The position numbers were made by a program, and so were the translations under genes. A stretch of 64,000 nt of DNA from Gracilibacillus ureilyticus (lineage in GTDB: Bacteria > Bacillota > Bacilli > Bacillales > Amphibacillaceae). Shown here in pieces: positions 1-64,000 of this stretch. The stretch lies in the NCBI RefSeq assembly GCF_900111195.1, contig NZ_FOGL01000009.1, positions 62,001 through 126,000 of the forward strand, in the 5' to 3' direction. Position 1 is the stretch's first letter. Each line of letters begins with the position of its first letter. The notes below the pieces were generated by a model. The model searched no databases. It saw only the letters and a list, made by a program, of their open reading frames with translations, and was not told the origin of the DNA.

Positions 1-26
1 AAAAAAAACCAAACGAACTCGTTCGG
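1..26 (-). terminator. Terminator downstream of bofC
   Basis: On the minus strand an inverted repeat (CCGAACGA / TTCGTTTGG, one G-T pair) is followed directly by eight T. It lies just past the bofC stop. The T-tract reaches the window edge, so it may be longer. Confidence 0.75.
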
Positions 27-59
27 CTTTTGTTTTGCTATGATTACTTTATTTTGTCG

Positions 60-608
60 TCAGCTGCTTACCGCTTCTGAATGGTGGTAGGAACGGTATG
101 TTTCCAATACTCTTTCATAATCAGCCTTCGTCTCTATTTTTATCCCGTTTTGCAGGTCTTCTAACAGGTTACTCTCTAATTCATCTGTATCAATATGGAA
201 AAATGAATGAATGACCGCTTCATTTACTGGTATGCCTTCAAAAATGGTTAATACGCCATCTTTCAAACCAAAATATCCGTAAGTCTTAACATATGGAGAA
301 ATGTCGTTCATATCTTTCCGAAATCGCATAAATCCCTGTTTCTGTTCGACTAAGTTCCAATCTTCATAATAGGACCAGAAATCTTCCATGGAAGTGATGG
401 TTTCCGTTCTTTGTTCCACTTCTGTTTGACCATCAATATAATGCTTTTCCAGCATGACCTCAATGGCTAATGGTTCCCGGCTCATAACATCAGCCGCTTC
501 TGCTTCTATTTTCGTATCCGCAGGCTGCTGGTTTACGTTCAGCAGATAGATACAGCCTGTAACCAAGACTAGTCCATTTAATAGTAACCAGATTTTATGC
601 ATTTTCAT
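60..608 (-). CDS. bofC: BofC, forespore checkpoint regulator
   Basis: This 182-residue protein matches BofC in length and architecture. It has a hydrophobic N-terminal export segment at about residues 5-23 that ends in VTGC (a possible lipobox), then a soluble domain and a conserved C-terminal domain. In B. subtilis BofC acts in the intermembrane space and restrains the SpoIVB protease that triggers pro-sigma-K processing. SpoIVFA and SpoIVFB, the targets of that pathway, lie in this window at 14.4-16.0 kb. The position next to yebC matches B. subtilis. The start has a GGAGG Shine-Dalgarno sequence upstream. Sigma-G control is known for the family but I saw no clear promoter here. Confidence 0.85.
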   Translation of the reverse strand: MKMHKIWLLLNGLVLVTGCIYLLNVNQQPADTKIEAEAADVMSREPLAIEVMLEKHYIDGQTEVEQRTETITSMEDFWSYYEDWNLVEQKQGFMRFRKDMNDISPYVKTYGYFGLKDGVLTIFEGIPVNEAVIHSFFHIDTDELESNLLEDLQNGIKIETKADYERVLETYRSYHHSEAVSS

Positions 609-662
609 CCTCCATTCAAATCCAGGTTACTATTAGCATATCCAGAACAATCTGAATTAACC

Positions 663-694
663 AAAAAAACTGCCTTTTTCTGTTAAAGACAGTT
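663..694 (-). terminator. Terminator downstream of yebC
   Basis: A 10-bp stem (AACTGTCTTT / AAAGGCAGTT, one G-T pair) on the minus strand is followed by seven T. Confidence 0.8.
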
Positions 695-702
695 CTTTCT
701 GC

Positions 703-1452
703 TTAGAGCTGGTCCATTATTTCTTCATCAGCATTTAGATTATGATAAACTTCCTGTACATCTTCCATATCTTCTAACATATGAACAAGCTTGACCATTT
801 TTTCTGCAGAGTCCTTATCAACATCAGACAGCGTTTCAGGTATCATGGTCACTTCAGCTGTTGCAAAAGTAAATCCGCTCTCTTCCAATGCCATTTTCAC
901 CGATTGGAAGTCATCAGGATCTGTATATATTTCATAGGCACCATCAGCTGTTTCCATCTCTTCCGCTCCAGCTTCGATTACTTCGAGCATGATGGAATCC
1001 TCATCTGCCTCTGTAGTTGATTGCTCTATTACTAAATAACCTTTACGATGAAACATAAACGCCACACAGCCGTTTTCACCGAGATTACCGCCATTCCGGC
1101 TGAAAGCATGGCGAAGTTCCGAAGCTGTGCGGTTTCTGTTATCTGTCAATACTTCCACCATCACAGCTGTTCCGCCGGGACCGTAACCTTCATATGTTAA
1201 TTCTTCAAAATTTGCCCCATCAAGATTGCCTGTTGCCTTTTTGATCGCACGGTCTATGTTATCATTTGGCATATTATCAGATTTAGCTTTATCTACAGCA
1301 AGTCTTAAAGATGGATTCATATCAGGATCTCCTCCGCCCTGTTTTGCTGCCAGATATATATCTTTCGCATGTTTCATAAAAATCTTTCCGCGCTTCGCAT
1401 CTTGTGCATTTTTCCTGCGCTGGATGTTCTTCCATTTGGAATGTCCTGCCAT
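703..1452 (-). CDS. yebC: YebC/PmpR-family protein
   Basis: The protein of 249 residues begins [10 protein letters not shown], the hallmark N-terminus of the YebC/TACO1 family, and spans the full length of the family. Members have been described as transcriptional regulators (PmpR) and, in Bacillus and mitochondria, as factors that help ribosomes through proline-rich stretches. It is cytosolic. A longer reading from GTG at 1461 exists, but that GTG is part of the Shine-Dalgarno sequence (GAGAGGTGAGGAG), so the ATG at 1452 is the start. B. subtilis has yrbC at the same place. A dedicated terminator follows. The very proline-rich SafA is encoded next to it. A functional link would be speculation. 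Confidence 0.93.
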
Positions 1453-1552
1453 TCTCCTCACCTCTCTAGTAAAACTTTATCATTTCTTCTTTTTAGTTTA
1501 TCATAATCTTTTAGCTTTTTTAAATGGGCTAACTTTGTCCGGTAAAGCATGC

Positions 1553-1583
1553 AAAAAAAATAGACGACTCAATTGAATCGTCT
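1553..1583 (-). terminator. Terminator downstream of safA
   Basis: The minus strand has a stem AGACGATTCA / TGAGTCGTCT with a short loop, then TATTTTTTTT. Confidence 0.85.
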
Positions 1584-1592
1584 GGTTACTGT

Positions 1593-2879
1593 TTATTCGT
1601 CCCGGCTTCCGCACCCGCAATCATCCTTTTTATGGTGGTTATATGGAGTCATCATACCCTGGTGATGCATCGGATTCATTGCTGGCTGCTGCATTCCATA
1701 TGGCGACTGCCCGAAACCTTGCTGCGGAAATGGTGCCATTGGGTATCCCGGCATTCCTGGCTGCGGGACGTTTAAATGATGTGGGTTCATCATCGGCTGC
1801 TGCATTGGTGACAACTGCTCTCCCCATGGCTGTTGGTCATTGTCCATCATCGGCTGCTGTTGCGGCATCATTCCTGGTTGCTGCATTGATTGTTGCTGTG
1901 GCATCATTCCTGGTTGCTGCATTGACTGCTGCTGTGGCATCATTCCTGGTTGCTGCATTGATTGTTGCTGTGGCATCATTCCTGGTTGCTGCATTGACTG
2001 CTGTTGCGGCATCATTCCTGGTTGCTGCATTGGCTGCTGTTGCGGCATCATTCCTGGTTGCTGCATTGACTGCTGTTGCGGCATCATCCCTGGTTGCTGC
2101 ATCATATTTGGCTGGTTCATGTTATAGTGCATCGGCTGTTGCTGATGTGCACCTAATAAATTCGGCTGGAAGTTGTCCGGGAATGGATAGTCTGGTGCCG
2201 GTTTATTATGATGCATTGGCACTGCATGGCCATAACCAAACGGAATACCCTCCTTGGAATAGCATGGTGCCTGTGGCTGCATCTGCATTGGCTGAACATA
2301 CTGCGGTTTCGGCATCGATTGTTGTGGTGCATGCATTTGTGGCTGCTGCGGCATTTCCATTTGCGGTTTAGGTGATACAGGAGGCTCTTCAGCATGTTCC
2401 ACTGGTTGCATCGGCTGAATATTAGTTTCGAAATTGTTCATATTTGATGTAAACTGCAGCCATTTTAAATCCTGACTTGGTTGTTGTTGGGGCATAACAG
2501 GTTGTTTTGGCTGTTCTTTTTTTGCAGGCTGCTGCTTGTTAAAATGAATAGGCAATGAAGGCAACTCCTTTTTTAATGGCTCCCACTTTTTATCTTCATC
2601 TTCTTTAATCTCCGGAAGAATTTGATTCTTAGGCTGTGCGGGTTTCTTCGGCTTTTCTTCCTGTTTCTCTTTTTCAGCTGGTACAGTCTGCTGCTTTTTT
2701 GGCGGGGTTGCCGGCTGGTCTTTATTACTTCCAGTCGGGATTTTTATTTTCATTCCCGGCATTAGCATATCCGGATCAGATAATTGTTGATTAACAGCAA
2801 TTAATTCGTCAAAATCCACCCCATACTTTTGCGCAATCGTCCATAATGTTTCATTTTTCTGCACAACGTGAATTTTCAA
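1593..2879 (-). CDS. safA: SafA spore coat morphogenetic protein
   Basis: The 428-residue protein starts with a LysM domain (residues about 1-50, motifs NETLWTIAQKYGV and PGMKIKIP). A Lys/Pro/Glu-rich linker follows, then a Gln/Met/Pro-rich region. Seven near-perfect 12-residue repeats (MQQPGMMPQQQS) lie in the C-terminal half, and the protein ends in a CGCGSRDE tail. SafA directs inner-coat assembly at the cortex-coat border and is recruited by SpoVID, which is encoded at 32.9-33.9 kb. The start is TTG at 2879, with AAAGGAG eight bases upstream. Gene order (yebC, safA, nadA) fits B. subtilis, but coxA is missing between yebC and safA. Confidence 0.9.
   Translation of the reverse strand: MKIHVVQKNETLWTIAQKYGVDFDELIAVNQQLSDPDMLMPGMKIKIPTGSNKDQPATPPKKQQTVPAEKEKQEEKPKKPAQPKNQILPEIKEDEDKKWEPLKKELPSLPIHFNKQQPAKKEQPKQPVMPQQQPSQDLKWLQFTSNMNNFETNIQPMQPVEHAEEPPVSPKPQMEMPQQPQMHAPQQSMPKPQYVQPMQMQPQAPCYSKEGIPFGYGHAVPMHHNKPAPDYPFPDNFQPNLLGAHQQQPMHYNMNQPNMMQQPGMMPQQQSMQQPGMMPQQQPMQQPGMMPQQQSMQQPGMMPQQQSMQQPGMMPQQQSMQQPGMMPQQQSMQQPGMMPQQQPMMDNDQQPWGEQLSPMQQPMMNPHHLNVPQPGMPGYPMAPFPQQGFGQSPYGMQQPAMNPMHHQGMMTPYNHHKKDDCGCGSRDE
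1855..2112 (-). repeat. 36-bp tandem repeats within safA
   Basis: About seven copies of a 36-nt unit encode MQQPGMMPQQQS. Copies differ only at a few positions (Ser/Pro at the last residue, synonymous third bases). The opposite strand is open in more than one frame, which creates false overlapping ORFs rich in Cys-Cys-Ile or Ala-Ala-Ser. Confidence 0.95.
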
Positions 2880-2964
2880 TGTACTTACTCCTTTCTATTC
2901 ATAAGTATCTAGGCACCTGTTCCGTCTTCTTTATCAACATATGCATAAAGCCTAAAATGTTGAA

Positions 2965-3010
2965 TAAAAAAAGAAAAGATATCCCGTATTATTACGAAAT
3001 ACCTTCTCTT
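2965..3010 (-). terminator. Terminator of the nadBCA operon
   Basis: A long 17-bp stem (with several G-T pairs) closes a 3-nt loop on the minus strand and is followed by a T-rich run. It lies seven bases past the nadA stop. Confidence 0.85.
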
Positions 3011-3016
3011 ATTCAT

Positions 3017-4120
3017 TCAGGAAAGCCGCAACATTCGATCCAAAGCAATTTTCGCCTCATTCGCAATGGATTTTTCTACTTTAATTTCATTACAAATATT
3101 CCCCTGTACCAGTTCTTCCAATACCCATAACAAATGCGGCAAATCGATTCGGTTCATCGTTAAACATGGACACATGTATGGATTAAGTGACGTAATATTC
3201 TTGTCCGGATTTTTTTTACGGAGACGGTTCACTAAATTCATTTCTGTACCGATTGCCCACTCTGAGCCAGCTTCTGCCCTTTCAATTGTTTCAATAATAT
3301 ATTTCGTCGATCCAGCATAATCAGCCTTCTGGACAACTTCATGACTACATTCCGGGTGTACAATAATATTCATGTCCGGTTGCTTTTCACGGATTTGCTT
3401 GATATTTTCTACCGTAAAATTTTCATGGACAGAACAATGACCTTTCCATAAAATCACTTTTATATGCTGATAGTCTCCCTCATATACCAGTTTCCGTTGA
3501 ATCGGATCCCAGACAGCCATTTCATCGAGGCGTATTCCTAAATCATATGCAGTATTGCGGCCAAGATGCTGATCTGGAAGAAACAACAGCCTTTCTTTCT
3601 GGTCCAGCGCCCATTTAACCATTTTTTTTGCATTCGAAGAGGTAACTGTTGCTCCGCCATTCCGTCCGACGAACGCTTTTATAGATGCGGTAGAATTTAC
3701 ATACGTTAAAGGCAAAATGGTATCACTAAACATGCCTTGCAATGCTTCCCATGCTTCATCTGTCTGCAGATCATTTGCCATGTCTGCCATCGAACAGCCT
3801 GCACGTAAATCTGGTAAAATCACTCTTTGGTAATCTGCTGTTAAAATATCCGCTGTTTCTGCCATAAAATGTACCCCGCAAAAAACAATCATTCTTGCAC
3901 TTTGTTTGGCAGAAACCTGTGCTAGTTGTAAGGAGTCACCGCTTGAATCAGCAAACTGGATTACTTCATCCTTCTGGTAATGATGTCCGGGAATGAACAG
4001 ATCATTTCCAAGCTTTGTTTTTATTTCAGTAATTCTTGCTTTCATTTCTTTGTCTGTCATTTTTTTATACTTTTCCGGTAATATAGACCGTTCTGTTTGT
4101 AAAAGCTGTACTATACTCAT
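3017..4120 (-). CDS. nadA: Quinolinate synthase NadA
   Basis: This 367-residue enzyme condenses iminoaspartate with dihydroxyacetone phosphate to quinolinate, the second step of de novo NAD synthesis. The three [4Fe-4S] ligands can be placed at C109 (RAGCSMADM), C229 ([11 protein letters not shown]) and C319 (MCPCLTMNR). The CPC pair at 317/319 fits the redox-active CXC of Bacillus NadA. The substrate motif [11 protein letters not shown] is also present. The ATG shares one base with the nadC TAA, so the two genes are translationally coupled. NifS, encoded divergently at 6.5 kb, is the known cysteine desulfurase partner for the NadA cluster in B. subtilis. Confidence 0.97.
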
Positions 4121-4959
4121 TATTCTTCCCCCATTAAACGTAAACTGATATCTAATGCTTTAGCTGAATGTGTAATAAACCCGAGAGATATGTAATTTAC
4201 TCCTGTTTCACGGTATGTGGCGATATTCTGGAGTGTAATATTACCGGATGCTTCTGTGGTGATAGAATCAGGAATTTTATCGATCCATTGTCTGATCTGT
4301 TCAGGCGTCTGATTATCAAGCATGATCACATCGACATTAGAGTCAATTGCTTCTATTAACTGTGATTCATTCTCCACTTCTACTTCCACTTTAATCATAT
4401 GACCAGCTTTTTTGCGCACCTTTTCGACAGCTCTTGTGAGAGAACCTGCTGCCTTAATATGATTATCCTTTATCATAATTCCATCATATAACCCATGCCG
4501 GTGATTTTTCCCACCACCGCACGTCACTGCGTATTTTTCAAGCATTCTTAACCCTGGTGTTGTCTTTCTAGTATCACATACATGGATTTCCGGATTATTC
4601 AGTTCTTGAACTACCTGACTGGTAATAGTGGCAATCCCGCTCATCCGCTGGATCAGGTTTAAAATCACCCTCTCCCCTGACAATATTGCTTTATTATTCC
4701 CTTTAACAATCGCTATCGTGTCACCTTTCTGTACAATATCGCCATCTCTTTTCAGCAGGTGAATATGGACATCAGAGTCCAGCAATGGATATCCTTCCAT
4801 TAATACTTTTTCACCTGAAAAAACACCATCTTCTTTGGCGAGAAATTCCCCCTCAATCACCTGATCATTTTCAAACAAATATTCAGATGTTTTATCCCCA
4901 TCTCCAATATCCTCCTGAAAAAATGCTTCCAGCTTTTTTCGAAATAACCATCTGTTCAA
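4120..4959 (-). CDS. nadC: Nicotinate-nucleotide pyrophosphorylase NadC
   Basis: The 279-residue protein converts quinolinate and PRPP to nicotinate mononucleotide with loss of CO2. The family signature is clear: RKTTPGLR, then [20 protein letters not shown], and the barrel-end motif DVIMLDN. The start is TTG at 4957-4959, with a full AAAGGAGG six bases upstream. It overlaps the nadB TGA as TTGA, so translation is probably coupled. It is the middle gene of nadB-nadC-nadA. Confidence 0.96.
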
Positions 4960-6476
4960 TGTATTGCCTCCTTTATTTCCCTTCTGTGCAGTTCAACCGG
5001 ATTCATAGATGGCGGTCCTGCACTATCCTCCCGGTAATGTGCCCCGATACTCGAATTCCTGTGAAGGGCTGAAGTTGTTATCAGCCATGCCGTTCTGAGC
5101 ATATGACTTACTTCAATTTGGTTTCTGGTCAAATTTCTTACATCAGGCAATTCTTTAATATAACTCTCCAGCCATCCTTTCATTTCTGTCAATTGCTTTT
5201 CATTCCGTTCCATGCCGACGTTTATCTTCATTTTTCTCTGTAGTATACTAATATCCGGTAGTTTGTGATCCCTTTCAACAGCTTTTATGCTCGCTTTAGC
5301 TGGTAATGGACCGAGATTACTGGAATGAAATTGTAATTTACTTGCAAGGCGATTTCCAAAAACAATTGCTTCCAATAATGAATTGCTAGCAAGCCGATTC
5401 GCCCCATGGACACCCGTACACGCAGTCTCACCAACTGCATACAGTCCAGGAATCGATGTTTCTCCATCAAGTGTTACCTTGATTCCGCCCATCATAAAAT
5501 GGGCACATGGAGTAACTGGAATGAATCCCTTTTTCCAATCAATGTGCGACTTTTCACATAAAGCGGTAATTTGAGGAAACCTTTCACTAAATCGATTAAT
5601 ACGGTTAATATTCAGGAAAACATCATTTCCTTTTCTTTCTTCACTAAACATCGCCCTTGCTACTATATCTCTTGGTGCGAGATCCTCATCTTCATGGTAG
5701 GAAGACATAAAAGGTTTACGACGCTGGTCTACTAATATTGCTCCTTCACCCCTGACAGCTTCAGAAATAAGACCAGTTCCACCTTTAAGCATCGTTGGAT
5801 GAAATTGAATAAATTCCATATCTTTTATGACAGCACCAGCATTGTAAGCTATGGATATTCCATCACCTGTTACTGTATAATGATTGGAAGTAAATTCATA
5901 TAATCCGCCGCATCCTCCTGTCGCAAGAACAATATGGTCAGCAAAGTGAAAGTGAAAATGATCACGCTGATCAATTGTGACAATTCCAACACATTGTTTA
6001 TTTTCCTTGATGCATTCAACGGCAGTCTGGTTTTCGATGACTTGTATATTGCCTCGAACGATGTTCTGATAATATGCCATCAGATGTATTCCTGTCTGGT
6101 CTCCACCAAGGTGAACTATCCGGCGATGCTTGTGTGCACCTTCTTTACCAAAATCAATATTTCCCTGGAAATTTTTATCAACCGGAAGATGACCGCTTAA
6201 TTCATGTATTTGCCGAATCCCCTCTTTCGTTAAAAATTCGACTGCACTTTTGTCATTGTAATTCCTTCCGGCTTTGATCGTATCCTGATAATGCTGCTGC
6301 CAGTTGTCCCCTGGTCCCAGTGCTGCAGCTATTCCTCCCTGTGCTTTTATGGAGTTGTTATGATCAGCATACCTTCCCTTTGTAATCATGATTACATCAC
6401 TTGCTGGGAAAAGCTTGCTTGCAACAACGTGAGCTGCAATCCCTGAACCAATGATGATGACTTTTTGCTTTCTCAT
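4956..6476 (-). CDS. nadB: L-aspartate oxidase NadB
   Basis: This 506-residue FAD enzyme oxidises aspartate to iminoaspartate, the first step of NAD synthesis. It shows the N-terminal dinucleotide motif IIIGSGIAAHV, the KAQGGIAAA flavin loop, GCGGLYEFTSNH, the active-site region MEFIQFHPT, HGANRLASNSLLEA near the FAD end, and a C-terminal helical domain. ATG at 6476 is preceded by AAGGTGG. It heads the nadBCA operon and is divergent from nifS-niaR. The B. subtilis operon is repressed by NiaR when nicotinate is plentiful, and the same layout suggests the same control here. Confidence 0.97.
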   Translation of the reverse strand: MRKQKVIIIGSGIAAHVVASKLFPASDVIMITKGRYADHNNSIKAQGGIAAALGPGDNWQQHYQDTIKAGRNYNDKSAVEFLTKEGIRQIHELSGHLPVDKNFQGNIDFGKEGAHKHRRIVHLGGDQTGIHLMAYYQNIVRGNIQVIENQTAVECIKENKQCVGIVTIDQRDHFHFHFADHIVLATGGCGGLYEFTSNHYTVTGDGISIAYNAGAVIKDMEFIQFHPTMLKGGTGLISEAVRGEGAILVDQRRKPFMSSYHEDEDLAPRDIVARAMFSEERKGNDVFLNINRINRFSERFPQITALCEKSHIDWKKGFIPVTPCAHFMMGGIKVTLDGETSIPGLYAVGETACTGVHGANRLASNSLLEAIVFGNRLASKLQFHSSNLGPLPAKASIKAVERDHKLPDISILQRKMKINVGMERNEKQLTEMKGWLESYIKELPDVRNLTRNQIEVSHMLRTAWLITTSALHRNSSIGAHYREDSAGPPSMNPVELHRREIKEAIH

Positions 6477-6485
6477 TATTCCACC

Positions 6486-6527
6486 TTACTTTACAGTTGT
6501 CTTTACACATATAATTACATATAATGA
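6486..6527. promoter_or_regulatory. Divergent nadB/nifS control region
   Basis: This short AT-rich gap must carry both promoters. For nifS I see TTGTCT (6498-6503) and TATAAT (6521-6526), 17 bases apart. The sequence ACAGTTGTCTTTACAC, with two TGT/ACA-like half sites, covers that -35 and is the best candidate for a NiaR operator. I recall the NiaR consensus only loosely, so the operator is an inference from layout. Confidence 0.4.
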
Positions 6528-6563
6528 TTGGAAAGGCAAGGTTTTTTTGAGAGGAGTTTTATG

Positions 6564-7703
6564 ATGATCTATTGTGACTATGCTGCTACTACACCAATGA
6601 TGGAGGATGCTTTATCTGTTTATCATGAGGTAGCGCGAAAATATTACGGTAATGCCAGCAGCCTGCACGATAGTGGTTCCAGTGCAGCGAATATATTACA
6701 GAATGCGAGAGAAATGTTAGCAGATACATTACATACAACAAGTGATACGATTTATTTTACAAGCGGAGGAACGGAAGGTAATGTGTTAGCTATTGACACA
6801 TTGCTCAGATCCTGTCAGGGAAAGAAGCATGTAATTTCTTCTATGATGGAGCACAGTTCAGTCTATTACCATCTGCTCCATTTACAGGAATTAGGGTGTA
6901 TTGAGGTCACATTTCTTGAAGGAAACAGGAATGGCCAAATTAATATAGACGAACTGACTGCAGAGCTAAGACCTGATACATGCCTTGTTTCTATCCAGTA
7001 TGTCAACGGGGAAACAGGAGTTATTCAGCCAATTAAACAGATTGCCCACATTTTACAACAGCGAAAAGTATATTTTCATAGCGATTGTGTTCAATCATTT
7101 GGTAAAATAAAGATTGACCTGAAGGAGATACCGGTGGATGCCATTACGGTCTCCAGCCATAAAGTCTTCGGACCTAAAGGGGTGGGAGCCGTTTATTTTC
7201 ATAAGGCCATTCCGTTAACTGCACATCCAATTAATATGAATCAGGAAAAAGGAATCCGACCGGGAACTGCAGATGTGGCTGGGGCTGCTGCTTTTGCTTA
7301 TGCAGCCAGCTATATGAACAGACATTTGCAGGAAAATCATGCCCATTTATTGGATATTAAACGTTATTTTATCAGTCAATTGAAGGAACATCATATTCCA
7401 CTCACAGTGATCGAAACAGGGTGTCCAAGTATTGCAGGATGTATAGCTGATACGATGCAGGGTGATTATATTTTATTAGAGTATAATCGCTATGGTGTAG
7501 CCATTTCCACGGGAAGTGCCTGCAGTATTGGACAGCAGCAAATCCCGCGGGCTATCCGGCCCTTTTTAAAAAAGCAGGAGGATGGGAAACGGTACATTCG
7601 CTTCTCATTCAGCCATTTGACTACAATGCAGGACATTGATCAGATAATCGACATATCATCGAAAATTTTCACCAGGATAGAGGAGGAACGTATAAGTTTA
7701 TGA
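6564..7703 (+). CDS. nifS: Cysteine desulfurase NifS (NadA-associated)
   Basis: The 379-residue PLP enzyme takes sulfur from cysteine. It has the N-terminal DYAATTPM motif, the PLP lysine in SSHKVFGPKG, and the catalytic cysteine loop STGSACSIGQQQ. B. subtilis NifS at this locus matures the NadA iron-sulfur cluster. Two ATG codons stand in tandem at 6561 and 6564. GGAG at 6553-6556 is better spaced for the second (7 bases), and family members begin MIYxDYAATTP. A TTG further upstream at 6528 lacks a ribosome binding site. The stop overlaps the niaR start (ATGA). Confidence 0.95.
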   Translation: MIYCDYAATTPMMEDALSVYHEVARKYYGNASSLHDSGSSAANILQNAREMLADTLHTTSDTIYFTSGGTEGNVLAIDTLLRSCQGKKHVISSMMEHSSVYYHLLHLQELGCIEVTFLEGNRNGQINIDELTAELRPDTCLVSIQYVNGETGVIQPIKQIAHILQQRKVYFHSDCVQSFGKIKIDLKEIPVDAITVSSHKVFGPKGVGAVYFHKAIPLTAHPINMNQEKGIRPGTADVAGAAAFAYAASYMNRHLQENHAHLLDIKRYFISQLKEHHIPLTVIETGCPSIAGCIADTMQGDYILLEYNRYGVAISTGSACSIGQQQIPRAIRPFLKKQEDGKRYIRFSFSHLTTMQDIDQIIDISSKIFTRIEEERISL

Positions 7704-8227
7704 CGAAAAAATTAGCAGGTAATGACAGAAGAAATGCAATAAAAAGCTGGTTACAAGAAGCAAACAACCCTATTACCGGTGGGGAACTAGCTGAGAAAGC
7801 AAAGGTCAGCAGGCAAGTGATTGTCCAGGATATTACTTTATTAAAAGCGCAAAACCATCCAATTATTGCAACAAGCAGTGGATATTTATATATGCAGCAG
7901 AATGAAGCCAAGCCATATGAAAAGTTAATTGCATGCCGTCATAACCGTGAGGATACAAGAGAAGAATTATATACAATTGTTGATAATGGAGCAATGGTAA
8001 AAGATGTGATGATCGAACACCCGATTTATGGTGATCTGAAAGCATCCATTATGGTAAGCAACAGAGCAGAAGTAGATACATTTGTGGAGAGAATTGAGCA
8101 GAAAAATGCTCCGTATTTATTAGAGTTAACAGATGGTGTACATAATCATACAATCACCGCAGACCAGGAATGGAAATTGGAGAAAGCATATGAGGCATTA
8201 AAGGAAAAAGGGTTCATATTCAAATAA
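7700..8227 (+). CDS. niaR: NiaR transcriptional repressor of NAD synthesis
   Basis: The 175-residue protein has an N-terminal winged helix (residues about 5-60, HTH_11 type, with GELAEKAKVSRQVIVQDI) and a C-terminal 3H domain. The conserved histidines of that domain are visible in EHPIYGDL and HNHTI. NiaR (YrxA) binds nicotinate as co-repressor and shuts off nadBCA and nifS. It overlaps nifS by four bases and so is its operon partner, as in B. subtilis. Confidence 0.93.
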   Translation: MTKKLAGNDRRNAIKSWLQEANNPITGGELAEKAKVSRQVIVQDITLLKAQNHPIIATSSGYLYMQQNEAKPYEKLIACRHNREDTREELYTIVDNGAMVKDVMIEHPIYGDLKASIMVSNRAEVDTFVERIEQKNAPYLLELTDGVHNHTITADQEWKLEKAYEALKEKGFIFK

Positions 8228-8261
8228 AGCCGATTTCCATTGCCTAATCCCCTAATGAAGA

Positions 8262-8290
8262 AACGCTTGCGATTTTAAACCGCAAGCGTT
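8262..8290. terminator. Hairpin between convergent niaR and pheA
   Basis: A perfect 10-bp inverted repeat (AACGCTTGCG / CGCAAGCGTT) has a 9-nt loop that contains the pheA stop codon. Neither side has a good T-tract. It may act for both converging transcripts, but it is not a classic intrinsic terminator. Confidence 0.5.
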
Positions 8291-9159
8291 ACCCCATTTC
8301 CACTGTGCAAATAATAAGGATAGCTTCCTAATACGGAAACAGAACATCCCAGTGACTCCATCTCTGCTATTGCATTTGGAATGAGGACATCATCCATTTT
8401 CTGTTCAATATCAATAAAGAAGTAATAATTCCCCAATCCTGTTTTCATTGGCCTTGATTCAATCTTGGATAAGTTTAAATTTCGCCAGGCAAAAGCAGAT
8501 AAAACCTGATGTAAAGCACCTGGACGATCAGAAGGCAAGGATACTGTTATCGAGGTTTTATACCCTTTTTCCTCCAGTTTGTTCGAAGTTAATGCCGTAT
8601 CGTCTTTGTGCAATACAACAAATCTTGTATGGTTATTATCAAAATCATGAATATCTTTTTTCACAATATCCAGATTATATTCTTTCGCTGCTAAATGGTT
8701 AGCAATTGCGGCAACCTTCTCTTCAGGGTGGTTACTAACATACTCTGCAGCTGCAGCTGTGGAAGTCATAGTCTGTGCTTTGACAGCTGGCAGTTGCTTC
8801 CTCAAAAAAGCATGACACTGTGCAATTGCATGCGGATGGGAATAAATGACATCAAGCTCCTCTAACGGTTGAGTTTTATTATTCGAGTGAACCATCAAAT
8901 GCTGTCGTATCGGAACAATTACCTCACTGACAATTTTCACTCTATCTGCCTGAATTAAATAATCGAGTGTGACGTTCACCGTTCCTTCGATTGTATTTTC
9001 GAGTGGAACAACTGCATAGTCGATTTCCCCGTTTTGTACAGCATCAATACTTTCCGGAATGTTCTTATATCCTTTTTTCACTTCACCATTAAACATCGCA
9101 TCTACTGCTATTTTTGTAAAAGTACCTTTTGGTCCAAGGTATCCTATTGTTTCTGACAT
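8275..9159 (-). CDS. pheA: Prephenate dehydratase PheA
   Basis: This 294-residue enzyme turns prephenate into phenylpyruvate on the phenylalanine pathway. The catalytic domain (residues about 1-185) starts GYLGPKGTFT and contains the TRF motif in HTRFVVL. The C-terminal ACT domain (about 200-280) has ESRPMKTGLGNYYFF, where ESRP is the phenylalanine-sensing motif, so feedback inhibition is expected. It follows pheB on the same strand with a 17-base gap. The last codons lie in the hairpin shared with niaR. Confidence 0.96.
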   Translation of the reverse strand: MSETIGYLGPKGTFTKIAVDAMFNGEVKKGYKNIPESIDAVQNGEIDYAVVPLENTIEGTVNVTLDYLIQADRVKIVSEVIVPIRQHLMVHSNNKTQPLEELDVIYSHPHAIAQCHAFLRKQLPAVKAQTMTSTAAAAEYVSNHPEEKVAAIANHLAAKEYNLDIVKKDIHDFDNNHTRFVVLHKDDTALTSNKLEEKGYKTSITVSLPSDRPGALHQVLSAFAWRNLNLSKIESRPMKTGLGNYYFFIDIEQKMDDVLIPNAIAEMESLGCSVSVLGSYPYYLHSGNGVTLAV

Positions 9160-9176
9160 GAGATTTGTTCCCCCTA

Positions 9177-9629
9177 TTAAGACACGCCTGAGCTTAATAT
9201 TTCTACTTGATTAACATATGATACTTGTTTTAACTGATGTAATAATTCATCAATCTCTATGGTCATTCCTGTGGTATTCAAAGATAAGGTAACATTTGCT
9301 TTCCCTTGAATCGGGATCGTCTGGTGGATCGTTAAAATATTACAGCCGGCATTTGCCACCATTGACAGCAAATGGGATAATGCACCTGTCTGGTCTTCCA
9401 GATGGAAGAATAATGTGAGCATTTGCTCTTTCACCATATGCTGAAACGGAAAGACAGCATCACGATATTTATAAAAAACACTGCGGGATAAGCCAATTTT
9501 TTTCGTTGCTTCATGAATCGAATCAGCTTTCTTGCCCTCGAGTAATTTTTTCGCTTCAATTGTTTTTTTCATTCCATCCGGTAAAAAGTCCTCACGTACC
9601 AAGTAGAATTTTTCATTCTTTCCAGGCAT
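9177..9629 (-). CDS. pheB: ACT domain protein PheB (UPF0735)
   Basis: The 150-residue protein combines an N-terminal helix-turn-helix-like stretch ([19 protein letters not shown]) with a C-terminal ACT domain (residues about 72-147). It is the product named PheB in B. subtilis, encoded between obg and pheA as here. ACT domains usually bind amino acids, so a regulatory role in aromatic amino acid synthesis is likely, but the molecular function is not settled. Confidence 0.9.
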
Positions 9630-9668
9630 TCATTCATTCCCCTTTATTTGAAACGAGCCTATTCTTTT

Positions 9669-10958
<1,290 letters not shown>

Positions 10959-11477
10959 CTACTCCATATATTCTGTCCATATTATTTGTAATTGCTTGTC
11001 TTCTTTGACTTGAACGGCATCTAAAAAATTATGACTCTTCAGCTGATTTATTAATGCTTCAAGATCCGTCCATTCTCCTTCAACGGTTAACTCCATCTGT
11101 TGATCCGTATGAAATACTAACATTGTCTGATAGTGCTGAAATTCTTTTTGATATGCAGACAACTCAGCAAAAATCCGTTCCAGCTGCTGCTTAAGAAGTT
11201 CATCTGACAACATGGCTGACTGATCATCTATATCCATACGATACTCCAATGACATATTTTCCGAGAACCAGTTCTTCGTATAAATCCACAGCATTGTTTT
11301 CGGAATCTGCAACCGGTCTAACTGTCTTTCATTATTTGCTTTTTCAATAATATCATTTATTTTAGCTTCTGCTTTATCTTGTTTCCCTAATTGTAAGTAT
11401 CCCATGACAAGCTGTAAATCATTCAAATGATCATGTCGATAATGACGCAATAGTTCAATTACTTCTTTTTCGTCCAT
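10959..11477 (-). CDS. spo0B: Spo0B sporulation phosphotransferase
   Basis: This 172-residue protein relays phosphate from Spo0F to Spo0A in the sporulation phosphorelay. The phosphorylated histidine is H15 in RHYRHDHLND, within the first helix of the four-helix dimer domain. The C-terminal part is a degenerate kinase-like fold. I chose ATG 11477 because AGAGGTGA stands eight bases before it. The upstream GTG at 11489 has no ribosome binding site. The gene ends ten bases before obg, as in B. subtilis. Confidence 0.9.
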   Translation of the reverse strand: MDEKEVIELLRHYRHDHLNDLQLVMGYLQLGKQDKAEAKINDIIEKANNERQLDRLQIPKTMLWIYTKNWFSENMSLEYRMDIDDQSAMLSDELLKQQLERIFAELSAYQKEFQHYQTMLVFHTDQQMELTVEGEWTDLEALINQLKSHNFLDAVQVKEDKQLQIIWTEYME

Positions 11478-11684
11478 CCCCACGTTCACCTCTAAAGCAT
11501 AATAAGAAAATTATAGCATAGTTGGGATTGAAATGCGATAAGTCGAACACGGATGTTTTTGCTGCTGAGTTACCTTGTATATGGCTGAGGAATTTTCTAG
11601 AGGTTTTTTTTCGGAAAAATACCATTTATTCTTCACTCTCCCTGTGCAGGAGAGCTATTCAGATAATGAAACTGCTTTTATTCT

Positions 11685-11804
11685 TCAACATCTTCCTTGG
11701 AAAGAATCTGTTGATGTGGAAACGCCAATTACTTCAACAGCTTTATAATCAGCTGCCAGTTTAATGATTAAATCGCTTCTTTGCCTGGGACCATGCATTA
11801 ACAT
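11685..11804 (-). CDS. Unrecognised 39-residue ORF or gene remnant
   Basis: Between rpmA and spo0B a short frame opens at ATG 11804, preceded by GGAG at eight bases, and reads 39 codons with ordinary coding composition (MLMHGPRQRSDLIIK..., ending ...DSFQGRC). I do not recognise the family. The following 200 bases on the same strand have no open frame, so this may be the 5' remnant of a decayed gene rather than a real small protein. B. subtilis has no gene here. Confidence 0.3.
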   Translation of the reverse strand: MLMHGPRQRSDLIIKLAADYKAVEVIGVSTSTDSFQGRC

Positions 11805-11821
11805 ATGGTTTTCTCCAAATG

Positions 11822-11854
11822 AAAAAGACTCTAACCGCCAATGGTTAGAGTCTT
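11822..11854 (-). terminator. Terminator of the rplU-prp-rpmA operon
   Basis: A perfect 12-bp stem (AAGACTCTAACC / GGTTAGAGTCTT) with a six-base loop is followed on the minus strand by TTTTTC. Confidence 0.9.
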
Positions 11855-11863
11855 ATCAAATCC

Positions 11864-12157
<294 letters not shown>

Positions 12158-12487
12158 TTATTTATTAGCATCATTGATCGATATAAACTGACCATAATCC
12201 CGCTCAATAGTTTGTAAGGAAATAACCATTCCTTCTAACAAGAGAGACGCTTTCTCATCATTGTTATCATCAGGCAGGGAAATTTGCAAAAAACCACCTT
12301 CATCACCGGCCTGGTCGATAGATATATCAATCTCACATAATTGTAATACCGAATTAACAGCACCGAAGGAAACAGCAGACACTGCAGCACAAACTAAATC
12401 ATGCCCGTATGGACCACTTCCTGCATGTCCTGTAATGGTAAAGGATTTTATTGCACTTGGTTTACGCTCAATTGTCACTTCAATCAT
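12158..12487 (-). CDS. prp: Prp cysteine protease for L27 maturation
   Basis: This 109-residue protein (YsxB) cleaves the N-terminal extension of L27, which is essential for ribosome assembly in Firmicutes. The catalytic pair is visible as H21 in TGHAGSGPYGHD and C33 in DLVCAAVSAV. It sits between rplU and rpmA with gaps of 12 and 15 bases, the conserved order. Confidence 0.95.
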   Translation of the reverse strand: MIEVTIERKPSAIKSFTITGHAGSGPYGHDLVCAAVSAVSFGAVNSVLQLCEIDISIDQAGDEGGFLQISLPDDNNDEKASLLLEGMVISLQTIERDYGQFISINDANK

Positions 12488-12499
12488 AAGAGAAAACCC

Positions 12500-12808
12500 T
12501 TATGCATTGATTTTTTCAATCGTCAACTTAGTGTATGGCTGACGGTGACCTTGTTTGCGTGAATAGTTTTTCTTAGCTTTGAACTTGATTACAGTAATTT
12601 TCTTTTGACGGCCTTGCTTTTCCACTTTCGCAGTTACACTAGCTCCATCAACGTAAGGAGTACCAAATTTTGCTTCGTCTCCACCTACTGCAAGCACTTT
12701 GTCAAATGTTACTGATTCACCAGCTTCTGCAGCTAGTTTCTCAACGTAGATCACTTGGCCTTCTTCTACTTTCACTTGTTTTCCACCAGTTTCAATAATC
12801 GCGTACAC
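12500..12808 (-). CDS. rplU: 50S ribosomal protein L21
   Basis: This is a 102-residue L21, the normal length, with [13 protein letters not shown] at the start and [15 protein letters not shown] near the end. The start is GTG at 12808, with GAGGAGGTG five bases upstream. The longer reading from 12817 begins inside that ribosome binding site. It is the first gene of the rplU-prp-rpmA operon and follows an L21 leader. Confidence 0.97.
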
Positions 12809-12922
12809 AATATGCACCTCCTCTAATACTCAGACTCGCCATACAGGCAGCTTTATCAAAAGCTTTCACAACCTGTTCTGTGCGGTTGCAGCAGCAACGG
12901 GTGCTACATAAACAACGAATCG
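12809..12922 (-). promoter_or_regulatory. L21 leader RNA
   Basis: The roughly 110 bases between the promoter and rplU resemble the L21 leader known from Firmicutes. A 5' stem region (ACCCGTTGCTGCTGCAACCG) is followed by the element around GAAAGCTTTTGATAAAGC and GAGTCTGAGTATTAGAGG just before the Shine-Dalgarno sequence. It is thought to allow feedback control by L21. I identified it from memory of the family, not from a covariance search. Confidence 0.7.
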
Positions 12923-12952
12923 ATCATACCATGATTTACAGTAGTTTGTCAA
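12923..12952 (-). promoter_or_regulatory. Sigma-A promoter of rplU operon
   Basis: TTGACA (12947-12952) and TATGAT (12923-12928) are separated by 18 bases. The promoter overlaps the end of the RNase G gene. Confidence 0.8.
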
Positions 12953-14381
12953 TGACCAAATCCTTATGCTGACTAATATATTCTTCAATTATCTCCACAC
13001 TGCCCGTCCTGACAATACGGTAATGCAGCGTCTGATCATCCGTAAAATGATATACATCGAATGTAATTATACCCTGTATGTTCGGGCGAATATTTTCACG
13101 GAAAAAACGAAGAAATTCTGCTGACCCAGCTATAATTATTGCTTCGGTTTTCGTACCATTCCATGCATATAACTGCCTTTCCAGCTGGTAAGCATAAGAT
13201 TCAAGGTTTTTCACATCATGAACGGTGGAAGACCTGTCTGTTAATAATTGAAGCAAACTGACATGTTCTCTCTTCCTCGCCATTTCTAATAATCCCAATC
13301 TGGTAAAGCCGTATACCTCTGTTCTGATAACGTCCTTTTCCAATTCCTTACACAACCATTTTCTAATTTGCTGCTGCTCTTCCCTGTTTTTCATTTTTAA
13401 AAAATCAATTAATATGATACCGGACAAGTTTCGTTTGCGGATCTCTGCTGCTATGGGTCGAATTGCCTTCCGGTTTATATGAAAAAGCGTCGTTCCTTTA
13501 TTTTGCCTGCTCTTGTACTGACTGCTGTCAATATCAATTACAGTTAATCCTTCTGTCTGTTCAATCGTCAGCATAATACCTTCTTTCGTCCGGACTGCCG
13601 GTTGAATCGATTCTTCCAGTAATTGATCAATCGTCTTATTGTCAGGCGAATGGACTGTCTGCTTATAAATCATCCTATCAGCTAATTGAGGGAAATTCCG
13701 TTCCATTTTCTTCATTTCTTCAAACTGGTCAAAAATGATTTCCGTCAGTGGCATACTTTGGTACTGGTTTAACATCTGATCAGGTATCTGATGAAGAAGG
13801 AGCAACGGACAAGGTGCCTTTTTGTGACTCGCCATACTTTTTATCTCTTCATATGTCTGGCGAAGCTTGTCCAGTTGTTCGCGTAAGTCCATTTCTGTTA
13901 TTTCCACACTCTTTGTACGGATAATTAAGCCTTCCTGCTCTGTTAAAAGCGGTTGAAAGATGGACTCCATTCTCACCCGCTCATGTTCCGAAAGCTTTTT
14001 CGAACAGGCAATATAGCCACTGTAGGGTAAATACACCATACTGTTCCCCGGAAAGGTAATATTCGCCGTTAATCTCGGCCCTTTGTCCTGATAGGCTTCT
14101 TTAATCACCTGGACAATAACGGATGACCCTTCCGTTAAACTTGAGCTTAATTCACCATCAAAAGGAAATTCCTTTTTTGCCAGAAACCCAACCACATTTT
14201 TCTCGATTTCAATAAATGCCGCCTCTATTGACTGATCAACATTTCTGACTTTTCCTAAATAAATGGAGCCAGTTCTAGCCTGGTTTGTTACACGCTCCAG
14301 CTGAATATCTTTGACCATATTTTCTTCCGTATACAGCCCGACTTTTTCTGTTAATTTTGTTTGAAATAATAACTTACACAT
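12936..14381 (-). CDS. rng: Ribonuclease E/G family endonuclease
   Basis: The 481-residue protein has an N-terminal RNase E/G core with an embedded S1 domain (residues about 35-120, TGSIYLGKV...AAFIEI...GFLAK) and a DNase-I-like catalytic segment. The first metal-binding aspartate is in IILIDFLKM and the second in LEKDVIRTEV, followed by RLGLLEMARKR. The zinc-link CPxC motif, usual right after this point, is absent: the sequence runs LLTDRSSTVHDVKN instead. RNase E/G is missing from B. subtilis but known at this position in other Bacillaceae. The gene overlaps spoIVFB by eight bases and ends inside the rplU promoter. Confidence 0.9.
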   Translation of the reverse strand: MCKLLFQTKLTEKVGLYTEENMVKDIQLERVTNQARTGSIYLGKVRNVDQSIEAAFIEIEKNVVGFLAKKEFPFDGELSSSLTEGSSVIVQVIKEAYQDKGPRLTANITFPGNSMVYLPYSGYIACSKKLSEHERVRMESIFQPLLTEQEGLIIRTKSVEITEMDLREQLDKLRQTYEEIKSMASHKKAPCPLLLLHQIPDQMLNQYQSMPLTEIIFDQFEEMKKMERNFPQLADRMIYKQTVHSPDNKTIDQLLEESIQPAVRTKEGIMLTIEQTEGLTVIDIDSSQYKSRQNKGTTLFHINRKAIRPIAAEIRKRNLSGIILIDFLKMKNREEQQQIRKWLCKELEKDVIRTEVYGFTRLGLLEMARKREHVSLLQLLTDRSSTVHDVKNLESYAYQLERQLYAWNGTKTEAIIIAGSAEFLRFFRENIRPNIQGIITFDVYHFTDDQTLHYRIVRTGSVEIIEEYISQHKDLVIDKLL

Positions 14382-15264
14382 AGGTTACCTCTTCTTCTCT
14401 ATTTACAATCTCACCAACCGTTAACCGGTGATTTTTTTTAGCAAAAAAAATATCCATACATTCCGTTTCTGTTAAATCCGTATGCACCGTACCTTTATCT
14501 TCTATTACCTGGATGAAATGATACCGGTTGCGGTAAAATTTTTGCAATATATCAATTAGTCGCTTTTCTTTGCTCACCTTTAAAATGGATTTTTTCTTAT
14601 AATGATGTGCAGCAGCACTATTCCGATACAGAATAAATTTCCACCATTTATAATGCCTACGTGTCCATTCTATCCGATTTTCCCAAAATAAAAAACCAAA
14701 AAGCAAACATAAACTTAGTGAAGTATTACCAATAAGTAAAGCACAGGTAAGAAAAGTAACTATGGATATCATTGACAGGATGATCGTTAAAGAATGTGCT
14801 GTCTGGAAAGGAAATAAGTTATCACAGATAAGGTGTAAAATCCGACCTCCATCTAACGGGTAAATCGGCAGTAAATTTCCCAAAAAAATAAAAATATTAT
14901 ACTGCATTGCAGTGTTAACGGCCGACTCCGGGAACCATTCGATAGAACCTAAAAAATAAAAAAAGAAGAATAAAAACAAATGCTGTGCAGGACCGGCGAG
15001 TGTAACGATCCACTCCTCTTTCATTGGCCGCAGCCCGCTCTCTTCTGTTTCCATTACTCCCCCAAATATCCATAAATAAATCCGCTTAACTTTCCAATTG
15101 TATTTTTTAGCAAAATAAAAATGACCCAATTCATGAATAATCACAATAAAAGCAATGATAAGGAGATCGATAAACATACCTGTAATAATTGCTACAGCAA
15201 TAAAGAAAAAAACAATTGGATGAATATGAACCGGGGGCAGAAACTTACTGTTGTTCATTAACAT
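14374..15264 (-). CDS. spoIVFB: SpoIVFB intramembrane metalloprotease
   Basis: This 296-residue site-2-type protease cleaves pro-sigma-K in the mother cell. It has several membrane segments, the zinc motif HELGHFYFAKK, the GPAQH segment, the third zinc ligand in YPLDGGR, and a C-terminal CBS-like domain (residues about 225-290). Two in-frame ATG codons (15264 and 15258) are possible. The reading frame overlaps spoIVFA by 20 bases, so the two proteins, which form a complex, are made together. RNase G follows directly. Confidence 0.95.
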   Translation of the reverse strand: MLMNNSKFLPPVHIHPIVFFFIAVAIITGMFIDLLIIAFIVIIHELGHFYFAKKYNWKVKRIYLWIFGGVMETEESGLRPMKEEWIVTLAGPAQHLFLFFFFYFLGSIEWFPESAVNTAMQYNIFIFLGNLLPIYPLDGGRILHLICDNLFPFQTAHSLTIILSMISIVTFLTCALLIGNTSLSLCLLFGFLFWENRIEWTRRHYKWWKFILYRNSAAAHHYKKKSILKVSKEKRLIDILQKFYRNRYHFIQVIEDKGTVHTDLTETECMDIFFAKKNHRLTVGEIVNREEEVTYV

Positions 15265-16012
15265 GGATTACCTGAATCGGGTCAATGTACTGTTGGTTTT
15301 TCTCGACAGCAAAGTAAATAGCCTTGTTCGCTTCTGACGGTTCATATGAGCCAATTACCTGATTGGACCTGACAGACTGATAGGAATGAACTTCAATATC
15401 TGTTAAATAACCATAAATCGTTTTACTGCGATCAGCGTGCTGAATAATTACTGTCTTCCCTGTTTTCGGGTCATTTCCTGCAAAAAGTACCGTACCTGCC
15501 TCTACTGCAGCCACTTCTGTTTCTTCCTCAGCTGTTATTAGAATACCTTGACCATTTTCCTGGAAAGATTGGTTAACCTGTCCAAATGCAGGCAATACAG
15601 CAATTTCTTCTCCTTCCGTAACACTTGTTTCCCATGCAAATGGTGCTCCGAATTTTGCCTGATACCATGCATTGACTGTTGCGAAAGGAAATTCTTCTTT
15701 TAGCACATAGCTTGTCCATTCTTTTGGTTTCTCCAACAAGCTTGATTCCGAATTAATAGAAACAGCACATATCACGAAAAGGAATACAGCGATGATACTT
15801 CTCAGCAAAAAGGCCCGAAAAATTAACGGGTGATTATTATTTGATTGGCCACTGTAACTAGGTATGGAAGGGTAAAAACCGTGTCTTTCTTCATCTTCTA
15901 TAGTCATTCTTTTTGAAAAGTCGGTGCTGCTTTTTTGATAATTGATTTTTTTCTTTTCCTGTTTCCGGCGGTTAATATTGTTTCGAATGGATGATAAATT
16001 ATTCTTTTTCAT
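15245..16012 (-). CDS. spoIVFA: SpoIVFA, inhibitor and anchor of SpoIVFB
   Basis: The 255-residue protein has a basic N-terminus, one membrane helix around residues 60-80 and an extracytoplasmic M23-like domain near the C-terminus (ITAEEETEVAAVEAGTVLFA, IQHADRSKTIYGYL). SpoIVFA holds SpoIVFB inactive until SpoIVB cleaves it. The peptidase-like fold lacks the HxH zinc site, as expected for this family. The ATG at 16012 has AAAGGG ten bases upstream and a sigma-E-like promoter just before it. A longer frame from 16045 would start inside that promoter. Confidence 0.92.
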   Translation of the reverse strand: MKKNNLSSIRNNINRRKQEKKKINYQKSSTDFSKRMTIEDEERHGFYPSIPSYSGQSNNNHPLIFRAFLLRSIIAVFLFVICAVSINSESSLLEKPKEWTSYVLKEEFPFATVNAWYQAKFGAPFAWETSVTEGEEIAVLPAFGQVNQSFQENGQGILITAEEETEVAAVEAGTVLFAGNDPKTGKTVIIQHADRSKTIYGYLTDIEVHSYQSVRSNQVIGSYEPSEANKAIYFAVEKNQQYIDPIQVIHVNEQQ

Positions 16013-16043
16013 ATCCTCACAACCCTTTATCCAGTTTGTAATC

Positions 16044-16070
16044 ATTGTATGACAAGCACTGTATGAATAT
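16044..16070 (-). promoter_or_regulatory. Sigma-E-type promoter of spoIVF
   Basis: ATATT (16066-16070) and CATACAAT (16044-16051), separated by 14 bases, match the sigma-E consensus closely. The B. subtilis spoIVF operon is sigma-E dependent. The start codon lies 32 bases downstream. Confidence 0.75.
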
Positions 16071-16232
16071 GAGTCAATTTCTTTGCAGATCAGAAAAGAA
16101 AGAGAGGTTGGTACATCTTTTTAAAGTTTCATTCAAAAGAACCAGGTAGTGCAGAACAATACCCTTAATTTGGTTGATGTGAGGTAAGAGTCATTAAGCT
16201 ATGTTTGTACTATAGTGCCGATCCGTCCCAGA

Positions 16233-16283
16233 AAATAAAAATTCTCATGAACAATCCATCCAGTGAATGTCCATGAGAATTTT
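16233..16283 (-). terminator. Terminator downstream of minD
   Basis: A 12-bp stem (AAAATTCTCATG / CATGAGAATTTT) with a long loop is followed on the minus strand by TATTTTC. Confidence 0.65.
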
Positions 16284-16330
16284 ATAGTAATATGAAAATG
16301 TGTACCTTCTTACATATGAAAATCACACAT

Positions 16331-17125
16331 CTAATTTCTTCCAAAGACTTTCTTCAATTTATCGATAAAGGTTACCTTTTGATCAAGTGATTGGAGCGGC
16401 ACCGATTCTCCTAAAATTCTTCTCGAAATATTGCGATAAGAGATCGATGCTTTTGTGTTTGGCTGAAAAGCAATCGGCTCTCCATGATTGGTTGCTTTAA
16501 TAACTTCATCATCATCTGCTACAATTCCAATAAGGTCAATGGAAAGTATCTGCATAATTTCATCAATATCCAGCATATCTCCACTCTTCATCATGTGGTT
16601 TCGTATACGGTTGATGATCAGGTTCGGCGGATCAATATCTTCCTGTTCTAATAAACCAATAATGCGGTCGGCATCCCTCACACTCGATTTCTCCGGTGTA
16701 GTAACAACTAATGCTTTGTCAGCACCTGCAACAGCGTTCTTAAAGCCTTGCTCAATACCTGCCGGGCAATCTATTAATATATAATCATATTCTGCTTTTA
16801 ACTCTGTAATAATTTCAATCATACCCTCTGGTGTTAATGCATTCTTATCACTAGTTTGTGCAGCAGGCAGTAAGTATAAACAGTCAAAACGTTTATCTTT
16901 AACTAATGCCTGTGAAACTTTGCAACGCTTCTCTACCACATCGATAATGTCATAAATGATACGATTCTCCAGCCCCATCACAACATCTAAGTTCCGCAGG
17001 CCAATATCTGTATCTATTAAACACACTTTTTTCTCTAGTAATGCTAAAGAAGTACCTAAATTAGCTGTCGTAGTGGTTTTACCAACGCCACCTTTTCCTG
17101 ATGTAATAACAATCGCTTCACCCAT
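16331..17125 (-). CDS. minD: Septum site-determining ATPase MinD
   Basis: The 264-residue ParA-family ATPase has the deviant Walker A motif GKGGVGKTTTTAN, the switch region DTDIGLRNLDVVMGL and Walker B IDCPAGIE. The C-terminal amphipathic helix that binds membrane is IDKLKKVFGR. MinD recruits MinC to block division at the poles and also matters for asymmetric division in spore formers. It overlaps minC by eight bases. Confidence 0.97.
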   Translation of the reverse strand: MGEAIVITSGKGGVGKTTTTANLGTSLALLEKKVCLIDTDIGLRNLDVVMGLENRIIYDIIDVVEKRCKVSQALVKDKRFDCLYLLPAAQTSDKNALTPEGMIEIITELKAEYDYILIDCPAGIEQGFKNAVAGADKALVVTTPEKSSVRDADRIIGLLEQEDIDPPNLIINRIRNHMMKSGDMLDIDEIMQILSIDLIGIVADDDEVIKATNHGEPIAFQPNTKASISYRNISRRILGESVPLQSLDQKVTFIDKLKKVFGRN

Positions 17126-17798
17126 TCATAATCCTCCTCTCAAAAACACTTAAATCAGATCGTGTTCTGGCTAATGTGCTGATACGATCCATGATTATTT
17201 GTTCACTGTCTCTGTCAACAAAACCACATTCCATCATGCCGCCATCCCCTTCATCCGGTGAACGGCTCATCACATTTGCAATTCTCAGCTGTGTTGGACT
17301 CATATAAGATGCAGCAATAATGGAAGATTTGTTGCCGTCACTGCCAGCGTGTGCGATTCCTCTCAAATGTCCAAGAATATATATATTACCTGTTGCTACT
17401 ACCTTTCCGCCAGGATTCACGTCCCCAATTAATAACAGGTCTCCAACTATGTTTAATTCCTGGCCAGAACGGATAATTTTATTATGTAGTTTGATCGCTG
17501 TATCATCTTTCCACTCAAGTGCTGTCTGTTTTAAAATAACATTCGATACGATTTGATCAACTGTAAAGTTTTGCTGATTAGCAAACATTTCTTTTAACTT
17601 TTCTTCCTGCTCTCCGGTTATGTACCGGTTACCAAGCTCCACCCTTATCCGGATTGGCTGTTCATTCTCTGCTATATAATTCATTGATAGAACACTTTCT
17701 AATTCTTTTAATAGATCATTGAATGCACACGTATCATCCATAAAAAGTGTCAGACCGTCCCGTGTTCCTTTTATAGTGATACAACGATTAGTTACCAC
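17118..17798 (-). CDS. minC: Septum site-determining protein MinC
   Basis: This 226-residue FtsZ-assembly inhibitor has an N-terminal domain (residues about 1-100) and the C-terminal beta-helix domain (about 105-210, VGDLLLIGDVNPGG, ATGNIYILGHLRGIAHAG) that dimerises and binds MinD. The start is GTG at 17796-17798 behind AAGGA. It follows mreD in the mreBCD-minCD order of B. subtilis. Confidence 0.95.
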   Translation of the reverse strand: MVTNRCITIKGTRDGLTLFMDDTCAFNDLLKELESVLSMNYIAENEQPIRIRVELGNRYITGEQEEKLKEMFANQQNFTVDQIVSNVILKQTALEWKDDTAIKLHNKIIRSGQELNIVGDLLLIGDVNPGGKVVATGNIYILGHLRGIAHAGSDGNKSSIIAASYMSPTQLRIANVMSRSPDEGDGGMMECGFVDRDSEQIIMDRISTLARTRSDLSVFERRIMNG

Positions 17799-17836
17799 AA
17801 TCCTTCAACCCCTTAATCTGCTTCCTGGTGTGTAAT

Positions 17837-18382
17837 TCAATCCTTGTGCTGAAACTTAATATATTGCCACTTTTTTAATAGTTTTTTAATCAGCGGGTAA
17901 AAAACAACCCCAACAATAATGTTCCAAGAGATTGTTGGCAATAATCTTTGAAACAGGTAAACATTCCATTCCATTTGGTGGATTTGTATTATATTATAAA
18001 GAAAATATGCAAGAATGTCTGCAATAAAAACCCCTATTATCATTACTAAAACTGTAACATAAAGATTTGCATGCAACCATTTCATTAAATTCCGTATAAT
18101 ATAAATAGAAGCAGCGTAAACGAATAAGTATATCCCGATAATGGGTGTGTATAATATATCTACTAACAGACCGAAAAGTGCTGCAAACAAAAAGCTGTAA
18201 TAAGTATTTCTCCGATCAAAAAAGACCGTGATATAGATTGTGAATATTAACATAAAATGGGATACCATCTGCCAGTTTTCAGGTATATATGTTAACCTTG
18301 TTAAAACATTCGCTAATGCACCTTCTAACATGATTAAAAACAAGCAAATACATGCAAGTAAGAAGGGGATGACTCGACTCAT
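17837..18382 (-). CDS. mreD: Rod shape-determining membrane protein MreD
   Basis: The 181-residue protein consists almost wholly of membrane helices (about five or six) and fits MreD in length and position. MreD forms part of the elongasome with MreC. Its ATG overlaps the mreC TGA by four bases. Confidence 0.93.
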   Translation of the reverse strand: MSRVIPFLLACICLFLIMLEGALANVLTRLTYIPENWQMVSHFMLIFTIYITVFFDRRNTYYSFLFAALFGLLVDILYTPIIGIYLFVYAASIYIIRNLMKWLHANLYVTVLVMIIGVFIADILAYFLYNIIQIHQMEWNVYLFQRLLPTISWNIIVGVVFYPLIKKLLKKWQYIKFQHKD

Positions 18383-19284
18383 GATTCATCCACCTCATCT
18401 GTACTTTCCTCTTCAGCTGCTTCCGCTTCTTCTGTTGTTATCATTCCACGGTCTATCACAATAACGTGATGAACAGATTCAAAATCTGCTGAAGGTTTCA
18501 CATAAGCTACTTTTGTTAAAGAATAACGGCCCTCTGTTACCTCGGTAACTTCCCCGATCTCTAAACCTTTTGGAAAGACACCGCCAAGACCTGATGAAAA
18601 TACTACTTGTCCTGCTTTTAAATTATCATTGTTCTCATTTAACTCCAATAATAAATAATCTGTTTCCTCATCATAACCAACAATAAATCCTGACATATCT
18701 GCCGCATTTTCGTCCTGGTCCACATTAACAGAGATTCGGTTGGATCTGTCAAAACCATTTAATAACAGGACAGTGGAAGTGAACGGGGAGCTTGTCTGTA
18801 CCTTACCAATCATCCCTTCCCCTGTGATCACAGCCATATTCGGTCCTACTCCATCCTGTGTTCCTTTATTAATTGTAATTTGTTTAAACCAGTAGTCCTT
18901 GCTTCTTGCAACAACGGAAGCCTGAATGGCATTAAAATTCTGCAGAAAGTCTGACTCTGTCTTACCAAGAATCGCCTGTAATTCTTCTATTTCCTTCGTT
19001 TTTTCCTGGTTTTCATATTCGAGCTGGCGAATTTCTTCCAATTGTGCCTTCAGTTCCTGATTTTCTGAATAAACATTTTTTATTTCGTTTATGTTAGAAA
19101 AGAATGTGGTAGTAAAGTTTACAGGCTCATTTACTACTTGCTGCAGCCAGCCGACACTATCATGCACAAAATCTTCAATTAATGTTAAATTACTTCTTTT
19201 GCTTAACGAAAATCCAATTAACCCTACTAAAATCATAAGAACGATAAGCAAAATAAATAGATGCTTTTTCTTAAATAGAAACAT
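18379..19284 (-). CDS. mreC: Rod shape-determining protein MreC
   Basis: This 301-residue protein has an N-terminal membrane helix (residues about 8-27), a coiled coil (about 65-110), the MreC beta-barrel domain (VVARSKDYWFKQITINKG, GMIGKV, SSGLGGVFPKGLEIG) and an acidic Glu-rich tail. It bridges MreB and the cell-wall synthases outside the membrane. It sits 12 bases after mreB and overlaps mreD. Confidence 0.95.
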   Translation of the reverse strand: MFLFKKKHLFILLIVLMILVGLIGFSLSKRSNLTLIEDFVHDSVGWLQQVVNEPVNFTTTFFSNINEIKNVYSENQELKAQLEEIRQLEYENQEKTKEIEELQAILGKTESDFLQNFNAIQASVVARSKDYWFKQITINKGTQDGVGPNMAVITGEGMIGKVQTSSPFTSTVLLLNGFDRSNRISVNVDQDENAADMSGFIVGYDEETDYLLLELNENNDNLKAGQVVFSSGLGGVFPKGLEIGEVTEVTEGRYSLTKVAYVKPSADFESVHHVIVIDRGMITTEEAEAAEEESTDEVDES

Positions 19285-19296
19285 ACAAACACCTGC

Positions 19297-20337
19297 TTAA
19301 TCTGTAAAACGGTGAGTAGAGTTTTTTGATTGTGAGCGGAACTGTTCAATATATTCCAGTGACTTTCCTGTTCCGATTGCCACACTGTCCAGTGGTTCCT
19401 CTGCAACAAAAGTAGGCATTTTTGTTTCATCACTTATGACTTCATCGAGACCTTTTAATAGAGCCCCGCCGCCAGACAATACAATTCCTCTGTCCATAAC
19501 GTCTGCAGAAAGTTCAGGAGGAGTTAATTCCAGTGTATTCTTGACAGATTCGACAATTGCATCAACTGTATCCTTTAGAGCATAAGCTATTTCTTCCGAT
19601 GTAATGGTAATGGTTTTAGGCAAACCTGTTAACAAGTCTCTCCCTCTAATATCCATTTCGTCTACTTCTGTAGGAACTTTTGCTGAACCTATATCCATTT
19701 TAATGGATTCAGCTGATCTTTCCCCAATCATCAAGTTATATTTCCGTTTGACATATTGAATAATGGCATCATCCATATCATCACCAGCTGTACGGATCGA
19801 TTTACTTGTAACGATTCCGCCTAATGAGATAACCGCAACTTCTGTTGTTCCACCACCAATATCAACAATCATGCTTCCTGTTGGTTCCCATACAGGAAGA
19901 CCTGCTCCAATTGCTGCTGCAAAAGGCTCTGCAATTGGAAAAGCATCTTTTGCACCTGCCTGCTTTGTAGCATCAATAACAGCCCGCTCTTCCACCATAG
20001 TAATCCCTGATGGCACACAAACCATAACGTTCGGTTTTTTAGCAAAAGATGATCGGTTTTTTTGAGCTAACTTGATATAATATTTCATCATTGCAGCTGT
20101 TGTATCATAATCGGCAATAACCCCATCCTTCATCGGGCGGATGACCGCAATATTACCGGGAGTCCGTCCAATCATTTTCTTTGCATCACTGCCCACTGCC
20201 TCAATATCGCCAGTTGCTTTATTAATCGCAACAACAGAAGGTTCTCTTACTACAACACCTTTACCTTTTATGAATACAAGGGTATTCGCAGTTCCCAGAT
20301 CTATCCCCAAATCTTGTGAAAAGTTTAATAATGCCAA
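19297..20337 (-). CDS. mreB: Actin-like MreB
   Basis: The 346-residue bacterial actin has the phosphate-1 motif [14 protein letters not shown], the phosphate-2 motif [14 protein letters not shown] and the adenosine motif [11 protein letters not shown]. It directs lateral wall growth. I place the start at TTG 20335-20337, which has GAGAGGA eight to nine bases upstream and gives the usual short N-terminus. An in-frame ATG at 20379 lacks a ribosome binding site. It heads mreBCD-minCD. Confidence 0.96.
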
Positions 20338-20553
20338 TCTTTTTCTTCCTCTCAAAGCTAATTTATTAATGTTAATCATGCTTATTTTATGCTCAAATTA
20401 TCATTCAATCAAGAATTTGCCTGTAAATTTGCTCTGTTCATAATTATAGTATAGGCAATATCCTTTATTAAATTGCATAGTAAATGTTGCATAATACCAT
20501 TTATTTCATTCTAATTCTACTATATACTTTTACTGTAATAACGTACAATAATA

Positions 20554-20590
20554 AACGCCTTTATACAAGCAATTTCTTGTACAAGGCGTT
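20554..20590 (-). terminator. Hairpin downstream of radC
   Basis: Nested inverted repeats (AACGCCTT / AAGGCGTT and TACAAG / CTTGTA) form a long stem. The minus-strand run after it is only TTTATTATT, so termination may be incomplete and mreB may be partly cotranscribed with radC. Confidence 0.6.
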
Positions 20591-20642
20591 CGTTTTGAGC
20601 TTGTAATTTAATTATACTTAAATTTTTACAAAATAGATAGTG

Positions 20643-21332
20643 TCACAAGTACCCTTTTTCTTTTAATGAAGTAAATCGATGGTCACCGATTATAAGATGG
20701 TCAAGTAACTCTATTCCTACCACTTTCCCACTTTCTACTAGTCTTTTCGTTACCTGGATATCTTCCTGTGATGGAGACGGGTCTCCTGAGGGATGATTAT
20801 GTGCACAAATGATGGAAGCAGAGGATCTTTTGACAGCTTCCCTGAAGATTTCGCGGGGGTGTACAATAGAGGCATTCAGACTGCCGATGAAAATGGTTTG
20901 GCGGTGAATGACCTGGTTCTTTGTATTTAGAAAAACAACAACAAAATGCTCCTGCTTTAACTGACGCATTTCTTCCATCAAGAAGTTGGCTCCATCCTCC
21001 GGACTGCGGATAATGTAACGGTCTCTTTCCTGGAATTGATGGATTCGCTTGCCAAATTCTATTGCTGCTAACAAGTTTACCCCCTTTGCCAATCCAATCC
21101 CGTTAATTCCTGTCAACTCCTCAATTGTTACCTCTTTCAGCTGACCTAACCCTTCAAAATGTCTTAATACCCGCTCAGCTAATTGATAGACATTTTCCTT
21201 CCTTGTCCCAGTCCCAAGTAATATGGCCATTAACTCCTGATTGGACAGGTGCCCCGGGCCAAACTCTACCAGTCTTTCACGCGGCCTGTCACGTTTTGGT
21301 ACCTCTTTCATTTTTACGATCTCAGTATTCAT
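20643..21332 (-). CDS. radC: RadC/JAB1-family protein
   Basis: The 229-residue protein has an N-terminal helix-hairpin-helix (ELTGINGIGLAKG) and a C-terminal JAB/MPN metalloprotease-like domain with the full JAMM motif HNHPSGDPSPSQED. Despite its name, a DNA repair role is not established. B. subtilis has maf and then spoIIB on its far side. Here spoIIB follows directly and maf is absent. Confidence 0.94.
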   Translation of the reverse strand: MNTEIVKMKEVPKRDRPRERLVEFGPGHLSNQELMAILLGTGTRKENVYQLAERVLRHFEGLGQLKEVTIEELTGINGIGLAKGVNLLAAIEFGKRIHQFQERDRYIIRSPEDGANFLMEEMRQLKQEHFVVVFLNTKNQVIHRQTIFIGSLNASIVHPREIFREAVKRSSASIICAHNHPSGDPSPSQEDIQVTKRLVESGKVVGIELLDHLIIGDHRFTSLKEKGYL

Positions 21333-21501
21333 TTGATTCCTCCTGCTTCTATATTTCCTACCATTACATTTTACGAAATATAGGTGGAAGCAACAAACAG
21401 ACTATTCATTAATTTCTCTTATCATTGCTTTAATTTATTCTTTTGTATGGCTGAAACAAGAGAGTTTTCCAATAAAAAAATGAAGATAGAAGGAAATTAT
21501 A

Positions 21502-22353
21502 CTATTGCCCAGTTATTTTGGAATACTGATACCAGATTTCTAATACAGAAAGAGAGTCTAGCTTCTCTTTACCACTGAGTTCTTCCGTTTTCTTCACAAA
21601 ACTTTCGATAGTTGAAGAAATCTCAGCAGGTTTTTTTGCCATCCATTCTTCCAAACCACTAACATCTTTACTTTCAAGTAATGCAGGTAAAAGAGTATCA
21701 AATGACTGGAGCCACTTTTTCTCGCTTTCTGTTACACTAACTTCAACAGGGACAGTTGTCCATGCCTTACCACCATACATCTCCACATCTGATTTGACAG
21801 CTTCCAAATATTTTTTTGATGCTTCACTTGTCGAATGAACAGAAGTAAACAGATGGTACTGATTATCCCTGTTCCAGATCATTGCAGGTATGTTGGATGC
21901 TTTTAATTCATTTTGCAGTTGAATAGCAGCAGATTCCGAAGTGAACACACCAGCCTGAACGACATAAGCCTGGTGTGTATTGCTTTTAAAAACAGGGAGA
22001 TTACTGTCCGGTTGTTCCACTTCCTTCGTACCTTCTGAGGCAGTAACTGTACTTGTAACATGTTCGCTGTTTTGGAAGCTAACTTCTTCAGGGTCCATAT
22101 CAACGAAAATCTTTAACATAATGAATCCCAGAAACGTACCAATAATAATTGCCGTTAAAGCTGCGTAAATAAAAGAACGGTAGGTTGTCCAAAAGCCAGG
22201 TTTGGCAGGCCTGTTAACAGACTGAAACACTGGCGGACTAGTGTCATAATTTACCGGCTTCTTTTCCTGTTCCAATAGATGTTCAATCGGATCTTTTTTC
22301 GAATCTCTCTTCTGGTGGTTTATCTGAACGGAAATTCTATTATTGTTTTTCAT
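21502..22353 (-). CDS. spoIIB: SpoIIB, SPOR-domain sporulation protein
   Basis: This 283-residue bitopic protein has a cytoplasmic N-terminus, a membrane helix at about residues 62-84 (SFIYAALTAIIIGTFLGFIM) and an extracytoplasmic SPOR domain (about 128-190, YVVQAGVFTSESAAIQL...KASNIPAMIW). SpoIIB localises the septal peptidoglycan machinery at the start of engulfment. Sequence divergence in this family is high, so position next to radC/mreB supports the call. Confidence 0.85.
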   Translation of the reverse strand: MKNNNRISVQINHQKRDSKKDPIEHLLEQEKKPVNYDTSPPVFQSVNRPAKPGFWTTYRSFIYAALTAIIIGTFLGFIMLKIFVDMDPEEVSFQNSEHVTSTVTASEGTKEVEQPDSNLPVFKSNTHQAYVVQAGVFTSESAAIQLQNELKASNIPAMIWNRDNQYHLFTSVHSTSEASKKYLEAVKSDVEMYGGKAWTTVPVEVSVTESEKKWLQSFDTLLPALLESKDVSGLEEWMAKKPAEISSTIESFVKKTEELSGKEKLDSLSVLEIWYQYSKITGQ

Positions 22354-22572
22354 ACAGATCCCTCATTTCAGCTCTTTTCTACCACCCTATCATATAATAT
22401 ATAAGATGTAAGACGAGTTTTGTCATACAGCTAGGAAAAACTTTCTCCACAAACTGATAAACAGTGGCAGCAAATTCATTCACACGCGGTAATTAACAGA
22501 AAAGGGACATTATTTTTTGTCAAAGAAAGAGGGTTTTAATCAAAGTCTCGGGAGGAACTTTTTAATAGAATC

Positions 22573-22626
22573 AAAAAGGCGGCAGGTAAACTGATAGAAT
22601 AACGTTCTACAGCTGCCCTCACCGCC
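22573..22626 (-). terminator. Terminator downstream of folC
   Basis: A compound stem on the minus strand (GGC...GGCAG...CTG-TAGAA / TTCTA-TCAG...CTGCC-GCC) is followed by TTTTTG. Confidence 0.7.
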
Positions 22627-22632
22627 ATTCTT

Positions 22633-23895
22633 TTAAATTCTTGAAATATAACCTTTGATTTCTTCCACAAAGTGCAATGAACCAGTAATAAGTAAAACAT
22701 CTTCCGGATTCAGCTGTTGCATTAATTCCGTTAAAGCCTCTTTATAATCTGGTAGAAATTCAATGTCTTCTGCTACATCCTGCTCGGACAAAGCCCTTGG
22801 ATGATCAAATGTTGTTACAACAAACTTATTACTATATTGTTTAAGCAAGTGTGTCATCTGGTCGACTTCTTTATCTTTAAAGGCACTGAATAAAGTATAA
22901 ATCTTCCGGTTGTTCCAATACAGTTTACTTGTCTCTATTAACTTCTTTATACTGGCCACATTATGTGCCCCATCAATCAAAATTCCCGGAGAATTATTTA
23001 ATATTTGCAATCGATTCGTTATTTTTGCCTGCTTCAGCCCTTTTAACATTGCATCCTGCCTTATTGACCAGCCCTTTTCCATAAGCAAATGTAAAACCAT
23101 GAGTGCTAGAGCTGCATTCTCTGCCTGATGCTTGCCTATCATCGTTATTTCTGCGGGAATTTCGGTTTGATAGCTGAAAACGAACTGTTGGGAACTGCTG
23201 TTTACCTTCCAATCTTTTATTTGAAAATGTGTATTGAAAAAATAAATGGATGCTTCTTCTTTTGAAGCTTTTTTAAGCACTACCTCACTCGCTTCTTTGG
23301 GGAGATCGCCCACTACTACAGGAGTACCGTGTTTAATAATTCCCGCTTTGTGTGCAGCTATTTCAGCTAAACTGTTACCAAGGAAACCCATATGATCATA
23401 ATCAATTGTAGTAATGACTGTTACGATTGGTTCAACCCGGTTCGTTACATCCTCTCTTCCACCCATGCATGTTTCTATTAAAGCAATATCTGTTTTTTCC
23501 AGGAAATAAAGGAGTGTCATCACCATCAGAATCTCATATTCGGATGGCGCTAAATCTAACCCATCCATCTCCCTTATAACAGGTAATAATTGATGTAAAA
23601 TATCGATAAATGATTGTTCGGTAATTGTCTGGCGATTTATTCTCATATGGTCTCTAATTGTCGGCAAACCTGGTGAAACAAACGTACCTACAGTATAACC
23701 ATTTGCGATTAATACTTCTTCCATGTAGGTTATGGTGGACCCTTTTCCATTTGTACCAGCCACATGAATCGTTTTTATGCGTCTTTCCGGATGACCTGTT
23801 TTTTTCAGTAAATAATCAAGACGTTCCAGTCCCGGCTTAATTCCCAGTTTCCTTCTTGAGTCAAAAAATAATTCAGCTTCCTGAAATGTTTTCAT
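22633..23895 (-). CDS. folC: Folylpolyglutamate/dihydrofolate synthase FolC
   Basis: The 420-residue Mur-ligase-fold enzyme adds glutamate to folates. Motifs are the P-loop VAGTNGKGST, the omega-loop SPGLPTIRDHMRIN, ETCMGGREDVTNR, and IDGAHNVASIKKL in the C-terminal domain. The frame is open to 24096, but that adds a hydrophobic leader with no homology. ATG 23895 gives MKTFQEAELFF, which aligns with the normal FolC start. The ribosome binding site there is weak (GAAAGTG). comC, the usual neighbour in B. subtilis, is absent. A divergent ATP-grasp ligase begins about 80 bases away. Confidence 0.93.
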   Translation of the reverse strand: MKTFQEAELFFDSRRKLGIKPGLERLDYLLKKTGHPERRIKTIHVAGTNGKGSTITYMEEVLIANGYTVGTFVSPGLPTIRDHMRINRQTITEQSFIDILHQLLPVIREMDGLDLAPSEYEILMVMTLLYFLEKTDIALIETCMGGREDVTNRVEPIVTVITTIDYDHMGFLGNSLAEIAAHKAGIIKHGTPVVVGDLPKEASEVVLKKASKEEASIYFFNTHFQIKDWKVNSSSQQFVFSYQTEIPAEITMIGKHQAENAALALMVLHLLMEKGWSIRQDAMLKGLKQAKITNRLQILNNSPGILIDGAHNVASIKKLIETSKLYWNNRKIYTLFSAFKDKEVDQMTHLLKQYSNKFVVTTFDHPRALSEQDVAEDIEFLPDYKEALTELMQQLNPEDVLLITGSLHFVEEIKGYISRI

Positions 23896-23973
23896 CTTCT
23901 TCACACTTTCTTCGTTTGATTTTCTGTCCATTAACGGTATGATACAATGAGGAACAAAAAAGGGGAGATCATG

Positions 23974-24864
23974 ATGAACGGGTGGGTTATTTATAATGGC
24001 CATCTTGCAGGAGATGCGTTTCTGCAATTTCCAGAACAGGTAAAAAAAACAGGGAAACAGAAAAATATAAAAATCGAGCTTGTTGCCAACAATCATCTAC
24101 GTAATAAACTGACTAATGACGGGATACTTCTTGAGCATATAAAAGGATGGGAATTACCTTCATTTGTTATCTTTCATGATAAAGATATTGCACTTGCACG
24201 TCAATTAGAGTTACTTGGTATTCCCGTTTACAACAGTGCTCAAAGTGTTGAATTATGTGATAATAAAGTACTAATGTACCAGCAATTAGCTAAAAACCAG
24301 TTAAATATTCCTCAAACAGTAATAGCACCTAAAATTTTTGCCAATACATCAGCACTGGATCTTGAACCATTCATTCAACTCGCTGAGAGTTTCAGCTATC
24401 CGTTTGTCATAAAAGAAGGGTTCGGGTCATTTGGGGAACAAGTTTACCTTGTCCATAACGAAAAAGAATACATGGAGAAAGTAAAACAGATTTATGACAG
24501 ACCTTTTGTTTTACAAGAATTTATAGAATCGAGTTATGGAAAAGACATTCGGATCTTCGTCGCAGGGGATATGGTTGCAGCAGCGTTACAACGGAGCTCT
24601 GCCACAGACTTCCGTGCAAATGTCCACCTTGGCAGCAATGTAGAGAAATATGAGGCCACTTTACAGGAAGCAGAATTGGCATTAAAAGCAGCCAAGGCGG
24701 TCGGTGCATCCTATTGCGGTGTGGACTTATTGTTCGGAAGAGACGGGGAACCAGTTGTTTGTGAAGTAAATACGAACGCCCATGTCGCTAATATTTTGAA
24801 GCATACCGGAGTGAATGTTGCTGAGCCGATTCTTGAACATATTATTTCAGAAATTACACAATAG
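23974..24864 (+). CDS. RimK-like ATP-grasp ligase, substrate unknown
   Basis: The 296-residue protein has an N-terminal pre-ATP-grasp domain and a complete ATP-grasp fold: substrate-binding helix CDNKVLMYQQLAKN, FVIKEGFGSFGEQVYLV as the glycine-rich loop, VLQEFIESSYGKDIRIFVAG, and the metal site VCEVNTNAHVANI. It is most like RimK, MptN, CofF and LysX, which form amide bonds to glutamate or other amino acids. Two ATG codons (23971 and 23974) follow AAAGGGGAG, and the second is better spaced. It stands alone between folC (divergent) and valS (convergent) with a shared terminator. B. subtilis has no gene here. The acceptor cannot be told from sequence. Confidence 0.85.
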   Translation: MNGWVIYNGHLAGDAFLQFPEQVKKTGKQKNIKIELVANNHLRNKLTNDGILLEHIKGWELPSFVIFHDKDIALARQLELLGIPVYNSAQSVELCDNKVLMYQQLAKNQLNIPQTVIAPKIFANTSALDLEPFIQLAESFSYPFVIKEGFGSFGEQVYLVHNEKEYMEKVKQIYDRPFVLQEFIESSYGKDIRIFVAGDMVAAALQRSSATDFRANVHLGSNVEKYEATLQEAELALKAAKAVGASYCGVDLLFGRDGEPVVCEVNTNAHVANILKHTGVNVAEPILEHIISEITQ

Positions 24865-24907
24865 AAAAAGCGGGACAAATCATCTTACTGATCGTCCCGC
24901 TTTTTTA
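24864..24907. terminator. Bidirectional terminator between ATP-grasp gene and valS
   Basis: AAAAAGCGGGAC and GTCCCGCTTTTTT form a stem with A- and T-tracts on both sides, which suits the two converging genes. Confidence 0.9.
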
Positions 24908-24918
24908 TTATGGCTGCA

Positions 24919-27576
24919 TTACCCTTGTAATTCGGAAATACGTGCCTTCACTCTTTCTCGTTTATCGATATAATCTTTTTGTTTCGCTTTCTCAGCTTCT
25001 ACCACTTGTTCTGGTGCCTTTTTCACAAAACCTTCATTTGATAGTTTCTTTTCCACTCGTTCGACTTCTTTATTCCATTTATCTAATTCCGCTTCCAGTC
25101 TTGCAACTTCTTTGTCCACATCAATTAATCCTTCCAGTGGTAAGAAGATCTCCGCACCTGTCACAACTGCAGACATTGCTTTTTCTGGTGCCTGAATGTT
25201 CGTATCAATTGTAAGCTCACTCGGATTACAGAAACGATCAATATAAACCCGATTCTCTTCCAATTTAGCTCGACCATCCTCATCACTTGCCTGGATCAGA
25301 ATAGGAATTTCCTTGGACAATGGTGTATCAACTTCTGCTCGGATATTTCGTACAGAACGAATGATTGCAACAAGCTGCTTCATAATATCAGATGCTTCAT
25401 CGTTTGACAGTTCTCCATTTACCTTCGGCCAGCTCGCAAGAACGATGGATTCTCCTTCATGTGGAAGCTGTTGCCAAATCTCTTCCGTAACGAACGGCAT
25501 AAACGGATGCAGCATACGCATCGTATGATCAAGGACATATGCCAGTACAGAGCGTGTCGTTAATTTCGCTTCTTCATCTTCTCCGTACAGTGGCAGTTTA
25601 GCCATCTCAATATACCAGTCACAGAAATCATCCCAGATAAAGTTATACAAGTAACGTCCCGCTTCACCAAATTCATATTTATCAACGTTTCTCGTAACCT
25701 GCTCAATTGTTTCATTAAGACGTGTTAAGATCCAGTGATCTGCTACTGATTTCTTGCCAGTAAGATCTATTTGCTCAAATTTCAGACCATTCATATTCAT
25801 TAAAGCAAAACGGGAGGCATTCCATATTTTATTAACGAAATTCCATGTTGATTCAACCTTTTCCCATTGGAAGCGTAGATCCTGTCCAGGGCTTGAGCCT
25901 GTTGAAAGGAAGTAGCGCAGTGAATCCGCTCCGTATTTCTCAATTACTTCCATCGGGTCTACTCCATTACCTAGAGACTTACTCATTTTTCGGCCTTCGG
26001 CATCACGAACAAGGCCGTGGATTAATACATCTTTAAATGGGCGTTTCCCATTAAATTCTTTGGATTGGAAAATCATTCTCGCTACCCAGAAAAAGATAAT
26101 ATCATAACCTGTAACAAGCGCATTTGTCGGGAAGAAATGTTTGAAATCTTCATCTTCCGTATTTGGCCAGTTTAATGTCGAAAATGGCCATAATGCAGAC
26201 GAGAACCATGTGTCTAATACATCTGTATCCTGTTCCCAGTTTTCCAGATCTTCCGGTGCTTCTTTGCCTACATACACTTCTCCTGTTTCCTTGTGATACC
26301 ATGCAGGAATTCGGTGGCCCCACCATAATTGACGGGAAATACACCAATCGCGGATATTTTCCATCCAGCGTAAATATGTTTTCTCAAAACGGTCAGGAAC
26401 AAAATGTACTTTTTCTTCATCAGAGCCTTGCTGCATCGCAACTGCATTATCAGCAAGTGGCTGCATTCTTACAAACCATTGTGTGGATAAATATGGTTCA
26501 ACTACTGCCCCGCTTCGTTCTGAGTGACCAACAGAGTGCATGTGTTCTTCAATTTTAAATAATACGCCTTCGTCTTGCAGATCTTTAACGATTTGTTTAC
26601 GGCATTCAAAACGGTCAAGACCTTGATATTTACCAGCATTATCATTCATAGTGCCATCTTCATTCATAACAAGCACTCGTTCCAAGCTGTGACGGTTACC
26701 GATCTCAAAATCATTTGGATCGTGTGCTGGTGTGATTTTTACCGCACCTGAACCAAACTCCATATCAACATAGTCGTCTGCAACAATCTCGATTTCACGG
26801 CCGACAATTGGTAACTTTACTTTTTTACCGATTAAATGTTTGTAACGCTCATCTTCCGGGTGTACTGCTACTGCTGTATCTCCAAGCATAGTCTCAGGAC
26901 GGGTTGTAGCAATTTCTATATATCCGCTTCCGTCAGCAAGAGGATACTTCATATGATAAAAATTTCCCTGAACATCTTTGTAGATTACTTCAATATCAGA
27001 AAGTGCTGTCTTCGTAGCAGGATCCCAGTTAATGATATATTCACCACGGTAAATAAGACCTTTTTCATACAATTTTACAAATACTTCTTTTACCGCTTCT
27101 GAAAGACCTTCATCCAAGGTAAAGCGTTCCCGAGAATAGTCTAAGCCAAGTCCCAGTTTAGCCCATTGCTTGCGGATAAATCCTGCGTATTCTTCCTTCC
27201 AGTCCCATGCTTTTTCTAAAAATTTTTCACGTCCAAGGTCATATCTGCTGGTGCCTTGCTCACGTAATTTTTCTTCGACTTTTGCCTGTGTAGCAATCCC
27301 TGCATGGTCCATTCCCGGCAGGTACAGCACATCATATCCTTGCATACGTTTAATTCTTGTAATAATGTCCTGCAATGTCGTATCCCATGCATGCCCAATG
27401 TGAAGTTTCCCTGTTACGTTTGGCGGCGGGATAACAATCGTAAATGGTTCTTTATCCAGATTTCTTTCCGCTTCAAAAAACTTCCCATTCACCCAGTAAT
27501 CATAGCGGCCCTTTTCCACAGCGGTCGGGTCATATTTGGGTGGTAAATTCACTTCATTTTGCTCTTGTTCTGACAT
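24919..27576 (-). CDS. valS: Valyl-tRNA synthetase
   Basis: This 885-residue class Ia synthetase has the HIGH-type motif [15 protein letters not shown], the KMSKS motif [11 protein letters not shown], an editing domain with [13 protein letters not shown], an anticodon-binding domain and the C-terminal coiled-coil arm ([17 protein letters not shown]). The ATG has AAAGGAGG. A T-box leader controls it. It is not followed by folC in operon fashion as in B. subtilis because the ATP-grasp gene intervenes. Confidence 0.98.
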
Positions 27577-27595
27577 ATTATAATTCCTCCTTTTA

Positions 27596-27895
27596 GGAAA
27601 TATTTAATTTTTCCAGGATACAAAAAATCCTTCTCATCCCTATTAAAAAGGACGAAAAGGATTTATTTTCCGTGGTACCACCTTATTTTATAAGCAGAAT
27701 ATTCTGCATATACACTCATTAACGAGATAACGGGTCAACCGGCTTTACCTACTATCCGTTCAGTAAAGCTGCTTCAGAGGCTACCTTCCTGCACCATTTT
27801 TTCGAAAAAACCTTCCAGCCTGCGGGTTTTTCTCTCTGCCGATAAGTATGCAGTACTCTTCCTCGTCATTGCATCAAGCAATTTGATTATATGTT
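27596..27895 (-). promoter_or_regulatory. T-box leader of valS
   Basis: The 270-base minus-strand leader has the T-box sequence AAGGTGGTACCACGG (27670-27684), which pairs with uncharged tRNA. It then has the terminator stem AATCC-TTTTC...GAGAAGGATT followed by TTTTTTG (27622-27664). An extensive stem I region lies upstream. A GUA valine triplet in GGAAGGTAGCC, on the 3' side of stem I, is the likely specifier codon, assigned by eye. Uncharged tRNA-Val would favour antitermination. Confidence 0.88.
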
Positions 27896-27925
27896 ATTTT
27901 ATCCATAAAAACGCAGAAACGTCAA
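27896..27925 (-). promoter_or_regulatory. Promoter of the valS leader
   Basis: TTGACG (27920-27925) and TAAAAT (27896-27901) are 18 bases apart, just after the fetB stop. Confidence 0.6.
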
Positions 27926-27934
27926 GAAAATTTG

Positions 27935-28711
27935 TTATTTTAATTGTGCTCTTTTGTTGAAAAATGTTTGATAACCAAAATGAAGAAAGATGATGACAGA
28001 TAAAGATACACTTCCTGTGATACCCAGCATTATCGCAATCTGATACTTAATCGCATCGAGCGGACTTGCTCCTGACAGGATAACACCTGTCATCATACCA
28101 GGTAAAAAAACTATTCCCATTCCAACCATACTGTTTATAGTTGGCAGAATCGCTGAGTCGAATGCATTATTAACAATTCCTTTTGATGCCTGATTCGGAT
28201 CAGCGCCAAGCATTAATGCAGCTTCGACTTCTTTTTTTCGGGAAGAAAAGCCTTCTATTAATGCACCAACACCAAGAGTAATACCTGTCATTGAATTACC
28301 AATCAACATCCCCGCAATTGGAATAAAATAACGCGGGTCATACCATGGCGAAAACTGAACGACAATAAAATCAAAATAGATAAAGGCGAACAATGTACCT
28401 GAAACCATGGAAACGGCAATGATCTTTTTTAGTGAAGTGTTCATTTCTTTTTTTGTTCGTTTAAAAATATTATACACTGCAAAAGTTTCCATCAGTAAAA
28501 TAACAATGACTGAGTAAATCCAGTTTTCATTCTCAAAAATGAACATGAGAACATATCCTACTAGGACTAACTGAATCGTCATCCTTAGTGTGGCTATAAC
28601 AATTTCCTTTTCACGCGGGATTTTACGCCATCGGACAATTGCAAGGAGGATGAGAATGAATATATAGGCAGAAACCAGCTGCCATAAGGTAATATCGAGC
28701 ATTTCATTCAT
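27935..28711 (-). CDS. fetB: FetB-type ABC permease (UPF0014)
   Basis: The 258-residue membrane protein has about seven helices and the UPF0014 signatures ATLRMTIQLVLVGYVL, GMLIGNSMTGITLG, and LPTINSMVGMGIVFLPGMMTG. E. coli FetAB (YbbLM) exports iron and aids oxidative stress resistance. The substrate here is inferred from family only. It follows fetA with a two-base gap. No B. subtilis gene occupies this site. Confidence 0.88.
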   Translation of the reverse strand: MNEMLDITLWQLVSAYIFILILLAIVRWRKIPREKEIVIATLRMTIQLVLVGYVLMFIFENENWIYSVIVILLMETFAVYNIFKRTKKEMNTSLKKIIAVSMVSGTLFAFIYFDFIVVQFSPWYDPRYFIPIAGMLIGNSMTGITLGVGALIEGFSSRKKEVEAALMLGADPNQASKGIVNNAFDSAILPTINSMVGMGIVFLPGMMTGVILSGASPLDAIKYQIAIMLGITGSVSLSVIIFLHFGYQTFFNKRAQLK

Positions 28712-28713
28712 AA

Positions 28714-29346
28714 TTACGTCCCCTCACTTACAAGTATGTCATTCATATAAAAAATCTCATCAGCGTATTTTTCTGCCACTTCTTTGGAGTGTGTAACAAA
28801 GACTGCTGTTTTATCGCGTTCCCTTAATTGATTGGTAAACAGATCCATTACAAGCGTTTCTGTCTCTACGTCAAGTGCAGAAGTTGGTTCATCTAACAAA
28901 TATACCTCTGCATCCATTAAAAGAACACGCCCAAAGGCAACCCGCTGTTTCTCACCGCCTGATAATTTATCCGCCTCATCCTCCAATTGTTTCCCAAGTC
29001 GTAATGCGTTTAACAGTTCGCCCAACTTCTGGTCACTGGTTTCTTCTTTCCCTGAAAATTTCCTGCCGATTAAAAGATTATCACGAACAGTACCTTCGAA
29101 CATGACAGCATCCTGTCCCAGCATGACGACTTCTTTACGTAAATCTACAGGGTCATAGCTGCTTATTTCTTGGTTTTTATATAAAACTTCCCCGCTATCT
29201 TGTGTTAACATACCGTTTAGCATCTTTAATAATGTGGATTTGCCACTACCACTCTCACCAAATAAGCAGCACACTCTTTGACCGGGGATGCTAAAGTTTT
29301 CTATATGTAAAATATCCTTAAATTGGACATGACGGAGTTGAAACAT
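28714..29346 (-). CDS. fetA: FetA-type ABC transporter ATPase
   Basis: The 210-residue ATPase carries Walker A GESGSGKST, Q-loop LGQDAVMF, ABC signature LSGGEKQR, Walker B VYLLDEPTSALD and the switch histidine in VFVTHS. ATG 29346 has GGAGGTG at about six bases. The frame is open 48 bases further without another signal. It pairs with FetB as the putative iron exporter. Confidence 0.9.
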   Translation of the reverse strand: MFQLRHVQFKDILHIENFSIPGQRVCCLFGESGSGKSTLLKMLNGMLTQDSGEVLYKNQEISSYDPVDLRKEVVMLGQDAVMFEGTVRDNLLIGRKFSGKEETSDQKLGELLNALRLGKQLEDEADKLSGGEKQRVAFGRVLLMDAEVYLLDEPTSALDVETETLVMDLFTNQLRERDKTAVFVTHSKEVAEKYADEIFYMNDILVSEGT

Positions 29347-29432
29347 CCCTCTGCACCTCCCCTGTTTAGCAATAGTATGTACCAACCTTTTCAATACAAT
29401 GTAGCAACTAAATATAAATACGTTAACAGCAC

Positions 29433-29471
29433 AATAATCCGAACTATTAACTGAAAATAGTCCGGATTATT
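29433..29471 (-). terminator. Hairpin downstream of the ndh unit
   Basis: Long inverted repeats (AATAATCCGGACTATT / AATAGTTCGGATTATT) flank a short loop. No T-run follows, so this is a candidate terminator or mRNA-protecting hairpin. Confidence 0.45.
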
Positions 29472-29517
29472 CGCCTTTTATGATCATCATTCAGTCATTG
29501 AATTTAGCTTCAATAGA

Positions 29518-29616
29518 TTAGCGGAAATCACGCTTGTCTTCCAATTTTCTTGATACAAAAACATAGGCAATCGTTGCAGCAACAGTTAATAATGTATAAA
29601 ATAACGTATTCTTCAC
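29518..29616 (-). CDS. Small 32-residue membrane protein downstream of ndh
   Basis: A 33-codon frame starts at GTG 29614-29616 with a perfect AGGAGGT six bases upstream, 16 bases past the ndh stop. The product begins MKNTLFYTLLTVAATIAYVF, a single membrane helix, and ends in a charged tail (SRKLEDKRDFR). The spacing and the ribosome binding site argue that it is translated with ndh. I know no family for it. A small subunit or regulator of the membrane-bound NADH dehydrogenase is a reasonable guess, nothing more. Confidence 0.7.
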   Translation of the reverse strand: MKNTLFYTLLTVAATIAYVFVSRKLEDKRDFR

Positions 29617-29632
29617 CTAAATACCTCCTCTA

Positions 29633-30844
29633 TTAAAATGGTCGGAATTTACCTTTTTTCAGGACAAATGCCGGGCCGCCAACCATAAATAAGTAACGAT
29701 CATCTATAACATGTTTCATGATTTTTGCCTGCATTCCATATATCTTGTGACCCTCGAAAATGGATCCCATTGCTTCACTGCCACCCAATGATGCAACAGT
29801 ACCCTTGTTATCGTAGACAAATTCCTGCAAGGTTCCACCGAAAATTAGTGTGCGGATATTATGTGCACATACATCTGCTTCCTGTATCGCAATCTGGGCT
29901 GTTGCAGGGTATGGTTTTCCTGTTTCTTTATTCGTAACCCATGCACAGTCACCAAGTATAAATACATCATCATAACCTGGTGCACGTAGCATCGGATCAA
30001 CGTTCACTCTACCTTTCGTTAGCTCGAACCCAGCTTCGCCGACAATCCGATTCGCTTGTACACCACCAGTCCAGACAAATGTACCTGCCTTAATTTCTTC
30101 TTTGTCATCCCCAACAATTATCGCATCTTTTTTCACTTCTTTAATCATTGTTGATGTACGGATATCTACACCTCTTCTTGTTAATGATTCTTTCGCATAC
30201 TCAATTAAATCGAGATCGAAACCTGGCAAAATAGTAGGGGCAGCCTCAATATTAATGATCTTCACACGATGTCTGGGAATATCATATTTTTTACATAATA
30301 GCGGTACGCGCTCAGCAAGCTCTCCAGCAAACTCAATTCCGGTAAAACCTGCACCACCTACAATTATTGTTAACATGTCATCAGACGGGTTTTCTTCTGT
30401 TTTATAACGGGAAAACTGATATTCAATATGGTCTCGAATCATTCTGCTTTTATCAACTGTCTGAATCGTAAAGGCATGTTCCATTCCCGGTATACCGAAT
30501 GTGGCTTTTTCAAACCCTAAACCAATCACTAAATAGTCGTAATCTAAAGTGCTGTTTTCTAATTCGACTTGTTTATTGTCTGTATTAATCTTTTTCACAA
30601 TATCTTGGACAAAATTTACTCTTCTTGTATTAATCACATCAGAGATCATAATACGAGAACGGTTGACATCAATAGTTCCAGCGGCTACTTCATGAAGCCA
30701 TGTTGTCTGATAATGATAATTATGTTTGTTGACAAGCGTTATTTCTACTTCCTCTGGGGCAAATTGTTGTAATAATCGTTTGGTTGTCATGATGCCTGCG
30801 TATCCTGCACCAAGTACGACAATACGCGGAATAGTAGTTGTCAA
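29633..30844 (-). CDS. ndh: Type II NADH dehydrogenase
   Basis: The 403-residue flavoenzyme passes electrons from NADH to quinone without proton pumping. It has the FAD motif VVLGAGYAGI, HNYHYQTTWLHEVAAG, the NADH-binding motif IIVGGAGFTGIEFAGEL and the second FAD motif FILGDCAWV. The start is TTG 30842-30844 behind AAGGAAGGATG. The ATG in that signal is out of frame. B. subtilis Ndh is Rex-controlled, but I found no TTGTGA-N6-TCACAA-like site here. An extended -10 (TGCTATACT) lies at 30934-30939. Confidence 0.93.
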   Translation of the reverse strand: MTTTIPRIVVLGAGYAGIMTTKRLLQQFAPEEVEITLVNKHNYHYQTTWLHEVAAGTIDVNRSRIMISDVINTRRVNFVQDIVKKINTDNKQVELENSTLDYDYLVIGLGFEKATFGIPGMEHAFTIQTVDKSRMIRDHIEYQFSRYKTEENPSDDMLTIIVGGAGFTGIEFAGELAERVPLLCKKYDIPRHRVKIINIEAAPTILPGFDLDLIEYAKESLTRRGVDIRTSTMIKEVKKDAIIVGDDKEEIKAGTFVWTGGVQANRIVGEAGFELTKGRVNVDPMLRAPGYDDVFILGDCAWVTNKETGKPYPATAQIAIQEADVCAHNIRTLIFGGTLQEFVYDNKGTVASLGGSEAMGSIFEGHKIYGMQAKIMKHVIDDRYLFMVGGPAFVLKKGKFRPF

Positions 30845-30903
30845 TTTCTGTCATCCTTCCTTTTTAGAAGATTTCATTGCTATCATAGGCTAGTTTCTCT
30901 TAT

Positions 30904-30939
30904 TCATACTATCAATATGTATGATTTCTATTCAGTATA
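30904..30939 (-). promoter_or_regulatory. Extended -10 and inverted repeat upstream of ndh
   Basis: TGC-TATACT (-10 at 30934-30939) is followed by an inverted repeat, TCATAC-N9-GTATGA (30905-30925 region). That position suits a repressor site, but no regulator is identified. Confidence 0.3.
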
Positions 30940-30979
30940 GCAAATACATGGCAGGACTTCCATTAATGACATTTCAAAC

Positions 30980-31029
30980 AAAAAAGCTCCATTCATGGTA
31001 ACCATCTAAAATGATTGCCGTGAATGGAA
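30980..31029 (-). terminator. Terminator downstream of the sinI-like gene
   Basis: A 14-bp stem (TCCATTCACGGCAA / TTACCATGAATGGA, with G-T pairs) is followed on the minus strand by GCTTTTTT. Confidence 0.85.
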
Positions 31030-31083
31030 CATCAAGGATCCAGCCAAAAGTTACAATATATTTATAAAAAACAAATGATAACA

Positions 31084-31224
31084 CTAACCGATTTCCGTAA
31101 CTTTTAATTTCTCCTGTTCTTTCTTAATAAAATTTTTAACTTCTGTCAAAGTTATGCCAGCCTCTTTGGCCTGTAGGAGTAAATAGACCCATTCATGATC
31201 CAGTTGTACAATTTTATTCATCAT
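31084..31224 (-). CDS. SinI-family anti-repressor
   Basis: The 46-residue protein has the SinI dimerisation motif almost intact: LDHEWVYLLLQAKEAGI followed by TLTEVKNFIKKE. In B. subtilis SinI this reads LDQEWVELMVEAKEANI. SinI-type proteins bind SinR-type repressors through this helical hairpin and relieve repression of matrix genes. No sinR gene is next to it, so this is a stand-alone anti-repressor. ATG 31224 has GGGAGG six bases upstream, and a second ATG follows at once. Its 5' leader is a c-di-GMP-I riboswitch, and a strong terminator ends the unit, so it is monocistronic. Confidence 0.88.
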   Translation of the reverse strand: MMNKIVQLDHEWVYLLLQAKEAGITLTEVKNFIKKEQEKLKVTEIG

Positions 31225-31230
31225 TCTCTT

Positions 31231-31259
31231 CCTCCCAAAATACCTATATGTATTCCAGG
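31231..31259 (-). promoter_or_regulatory. SD-masking hairpin, likely expression platform
   Basis: CCTGGAATAC and GTATTTTGGG can pair (10 bp with G-T pairs, six-base loop). The 3' arm covers the first three G of the GGGAGG ribosome binding site. The 5' arm shares two C with the 3' strand of the aptamer P1 stem. Ligand binding should therefore free the site, an ON switch. This is an inference from pairing by eye. Confidence 0.5.
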
Positions 31260-31341
31260 CAGTTCAGCCATCCGGCAAAATATCAGCATACCGGACCTGT
31301 AACTTTGCGTCCCTATTTTACAATAGGTTTGCCATTGTCTG
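31258..31341 (-). promoter_or_regulatory. Cyclic-di-GMP-I (GEMM-I) riboswitch
   Basis: The minus strand reads GGCAAACC, a P2 hairpin with a GTAA (GNRA) tetraloop closed by TATT/AATA, then GGGACGCAAAG. A P3 hairpin (GGTATGC...GC-CGG) and GGATGGCTGAACTGCC follow. This is the c-di-GMP class I layout, including the conserved GGGACGCAAAG core and the tetraloop/receptor arrangement. The 3' end lies about 30 bases before the SinI-like start codon. No transcription terminator lies between them. Confidence 0.88.
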
Positions 31342-31640
31342 AAATTTTTTCTCTTTATTAGCAGTGCAAAGCATCCTTGAGTTAGTCATTTTCTGCATAT
31401 TCCCTCAAACAAACAACAGCTAATTTCCTTTATCACTAGTTATATTGGCACACCCCCGCTAAATTGTGAAATTGCTCGGAAATTATCTACTATAATTTGT
31501 CAACTTATATTTATATATTCTACATTAGTCTCGAATACCCTTTTTTTACTTCAACTTTTATCCTGATAAATGAATAAATTGCACAAATTTAAGCATTTTC
31601 GCATAAAATAAACCAATGATGGATTACCAATCATATTTGC
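31342..31640. other. AT-rich intergenic region
   Basis: It must contain the promoter of the c-di-GMP riboswitch transcript (minus) and of the small membrane protein gene (plus). A TATAAT lies on the plus strand near 31490, but I could not pick convincing -35 partners. No open frame with a ribosome binding site was found. Confidence 0.4.
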
Positions 31641-31654
31641 TGTGAGGTGATTAT

Positions 31655-31843
31655 ATGGGCAGGTATTACCGTTACCGACTACCGCCATGGGCACGGGAAT
31701 GTATTATCATTTGTGAGAAATCTATCTTGCCGATCGTGATTTTCCAATCCGTAAGAACTATTTTTATCCCAACAACCTTTGATGTATTGTTACTTGGTAT
31801 ATTAATAGGTATCCTTATTGCATTCCAGCTAGAATGGTTCTAA
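31655..31843 (+). CDS. Small membrane protein, unknown
   Basis: The 62-residue protein starts with an aromatic, basic stretch (MGRYYRYRLPPWARE) and has two hydrophobic segments (about 16-31 and 40-58). ATG 31655 has GAGGTG about six bases upstream. It is convergent with ysxE, sharing four bases with its end. I do not recognise a family. The gene is probably real because of the ribosome binding site and the membrane-protein pattern. Confidence 0.6.
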   Translation: MGRYYRYRLPPWARECIIICEKSILPIVIFQSVRTIFIPTTFDVLLLGILIGILIAFQLEWF

Positions 31844-32847
31844 ACTTCTTCCTTGTTCACTTCTAATTGGGGGTATAATAATTGTTCCAGTTGATTCGAA
31901 AATAACAGCTGACGGTACTTTTTCTCAAGCTGAATGGATCTTCGTATTTCATCTGACTCTGTACTGTTCACATACTCTGTCAGTAAAGACAAATATGGAT
32001 CTGGATCTAATAATTCAAATATTAATTCACATTTGTCTATATCGTGAAAACGGATGTACTGAAAATAGATCGATAAACCTTCATTTATCTTCTTCATATC
32101 ACAATCATGATATGTGAATAGACTGTTTAAATATGCCGAAAGATCACGGGAAGGGAAGTCCATTCGTGCATATTCCCAGTTTAGAAAGTAAGCATTGTCA
32201 TTTAGCAGCGTATAGTGTGATGGTTTCATATTCCCATGACATAATACAACTTTCCTGCTTTGATTGTCTTTTAACAGATCCATATAAATATATTGCCACT
32301 TATCCATCATTTGCATAGTCCATTCCAAATCCCGGTAGTGCATACATGCCTGTAATTCAAATGGCGCCATAAACCTCTTTGATTCAAAATAACGAATGTA
32401 TTGAAGTAACTCTTCTTTCTTTCTTTTCCGGTCATTTTCAAAGTATTGGCTTATTTCTGTTAACTGATCCTGCGAATAATTCACTTCAATGTTCTGCAGT
32501 GTGGAACCATGTAACTTTCCCAGACCATGGAATGAGGCAATCCATTCATCTGACGGACGGTCGCCTCGATAACTTTCTATCCATGGTGATACCATGATTA
32601 CCTGATCATCTATTAAATAATATGGAGAATTCTCTTTCGTTAAAATGAGAGGTACAAAGCCAAGTACATGACTTTCTGAAATGTACCGATATACGGCATA
32701 CCAGTGTCCTAACTGATCTTTTGTTAGTGCACTGAATTTCAAACAATAATTTTGCGTGTTTGTTATTAGTTTATACACCTTGTCTGAAATTTGTTCGACA
32801 TAGTTTGGCCTGATTTGATATTCATCAAATATTTGCTGCCATTCCAT
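31840..32847 (-). CDS. ysxE: YsxE, CotS-like spore coat kinase-fold protein
   Basis: This 335-residue protein belongs to the CotS/YutH group of kinase-fold coat proteins. It has LCHGNMKPSHYTLL in place of the HxDxxxxN catalytic loop and FLNWEYARMDFPSRDL in place of the metal-binding loop. The catalytic aspartates are therefore replaced (HGNMKPSH, NWEYA) and it is likely a pseudokinase. In B. subtilis ysxE follows spoVID, as here, and depends on sigma-E. A terminator separates the two genes in this genome. The end overlaps the convergent small membrane protein gene by four bases. Confidence 0.82.
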   Translation of the reverse strand: MEWQQIFDEYQIRPNYVEQISDKVYKLITNTQNYCLKFSALTKDQLGHWYAVYRYISESHVLGFVPLILTKENSPYYLIDDQVIMVSPWIESYRGDRPSDEWIASFHGLGKLHGSTLQNIEVNYSQDQLTEISQYFENDRKRKKEELLQYIRYFESKRFMAPFELQACMHYRDLEWTMQMMDKWQYIYMDLLKDNQSRKVVLCHGNMKPSHYTLLNDNAYFLNWEYARMDFPSRDLSAYLNSLFTYHDCDMKKINEGLSIYFQYIRFHDIDKCELIFELLDPDPYLSLLTEYVNSTESDEIRRSIQLEKKYRQLLFSNQLEQLLYPQLEVNKEEV

Positions 32848-32872
32848 AAGTATCCTCCTCTATCAGAGTAAA

Positions 32873-32899
32873 GAAAAAAATCCCTGATTTAGGGATTCT
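32873..32899 (-). terminator. Terminator downstream of spoVID
   Basis: AATCCCT / AGGGATT with a five-base loop is followed by TTTTTTTC on the minus strand. Confidence 0.8.
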
Positions 32900-32905
32900 T
32901 ATTAT

Positions 32906-33907
32906 CTATTCATCAGCTGTTACCGGAATATAAATTAATTGGCCTGAAGATAGATCTTCATCTTCCAATTGATTTGTCCTCATTATTTGTCTAGGGGTTA
33001 CATTGTATTTCTCTGCGATGGAAGTGAGCTGGTCGGTTGGCTGTACGATATATAATTTTAATCTTGTATATGCCATCTCTTCTTCCTCAGTGAAAATGTT
33101 GAGCAAGTAGGATGTATCATCAGTTTCTGCTCTTGCTTGTACCCGTAAGCGGTCTTCTGTTCCTTCTTCCACAGTTTCTTCCACATCAACTGGATCGTCT
33201 GATTCCGTTTCATCAATAAATGAGTCTTCATCTCGTTCTTCCGCGGGCTCTTCCATTATTTCTTCCTGTTCCTCATCTTCGCGCTGTTCTGTTAACTGGT
33301 CATCATCTGTGGAAGTTTCTTCATTAATCAATGGAACGACATTATCTGGCTCGCTATTCGAGTTTTCCGGCTCCAGCTCCTCATTTACGGTAAACTGGAA
33401 GCTGTCCTCTTCCTCTGATGCTTTCTCCCGGGTCTCTTCCTCTGATTCAAAACGTGTAAGCAGTTCTGGTTCCTCAGAAGTAATAACTTCATCTGCTTCC
33501 TGACTCAATCCTTTAATCGCTAAAACTGCTTCAATATTTAAGGATCTTGCCGAATGAATTGCATAATCGAAATGATCTACATCAACTGTGACAGAATCTA
33601 ACTCATGCACACGGTCCATTGGAATAGTGATATCCATGACAAATTTATGAAAAAATTCGCAAATATCGTCTGACATCACTTCAATTCTTTCCACATCCTG
33701 GCCATTGACTTTCTCTTCCTCCACTCTTTCTTCAGACGGAATATATTCCCCTTTTAATTCCATTGCACCTCTAATAGAAAGTGTTTCTCCCATCTCCTGA
33801 ATCGAAAGAACCGGCTCCAGTCCAATTCCTAGTATTTCTTTGATCGGGTAATCAGGATGAAAAGCGAGGTTTTCATTTAATGTGAAAGTATAAGAATCTT
33901 GCAACAT
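32906..33907 (-). CDS. spoVID: SpoVID coat encasement protein
   Basis: The 333-residue protein has a conserved N-terminal domain (residues about 1-140), a long very acidic Glu/Asp-rich middle (about 150-270) and a C-terminal LysM domain (LYIVQPTDQLTSIAEKYNV...GQLIYIPV). SpoVID drives coat encasement of the forespore and recruits SafA, encoded at 1.6-2.9 kb. ATG 33907 has GGAAGGGGG upstream. The frame is open 36 bases further, without a better start. Confidence 0.9.
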   Translation of the reverse strand: MLQDSYTFTLNENLAFHPDYPIKEILGIGLEPVLSIQEMGETLSIRGAMELKGEYIPSEERVEEEKVNGQDVERIEVMSDDICEFFHKFVMDITIPMDRVHELDSVTVDVDHFDYAIHSARSLNIEAVLAIKGLSQEADEVITSEEPELLTRFESEEETREKASEEEDSFQFTVNEELEPENSNSEPDNVVPLINEETSTDDDQLTEQREDEEQEEIMEEPAEERDEDSFIDETESDDPVDVEETVEEGTEDRLRVQARAETDDTSYLLNIFTEEEEMAYTRLKLYIVQPTDQLTSIAEKYNVTPRQIMRTNQLEDEDLSSGQLIYIPVTADE

Positions 33908-33981
33908 AGTTCCCCCTTCCATTATGTTCAAACGAACTAGCATTCTTTAAAATATATGATTCCGGTCAGGGGATTATGAAT

Positions 33982-34018
33982 AAAAAAGCTTGTTGACCGA
34001 TTTCCTCGATCAACAAGC
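33982..34018 (-). terminator. Terminator of the hem operon
   Basis: GCTTGTTGATCGA / TCGGTCAACAAGC (13 bp) is followed by TTTTTT just past the hemL stop. Confidence 0.9.
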
Positions 34019-34024
34019 CTGTCA

Positions 34025-35317
34025 TTACTTATTCATTATTTTTGCAAAAGCTTTTTCAGCCGCCTGAATCGTTTTTTCTATATCTTCATCTGAATGTGCA
34101 GTTGAAAGGAACAGTCCCTCAAACTGTGAAGGAGGCAGGAAAATTCCTTCCTCAGCCATTACTCTGTAGTATGTTGCAAAACGCTCGACATCAGACCCTG
34201 AGGCAGTTTCATAATTCACTACGTCTGTGTCCGCAAAGAATACACCAACCATCGATCCTGCACGATTGATTTGCAAAGATATGCCATGCTTATCTGCCGC
34301 TTCCCTGTACCCTTGCACTAAACGGTCTACTTTTCGATTAATCGCAACATATTCTTCTTCTGTCATAGCTTTTAATGTTTCCAGACCTGCTGTCATTGCC
34401 AGCGGGTTACCTGATAATGTTCCAGCCTGATAGATGTCACCAACCGGTGCGATACGTTCCATGATTTCACGTTTCCCGCCATAAGCTCCAACTGGTAGAC
34501 CGCCGCCAATAACTTTTCCAAGACATGTAAGGTCTGGTGTCACATCAAAGTGTCCCTGTGCACAATGATAACCGACACGGAAACCAGTCATTACTTCATC
34601 AAAAATTAAGAGCGAACCGTTTTGTTCCGTAATTTCACGCAACTGCTGCAGGAAAGCGTCCTTCGGTGGAACAACACCCATGTTCCCTGACACAGGCTCG
34701 ACAATAATTGCGGCAATGTCCCCACCAAATTGCTGGAAGGCGTAACGAACACTTTCAATATCATTATATGGCACGGTAATCGTATGCTGTGCAACACTTT
34801 CCGGAACACCAGGGCTGTCAGGCAGTCCTAATGTTGCTACACCTGAGCCTGCTTTGATCAGCAAAGAGTCCCCATGTCCGTGGTAATTCCCTTCAAATTT
34901 TAATATTTTATTTCGCCCCGTATATCCTCTGGCAAGCCTTAAAGCACTCATCGTAGCTTCTGTACCCGAATTAACCATACGGACCATTTCAATAGATGGC
35001 ACACGATCAATAACAAGTTGTGCTAATTCATTTTCAAGTAAAGTAGGTGCACCAAAGCTTGTCCCTTTTTCCGCAACTTCCTTCAGTTTTGTAACAACAC
35101 GGTCATCTGCATGACCTAGAATTAACGGCCCCCAGCTAAGGACATAATCAATGTATTCATTTCCATCAATATCATAGATTTTAGATCCTTTGCCATGGTC
35201 CATAAAAATGGGATTCATGCCGACAGATTTGAATGCACGGACTGGTGAGTTGACCCCGCCTGGCAGTAAATCTACCGCTTCTTTATATGCATCAATTGAT
35301 TTCTGATATGATACCAT
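34025..35317 (-). CDS. hemL: Glutamate-1-semialdehyde 2,1-aminomutase
   Basis: This 430-residue PLP enzyme converts glutamate-1-semialdehyde to 5-aminolevulinate. It has [14 protein letters not shown] at the start, [15 protein letters not shown] for cofactor binding, and the PLP lysine in [16 protein letters not shown]. The ATG has AGGAGG at eight bases. It is the last gene of hemA-X-C-D-B-L, a complete route from glutamyl-tRNA to uroporphyrinogen III. Confidence 0.97.
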
Positions 35318-35332
35318 TCTTTGTACCTCCTG

Positions 35333-36307
35333 TTATTCTTCTCTCAGCCATTTTGCTACATCTTTTGCAAAATAGGTAATAATAATATCCGCCCCTGCCC
35401 GCTTCATGCTTGTTAATTTTTCTAAGACTATGGCCTTTTCATCAATCCAGCCATTGATGCTTGCTGCTTTTACCATAGAATATTCACCGCTCACATTATA
35501 GGCAACTACAGGAACCTGATGGGAATTCCTTACATCGCGGATGATATCCATATAGGAAAGAGCCGGTTTTACAATAAGGAAGTCGGCACCTTCTTCGATA
35601 TCTGATTGTGCTTCACGCATAGCTTCTAACCGGTTAGCCGGATCCATCTGGTATGTTTTTCGGTCACCAAACTGTGGTGTACTGTCCGCAGCATCACGGA
35701 ATGGGCCATAAAATGCAGATGCATATTTTACGGCATAGGACATGACAGGAACATTTTCAAAACCTGCCTCATCAAGTCCTTTTCGAATTTCTGCAACAAA
35801 TCCATCCATCATGTTTGATGGTGCAATAATATCTGCTCCTGCCTCAGCTTGGGAAATAGCTGTTTTCACATGCAATGGTAAAGAAGCATCATTATCGACA
35901 TCACCATTATGTATCACACCGCAATGACCATGAGAAGTATATTCACATAAACATGTATCAGCAATGATTAGTAAATCAGAGGTTTTCTGTTTTATTTGGC
36001 GTATTGCTTTTTGCACTATACCTTCCTGATCATATGCTCCGGATCCTGTCTCATCTTTATCCAGCGGTACACCAAATAATAGGACAGAAGGAATACCTAA
36101 TGAAAGCAGTTCATCAATCTCCTTATCTAAATGGTCCAGTGAAATTTGGAAAACACCAGGCATTGAGCTAACTTCATTCCTGTCATTATCCCCTTCCACG
36201 ACAAAAAGCGGATAAACCAGATCATCCGTTTTCAATATTGTTTCTTTTACAAATGACCGCATAACAGGAGAATTCCGTAATCTTCGATGACGCTTGAAAT
36301 CTGCCAT
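35333..36307 (-). CDS. hemB: Delta-aminolevulinate dehydratase
   Basis: The 324-residue enzyme joins two 5-aminolevulinate molecules into porphobilinogen. Visible features are the zinc-type cysteines in [15 protein letters not shown], the lysine in [18 protein letters not shown] and the Schiff-base lysine in [12 protein letters not shown]. The start [11 protein letters not shown] at 36307 fits family N-termini. An ATG at 36319 overlapping the hemD stop is a less likely alternative. Confidence 0.97.
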
Positions 36308-36312
36308 CTGTT

Positions 36313-37080
36313 TCACCATCCTTTTTTATGTTCTATCAATGACGAGATCATTGCCTCAATCGTATATTTTTCTGGGTAAACTACATGTTTAAACTCATGT
36401 GAGCTCAATTCATCTGCTGTTGTTTTCCCGATAGCGGCACACACTGTTTCTTTTTTCACTTTATCAATTTGTTCAGGTGCAGCAAATCTCAAAAAAGCTT
36501 TTACAGTAGATGGACTGGTAAATGTACAGGCATCCAAACCGTTTGCAAGATATTGCTGAAGTACCTGTTCCGCTTGTTCATTTTCTATTGTACGATAAAT
36601 GACTAATTTATCAAAAGAAACACCATTCTCCCTTAATAATTCAGGTATCTCTTCCCGTGCATTTTCCCCGCATATAATGGTTACTTTCTGATTCTTCCCA
36701 TATTTGCTGATAAATTCGTTTACCATCGTGTATCCGCGGTATTCTGATGGCTCAAAATCCACCTTATAGCCAACACTGTGAAGAGCAGCCGACGTTTTCT
36801 CACCAACAGAAGCAATCTTCTGCTGAATGGCAATACCTATCTTCCTTTTATAGACTTCAAAAAAACGAACTGTGTTACTGCTCGTGAAAAAGAGCCAGTC
36901 AGTGTTTTGTTCAAGTTGTAAAAACTTCAGATCAAGATCCTTTGTTACAATAGGTTCAAAGCGAAGTAACGGAGCAATACAAGCAATCCCGCCGAAACTC
37001 TCCACAAGTTCCGCTAACGGTTCTGCCTGCTGCTCCTGTCTTGTAATTAAAATCCGTTGACCCTTTAGAGGCTTGGTCAT
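36313..37080 (-). CDS. hemD: Uroporphyrinogen-III synthase
   Basis: The 255-residue two-domain protein closes and inverts hydroxymethylbilane. Family marks are [12 protein letters not shown] in the first domain and [11 protein letters not shown] in the second, with [12 protein letters not shown] near the end. Its ATG overlaps the hemC TGA. Confidence 0.93.
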
Positions 37081-38012
37081 CCTTGTTCATTCTCTTCTCG
37101 AGCTTCATCCACTAACTGCTGCGCTCCCTGTTTTTTTAACAGATCCGCAGCCTCACGGCCAACTTGTACAGGATCAGTCCCTCTTACCGTTTCCTTCAGT
37201 ACCGTCTTACCATCACCGCTCGCCACAAGTGCTGTCAACACGACTTCCTCACCATCTAAATAGGCATATCCGCCAATTGGCACTTGACAGCCCCCATTTA
37301 ACAAGTGTAAGAATGTACGCTCTGCTGTAACGGTTCTCTCCGTATATTCATCATTGATCTTTTTCAGCAGATCCAGTAATTCATCATCATCTTCCCTGCA
37401 CTCAATCGCCAAAGCACCTTGTCCAACAGCAGGTACACAAATTTCCGGTTCCAGATACTGTGTAACTATATCCTCCCTCCAGCCCATTCTCTTCATACCG
37501 GCAGAAGCCAGGATAATCGCATCAAAGTTCTCTTCTTTCAGCTTTCTTAGTCTTGTCTCAATATTACCGCGAATCCATTGTATTTTCAGATCTGGACGCT
37601 CTGCAAGAATTTGCGACCCGCGACGCAGACTGCTTGTCCCTACAATGGCACCAGCAGGAAGCTCCTCTAATGTTTTATGATCCTTGGAAATAAACGCATC
37701 ACGGTGGTCCTCACGAACGGGAATAGAACCGATGATCAAACCATCAGGCATCACTGCAGGCATATCTTTCATACTGTGTACAGCAAAATCAATTTCTTTG
37801 TCATACATCGCCTGTTCTATCTCTTTTACGAAAAGCCCCTTACCGCCTACTTTAGACAATGTTACATTAAGGATCTGGTCACCTTTTGTGACTATTTTTT
37901 TAATCTCAAATGAATACTTTTCTCCTGCATGCTTCTTTAACTGTTCAATCACCCATTCAGATTGAGTTAATGCTAAATTACTACGTCTTGAACCTACTAC
38001 AATTTTACGCAA
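37077..38012 (-). CDS. hemC: Porphobilinogen deaminase
   Basis: This 311-residue enzyme assembles four porphobilinogens. It has [12 protein letters not shown] at the start, [20 protein letters not shown] and the dipyrromethane-binding cysteine in [13 protein letters not shown]. The start is TTG 38010-38012 with AAAGGGG eight bases upstream. Confidence 0.97.
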
Positions 38013-38032
38013 GGTAAAAGCCCCTTTCTATG

Positions 38033-38851
38033 CTAAACATGAAAATTCGATAATGTATTAAATAAGAAAAAATTAATTAACAATAAACAAAAAGCAATGA
38101 CATTAAATAACAGAATTGGTTTTCCTCTATAGCTTCCACGAGTTCTGCTGTATAAATACATTGCATATATAATAAACACAAGAATAGAGCCAACTGTTTT
38201 GCTATCTCCCCAATAGAAAGTTGCCTCTGTCATATAAGCCCAGACAACCCCAAGGATAATGGATAACAATAACAGCGGTTCCGCTAGGACGATTAAATGA
38301 AACGCCCTTTTCTCCAACCCTTCAAGGTCCTGAAATCTCCGCAGCCATTTGTAACCCTTTTTAGCTTTTAAAAACTTGTATTGCGTTAAATATAAACATG
38401 CCAGAATAAACGATATCGTAAATAACCCGTAAGAGATTAACGCAAGAACGATATGAGCGTAAAGCAGTTCATTTAACATCCCCGGGATTTGACTCGAATC
38501 ATTCATTTGGACGGAACGCAATGTATGGATTAACATAACAAGAAATCCAAAAACACTCATAAAAAACATGAAGAACTCCAGCTTAAAAAACCGGTGAATC
38601 ATCAGAGAAAAAGTAACGACTATCCAGGCATAGGTATATAACCCGTCATTAAATGTCTGAATTGGTAAAGATTCAGTTTGAATAATTTCTGTTAATAAAA
38701 AAATGGTTTGAAGAACCCAAACCATCGCAAGGAACCAGAAAGCGATCCTGTTCGCTTTCCGGTTGTGGAATAAAAAATCTATAAAATAAAAAATGACACT
38801 TACAGCATACAAAATCAGCATACTTTCATGAAGCAATCTTTCAAGAACCAT
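38033..38851 (-). CDS. hemX: HemX membrane protein
   Basis: The 272-residue protein has about eight membrane helices and a cytochrome-c-assembly (CcsA-like) fold, with WGDSKTVGSILVFIIYAMYL near the end. B. subtilis HemX lowers HemA levels post-transcriptionally. It lies between hemA and hemC as in B. subtilis. Confidence 0.9.
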   Translation of the reverse strand: MVLERLLHESMLILYAVSVIFYFIDFLFHNRKANRIAFWFLAMVWVLQTIFLLTEIIQTESLPIQTFNDGLYTYAWIVVTFSLMIHRFFKLEFFMFFMSVFGFLVMLIHTLRSVQMNDSSQIPGMLNELLYAHIVLALISYGLFTISFILACLYLTQYKFLKAKKGYKWLRRFQDLEGLEKRAFHLIVLAEPLLLLSIILGVVWAYMTEATFYWGDSKTVGSILVFIIYAMYLYSRTRGSYRGKPILLFNVIAFCLLLINFFLFNTLSNFHV

Positions 38852-38868
38852 AAAGGAATACCATCCTT

Positions 38869-40221
38869 TTAATGTGTAGAAACATTTTTTAATTTGCGGT
38901 ATGCTTTTTCATTTGATTTCTCAAATGAGATCACTTTTTCCGCATCTTCCTCCACTTTATCTTCTAAATCAAAAATTTTCTTAAATAAGGCCAATGATTC
39001 TTCGGCATCCTTTTGACCAGCCAGTTCTTTTGCTTGTAAGATTGGCTGTTTCAGCATTTGATTGACAATACTTTTTGTATGTTTGTTCAGTACTTTCCGT
39101 TCTCTGTCAGTCAGGTTAGGCATTTTGCGTTCAATACTCTGCATGGTTTCCTGCTGAATGGACAGCGCCTGCTCTCTTAAAGCAGTAATAATTGGTACAA
39201 CCCCTAATGTTTGTAACCATGTATTAAAAGAGACAATTTCTGCTTCGATCCAGATTTCGATCTCTTCAGCCGCTTCTTTTCTCGCTTCCAGATTGGCATC
39301 CACCACTGTTTGAAGATCATCTATATCATATAAAAACACATTATCTAAATGAGACAGTTCCGGGTCAAGGTCCCGTGGTACAGCAATATCCACTAAAAAG
39401 AGCGGTCTGCCTTTTCGTTTCTTTTCAATTTGTTTATAGCTATCTTTCGTAATAATAAAGTCATCAGAACCTGTTGAGCTTATCACAATATCTGCATGAA
39501 CTAATGTATCACTCAACTCTTCTGTCGATTTGGCCGTACCATCAAACTGGGCAGCCAACTGTACCGCTTTTTCTATTGTCCTGTTCACAACCGTTACTTT
39601 GTTAACGCCTGAACCAAACAAGTTCTTTGCAGCTAATTCACCCATTTTTCCTGCACCAATGATGACAACATGTTTATCATGCAGGTCTGTAAAAATTTTC
39701 TTCGCCAACTCCACCGCAGCATAACTTACAGACACAGCATTTTCGTTGATATTAGTCTCTCTTTGGCTTCTCTTACCAATCGTAATGGCCTGTTTAAACA
39801 ATTCATTCAAAATCGTGCCTGTTGTGCCATTTGTCTGACCTTGGAAAAAGGCTTCTTTTACCTGACCTAATATTTGGGTTTCACCCATAATCATGGATTC
39901 CAGTCCGCAGCTTACACGAAACAGATGCTCTACAGCCGCTTCATTTTCATAAATGATTAAATGCGGTACGAATAAGTCTTTTTCAATTCCAAACCAGTCT
40001 GCTAAAAATTGTTTCAAAAAATAACGACCTGTATGAAGCTGATCGACAACTGCATAGATTTCTGTGCGGTTACAAGTAGAAATAATGACATTTTCCAGTA
40101 CACTTTTACGACCTTTTAATTCTGTCATTGCTTCAACGAGCATATCCTCACGGAAAGCCAGCATTTCCCTCACTTCAACAGGTGCTGTTCTATAATTTAT
40201 CCCTGCTGTTATGATATGCAC
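38869..40221 (-). CDS. hemA: Glutamyl-tRNA reductase
   Basis: The 450-residue enzyme makes glutamate-1-semialdehyde, the committed heme step. It has the catalytic cysteine in [22 protein letters not shown], the NADPH loop [13 protein letters not shown] and a C-terminal dimerisation helix region. The start is GTG 40221 ([18 protein letters not shown] follows), with GGGGGT seven bases upstream. It heads the hem operon. An extended -10 lies about 45 bases upstream. Confidence 0.96.
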
Positions 40222-40266
40222 AATATCTACCCCCAAAAAACAAACGCCTAACACGCTTATGTCTAT

Positions 40267-40275
40267 ATTATAACA
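40267..40275 (-). promoter_or_regulatory. Extended -10 promoter of hemA
   Basis: TGT-TATAAT (-10 at 40267-40272) stands about 45 bases before the hemA start. A good -35 was not seen, as is usual for extended -10 promoters. No clear PerR box was found. Confidence 0.45.
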
Positions 40276-40482
40276 TGTTTTCTTTGTTAAATCGTGATCA
40301 TTTTATGAACAGTAGTCATAAAATTGTGTTAGAATGATCCTATTAATTCTATCTTTTTTAGAAATGTTCCAATTAAAACTGAACATCCCTTATAATGTCA
40401 TAGTTACTTTATCATATTCAACAAGCATAATCAAGGAATTAATACTAATTAATAATTATTTTAATCTAGAGGGAGATACAAA

Positions 40483-40962
40483 ATGAAGAAAAATAATCTA
40501 CTTGCCTATTTGCTTATTGGAATCGGGCTTTATTTTTTATTGCGTGAATTGCAAATCCCGATTTTAACCGACTTTTACTCCTGGCCTACATTATTAATTT
40601 TGCTCGGTGCAGCATTCTTAATCCATGCATTTTCAGGTAATGAAGAGAAAAGTATTTTTCCTGGCGTTATTTTATTCGGACTCGGAATCCATTTTCACGG
40701 TCTGACTCATTATACATTCTGGATTGATCACTGGGGAATGTATACACTGATTGTTTCCATTGCTTTTTTGCTTCGGTTCGTGAAAACCAAACAAGGCATT
40801 ATTCCAGGTCTTATATTACTTGTCCTTTCTATTTTTGCAATATTTGTTGATAACCAGCCGGGATGGTTCAGGTGGATCCACGAATTCATGGCATGGGTGG
40901 AAAGATTCTGGCCAGTTGTACTGATTGGATTAGGGATATATTTATTATGGAAATGGAAGTAA
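40483..40962 (+). CDS. LiaI/DUF5668-like membrane protein (YsxD position)
   Basis: The 159-residue protein has about six hydrophobic segments, of the LiaI-LiaF-like type: LLIGIGLYFLLRELQI near the start and VVLIGLGIYLLWKWK at the end. ATG has GGGAG about seven bases upstream. It lies between hemA and engB, the place of ysxD in B. subtilis, so it may be the YsxD counterpart. Function is unknown. It is convergent with engB and shares its terminator. Confidence 0.7.
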   Translation: MKKNNLLAYLLIGIGLYFLLRELQIPILTDFYSWPTLLILLGAAFLIHAFSGNEEKSIFPGVILFGLGIHFHGLTHYTFWIDHWGMYTLIVSIAFLLRFVKTKQGIIPGLILLVLSIFAIFVDNQPGWFRWIHEFMAWVERFWPVVLIGLGIYLLWKWK

Positions 40963-40973
40963 TTAGAAAAATG

Positions 40974-41016
40974 AAAAAAACCTGCCGCAACAAATTTCAC
41001 TGCGGGCAGGTTTTTT
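40974..41016. terminator. Bidirectional terminator between ysxD-like gene and engB
   Basis: AAAAAACCTGCC-GCA and TGCGGGCAGGTTTTTT pair with one bulge. A- and T-tracts serve both strands. Confidence 0.9.
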
Positions 41017-41018
41017 GA

Positions 41019-41603
41019 TTATTTTATAATTTGATCAATAAAATGCCATACATCATCTTTACCTTCTGCAGTTTCAGAAGAGAATGGGATTATGGTGTCA
41101 TCAGGGTCCATCTCAAGTGTATCGATCACTCTTTTTAAATGGGTGCCTTTTTTGTTTTTCGGAATTTTATCAAGCTTTGTTGCAATGACAAGTACAGGCA
41201 ATTCATAATGTTTTAGAAAATTATACATCATCACATCATCTTCGCTTGGTTTATGTCTAATATCAACAATAAGTGCAGTAACCTTTAAATTTTCTCGGGT
41301 AGAGAAGTATTCTTCCATCATCTTACCCCATTTTTCCCGTTCTTTCTTTGAAACTTTTGCATAACCGTAACCTGGTACATCGACAAAATAAAAGAGATCA
41401 TTAATTAAGTAAAAGTTAAGTGTTTGTGTCTTACCAGGCTTGGATGAAGTTCTTGCCAGATTTTTGCGATTGATTAACTTATTGATAAAAGAAGATTTAC
41501 CAACATTGGAACGACCAGCTAACGCAATTTCAGGTAACTGGTCGTTAGGATATTGCTGCTGTGATACAGCGCTTATAACGATTTCTGCTTTATTTACTTT
41601 CAT
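41019..41603 (-). CDS. engB: Ribosome biogenesis GTPase EngB (YsxC)
   Basis: This 194-residue GTPase acts late in 50S assembly. It has the P-loop [36 protein letters not shown] and ATKLDK. ATG 41603 has GGAGGAG at six bases and lies inside the end of lon, a 14-base overlap. B. subtilis has the same lonA-ysxC pair. Confidence 0.97.
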
Positions 41604-43923
41604 TGTTCTCCTCCAGTAAGGCATATTGCAGCACTTTGTCCAAATGATCGACTGGAATAAATGTTAATTGTTCACGAACACTCTCCGGTATATCTTCCAG
41701 ATCTTTTTCATTGTCGGCTGGAATGATGATCGTTGTAATACCTGCTCTATGGGCACTTAATGATTTTTCTTTTAAACCGCCTATCGGCAGCACGCGACCT
41801 CTTAACGTAATTTCCCCTGTCATACCAACTTCTTTACGTACAGGTCGTCCTGTCAGTGCAGAAACTAATGCTGTAGCCATGGTGATCCCTGCAGAAGGGC
41901 CATCTTTCGGTGTTGCCCCTTCTGGAACGTGGATATGAATATCAAAGTTTTCATGGAAGTTTGGATCAATTTTCAATTCATCAGCACGGGAACGAATATA
42001 GCTGAACGCTGCTTGGGCTGATTCTTTCATTACATCACCAAGTTTTCCTGTTAAGGTGAGCTTTCCTTTCCCTTTGGCTAAACTTACTTCTATTGATAAA
42101 ATATCGCCACCAGCTGACGTATAGGCTAAACCAGTAGCTGCACCGATTTGATTCTCTTCTTCCATTAAACCATAACGGAATCTTGGTTTTCCTAAAATTG
42201 TTTCTAATTGCTTTTCCGTAACAACAACACGCTGCTTTTCTTTGGAAACAATTACTTTGGCTGCTTTCCTGCATACAGAAGCTAACTGACGTTCTAGTCC
42301 CCGAACACCCGCTTCTCTTGTATATCGACGGATTAATTTGAGTAATGCTTCATCACGTAATTGAAGCTGACCTTTCTGCAGTCCATTTTCTTTGGTTTGC
42401 TTTGGCAGCAAATGCTCTTTGGCAATGTGCAGCTTCTCATGTTCTGTGTAGCCAGGGATGGAGATGATTTCCATCCGGTCAAGCAAAGGACGCGGTACTG
42501 TTGCTAAGTTGTTTGCTGTTGCGATAAACATAACATTCGATAAATCATAGGTCTCTTCTAAATAATGATCACTAAACGTATTGTTTTGCTCAGGGTCGAG
42601 TACTTCCAGCATGGCTGCCGAAGGATCTCCACGAAAATCGTTGGACATTTTATCAATTTCATCAAGAAGGAAAACAGGATTAACCGTTCCCGCCTTCTTC
42701 ATCCCCTGGATAATACGTCCAGGCATTGCACCAACATATGTCCGTCTGTGTCCGCGAATCTCTGCTTCATCTCTTACCCCTCCAAGAGAAATACGGACAA
42801 AGTTCCGGTCAATTGAACGGGCAATAGATCTTGCCAGTGAAGTTTTCCCAACACCCGGCGGTCCCGCTAAACAGAGAATAGGCCCTTTTATTGTGTTAGT
42901 TAACTGCTGAACAGCTAAATATTCCAACACCCGTTCTTTTACTTTTTCAAGCCCGTAGTGATCCTCATCTAACACCTTTTCTGCATGCTGGACATCCAGG
43001 TTATCTTCTGTTTCTTCATACCATGGCAGGGAAAGAATCCAGTCAATATAATTACGGATAACCGAGCTTTCGGCAGAACTTTGAGGTACCCGTTCATACC
43101 GGTCTAATTCCTTCAGTGCGACTTCTTCTACTCGCTTCGGCAAATCCTTTTCTTCTAACTGTCTCTTCAGTTCTGCAATTTCGCCACTTCTGCCATCTTT
43201 GTCTCCGAGCTCTTTCTGAATTGCCTTCATCTGTTCCCGCAGGTAATATTCTTTTTGAGTTTCTTCCATTGATTTTTTTACACGTTGTCCGATTTTGCGT
43301 TCTAATTCCAGTACTTCTTTTTCATTAGAAATAATATCGAGCAGCCTTCTCAGTCTTGCTTTGACACTGACCGTTTCCAGCACACCTTGTTTATCAGACA
43401 TCTTTAATGTTATATGTGAAGCAATTACATCAGAGAAGCGGGAGGGATCTTCAATGTCCACAACACTGGCTAATGTCTCTTTTGTAACTTTTTTTGATAT
43501 CTTTGAATAATTTTCAAATTGCTCAAGCAATGTCCTCATTAGTGCTTCTTCTTCCCGAGGATTTTCATGCTCATCTTCGAGAACTTCCACTTCTACAAAA
43601 AACTGCTTCTTTTTATTAATAAATTTCTCAATACGCGCTCGCTGCAGTCCTTCTACTAATACGCGCATCGTTCCATTCGGCAGTTTTAACATCTGGTTTA
43701 CTTTTGCAATCGTACCAATATCCTGGATATCTTCCACTGCAGGTTCATCAATGGCACTTTCTTTTTGAGCTGCAAGGAAGATTTTCTGGTCATTGAGCAT
43801 GGCCTTTTCTAATGACTGGATAGATTTTTCCCGACCTACATCCAAGTGAATGACCATTCCCGGGAAAACAATTAATCCTCTTAACGGCAATAAAGGTATA
43901 TGTATAAAATTTGTTTCTGTCAT
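41590..43923 (-). CDS. lon: ATP-dependent protease Lon (LonA)
   Basis: The 777-residue protease has the N-terminal substrate domain, a coiled coil, the AAA+ domain with [13 protein letters not shown] and FLLDEIDKM, and a C-terminal protease domain with the catalytic serine in [15 protein letters not shown]. LonB, encoded between lonA and clpX in B. subtilis, is absent here. The ATG has GGAGGTG. The gene is preceded by an extended -10 (44026-44031) and a 7-bp inverted repeat. I saw no CtsR box. Confidence 0.97.
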
Positions 43924-44025
43924 TTGGCACCTCCAACAAAATTACTAGCAGTTCTTTTAAGATGTGAAAATAATACTGTAACATTTGATTCATTCTATTT
44001 TACAGTAAAGGCGCACGGTTAATTT

Positions 44026-44082
44026 ATTATATCATAATAAGTTGTGCCTATTTTTTACAATGATTCATACATGGTTCATTGT
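44026..44082 (-). promoter_or_regulatory. lon promoter region with inverted repeat
   Basis: TGA-TATAAT (-10 at 44026-44031) lies about 100 bases before lon. ACAATGA-N12-TCATTGT (44057-44082) lies just upstream of it, where an activator or repressor could bind. Confidence 0.4.
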
Positions 44083-44230
44083 GACTTAAAAGTTGCTTCT
44101 CTATTCTAACTAGTTTAAAGAAAATACGGTTCTTTGTAAATTGTTATGTATTTGTAATATGTCTGTTTACTTCACCACTAATATTTTTACCAATTTCCGA
44201 TAATAAACACACACTTTTTACTTACAGTGT
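44083..44230. other. Intergenic stretch between lon promoter and clpX terminator
   Basis: AT-rich. I saw no open frame with a ribosome binding site and no known RNA motif. Confidence 0.4.
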
Positions 44231-44264
44231 AAAAGAATCCCTTGCAGGATACAAGGGATTCTTT
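44231..44264 (-). terminator. Terminator downstream of clpX
   Basis: AAAGAATCCCTTG / CAAGGGATTCTTT (13 bp) with a seven-base loop, then a short T-run on the minus strand. Confidence 0.8.
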
Positions 44265-44275
44265 GTTCTTCATTA

Positions 44276-45553
44276 TTATGCACTTTCTTTTGGAGACTGT
44301 TTACCATCTTCAATGACTGATCCATCCTCGTGAATCAGCTTCGGACGCCCGTTCTCATTAATAACGGTTTCTTTTGTCACAACACATTTCTGAATGTCAT
44401 CACGTGAAGGAAGCTCAAACATTACATCTAACATAATCCCTTCCAGAATGGAACGTAAACCACGTGCCCCTGTTTGGCGTTCGATAGCTTTTTTCGCAAT
44501 TTCTTTCAGTGCGTCTTCTTCGAATTCCAGCTCTACGCCATCCATGTCAAACAGTTTGTTGTATTGTTTCACCAAAGCATTTTTCGGTTTTGTTAAAATT
44601 TCAACAAGTGCCGGTTCATCAAGCGGTTCCAGACTTCCGATAACCGGTAAACGACCGATAAATTCCGGAATTAAACCAAAACGCAATAAATCTTCTGGAA
44701 GGACTTTTGATAATAGTGTCGCTTTATCCAATTCCTGATTATCCGCTTCTGCACCGAAACCAATCACTTTTTTACCAAGACGGCGTTTAATGATTTGTTC
44801 AATACCATCAAATGCTCCACCGCAAATAAATAAAATGTTGGTTGTATCTATCTGAATGAATTCCTGATGAGGATGCTTTCTTCCACCTTGTGGCGGTACA
44901 CTTGCTACTGTACCTTCCAGTATCTTTAGCAGCGCTTGCTGTACTCCTTCACCAGATACATCCCTAGTAATAGACGGATTTTCTGATTTACGGGCAACTT
45001 TATCGATCTCATCAATATAGATAATCCCTTTTTCCGCCTTTTCCACATCGTAATCAGCAGCTTGTATTAATTTCAGCAGGATGTTTTCCACATCTTCCCC
45101 AACATAGCCAGCTTCCGTAAGTGACGTTGCATCGGCAATCGCAAACGGAACATTTAAAATTCGCGCTAGTGTTTGGGCAAGTAACGTTTTCCCGCTACCA
45201 GTCGGTCCGATCATCGCAATATTACTTTTGGAAAGTTCTACTTCGTCTTTTGACTTCGGTGTATTAATTCGTTTGTAGTGGTTATAAACGGCAACAGCAA
45301 GATTTTTCTTCGCTTTGTCCTGTCCGATTACATAATCATCAAGTATGTCACAAATTTCCTGTGGCTTTGGAACATCTTTGTACTCTACTTCTTCATCTGT
45401 TCCTAATTCCTCTTCCACAATTTCCGTGCACAATTCTATACATTCATCACATATATAAACGCCTGGCCCTGCAACTAATTTACGGACCTGGTCTTGACTT
45501 TTTCCACAGAATGAACATTTTAACTGACCTTTTTCCTCATTAAACTTATACAT
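44276..45553 (-). CDS. clpX: ClpX unfoldase of the ClpXP protease
   Basis: The 425-residue AAA+ protein has an N-terminal zinc-binding domain with four cysteines (CSFCGKSQ and CDEC), Walker [13 protein letters not shown], Walker [14 protein letters not shown], the substrate loop GYVGEDV and the ClpP-docking IGF-type loop (KVIGFGAE). ATG 45553 has AAGGGGTGA six bases upstream. A GTG nine bases earlier lies inside that signal. It is followed by its own terminator. Confidence 0.98.
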
Positions 45554-45758
45554 GCCATTCACCCCTTGTTCAAAAATATCATGTTTCTCGATATGGTGGC
45601 ATTTCCTTATCTTTAGCCAATCATATCAAATTGTAACAAAATAAAAAAGTAAAATACCTTTTCATGCTGTTTGTTATGTTGTTTTAGCTTATCAGCCTTT
45701 TATGTAAAACACAAATGGTTCGATTTACAACCATGTAAATATAATATGTAGTATATGT

Positions 45759-45788
45759 ATTATAATGTGATTCTATTTCAAAACGCAA
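45759..45788 (-). promoter_or_regulatory. Candidate clpX promoter
   Basis: TTGCGT (45783-45788) and TATAAT (45759-45764) are 18 bases apart. This would give a leader of about 200 bases, in which I recognised no known RNA element. Confidence 0.45.
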
Positions 45789-45820
45789 AAATTTCACATC
45801 TGGCTATATGTCTTAATGGA

Positions 45821-45855
45821 GAGAAAACAAGGCACGTTTTCGCACCTTGTTTTCT
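45821..45855 (-). terminator. Terminator downstream of tig
   Basis: GAAAACAAGG-GC / G-GCCTTGTTTTC-type stem with a GAAAAC loop, followed by a T/C-rich run on the minus strand. Confidence 0.75.
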
Positions 45856-45863
45856 ATAAGTAA

Positions 45864-47150
45864 TTATTTAGTTTTGCTGTTATCTACAAGGACATCAATT
45901 GCTTTTCTGAATTTAAGATCATCCATCAGACCGGCAGTGTTTCCACCAAGAGCCTGTTTAATTTGATCTAATTCCATTTTGTACATAGAAGCCATTGATT
46001 CTAGTTCTTTTTCAACATCTTCTTCCGTTACTTCTACATTTTCCGCTACAGCAATTGCTTCTAATGTTAAGTTAGTTTTTACACGTTTACCAGCATCTTC
46101 TTTCATTTGTTCTTTCAACGCGTCCTCATCCTGACCTGAGAATTGGAAGTACATGTCAAGTGTCATCCCTTGCATTTGCAATCTTTGTTCAAATTCCTGA
46201 AGCATACGATCAAGTTCTGACTGTACCATTGCTTCCGGGATATCCACTTCTGCATTATCAGAAGCTTGCTGGATTAAGACTTCACGCTTGTTGTTATCTG
46301 CCTCTGTTTCCTTTTGCTCCTGAAGACGTGTCTTTGTTTTTTCTTTTAATTCATCTAAAGTTTCTACTTCATCATCCACGTCTTTTGCGAATTCATCATC
46401 TAATTCCGGTAATTCTTTCGCTTTAATTTCGTGAATTTTCACTTTGAATGTTGCATCCTTACCAGCTAGGTCTTCTGCATGGTATTCTTCAGGGAAAGTA
46501 ACATTAACGTCACTATCTTCTCCTGCTTTTTTACCAATAAGTTGTTCTTCAAATCCCGGGATGAAAGAACCAGAACCTATTTCTAATGAATGGTTTTCAC
46601 CTTTACCGCCTTCGAATGCTACTCCGTCAACAAAGCCTTCAAAGTCGATTACCGCAGTATCCCCATTTTCTACTTCGCCTTCTTCTTTAACAACTAGTTC
46701 TGCCTGGCGTTCCTGCAGTTGTTTTAATTCGTTTTCTACATCTTCATCTGTTACTTCCGTGCTTTCTTCTTCCACTTCCAGGCCTTTGTACTCACCTAGT
46801 TTTACTTCAGGCTTCACAGTAACTTTTGCAGTGAAGATAAGATTTTTCCCTTTTTCAATTTGCTCGATATCAACTTCCGGCTGATCAACCGGCTCGATAC
46901 CAGTTTCATCAATCGCATTTGTATATTCTGAAGGCAGAATAATATCTACTGCATCTTGATAAAGTGACTCAACACCGAAGCGTTTTTCAAACAAGCCGCG
47001 AGGCATTTTCCCTTTACGGAACCCGGGAACCTGAACTTGTTTAACCACTTTCTTAAAAGCTTGGTCAAGTGCTTTATCAAACTTATCTGCGTCCACTTCT
47101 ACTGTAAGTACGCCGACATTACCTTCTTGTTTCTCCCATTTTGCTGTCAT
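45864..47150 (-). CDS. tig: Trigger factor
   Basis: This 428-residue ribosome-bound chaperone has the ribosome docking loop ([19 protein letters not shown]), the FKBP-type prolyl isomerase domain (residues about 160-245) and the C-terminal helical arms. The protein is acidic. ATG has GGAGGG. Gene order clpX-tig-ysoA is that of B. subtilis, but folD and a phosphatase gene are inserted here. Confidence 0.98.
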
Positions 47151-47418
47151 ACTAATTTCCCTCCAACATAAATAAATCTGTATATTTGACGTTCATTCAT
47201 AAAATACATTTCATTAGACCGAACGCAAATTGCAACCATCTTATTATAACATAAATGTGCATGCTTTCAATAATTATAATATGACGTGCATCTGGATTTA
47301 TTGTGTGATTTCATTCCTACATGGAATTTACTATATAAGGATGGAAAAAGCAAGTACTTCCCATCAGGTAGCACGCAATTCACGTTATTTCCTATATAAT
47401 CCTCATTCGATTTTCATC
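47151..47418. other. Intergenic region between tig and folD leader
   Basis: It must carry the tig promoter. A 74-codon plus-strand frame at 47230-47454 has no ribosome binding site and ordinary non-coding composition, so I do not call it a gene. Confidence 0.4.
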
Positions 47419-47446
47419 TTGACAAAAGAGATGTATATGTTATTAT
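47419..47446 (+). promoter_or_regulatory. Promoter of the folD transcript
   Basis: TTGACA (47419-47424) and TATTAT (47441-47446) are 16 bases apart, just before the ZTP riboswitch. Confidence 0.7.
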
Positions 47447-47465
47447 TTGGATAAATATAAAGGTG

Positions 47466-47536
47466 CAGCAACTGACGACATTTGTGGAAATAACCACAAG
47501 GGAGCTGTACTTCGTATAAGTCGGGTCGTCTGGGCA
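47466..47536 (+). promoter_or_regulatory. ZTP (pfl) riboswitch
   Basis: The sequence reads AACTGACGAC, a GTGG/CCAC hairpin (TGTGGAAATAACCACA), GGGAGC, a variable linker and GGGTCGTCTGGGC. The GACGAC/GTCGTC pairing and the CGTCTGGGC end match the pfl consensus, which senses ZTP, the sign of 10-formyl-THF shortage. A terminator follows directly, so ligand binding should turn folD on. Confidence 0.88.
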
Positions 47537-47570
47537 GAGATAAGAACAAATTGTTCTTATCTCTTTTTAT
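47536..47570 (+). terminator. Attenuator stem of the ZTP riboswitch
   Basis: AGAGATAAGAACAA and TTGTTCTTATCTCT form a perfect stem followed by TTTTTAT. Its 5' arm begins right after the riboswitch core, the usual overlap for a terminator-type switch. Confidence 0.88.
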
Positions 47571-47587
47571 ATTACAGGAGGGATTAT

Positions 47588-48418
47588 ATGAAACCAGTTA
47601 TGCTAGATGGAACGATTGTTGCAAAAGAAATTAAAGAAAATCTGAAAGACCGCATCGCAGTGCTATCCGAGAGAAATATCACCCCATGCCTTGCTACTAT
47701 TTTAGTCGGAGATAACCCGTCATCGAAAACCTATGTGAAAATGAAAGGAAATGCATGTGAGAAATTGGGAATTAACTCTATAAGCATTCACTTACCTGCT
47801 GAAACAAACACTGAACAACTGATCAGAAAGATTGATGAGCTCAACAGCGACCCTTCTGTTCACGGTATTCTACTTCAGCATCCTGTCCCTGACCACATTG
47901 ATGAACGTCAAGCATTTGAAGCAATTTCGATTGAAAAAGATGTAGATGGTGTTACAAGCAGAGGATACGGACAAACAGCTTTCGGATTTGGTAATTTCCC
48001 ATCCTGCACTCCATCAGCTATATTAAAAATTTTAAACTATTACAATCTTTCAATTAAAGGAAAGCATGCCGTAATTGTGGGTAGAAGCCCCATTTTAGGT
48101 AAACCGGTATCTGCGCTCTTACTGAATGAGGATGCAACAGTGACTACATGTCACTCCCAAACGGAAAACTTACAAGAGATCTTGAAAACTGCCGATATTG
48201 TGGTTGGCGCTGTAGGGAAACCGAGGTTTATTAAAGGAGAATGGCTCAAAGAAGGGGCAGTAGTGCTTGACGCAGGTTACAACAAAGGAAATATTGGTGA
48301 TGTGGATGAAGAATCATGTCTGGCAGTTGCCAGTGCAATTACTCCTGTACCGGGTGGTGTTGGTCCTGTAACAATAGCTACACTGCTTGAGCACACCGTC
48401 CTGTCAGCAGAAAAATAA
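47588..48418 (+). CDS. folD: FolD-family methylene-THF dehydrogenase/cyclohydrolase (divergent)
   Basis: The 276-residue enzyme should interconvert 5,10-methylene-, methenyl- and 10-formyl-THF. The catalytic lysine (SKTYVKMKG), the glutamine (LLQHPVPDHID) and the aspartate (KDVDG) are kept, as are GRSPILGKPVSALL and PVPGGVGPVT. However, VDG is followed by VTSRGYGQTAFG rather than the common FHPxNxG, so it belongs to a divergent subgroup. ATG 47588 has AGGAGG at about six bases. Control by the ZTP riboswitch fits its role in making 10-formyl-THF. Another folD may exist elsewhere. Confidence 0.9.
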   Translation: MKPVMLDGTIVAKEIKENLKDRIAVLSERNITPCLATILVGDNPSSKTYVKMKGNACEKLGINSISIHLPAETNTEQLIRKIDELNSDPSVHGILLQHPVPDHIDERQAFEAISIEKDVDGVTSRGYGQTAFGFGNFPSCTPSAILKILNYYNLSIKGKHAVIVGRSPILGKPVSALLLNEDATVTTCHSQTENLQEILKTADIVVGAVGKPRFIKGEWLKEGAVVLDAGYNKGNIGDVDEESCLAVASAITPVPGGVGPVTIATLLEHTVLSAEK

Positions 48419-48432
48419 AAAAACCTGATACT

Positions 48433-48470
48433 ATTACTCAGCGGGGGTTTTAAACCCCCCACCGAGTAAT
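48433..48470. repeat. Strong two-part hairpin downstream of folD
   Basis: ATTACTC / GAGTAAT encloses GGGGGTT / AACCCCC. Both strands can fold it. A T-run occurs on the minus strand about nine bases later. It may terminate both converging transcripts, or it may be a dispersed palindromic repeat, because its GC-rich core is unlike the surroundings. Confidence 0.55.
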
Positions 48471-48504
48471 TAGGAGTCTAATTATTGAATTCGAAACGGA
48501 TGGG

Positions 48505-49080
48505 CTAGCGCTGTGATAAATGGTCAATGACATTATAATTATGTATTTTCCACTTTTCCTCAGCAAATACGAGATTATTCAGACAGGCGTTCATTAATAA
48601 CGTTCTGCCTGCACCTATCTCACCATCAGAAAAAATCGATAAGATGGCATTTATAACTGCACCATGAGCCACAAGCAATATTTTCTTTCCAGGGTACTTC
48701 TGTTGCAGCTTTTCCATTCCTAATATTACTCTTTTACTAAGTTCCTCTCTTGTCTCCTGTTCCGGATAATTACCGTCAGGATATTGCTGCTTTCTTTGTT
48801 CAACAGTTAAGCCTTCCGCCTTCCCAAAAGAACGTTCCACAAAATCATCCATCGTAACTAACGGTAGTTGCAGTGCTTCATTAATAATCTCTGCAGTCTT
48901 TTTAGCTCTTTGGAGCGGACTCGAAATCAACACACCCCAATGATCTTTTCGCAAATGGTCACGGCATTCTCTTGCCTGACGCTTGCCATTCTCATTCAAC
49001 GGAATATCAGTGGCACCCTGTATTCTCCCAGAAGCATTCCAATCCGTCTCTCCATGCCTCACGAAACAAACTGTCGTCAT
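48505..49080 (-). CDS. Histidine phosphatase family protein
   Basis: The 191-residue protein has the phosphohistidine motif RHGETDWN, the conserved RGQ-like GRIQGATDIPLN, SSPLQRAKKTAE and the second histidine in LVAHGAVI. It is of the PhoE/GpmB-like broad-specificity type. A mutase role is unlikely to be decided from sequence. ATG 49080 has GGGGGGAG at about five bases. The frame is open 78 bases further without support. Confidence 0.85.
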   Translation of the reverse strand: MTTVCFVRHGETDWNASGRIQGATDIPLNENGKRQARECRDHLRKDHWGVLISSPLQRAKKTAEIINEALQLPLVTMDDFVERSFGKAEGLTVEQRKQQYPDGNYPEQETREELSKRVILGMEKLQQKYPGKKILLVAHGAVINAILSIFSDGEIGAGRTLLMNACLNNLVFAEEKWKIHNYNVIDHLSQR

Positions 49081-49244
49081 TCTTCTCCCCCCTGTATCCA
49101 TATTATACTTTACTGACATACCATTTGAAACAGATTTGAGCAGAAAGAAAACTTCCATTTTTGGCTGGATAATGAAGGGTATGTGAAACCAAACGTATTT
49201 ATTTTCGTATATATAATAAATGGATAAAACAGGAGTTGGAAAAA

Positions 49245-49670
49245 ATGAGTGACTTCATGGAATTATTTTCATCGGTAACTGAAAACACGAATAAAATTGA
49301 CAAGGATAAAACAAAAAAGATTGCTGCCAAATTAGTGGAATTCCATACGGAATGTGAGGATTGTAAAAGAATATTAAGCGATATTGAAAATCAATTAAAG
49401 ATAATGCAAATAGATGCAACAGATGAAGAATGGAGAGACTTTAACCAGACCATCTCTCAAGCGAAAGCACATTTGATTAAACAACACAAATGCGTAACAA
49501 GCGGATACTACCTTAGCACATATATGACATTAGGTACAAGTTTAGGTGTTGTCTTTGGTTTAACACTGTTTGACAACATCGCCCTTGGTATCCCTGTCGG
49601 TATTGCGATTGGTATAAGCATCGGGTCAATCATGGACGGGGATGCAAAGAAAAAAGGTTTAGTTATTTAG
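49245..49670 (+). CDS. Cys/His-containing glycine-zipper membrane protein
   Basis: The 141-residue protein has a soluble helical N-terminal region (about 1-85) with possible metal ligands in FHTECEDCKR and HLIKQHKC. It ends with two membrane segments rich in Gly (TLGTSLGVVFGLTLF and GIPVGIAIGISIGSI). AGGAG stands nine bases before ATG 49245. A TTG at 49236 is possible. I do not recognise the family. It lies alone between the phosphatase gene and ysoA. Confidence 0.7.
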   Translation: MSDFMELFSSVTENTNKIDKDKTKKIAAKLVEFHTECEDCKRILSDIENQLKIMQIDATDEEWRDFNQTISQAKAHLIKQHKCVTSGYYLSTYMTLGTSLGVVFGLTLFDNIALGIPVGIAIGISIGSIMDGDAKKKGLVI

Positions 49671-49672
49671 AT

Positions 49673-49707
49673 CGTACTGCCTGCCCTGAAAACAGGCAAG
49701 CAGTACG
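49673..49707. terminator. Hairpin between convergent genes
   Basis: CGTACTGC / GCAGTACG encloses a smaller TGCC / GGCA stem. There is no T-run on either side, so termination is uncertain. Confidence 0.45.
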
Positions 49708-49716
49708 CCCCTCTCA

Positions 49717-50694
49717 TTAAATTTCCAGAATAGAGCCATACAAGGCCTCTGATACATCAATCATTTTTATGTATTTTTCTTTTATCTTTGAAAGCTGTGC
49801 GTTTTCGTTCACTTCAAACTGGAAACTCTGATGAACATAATATTCCAGTGTTTCTGCAAACAAAGGATAATTCTCCTCTTTCGGCAAAAATGGCGTGTAC
49901 ACATAGGCAAATCTTTGTAAAATAAACTGAATCATCTGGAAGGTTGTGGGATCTTCCGTTTGCACATCTTCTAATTGTTCATATATGCCCTGATAAAACG
50001 CGGATGGGATTACCTCATCATTATGTATATCGATTAATTCTTCTAATTGGAATTTTTCAATATGTAACTTGCCTGTTAAGATATTATCGCTGTAATATTC
50101 TAAAATCGCCGTCTTAACGACAGGGTGTATCTCTTCGTTTACCAGCATTTCTCTTAAAATCGGGAGATCATCCCGGAATCCCAGATATAGTAAGCGCTTC
50201 ACCATGTACCATTGCTGACGGTCATTCTTCTCCTGAACAGCTTCAGTTAATTTCTGAAGGACTTCCTGATTGGTCTGTATATCGACTTGCTGCTGTAATT
50301 CCTTGCTCAGCTGATACATCTGGTTTAGTTGTTCGCTAACAGGGGAAGGAACCGGTTCTTCCAGTACATCCTCAATTAAATACATCACCTGATTATATTT
50401 ACTTGCCTGAAAAAGCAGTGTTGCGTATATATGTATGTATGAATAATAATGGTTGTCTTTTTTTGAAATAAGCTGTTCACATAATTCTTCCGCTTCTTCC
50501 TCCATGTTTAACTCCATCATGCAAATCAATTTTCCTGTTAATACTTCCGGAGATTCTACACCATTATCTGTTAACTTTTGAAAATAATGAAAAGCTGTCT
50601 GGAAGTCACTGCCTTCCATCGCTGTTTTTGCTTCTTGTTCTAAGTCATTCTTCCATTTCGGGAAAATAATTACCTTCTCCTTTTCTTCCTGCAT
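49717..50694 (-). CDS. ysoA: YsoA, TPR-repeat protein
   Basis: This 325-residue acidic protein contains helical TPR-like repeats in its N-terminal third (DFQTAFHYFQKLTDNG, NMEEEAEELCEQLIS) and further helical repeats after. It corresponds to YsoA of B. subtilis in length and place, near tig. It probably serves in protein-protein contact, and its partners are unknown. Confidence 0.82.
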   Translation of the reverse strand: MQEEKEKVIIFPKWKNDLEQEAKTAMEGSDFQTAFHYFQKLTDNGVESPEVLTGKLICMMELNMEEEAEELCEQLISKKDNHYYSYIHIYATLLFQASKYNQVMYLIEDVLEEPVPSPVSEQLNQMYQLSKELQQQVDIQTNQEVLQKLTEAVQEKNDRQQWYMVKRLLYLGFRDDLPILREMLVNEEIHPVVKTAILEYYSDNILTGKLHIEKFQLEELIDIHNDEVIPSAFYQGIYEQLEDVQTEDPTTFQMIQFILQRFAYVYTPFLPKEENYPLFAETLEYYVHQSFQFEVNENAQLSKIKEKYIKMIDVSEALYGSILEI

Positions 50695-50727
50695 TGTTTC
50701 ACCTACCTTTTCTTTTATATTATTACT

Positions 50728-50756
50728 ATTATAGATTTAATAGCGCAAAGACTCAA
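50728..50756 (-). promoter_or_regulatory. Promoter of ysoA
   Basis: TTGAGT (50751-50756) and TATAAT (50728-50733) are 17 bases apart. Confidence 0.65.
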
Positions 50757-50984
50757 GTGGATTCGTACAGTTGTTTGAAATTGCTGGAAAAGCTATATTT
50801 ATATACCCTGTTTCATAAAAAGTAATCAGGATTTTTAAAACCTGAAAAACTAGTCGTCATTTATAACATCGATTATGGGCCATAACATTAACCGAGTAAC
50901 CTTGAACTACAAGTATGCAAAGATGGCGCCTATGTTTGATTCATGCACTAAGATATTTATGTGAAGTAACTTAATTTAAAGCAC
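50757..50984. other. Intergenic stretch without recognised features
   Basis: AT-rich, stops in all frames, and no RNA motif that I know. Confidence 0.4.
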
Positions 50985-51026
50985 AAAAAAATCCTCAAGA
51001 ACCTTATATTATTTGATGGTTCTTGA
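50985..51026 (-). terminator. Terminator downstream of the chemoreceptor unit
   Basis: TCAAGAACC / GGTTCTTGA with a 14-base loop, followed by GGATTTTTTT on the minus strand. Confidence 0.75.
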
Positions 51027-51129
51027 TAAATTCCATTTTAAAGTATTTTGCGCTCATGACAAAGAAAACAATAAAATAATGACCTATAAATAAATAGAGT
51101 ACTTGGGTAAAACCCTGACGGAATAGCAT
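51004..51129 (-). CDS. Possible 41-residue membrane peptide
   Basis: A short frame after the chemoreceptor gene encodes a hydrophobic segment (VLYLFIGHYFIVFFVM) with a basic tail. Its last codons run into the terminator stem. There is no clear ribosome binding site before ATG 51129, so it may be chance. Confidence 0.25.
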   Translation of the reverse strand: MLFRQGFTQVLYLFIGHYFIVFFVMSAKYFKMEFIKNHQII

Positions 51130-51208
51130 AGCACTCAATATTAATAACTCTTCATTACAACTTATCCATATGAGGTGTTTGATTCAATTTGGCTGAAAAT
51201 CATAGTTA

Positions 51209-53176
51209 TTACACTTGAAACTTGTCAACAAGGCTTTCTAATTCTATCGACATCTTCTCCAGTCCTTTTATAGTTCCAGTTATATTATTAATTGACTGAC
51301 TAGTTTCTGCAGCGGAGGCTGCTGTTTCTTCTATTCCTGCAGCTGATTGTTCTGAGATCGCTGCAATACTTTCAACGGATTCGGATATGTCTGAACTGTT
51401 TTCTAATATTTGATGAAAGCTTTCTGATATTTTTTCCGTGCTTTTCATCATGGATATTACAGATTGCTGAATACTGTTAAAACTGTTTCCTGTCTCACCG
51501 ATTTGCTCAGTCCCTTGAACAAGCTTTTCCGAACCATCTGTTAAGGCTTTGGCTACTTCTGACGTATCTGCTTGTAACTTTTCCAGAATTGCTGTAACGT
51601 CACCAATGGAATGGGAAACTTGTTCAGATAATTTCCGTACTTCATCAGCAACTACTGCGAACCCTTTACCTTCTTCTCCTGCTCTCGCAGCCTCAATTGC
51701 TGCATTCAATGCAAGCAGATTTGTCTGTTCCGATATATTTTGAATGACTTGAATGATAGTTGTGATCTCTTTTGTCTGATTTTCCAGTTCTGTTACTTTT
51801 CTAACCGTTTCTTTAATTTCTCCATTTGTAAAATTAATTTGATCAATAGATTGTTTCATTAATTTACTGCCATTATCAGTTATTCCTTCTAATTGTTCCG
51901 CTGAGTGAAAAAGCATATTACCATTTTCATTTGCATGCTTCACTTTATATGTAAACTGATTCATTTTTTCAGCAATATTTGCAGTGGTGTCAGCCTGTAC
52001 CTCTGTTCCATCTGCAATTTCATCCATCTTTGAGGCAATCTGGTCACTGCTTAAATTGATATCCTCAAAAGCTTGTTTCATCTCAACTGTCTCTCTTCTG
52101 ACAAACTGGGATAACTGCTGTACTTTTTCGATCATATTACGTAAGGTATCCTGGGTGTTTATCACAGCGTTCACCAGAACTCCCAGTTCATCTGTACTTG
52201 TTTTTCCAGCCCATTCGTTTTTCAGGTTACCATTTTCGATTTCTGACATTATACCTGTGATTTTTTTAATAGGTTTTGTAAACCGGTCACTGACCAGCCA
52301 TGCAATAAGACCAATAATAATAGCAATAATGATTGCAATAACTAATATACTTCGGAATATCTCTTCATTAATGCTTGTTAGAAAACTTACATCCTCTATT
52401 ATTTCAATTACCCCGACAACTGTCGTTTGGGCAGGATCATATAAAGGCATATAATATTTCCATTTGTCTTTATTATTGGAAGTGATTTCTCTCCCTTCAA
52501 ACGCACCCTCAACGTTCTCCTGAGCTTCAGTATCAAGTTTTCCATCACTTTGGGCAGAGGAAATGATAACTTCTCTGTCTTTATTAATAATATTTATTCC
52601 AACCCCATCATGAAAATTGGCTATATTATTCACCACTTCCGGTTTTAGACCCGTTTGCAACGTACCAATCACTTCACCATCCGCAATCACCGGAACAAAT
52701 GCTCTTATTGTAAGTCCGCTATTTCCTGATTCCAAACCCACTATTTCATCCTTATTTAACGCCGCCTGAATTGCTTCTTTATCGCTTTTGTCATCTCCAA
52801 ACTCTGCAGGGTTATGCCCCCTGTAAAAAACCGTACCATCCACATTTCCATATTCGAATACATTCCAATCATGTTCTATTTGTACCCGACTGAAAATAGG
52901 TGTAACAGTCTCCCCTAATTTTCCCCGATCCATATTGGAGAATTGTTCTGTTAATTCTTCATCTTCTGCATATAATTTGGTTATATCCAGTAATTCATCC
53001 ATTTCTGACTGTAGCTGCTGCTCAATCATCTCTTTTGTCTCCAGTTGGCTTTTGGACATTACGGTTGTAAAACTTTCATTCGTCTTCGTAACAACTAACC
53101 AGCAGATAAGTACTGCCGGTACCATTGCTAACAATAAAAATAAGAAAAACAACTTAGATTTCATCGATTTTTTCAA
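51209..53176 (-). CDS. Methyl-accepting chemotaxis protein
   Basis: The 655-residue receptor has a first membrane helix (residues about 8-28), a Cache-type extracellular sensor (about 35-270), a second helix ([19 protein letters not shown]), a HAMP domain and the cytoplasmic signalling domain with the hairpin tip [19 protein letters not shown]. The sensor contains [13 protein letters not shown] and [19 protein letters not shown], typical of dCache/sCache. The ligand is unknown. The start is TTG 53174-53176 with GGGGGAG at six bases. An extended -10 (TGA-TATAAT) lies upstream. B. subtilis has no receptor here. Confidence 0.93.
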
Positions 53177-53284
53177 AACTTTCTCCCCCTGTAATCCTGA
53201 TTCACTAGTATTTTTTATCTATTTTTCACTTACCGAATGGAATTATATCACAAAAAAGTTAATACAAGTAGTTCCATATTAACA

Positions 53285-53314
53285 GTTCACACTTTTTGAA
53301 AAATAATGTTATAA
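53285..53314 (+). promoter_or_regulatory. Promoter of the 57-residue membrane protein gene
   Basis: TTCACA (53285-53290) and TATAAT (53309-53314) are 18 bases apart, with an extended TGT before the -10. Confidence 0.6.
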
Positions 53315-53364
53315 TGAGGGAACCATATGATGTGAGGTGAATACTAAGAGAGTTCTTAGTCATT

Positions 53365-53538
53365 ATGAATTTTTCAAAACTAACCTACTTATTTGTCCTT
53401 TTAGTTGGATTTTCCATCGGTACGTATCAGAATTATTCTAATATTTATACCCTGTCCATTATGATTTTGCTTATTATCGTGATGGTGATTTTTATCGGAA
53501 AGGATCTCCTTCAATTAAGAGATAAAAAAAAGAAATAA
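53365..53538 (+). CDS. Small two-helix membrane protein
   Basis: The 57-residue product begins MNFSKLTYLFVLLVGFSIG, has a second hydrophobic stretch (LSIMILLIIVMVIFIG) and ends with a basic tail (RDKKKK). The ATG lacks a well-placed ribosome binding site. GAGGTG stands 27 bases upstream, and a small hairpin (CTAAGA / TCTTAG) sits between the two. GAGAG about 14 bases upstream is weak. It has its own promoter and precedes the tRNA promoter. Family unknown. Confidence 0.6.
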   Translation: MNFSKLTYLFVLLVGFSIGTYQNYSNIYTLSIMILLIIVMVIFIGKDLLQLRDKKKK

Positions 53539-53552
53539 TTTTTAAATTCTTA

Positions 53553-53581
53553 TTGACATCTTGGTGATTAACTTATATAAT
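53553..53581 (+). promoter_or_regulatory. Promoter of the tRNA pair
   Basis: Perfect TTGACA (53553-53558) and TATAAT (53576-53581) with 17 bases between, about 30 bases before the tRNA-Gly gene. Confidence 0.9.
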
Positions 53582-53613
53582 ATTACTTGTCCGTTAAAAA
53601 TACATAAACACAT

Positions 53614-53687
53614 GCGGGTGTAGTTTAGTGGTAAAACCTCAGCCTTCCAAGCTGATGTCGAGAGTTCGATTCTCTTCACCCGCTCCA
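53614..53687 (+). tRNA. tRNA-Gly (anticodon TCC)
   Basis: GCGGGTG and CACCCGC form the acceptor stem. The anticodon loop is CTTCCAA (TCC), the T-arm is GAGAGTTCGATTCTC, and the CCA end is encoded (to 53687). Confidence 0.96.
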
Positions 53688-53688
53688 T

Positions 53689-53762
53689 GTCCCAGTAGCT
53701 CAGCTGGATAGAGCAACAGACTTCTAATCTGTAGGTCGGGCGTTCGAATCGCTCCTGGGACG
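53689..53762 (+). tRNA. tRNA-Arg (anticodon TCT)
   Basis: GTCCCAG and CTGGGAC form the acceptor stem. The anticodon loop is CTTCTAA (TCT) and the T-arm contains GTTCGAATC. The CCA end is not encoded. Its 3' 20 bases occur again at 54147-54166. Confidence 0.96.
53742..53761 (+). repeat. Direct repeat copy 1 (3' end of tRNA-Arg)
   Basis: This is the T-arm and acceptor strand of tRNA-Arg. It is repeated at 54147-54166 with one mismatch (CCT/CCC). tRNA 3' ends are common integration sites. Confidence 0.85.
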
Positions 53763-53767
53763 TAGTA

Positions 53768-53806
53768 AAGAACCTTGAAGCATCAAGCTTTCAAGGTTCT
53801 TTTTTA
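53768..53806 (+). terminator. Terminator of the tRNA transcript
   Basis: AAGAACCTTGAA / TTCAAGGTTCTT (12 bp) with a short loop, followed by TTTTTATTTT. Confidence 0.92.
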
Positions 53807-53913
53807 TTTTATATAGAAATGTATTTTACACCTACTGAAAGGCTGCAAGATCAGGAAGTTGTGAGCAGCAGACACAGAAACCATTAGTCAGGTTGCATTT
53901 ATAAAGAATAAAT

Positions 53914-54066
53914 CTAATCAGTTTCATTCCCATTGAAATAGTTCATACATTCTTCGCAAAATCCAAATGCGCTATCCAAGCCTGTACCACCACATTTTTC
54001 GCACTGCTCATTTACTTGAAATTCTTTTTCAGGAATATCGCTAAACAACTCAAATATATCTATCAC
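53914..54066 (-). CDS. 50-residue zinc-ribbon-like protein
   Basis: The frame starts at GTG 54064-54066 with AAAGGAG nine bases upstream. It encodes a 50-residue acidic protein with two CxxC pairs (QCEKCGGTGLD and FCEECM), a DnaJ-type or rubredoxin-like knuckle that probably binds zinc. It lies between tRNA-Arg and the repeated tRNA end, so it may be cargo of a small integrated segment. I do not recognise a family. Confidence 0.65.
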   Translation of the reverse strand: MIDIFELFSDIPEKEFQVNEQCEKCGGTGLDSAFGFCEECMNYFNGNETD

Positions 54067-54146
54067 GATATATCGCTCCTTTCCTTCTTAGTATTTCCTT
54101 GAGTGATAATTTTCTATGTAAATCATTACATTAGCTTTATTAAGTA

Positions 54147-54166
54147 GTTCGAATCGCTCCCGGGAC
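54147..54166 (+). repeat. Direct repeat copy 2 (orphan tRNA-Arg 3' end)
   Basis: GTTCGAATCGCTCC plus CGGGAC matches the last 20 bases of tRNA-Arg with a single change. No tRNA body precedes it. Together with copy 1 it bounds a segment of about 385 bases and resembles an att site. Confidence 0.8.
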
Positions 54167-54275
54167 AGGTATTTACCATGTTTTTTTATCCTTTTTTTCG
54201 CGTAATAATGTTAAATCAGTATCCCACCAAATTATCTTATACTTACTTTTATCACATTGCCGTAATAAATAAACA

Positions 54276-54312
54276 CAAAAAAACACAGCAGGTATTTCCT
54301 ACTGTGTTTTTC
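54276..54312 (-). terminator. Terminator downstream of ysnB
   Basis: AAACACAGTAGG / CCTGCTGTGTTT, with a short loop, is followed by TTTTG on the minus strand. Confidence 0.85.
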
Positions 54313-54829
54313 GAAGTGAAGTTTGATATGCCAAATCACGGATTTCCCGGCCGTCTATTGTATAGAAGTCTACCGTTACATCCGTTAAGTCTTCATTTGC
54401 GGTTAATACCGCATATGAACCTGGATGCTGAGCACGTGGAAGACGAATACTTCCGGGATTGATAAATAGCTTATTTTCTGCTTTTTCCGCCCCTGCGATA
54501 TGAGAGTGCCCGAAGCATACTACATTAGCTCCGACTTCATCTCCGCGATAGGAAATTGGCTGTAACGTAAATTTGATTTGGTGCATATGTCCATGTGCTA
54601 CAAAAAAATGAAGATCACCTACTGAGAAATTCACTTCATTCGGTAATTTGTCATCCATATCCATGTTTCCCTGTACTACATTCATACCGGATAACTCTTC
54701 ACTATTATGTTGTAACTCAGAATCACCACAATGGATCATTGCATCTACCTCATACTGGTGACGTTTTTTTATCTCCATTACTTCATCTTCCCAGCCGTGA
54801 CTGTCACTCATAATTAACACTTTCGGCAT
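54299..54829 (-). CDS. ysnB: YsnB, calcineurin-like phosphoesterase
   Basis: This 176-residue metallophosphoesterase of the MJ0936/YfcE type has MSDSHGWEDEV, MIHCGDSE, VQGNMD, VAHGHMHQIKF and CFGHSHIA, which together supply the two-metal ligands. The substrate is not known for Bacillus. It follows rdgB with 15 bases between, as in B. subtilis. Confidence 0.92.
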   Translation of the reverse strand: MPKVLIMSDSHGWEDEVMEIKKRHQYEVDAMIHCGDSELQHNSEELSGMNVVQGNMDMDDKLPNEVNFSVGDLHFFVAHGHMHQIKFTLQPISYRGDEVGANVVCFGHSHIAGAEKAENKLFINPGSIRLPRAQHPGSYAVLTANEDLTDVTVDFYTIDGREIRDLAYQTSLRKTQ

Positions 54830-54844
54830 TTGGTCCGCTCCCTT

Positions 54845-55438
54845 CTATTGTTCTCTTACCCAATTCACCAGTTGATCTAACGCTTTTCTCCGGTGGCTAA
54901 TCTTATTCTTTTCCGCCGGGGCCATTTCAGCCATTGTCCGATCACTTTCTATCGGGTAAAAAATCGGGTCATAACCAAAGCCATTGTCTCCAGCTGGTTT
55001 GTGTCCTATTTTTCCTTCACATTCGCCACGTTTAAATATAGTTAGTTCACCAGGATTGGCAACAGCCAATACACAGACAAACCGTGCTGTTCTTTTAGAA
55101 TCCGGCACACCTTCCAATCTTGACAAAACTTTTTGCAGATTAGCCTGATCATCCTTCTGTTCACCTGCATACCTTGCAGAGTATACACCTGGTTCCCCAT
55201 TCAGTGCATCCACTTCCAAACCGGAATCGTCTGCAATGACAGGAATACCAAACTTTTCACAAATTGCTTCTGCTTTGATTGCTGCATTTTCCTCAAAAGT
55301 AGTTCCAGTTTCCTCAATATCTTCGATTTCTTCTGGTAAGTCTAAAAGAGATGTCACTTTAATATTCAGTGTAGCGAACAATCCTTCGAAATCTTTCATT
55401 TTCCCTCGGTTTTTCGTTGCAATTATAATCTCTTTCAT
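54845..55438 (-). CDS. rdgB: XTP/dITP diphosphatase RdgB (YsnA)
   Basis: The 197-residue HAM1-family enzyme removes non-canonical purine nucleotides. Motifs include IATKNRGKMKDFEGLF, TTFEENAAIKAEAI, DDSGLEVDALNGEPGVYSAR, GFGYDPIFYP and SHRRKAL. It lies between rph and ysnB in the usual order. Confidence 0.96.
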   Translation of the reverse strand: MKEIIIATKNRGKMKDFEGLFATLNIKVTSLLDLPEEIEDIEETGTTFEENAAIKAEAICEKFGIPVIADDSGLEVDALNGEPGVYSARYAGEQKDDQANLQKVLSRLEGVPDSKRTARFVCVLAVANPGELTIFKRGECEGKIGHKPAGDNGFGYDPIFYPIESDRTMAEMAPAEKNKISHRRKALDQLVNWVREQ

Positions 55439-55453
55439 TTGGCGACAATCTCC

Positions 55454-56197
55454 CTATTTTATTTCCAGTTTATCGACATATGGTGAAATCGCATCTTTCT
55501 GAATTTCTACAATTTCTTTTAAACCGCCTTCTGCAAGGTCTAACATTTTCATCAGCTGCTGGCGGGAGAAAGTTGCTTCTTCCCCTGTTCCCTGAAGTTC
55601 AACAAATTCACCTTTGCCTGTCATTACTACATTCATATCGACAGCGGCTATTGCATCTTCCGCATATTCTAAATCTAATATTTCCGTGCCATCAGGTAGT
55701 ACACCAACAGATATTGCTGCTAAATAGTCCGTTATCGGTAATTTTTTCAATGTACCCTGGTCTACCAGTTTACCCAATGCAAAGACCATTGCGACAAATG
55801 CACCAGTAATGGAAGCTGTCCGTGTGCCGCCATCTGCTTGAATCACATCACAATCAATCCATACCGTTCGTTCGCCAATTGCATCCAGATCAACAACCGC
55901 ACGTAATGAACGGCCGATTAAGCGCTGGATCTCCATCGTTCTTCCTGACACTTTTCCCTTAGAAGATTCACGGATATTACGCGTTTCTGTCGCACGGGGC
56001 AGCATCGCGTATTCAGCAGTTATCCACCCTTTCCCAGACCCGCGCATAAAAGGAGGTACTCTTTCCTCCACACTGGCATTACAGATTACTTTCGTATCAC
56101 CAACTGTAATTAAGACTGATCCTTCTGCATGCTTTGTAAAATTTGTTACCATTTCAATCTTTCTTAACTGATTCACTTCTCTCCCTGATTCTCGCAT
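55454..56197 (-). CDS. rph: Ribonuclease PH
   Basis: This 247-residue phosphorolytic 3'-5' exoribonuclease trims tRNA 3' ends. It has [53 protein letters not shown] and [16 protein letters not shown]. Two tandem ATG codons (56200, 56197) follow GGAGGAAGT, and the second is better spaced and fits the MRxxGR start of the family. The frame reads 42 bases further without support. Confidence 0.97.
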
Positions 56198-56264
56198 CAT
56201 ACTTCCTCCTAACATTTCATCTAATCTTAACATATTTTGCATAACTGGTTAAGTTTCATACATA

Positions 56265-56300
56265 GAAAAAATCACCCCATACCGCGAAAAGGATGGGGCG
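56265..56300 (-). terminator. Terminator downstream of gerM
   Basis: CGCCCCAT / ATGGGGTG-type stem on the minus strand followed by ATTTTTT. Confidence 0.8.
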
Positions 56301-56351
56301 TACTACTTCATTATTTACCTTCTGGTCCCTATAGTTGCATATTATGCTCCC

Positions 56352-57509
56352 TTAGATACTGTCTGTTGGTACAACCATGTCTTTTGATACAGGTTCCGTG
56401 TAAGGTTGTCCACTTTCATTCACTACTTGTTCATGATTTTCCACAGACACTTCCACCGCATCGATGCCTTCCTGTTCTGTTAATGTTAATACAAGTGACT
56501 GCATTACTTCATCCGCCAGCATGCTTTTCTCACTGTTTGAAAGAATGTTTTCATTAAATGTAAGTGATAAAATTCCGTCTTGAATAATTGGTGCCGCAGC
56601 GAGCTGGGATCCTGTATTAATGTAATTTTGCAGTGGCAGGTCAAAGCTTGGGCCACTTAATAATGCCTGGACGATGGACTCATATTCACTATCAGTATTG
56701 TTTTCAATATGCTGGGTAATTGGAACATAATAAATCGACTCATCTGCACTTTGCATTGGAAAGTAAAGCGTAGTAGCTTCACTTTCCATTAAATCAATCC
56801 CTTCAGACTGATGGACATTTATCCCGTTTTCCCGTGAATAACCTTGGGAAACAGGTGTCCCGTTTACAGGCATCTCATTTTGTTCCACACCATTAATCCA
56901 TAATTTAATGCGTTCTACATTTTCAAACTGTGTTAATGTATATGTCATTGCTTCTAAAATTTGCTGCTCCTCTTCAGGCTGATATGATTGAAAATCTTCT
57001 GATACGTTTACAACCAGTGTTCCATTCGGTTCCAAATTCAGATCAATTATTTCTGTTCCTGCTGGTAATACTGCTTCAAAGCCAGTTGGCAACATACCTG
57101 TAACCGGACCATCTTTAACTAAGTACTCCAATACTTGTTTAGCCACTTCTTTAGAGGTTGGACTCGGTAATTCTACTTCTTGCGGAACAACCAGTCCATT
57201 TTCATCTAACAGATACAAAACTCTAGAAACCGTTTCAGAGGTGTTGGCTGGATCCTCACCATCTGATCCATCACCTTCTTCTCCACCTTCTGTGCCACCT
57301 TCTTCTGTACCGTCTTCTATCTCTTCTTCACCTTCTGTTTCCGTTAGTTGATCAGAAATGTTTTCTAAATCCTCTGTCAAATTTGTTTCTTCCGGTGGTG
57401 CATCTAACTGTTCTAAAGTCTGTTCTCCTTGAAACACGCCACAACCTGCCAGTAAAAACATGCTAGCAGATAGTATACCTATTGTCTTTTTTGTGAAATC
57501 GATTTTCAT
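56352..57509 (-). CDS. gerM: GerM sporulation/germination lipoprotein
   Basis: The 385-residue protein has a lipoprotein signal with lipobox LAGC near residue 23, an acidic Glu/Gly-rich linker (about 30-90) and two GerMN domains (about 95-225 and 235-365). GerM is a mother-cell protein required for engulfment-stage protein localisation and germination in B. subtilis. ATG has GTAGGAGGT. It lies between racE and rph as in B. subtilis. Confidence 0.93.
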   Translation of the reverse strand: MKIDFTKKTIGILSASMFLLAGCGVFQGEQTLEQLDAPPEETNLTEDLENISDQLTETEGEEEIEDGTEEGGTEGGEEGDGSDGEDPANTSETVSRVLYLLDENGLVVPQEVELPSPTSKEVAKQVLEYLVKDGPVTGMLPTGFEAVLPAGTEIIDLNLEPNGTLVVNVSEDFQSYQPEEEQQILEAMTYTLTQFENVERIKLWINGVEQNEMPVNGTPVSQGYSRENGINVHQSEGIDLMESEATTLYFPMQSADESIYYVPITQHIENNTDSEYESIVQALLSGPSFDLPLQNYINTGSQLAAAPIIQDGILSLTFNENILSNSEKSMLADEVMQSLVLTLTEQEGIDAVEVSVENHEQVVNESGQPYTEPVSKDMVVPTDSI

Positions 57510-57608
57510 AACCGATACCTCCTACGATGGTTTGTACTACTATGTATACGAGCCCTCGCAGGAATTAGAACAAAAAAGAACGGAAGAAATTACGAATAGA
57601 TTACAAGC

Positions 57609-57639
57609 AAAAGAGCATGGAAATTACTTCTCCATGCTC
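57609..57639 (-). terminator. Hairpin at the end of racE
   Basis: GAGCATGGA / TCCATGCTC overlaps the last racE codons and is followed by TTTTGC on the minus strand. It is a weak terminator, so read-through into gerM is likely. Confidence 0.5.
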
Positions 57640-58445
57640 CTAACCTGCGTTAATTGTATTTTGTTTACTGCTTCGATTTTCTGTTCAAGCCAGCGGGAGG
57701 CGATCTGTTCGAAAATTACCGGATCGCCTGTTGTATAGAACTGGTGTTCAGCCGGCTTATTTCCAGTATATAATCGCTTTTCAAAACCTAAAATCGTGCT
57801 GACTTCACGAGCAGTTTCTTCTCCTGATGAAATAATGGAAACAGTTGGTCCCATAACCTCCTGCACAAGATCCTTAATCATCGGATAATGGGTACAGCCT
57901 AAAATCAGTGTATCCATTAACTTGTTATGTTTCAATGGTTCTAATGATTCTTTGACCACCTGATATGCTTCCTGACCTGAGACAAGCCCTTTTTCCACTA
58001 ATGGAACAAAACGAGGGCATGCCAAACCATCAACAGTTATGCCTGCATTAATATGTTTAAGTGATAGTGGATATGCTTCACTCGTAATCGTACCTTCTGT
58101 CCCGATTACTCCAATATGATAAGTGCGGGAATTCGTAATTGCCGCTCTAGCTCCCGGCTGGATAACACCAACTACCGGAATATCCAGTTTTTCTCTTAAT
58201 AAATGCAGGGTATAAGCAGTTGCAGTGTTACATGCTATCACGAGCATCTTAATATTCTTTTCCAATAAAAAATGGACCATTTCCCATGTATACTGGATCA
58301 CTTCTTCTTTTGGCCTCGGGCCATACGGGCACCTTTCAGTATCCCCTAAGTAAATAATTGATTCCTTTGGCAGCTGACGCATCAACTCACTTGCAACAGT
58401 TAAACCGCCAACTCCCGAATCAATCACGCCAATCGGTTGATTCAT
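57624..58445 (-). CDS. racE: Glutamate racemase
   Basis: This 273-residue enzyme supplies D-glutamate for peptidoglycan. It has [26 protein letters not shown], the first catalytic cysteine in VIACNTATA and the second in [12 protein letters not shown] has AAAGAGG. It lies between the marR-type gene and gerM, as RacE does in B. subtilis. Confidence 0.97.
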
Positions 58446-58463
58446 TTCATCGCCTCTTTAATT

Positions 58464-58907
58464 CTAGTTCTCTTTCATTTCATGATGCAAAATATGCAAA
58501 AGCCGGGATAAGTCCTGAATGTCCTCCTCACTGACATTAGTCAAAACTGACCCCAGATATTCTCTTCGTTTCTCAACAACCTCTTTGATGATTTCTTTCC
58601 CTTCATCTAATAAATGTATGCGTACAACTCGTCGGTCTTTTGAATCTTTCACCCGTTTTACTATTCCGTTCTTTTCCATCCGGTCTACTAAATCTGTTGT
58701 CGTACTAAATGCCAGATGAATTTTTTGTGATAACTCACCTATAGTTAAATCACCACATTCCAATAAGAATTGCAATGCAATAAACTGAGGTGCTGTGATC
58801 GGATAATTATTCAATATCAGACGCCCTTGCTGTTTCACGATCCCTGAAATATATCGTAATTCTCTTTCAATATCCGCAATTGTATCTTTTGAAGTATCTT
58901 TTGACAA
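58464..58907 (-). CDS. ysmB: MarR-family regulator YsmB
   Basis: The 147-residue protein has a MarR winged helix (residues about 40-110, GELSQKIHLAFSTTTDLVDRMEKNG, DRRVVRIHLLDEG). The ligand and targets are unknown. The start is TTG 58905-58907 with GGGGAG about eight bases upstream. It lies 18 bases upstream of racE and may be cotranscribed. In B. subtilis gerE and the sdh operon come next, but here an accessory block begins. Confidence 0.88.
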   Translation of the reverse strand: MSKDTSKDTIADIERELRYISGIVKQQGRLILNNYPITAPQFIALQFLLECGDLTIGELSQKIHLAFSTTTDLVDRMEKNGIVKRVKDSKDRRVVRIHLLDEGKEIIKEVVEKRREYLGSVLTNVSEEDIQDLSRLLHILHHEMKEN

Positions 58908-59096
58908 GATCGAATCTCCCCTTTTTCATAAAATAAATCAAATGTACTATCTTACCCAGTTGTCAGAAAGTGAGACTTCCATCAAATATCCGGTATCCTT
59001 TCCATTTGTCTCTATACTAATAATAACGAAAATCATCTGATTTAGCATCTTTTTTAATTGAGAATTGTTTTAATTAATTGCCTACTTTTATCCATG

Positions 59097-59131
59097 AGGA
59101 AAAGAACACCACTAATACATTGGTGTTCTTT
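59097..59131 (-). terminator. Terminator downstream of the methyltransferase gene
   Basis: AAAGAACACCA / TGGTGTTCTTT (11 bp) with a nine-base loop, then TTCC on the minus strand. Confidence 0.75.
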
Positions 59132-59136
59132 CAGCT

Positions 59137-59913
59137 TTATACTTTACGGAACCGAAAAATTAACGTTGGAGGGATTCTTATCCACTCAAACGAATCAGAC
59201 TCTGTTCCTTCAAAAGTTGGTTCAGCTAAATTTTCAAGTACGAATCCATATTGAGAAAACAGGTTGACATAGTAAGATAATGGACGATGGAACATCAGAT
59301 GTGGAGTTGGCTGCCCATTAACGGCAACAGCTTCATACTGTTCTTTTTGTATGTATTTTGATAATTGAATACTGTGGGTTGTAAAGACCTTTCCATCTCG
59401 ATCAACGGTTTCTGTTACTTTCCTGACATCAGGAACCTGGAAGCATGGATGGACAATAGAAAATACAAACAAACCATCTTTTTTTAGAAGTACGGATAAT
59501 CCTTTAACAAGTGGCTCAATATTTGCCATATCCATAAGCGCCATGTTGGAAACAGCCTTATCATATGTATCTATGCCTAAATCTGTTAGTGCATCATAAT
59601 TCGTTGCATCCATTTTTAAATAACAGATATCCGCCGTTGTTCTTATGCGAGCCCGTTCAATCATTGTCCCACTGTAATCGGCTGCTGTCACTTTTGCCCC
59701 ACATTCTGCAAGAGTTCTGGAAAAATTACCGTTTCCGCAACCAATATCTAAGATTCTGTCATTTCTTTCTGCTTGTAACAATTTCACTGTCGCTGGTTTA
59801 ATTAATTCCCTGTGAAAAGCATTGCTTTCATCACCCATGTAATCATCCCAAAAAGCGGCATTTTCTTCCCATTTTTGCCTGGACAATTTCGTTAATTCGG
59901 GCCATTCAGACAT
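59137..59913 (-). CDS. Class I SAM-dependent methyltransferase
   Basis: The 258-residue protein has motif I LDIGCGNGNFSRTL, motif II TAADYSGTMIERAR, and post-motif DKAVSNMALMDM, the UbiE/COQ5-like type (Methyltransf_11/25). The substrate is unknown. ATG 59913 has GGGAGG seven bases upstream. A reading from 60027 adds a hydrophobic leader without a start signal. It begins the accessory block. Confidence 0.85.
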   Translation of the reverse strand: MSEWPELTKLSRQKWEENAAFWDDYMGDESNAFHRELIKPATVKLLQAERNDRILDIGCGNGNFSRTLAECGAKVTAADYSGTMIERARIRTTADICYLKMDATNYDALTDLGIDTYDKAVSNMALMDMANIEPLVKGLSVLLKKDGLFVFSIVHPCFQVPDVRKVTETVDRDGKVFTTHSIQLSKYIQKEQYEAVAVNGQPTPHLMFHRPLSYYVNLFSQYGFVLENLAEPTFEGTESDSFEWIRIPPTLIFRFRKV

Positions 59914-60078
59914 ATATATTCCTCCCTTTATTATAATACTAAGAAATAATAACGATGTTACTTTTAAAATGGAAAAAAATTGATGTGTATCTTGATGAGG
60001 AAAAAAAGATTGTATGAATGATTTCAATGGAAAGAGGAAGAGACTGACTTCGCTAACTTAGTAATGTGAAAAATACCC

Positions 60079-60975
60079 TTAATTAACGTACCACTTCGGA
60101 ATTAGTTTAGTGAAATTATCGTGATCCTGTATAACCTCCTCTGACAATATTAACATCTTTTCCAGTTGTTCCTTACTCCACCTGTTTGCCCATACGAGGG
60201 CTGAGACAAGATGCATGGCACTATATAATGTGTATAAACTCCAAAATAACGAATCTCTGTCAGCGGCATAACCATCCACTATTCCTTTTGTAAATGGAAT
60301 GCTTACATGCTTTGAAAAAAAACCTAATTTATGTAAATCATGAATGGGATCTCCCCAATCCATCCGTTGAAAGTCGATAATTCCGGAAAATTTATGATCG
60401 TTTATTAAAATATTGCTTGGATGAATATCATCATGCTGCAAACAATTCGGACGGTCGTACATCAAATGTTCATTTTCCCTAATATACGTCCCAATCACTT
60501 CCACCAACTCCAGATTTATTTTCAATTGCTTTAACTCTTCAAAATAACGGTCATTTTTTGCTTTTTTTACATCATACCATGAAGGATAGCTCTCTGGTGC
60601 TTTTAATTGATGCAGCAGTTTCAATTCAACCCCTGCATCGACACCTGCCTGATATTGATCCACCTCAGACATTAATGGCAGTAGCTTTTCCCCATCCTCC
60701 CCAGGCAAAAAGCTGAGAATCATATAATCATAATCTTCCCCTTCTATTTTTCCATACTGGACCGCTTCAGGTATTTTCTGAGAATATTTCTCCAGTTGCT
60801 GAATGGTCTGAAATTCTCCCAGTCTCCGATCTGTAGAGTCAGAGGGAATAACTCTTAATAAGTATTTTTCATCAAGGACATACTTTTCATCAGCTGAATA
60901 CCCTTTTGCAATGTGGCGAATGCTTGATACAGATGTCATAATCGGTATTTTATTCAAAATGTTATCAGTAATCAT
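60079..60975 (-). CDS. APH-family phosphotransferase
   Basis: The 298-residue kinase has the catalytic loop LQHDDIHPSNIL and metal-binding IIDFQRMDWGDPIHD of the aminoglycoside/choline kinase fold. The true substrate may be an antibiotic or a metabolite, and sequence does not decide. ATG follows AAGGTG and lies 12 bases after a 51-residue gene, so the two form an operon. Confidence 0.85.
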   Translation of the reverse strand: MITDNILNKIPIMTSVSSIRHIAKGYSADEKYVLDEKYLLRVIPSDSTDRRLGEFQTIQQLEKYSQKIPEAVQYGKIEGEDYDYMILSFLPGEDGEKLLPLMSEVDQYQAGVDAGVELKLLHQLKAPESYPSWYDVKKAKNDRYFEELKQLKINLELVEVIGTYIRENEHLMYDRPNCLQHDDIHPSNILINDHKFSGIIDFQRMDWGDPIHDLHKLGFFSKHVSIPFTKGIVDGYAADRDSLFWSLYTLYSAMHLVSALVWANRWSKEQLEKMLILSEEVIQDHDNFTKLIPKWYVN

Positions 60976-60987
60976 TTATTACACCTT

Positions 60988-61143
60988 CTACAGTTTTTTT
61001 GCATTCGATTCATATACTTCTTTCCATATTAATCGTTTCTGTTCAATTTTCCGGATTTTTCGGCAGGTTAACAATGATAAGAAGGTTATCAACGAATATC
61101 GTCCTAACTTCGTATCTTCATGGAATTGCTGAATAATCTTCAT
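60988..61143 (-). CDS. 51-residue basic protein upstream of the APH gene
   Basis: ATG 61143 has a perfect AGGAGG six bases upstream. The product (MKIIQQFHEDTKLGRYS..., ending in ESNAKKL) is basic and helical, with a central hydrophobic stretch (SLITFLSLLTC). Its stop is 12 bases from the APH-family start. The family is unknown. The strong ribosome binding site and spacing make it a likely real gene. Confidence 0.65.
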   Translation of the reverse strand: MKIIQQFHEDTKLGRYSLITFLSLLTCRKIRKIEQKRLIWKEVYESNAKKL

Positions 61144-61185
61144 ACATATCCTCCTAAAATACGCATCTTTTCTTCAAGTTTCATG

Positions 61186-62007
61186 CTAAAAGGAAAAGTC
61201 AAATCCAATATAACGAAAATATGATTTAAATCCCAATCTTTCCGCAACAGCAACAGAGGGATCGTTGTCTTCCATACAATCCCAGTAAGGAAGCTTTTTA
61301 TGGATAAAACATTCTTTTACAAAAGTATGAGCAACCTTTTGGGCAAGCTTGTTTCCTTGGTATTTTTCCATTGTTTCGATTGCGATGCAATGGACACTGC
61401 CTGCAACAAAGTTCGAATAACAGTAGCTGGCAATTTCATTATCGACTATGATGCAAAAACCAATCCCTTTGCTGCAGAAGTCATCAATGGTTGACCACGA
61501 TTCCAGTATATTTTCCTTAAGTGTATCCAGGTTTGTAAGATCAACTGATGTCAGGATTCTATTATCCAGTTTCTGTATTTTGTATTCCAATTCGATATTT
61601 GGTTCCGTTTTGTCCAGGTATTCATAATTTTTCAATGTGTAAACCCTTTGATTCCAATTGCCATGATTACGCTTTTTGAAAACTTTCTCCAGCGTTGTAT
61701 TCCAGTCTTTACTGTTTCCGATTGCTTCCATATAATCTAAGTCAACCTTTTTTGCTTCCTCTACAAGAAACTGATCAATAAAAGGATCTATATACTGATT
61801 AAATTTTTCGTTATGGGGATTGCCAAAAAAGATAAAACCGTCATTATTACCTAGCCAGACCATACCAGAAGTAGGGTTTGTGTTGTCATCAACAAAAACT
61901 CTGCCAGGATTTGTTTGATTAATTACAGAGATTGGCTCTAAATGGGCCTGCCGATTTAACAAGTGTCTGCACAAGTAAAACTGTTCATTTTTTAATTCAA
62001 CTATCAT
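61186..62007 (-). CDS. GNAT acetyltransferase (GNAT_acetyltran type)
   Basis: The 273-residue protein has a divergent N-terminal half and a GNAT domain in the C-terminal half (about 145-270). It shows SVHCIAIETMEKYQGNKLAQKVA as acetyl-CoA-binding segment (here shown to 23 residues only in part: IETMEKYQGNKLAQKV) and PYWDCMEDNDPSVAVAERLGF. It resembles the family that includes ZmaR-type resistance acetyltransferases. The substrate is unknown. ATG has AGGAGG at eight bases. Confidence 0.82.
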   Translation of the reverse strand: MIVELKNEQFYLCRHLLNRQAHLEPISVINQTNPGRVFVDDNTNPTSGMVWLGNNDGFIFFGNPHNEKFNQYIDPFIDQFLVEEAKKVDLDYMEAIGNSKDWNTTLEKVFKKRNHGNWNQRVYTLKNYEYLDKTEPNIELEYKIQKLDNRILTSVDLTNLDTLKENILESWSTIDDFCSKGIGFCIIVDNEIASYCYSNFVAGSVHCIAIETMEKYQGNKLAQKVAHTFVKECFIHKKLPYWDCMEDNDPSVAVAERLGFKSYFRYIGFDFSF

Positions 62008-62060
62008 TGGGAAATGCCTCCTATCAATTTGAGGTTCCTTGCAATACTTACCGTTTCATT

Positions 62061-62888
62061 CTAATTCGGGCTAAATCCTTCCTGACTTACTAAAATCTTT
62101 TCTTCTGGAAAAGTCTCTTTCAACTTTTTTACAGCAAGCTGATGTGTCTCTCTGCTGAACCAGTCAGATAACTCTCCCTGACTGTACAATTCTCTGATTT
62201 GGAGTCGCTCTGTTCTTTTTCCGTTGCTGCCATCTCCAGTAAAATAATCATCAATAACAACCCGGTCCACGGTCTCTGCTATAATTGCTGGAAACTTTGA
62301 GGTGAATGGCAATACTGGGGCGATTGCTAATTGGACAGGCAACTCCCGTTCTTTTAACTGCCGGACTGCTTTTAGCCTTACCGGTATGGGAGGTGCGTGT
62401 GGTGAGAACCGTTTACGTACTTCGTCATCATCCGTTTCCACTGTTACACTGATACGCAATTTTGGTTTTAATTTATCAAATAAATCAATATCCCTTGTAA
62501 CAAGCGGGCTTCTTGTTTGAACAAATAAAAAATCTGGAGGAACTTCAACCATTCCTTCGAGCAATGATCTTGTTACCCGTTCTCTGTACTCGATCGGCTG
62601 ATAGGGATCTGTACTTGATGACATAAAAATCGTTACCTGTTTATTTCTCTTTCGTAAATTACTGATTTCTTTCATGATCTTTTCTTTTACCTCTTGTTTC
62701 ACATCTACCCATGTTCCCCACTCTTCTCTGCGGAACAAACCGACAGGGCTTTGTCTGACATAACAATAGGAACAACCGAACACACAGCCGACATACGGAT
62801 TCAGCGTGTGACTATAATCATTTAAAAAACCACTTGTTGGGGTCAAAATTTTCTTCGGTGTTTTATACGTAATGTTTTTGTTTGACAT
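62061..62888 (-). CDS. SPL-family radical SAM protein
   Basis: The 275-residue protein has the cluster motif CVFGCSYCYVRQSP (CxxxCxxC), MSSSTDPYQPIE and ISVTVETDDDEVRKRFSP, typical of the Rv2578c/SplB-like group. It is related to spore photoproduct lyase but shorter, and its reaction is not known. ATG has GGAGG five bases upstream. It lies 30 bases downstream of the frameshifted phosphatase gene. Confidence 0.88.
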   Translation of the reverse strand: MSNKNITYKTPKKILTPTSGFLNDYSHTLNPYVGCVFGCSYCYVRQSPVGLFRREEWGTWVDVKQEVKEKIMKEISNLRKRNKQVTIFMSSSTDPYQPIEYRERVTRSLLEGMVEVPPDFLFVQTRSPLVTRDIDLFDKLKPKLRISVTVETDDDEVRKRFSPHAPPIPVRLKAVRQLKERELPVQLAIAPVLPFTSKFPAIIAETVDRVVIDDYFTGDGSNGKRTERLQIRELYSQGELSDWFSRETHQLAVKKLKETFPEEKILVSQEGFSPN

Positions 62889-62918
62889 GTTTCCTCCTGA
62901 TTATGAATTAATAAGAAT

Positions 62919-63489
62919 TTACACATTTACTATCTTCTCTAATTGGTAATTATCCAGAATCAGTTCAGCAAAAGAAGGTAATCCAAGCTCCCTCCAAATC
63001 TCAAACCCTTCCAATTCTTTTATTATACATGGAAATGAACAAAGAGATAACTGTTCCATGTGCAACCAACAGGATGTCCTCCTCATAAGAATGCTGTTTG
63101 ATCAGTTTCCTGACTGCCTGATCAAATCTTGCTCTCGCTTCTGATGCAGTTTCTTCGCCAAATAACAGAGTATCCTTTTCTTCAAAAAAATGTTTCATTA
63201 AATCCATCCACTCTGCTTCAGGATATATTTTGCGATTTGTTAATCGGAGGTGTTCGTGAGTGTTGGTCAATTTCTCTAACGGCTTTTTATGAAAAGCAGC
63301 GACAATTTCCGCCGTTTCAACCGCTTTCGGCTCCGGACTTGTGTAAACTTTACTAAAATGATAGATCGACAGTTTTTCAGCCAATACCTTCGCTCTATCC
63401 TTGCCTTCATTATTTAACACCCATTTATTTGATGGAATATCTGCTTGAATGGTGGGCACAGAGTGTTTGATTAAAATTAAGCGGTGCAT
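62919..63489 (-). pseudogene. Histidine phosphatase gene, frameshifted near its end
   Basis: From ATG 63489 the frame reads 162 residues of a phosphoglycerate-mutase-like protein (LILIKHSVPTIQAD with KHS in place of RHG, TSPEPKAVETAEI, LLVAHGTVISLF). It then stops at 63001. The other frame continues without a break as ...KELEGFEIWRELGLPSFAEL... to TAA at 62919, which is the expected family C-terminus. Removing one base from the AAAA run (63018-63021) restores a 189-residue protein. It may be a real mutation or a sequencing error. Confidence 0.75.
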
Positions 63490-63594
63490 TGAATATTCCC
63501 TTTCTCACAATAAATTTAAATAATCCTGCGCATGTTCCAGATTCATAATCTTTGAATCCGTTCTCCCGTTCTTTTCTCAGTCTGTTCCCTATCA

Positions 63595-64000
63595 TCACTT
63601 AGCCTTTACGCTCCTCTCCACTGGGGGCAATTGGTTTTCCTGGATTAAGTCAATACGGGACTTGCTTTTCAAATAATTTTTTATATGATTCTTAATATTC
63701 GGATATAATACTATATCATCAAAATCTTCGATAGAAATCCACTTCACATCAGTCTGATTTGGATCAGGATTAGCTGGAAATTGAGGGTTCGAGTTCTGAT
63801 ATCGCTTACACTCAAAGTAGAGGCTTAATGAATGAGTATCACCATATTTATAATTATTTAGCTTGGGTTCATATTCATATACAAAAGCAAGAGGGCCAAC
63901 TTCTACTTCCACATCAGCTTCTTCCTTCGCTTCACGTTTTGCGGCATCCTGAATGGTTTCATTATGCTCTACACCTCCGCTTGGCAAATTGTAATGAACC
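63595..64000 (-). CDS. NUDIX hydrolase, 5' end beyond the window
   Basis: At least 134 residues are present. The Nudix box is complete (GGVEHNETIQDAAKREAKEE), preceded by HYNLPS, so the frame runs off the window edge and the N-terminus is missing. Such enzymes hydrolyse nucleoside diphosphates linked to another group. The substrate is not predictable. It belongs to the accessory block. Confidence 0.85.
   Translation of the reverse strand, partial: VHYNLPSGGVEHNETIQDAAKREAKEEADVEVEVGPLAFVYEYEPKLNNYKYGDTHSLSLYFECKRYQNSNPQFPANPDPNQTDVKWISIEDFDDIVLYPNIKNHIKNYLKSKSRIDLIQENQLPPVERSVKAK

What the first reader, a model, noticed from the sequence alone, without database searches (positions are those of the whole stretch)
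53742..54166. Duplicated tRNA-Arg 3' end bounds a 0.4-kb segment with a zinc-ribbon microprotein
The last 20 bases of tRNA-Arg(TCT) recur at 54147-54166 with one mismatch and no tRNA body. This is the mark of integration at a tRNA gene. The segment between holds only a terminator and a 50-residue CxxC/CxxC protein with a good ribosome binding site. No integrase remains, so it looks like a relic of a larger element or a very small passenger. The site may still be used by related islands.
Basis: partly seen in the sequence, partly recalled or inferred. Interest (0 to 1): 0.62.

Follow-up and report, generated by a model that had tools for sequence, protein, structure and literature searches.

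The report
Leftover integration scar beside a tRNA
A bacterium carries a stray copy of the last 20 letters of a transfer-RNA gene close to that gene, at a spot where related bacteria repeatedly host inserted mobile elements, so it is most likely a worn-out integration scar with one tiny protein gene of unknown use left beside it.

Summary
The last 20 bases of tRNA-Arg(TCT) (53742-53761) recur at 54147-54166 with one mismatch and no tRNA body; 100 shuffles gave none. The genus is Gracilibacillus (inferred). This tRNA 3' end is a heavily used integration site: 9 of 159 family genomes hold two copies of the core, and the other 8 all have an integrase 58-166 bp from the tRNA-proximal copy. The sister G. 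oryzae has an ortholog of the 50-aa protein (58-65% identity) beside the same tRNA, next to a phage-type endolysin gene.

Reading the 0.4-kb segment as the element itself is not supported. In ten real elements a terminator follows the far copy in 8 and the tRNA-proximal copy in 0; in the window it is the reverse, and the tRNA-side terminator is of the native type. No integrase remains, and the repeat has no extension on either side. Best reading: debris of a degraded, probably prophage-derived region at a known kind of hotspot, holding a relic attachment core and an orphan CxxC/CxxC microprotein gene. How the core came to lie beyond the native terminator is unresolved.

The parts
53614..53687 (+). 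tRNA-Gly(TCC)
53688..53763 (+). tRNA-Arg(TCT); its 3' end is the integration hotspot
53742..53761 (+). near copy of the 20-nt core (T-loop to acceptor end)
53767..53802 (+). terminator-like hairpin, native type (resembles the tRNA-Arg downstream sequence of 10 of 19 relatives)
53914..54066 (-). 50-aa CxxC/CxxC microprotein ORF, GTG start; ortholog in G. oryzae
54076..54082 (-). Shine-Dalgarno-like AAAGGAG
   Evidence: read; same motif in G. oryzae
54113..54279 (.). DNA not aligned to the G. oryzae locus, holding the second core copy
54147..54166 (+). far copy of the 20-nt core, one mismatch, no tRNA body
54299..54829 (-). metallophosphoesterase gene (Metallophos_2; called ysnB here, a recalled name), conserved neighbour used to find the locus elsewhere

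Best explanation
The second copy is a relic attachment core at a much-used tRNA-Arg(TCT) integration hotspot. A tyrosine-integrase element (most likely a prophage) once used this site; the integrase and nearly all cargo are gone, and later rearrangement left a 20-nt core fragment and one small gene between tRNA-Arg and ysnB. The 0.4-kb stretch is debris in a degraded region, not an element and not mobile. Shown: the repeat, the use of the site by many elements in relatives, the phage-type endolysin gene beside the microprotein gene in the sister. Inferred: that an integrase made this particular copy, that the microprotein gene came with a phage, and a deletion in this lineage. Not explained: why the copy lies beyond the native-type terminator.
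For: 9 of 159 family genomes hold two copies of the core; in 8 of the 9 both lie on one contig, always as direct repeats; the 8 genomes other than the window's all have an integrase 58-166 bp from the tRNA-proximal copy. G038 and G091, in other families of the order, show the same layout. The five best matches to the G015 integrase among 101 relatives (G015, G032, G091, G070, G038) all lie beside the same tRNA-Gly/tRNA-Arg pair. Broken integrases there in G010, G036, G038 and G070 show that decay at this site is common. In G. oryzae the microprotein ortholog lies directly downstream, on one strand, of a 99-aa ORF and an Amidase_3 gene whose best phage match is 61% over 178 aa to Caldibacillus phage CBP1, beside a holin. 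One viral contig, L207, has a core without any T-stem extension on its left, with a hairpin and a 383-aa integrase next to it.
Against: The layout is not that of an integrated element. A terminator follows the tRNA-proximal copy in 0 of 10 real elements and the far copy in 8 of 10; in the window it is the reverse. The window's tRNA-side flank resembles the tRNA-Arg downstream sequence of 10 of 19 relatives at p <= 0.01 but 0 of 10 element-side flanks at that level (best G480, p = 0.018); what follows its far copy matches none of the 19 relatives at p <= 0.05. The far copy has zero exact extension and one mismatch, against 28-55 exact bases in eight element pairs. G. oryzae shows no second core within 6 mismatches. 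No integrase hit in 53001-55500; 11 of the 12 PF00589 matches of this genome are listed and none is on this contig. The microprotein has no match in phage records or viral contigs.
Confidence: 0.5

Rival explanations
1. Canonical collapsed element: the two copies are true attL and attR, the terminator and microprotein gene were the element's own tRNA-proximal end, and everything else including the integrase was deleted.
For: Direct repeats at a proven site; terminator and microprotein gene are shared with G. oryzae, where a phage-type endolysin gene follows; in the viral contig L207 a terminator-like hairpin adjoins the core; in viral contigs L204 and L211 the integrase is on the other side of the core, so a lysis end could lie next to a tRNA.
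Against: 0 of 10 real elements have a terminator on the tRNA side; the window's terminator is of the native type and the sequence after the far copy is not; in all ten elements the integrase, whole or broken, is tRNA-proximal.
Confidence: 0.18
2. No integration here: the 20-nt copy arose by a short illegitimate duplication of the tRNA 3' end, and the microprotein gene is an ordinary resident orphan gene.
For: Zero extension of the repeat on both sides, native-type terminator in place, microprotein gene present in G. oryzae without the repeat.
Against: The copied stretch lies within the part of the tRNA that elements use at this very site; all 8 other family genomes with two copies have an integrase at the tRNA.
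Confidence: 0.2
3. Remnant of a tandem tRNA-Arg duplication.
For: ARAGORN calls a second tRNA-Arg at the far copy in G091, G499 and G480.
Against: Those second genes mark the far ends of integrase elements; upstream of the window's far copy there is no trace of a tRNA body (p = 0.74).
Confidence: 0.04

Closest known systems
tRNA 3'-end attachment sites of tyrosine-integrase prophages and islands
   Same: Direct repeat of the T-loop-to-acceptor part of a tRNA gene, at a site with integrase elements in relatives
   Different: No integrase, copies 405 bp apart, core of only 20 nt with one mismatch, terminator beside the tRNA rather than beyond the far copy
Cryptic or 'grounded' prophage remnants (PMC6379469, passages seen)
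   Same: Loss of integrase and att function, survival of isolated genes
   Different: Almost nothing phage-like remains in the window; the phage link rests on the sister genome
13.9-kb element of G015 and 12.4-kb element of G032 at the same tRNA
   Same: Same tRNA gene and same part of it; same genus (G015) or family (G032)
   Different: Intact integrase next to the tRNA, repeats of 28 and 29 nt, terminator beyond the far copy
DnaJ CXXCXGXG zinc domain (PF00684)
   Same: Weak match of the microprotein, E 0.0033, 18.1 bits
   Different: Below the curated cut-off of 32.7 bits; 50 aa in all

Membership tests
Integrated element at a tRNA 3' end | Direct repeat of the tRNA 3' end | tested here: met
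   20 nt, one mismatch, same strand
Integrated element at a tRNA 3' end | Integrase gene, whole or broken, inside the repeats | tested here: not met
   only a 50-aa and an overlapping 33-aa ORF of at least 30 aa lie between the copies; no integrase HMM hit in 53001-55500
Integrated element at a tRNA 3' end | Element sequence next to the tRNA, native downstream sequence beyond the far copy | tested here: not met
   the reverse is seen
Integrated element at a tRNA 3' end | Site empty or differently filled in relatives | tested here: met
   variably filled across the genus: e.g. tRNA-Arg 149 bp from the neighbouring gene in G003, integrase relic in G010, 13.9-kb element in G015
Prophage remnant | Phage genes in the segment | tested here: not met
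   no PHROG match to the microprotein at E 0.001; the phage-type endolysin gene is in the sister genome only
Tandem tRNA-Arg duplication | Trace of a second tRNA body | tested here: not met
   p = 0.74; ARAGORN finds only the two tRNAs in the window
DnaJ-type zinc domain protein | Score above the Pfam gathering cut-off | tested here: not met
   18.1 against 32.7 bits
DnaJ-type zinc domain protein | Zinc binding | not testable with these tools
   AlphaFold model too poor to judge (mean pLDDT 54.6)

The most novel reading that the evidence does not exclude
The 50-aa CxxC/CxxC protein is a new, genus-restricted family of small zinc-binding regulators that came in with a prophage lysis operon and has been kept under selection after the phage was lost, and the tRNA-Gly/Arg pair at this hotspot has been flipped more than once by the integrases that use it.
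Probability: 0.08. Interest if true: 0.5.

Novelty: new member of a known kind. Interest (0 to 1): 0.27.

Why it matters
It marks one gene pair (tRNA-Gly/tRNA-Arg(TCT) beside ysnB) as a recurrent landing site for mobile elements in this family and order, with ten occupied examples and several decayed ones. For the window itself the message is mostly cautionary: a tRNA-end repeat alone does not prove that the stretch between the repeats is an element; the side on which the native terminator lies is a quick test.

Tried and rejected
Element or passenger reading of the 0.4-kb segment: set aside in its simple form because the native-type terminator is on the tRNA side. Tandem tRNA duplication: no tRNA body upstream of the far copy. 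A decayed far copy in G. oryzae: best hit 7 mismatches, or 10 contiguous bases, p = 0.12. A decayed core beyond the terminator in G010: p = 0.12. Relatives of the microprotein: 2 of 101 relatives, its own genome included; G. oryzae only, out of 53 pattern-matching stretches of genome contigs; none of 202 in viral contigs; none in 50,697 phage records at E <= 1; 5 of 397 order genomes, one being its own and four weak at E 0.002-0.006, of which I looked at two and found them in or opposite unrelated longer ORFs, the other two not examined. Segment DNA in phages and plasmids: no match. AlphaFold model of the microprotein: not used, pLDDT 54.6. Rfam: only the two tRNAs reach the gathering score. 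A 33-base match upstream of the microprotein start to a G075 gene was not pursued. Frameshift of the G. oryzae endolysin: five congeners carry 303-344-aa versions at 66-72% identity, but the overlapping 99-aa ORF of G. oryzae does not match their C-termini, so a frameshift is not shown.

Full report
Observation. The window holds tRNA-Gly(TCC) 53614-53687 and tRNA-Arg(TCT) 53688-53763. Twenty bases at the 3' end of the latter (53742-53761) recur at 54147-54166 on the same strand with one T/C difference; no other match within 3 mismatches exists in 64 kb, and 100 shuffles gave none. Identity ends exactly at the 20 bases on both sides. The stretch between holds a terminator-like hairpin at 53767-53802 and a 50-aa ORF at 53914-54066 on - with AAAGGAG at 54076-54082 (read).

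Where it is. The window is G000:C13:62001-126000. The nearest relative held, G013, carries the microprotein gene on a contig of 215,134 bases; genome contigs gives the same gene on a contig of the same length, NZ_ML762430.1 of Gracilibacillus oryzae TD8. The genus is therefore Gracilibacillus (inferred). Gene names such as ysnB, rdgB and rph are recalled labels for the neighbours; searches show only their families and conservation.

The site is a hotspot. Of 159 family genomes searched for GTTCGAATCNNNCCYGGGAC, 131 have at least one copy and 9 have two (G000, G015, G032, G033, G474, G480, G499, G503, G531); in G503 they lie on two contigs, in the other 8 on one contig and one strand. I fetched the relevant stretches of all 8 genomes other than the window's (for G480 only the two ends): each has an integrase 58-166 bp from the tRNA-proximal copy. 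The seven with both copies on one contig span 6.6, 11.9, 12.4, 13.9, 16.3, 16.4 and 57.3 kb. G038 (integrase in several pieces) and G091, in other families of the order, have the same layout at 6.6 and 6.7 kb. Eight of the ten pairs could be extended within one fetched stretch; they share 28-55 exact bases. The five best matches to the G015 integrase among 101 relatives (G015, G032, G091, G070, G038) lie beside the tRNA-Gly/tRNA-Arg(TCT) pair. Broken integrases at the site occur in G010, G036 and G070. In viral contigs 75 stretches hold the pattern; in 14 of them no tRNA is called around it and an integrase starts 73-212 bp downstream, three of the 14 beginning too close to the contig end to show a tRNA. 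One of the 14, L207, has no T-stem extension to the left of its core, like the window's far copy; its core differs in three bases and its host tRNA is unknown.

The sister locus. In G. oryzae the order is tRNA-Gly, tRNA-Arg, hairpin, microprotein ortholog, a 99-aa ORF, an Amidase_3 gene, an 87-aa ORF, a methyltransferase, a DUF2642 protein, then ysnB, with about 3.1 kb between tRNA-Arg and ysnB. The amidase is endolysin-like (PHROG E 8.9e-53); its best phage match is 61% over 89% of its length to Caldibacillus phage CBP1, next to a holin. Amidase, 99-aa ORF and microprotein gene follow one another on one strand. DNA similarity between window and G. oryzae runs to 53810, covers the microprotein gene and its upstream (53914-54112), and resumes at 54280; 54113-54279, which holds the far copy, is not aligned there. 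In a DNA search of 101 relatives with 53810-54275, only the G. oryzae microprotein region matched well (E 1e-41); the other 15 genomes with hits gave short matches at E 1e-4 to 0.01. The DUF2642 gene is in no other of the 17 genomes. The amidase has relatives of 56-72% identity in six congeners whose loci I read; no CxxC-rich small ORF was flagged beside any of them.

The problem with a simple scar. At an occupied tRNA 3' end, element DNA adjoins the tRNA and the native downstream sequence lies beyond the far copy (general knowledge, recalled). In the window the scan finds one after the tRNA and none after the far copy. The 55 nt after the window's tRNA resemble the tRNA-Arg downstream sequence of 10 of 19 relatives at p <= 0.01 (300 shuffles; the 19 include G015, whose tRNA adjoins an element), 3 of 10 far flanks and 0 of 10 element-side flanks of real elements (best p = 0.018, G480; 1000 shuffles). 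The 55 nt after the far copy match none of the 19 relatives at p <= 0.05; among far flanks of elements the best is G474, p = 0.050 and 0.055. Hairpin terminators share composition, so these p-values overstate similarity somewhat; yet the hairpins after tRNA-Arg in G006, G026 and G031 did not match. G010 shows a comparable oddity, a broken integrase beyond a native-type terminator. So the far copy is not a plain attR, and I cannot say how it came to lie there.

The microprotein. Both orthologs keep the two CxxC pairs. Estimates of dN/dS run from 0.29 to 0.46 by four methods on 49 codons, consistent with constraint but weak for two short sequences. No sigma-70-like promoter was found on its strand in 53500-54400. 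Pfam gives sub-threshold matches only.

Orientation. In 30 genomes where both could be placed (28 loci, plus G013 and G003), the tRNA pair runs with ysnB in 26 and against it in 4 (G000, G013, G007, G024). Integrase-driven inversion is described for archaea (PMC5495485, abstract and outline seen); I found no att-like repeat that would prove it here.

Literature. Five searches gave listings in which no title or abstract start names this locus or this tRNA in Gracilibacillus; two searches listed 12 of 43 and 10 of 52 papers. Beyond listings I saw passages of PMC6379469 and abstract and outline of PMC5495485. That tRNA 3' ends are classic attachment sites, and that Listeria phage PSA uses a tRNA-Arg gene, is recalled; one search did not confirm the latter.

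Verdict. A real repeat at a real hotspot, best read as debris of integration, with the origin of this particular copy unresolved. Interest is modest.

Noticed in passing
window 53614-53763; L036, L044, L054, L045: The tRNA-Gly/tRNA-Arg pair is inverted relative to ysnB in 4 of 30 genomes (G000, G013, G007, G024); in G003 (L045) the block of chemoreceptor gene, small protein and tRNAs is flipped as a whole relative to the window.
   Followed up: partly
L085, L137, L220: Elements of 12-14 kb in G015, G032 and G474 at this tRNA; the G015 and G032 integrases are 72% identical, and the G015 one has no match above 32% identity among the 15 listed of 102 phage records.
   Followed up: partly
L139, L223, L142: Compact 6.6-6.7-kb elements in G091, G499 and G038 with an integrase and, by eye, a serine resolvase and a few other genes; in G091 and G499 the far copy is called as a complete second tRNA-Arg, as it is in G480.
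   Followed up: partly
L088 227-1567: G010 carries a broken integrase and small ORFs that look phage-like by eye just beyond the native-type terminator of the same tRNA-Arg, followed by what look like glycogen genes.
   Followed up: partly
window 53553-53581: Perfect 12-of-12 sigma-70-type promoter (TTGACA, 17 nt, TATAAT) upstream of the tRNA pair.
   Followed up: no
window 54078-54110; L239: The stretch just upstream of the microprotein start matches, at 89% over 33 bases, part of a 109-aa ORF in G075; may be chance.
   Followed up: partly
L207 2563-2582: Viral contig with a core lacking the 5' T-stem extension, with a hairpin and a 383-aa integrase next to it.
   Followed up: partly
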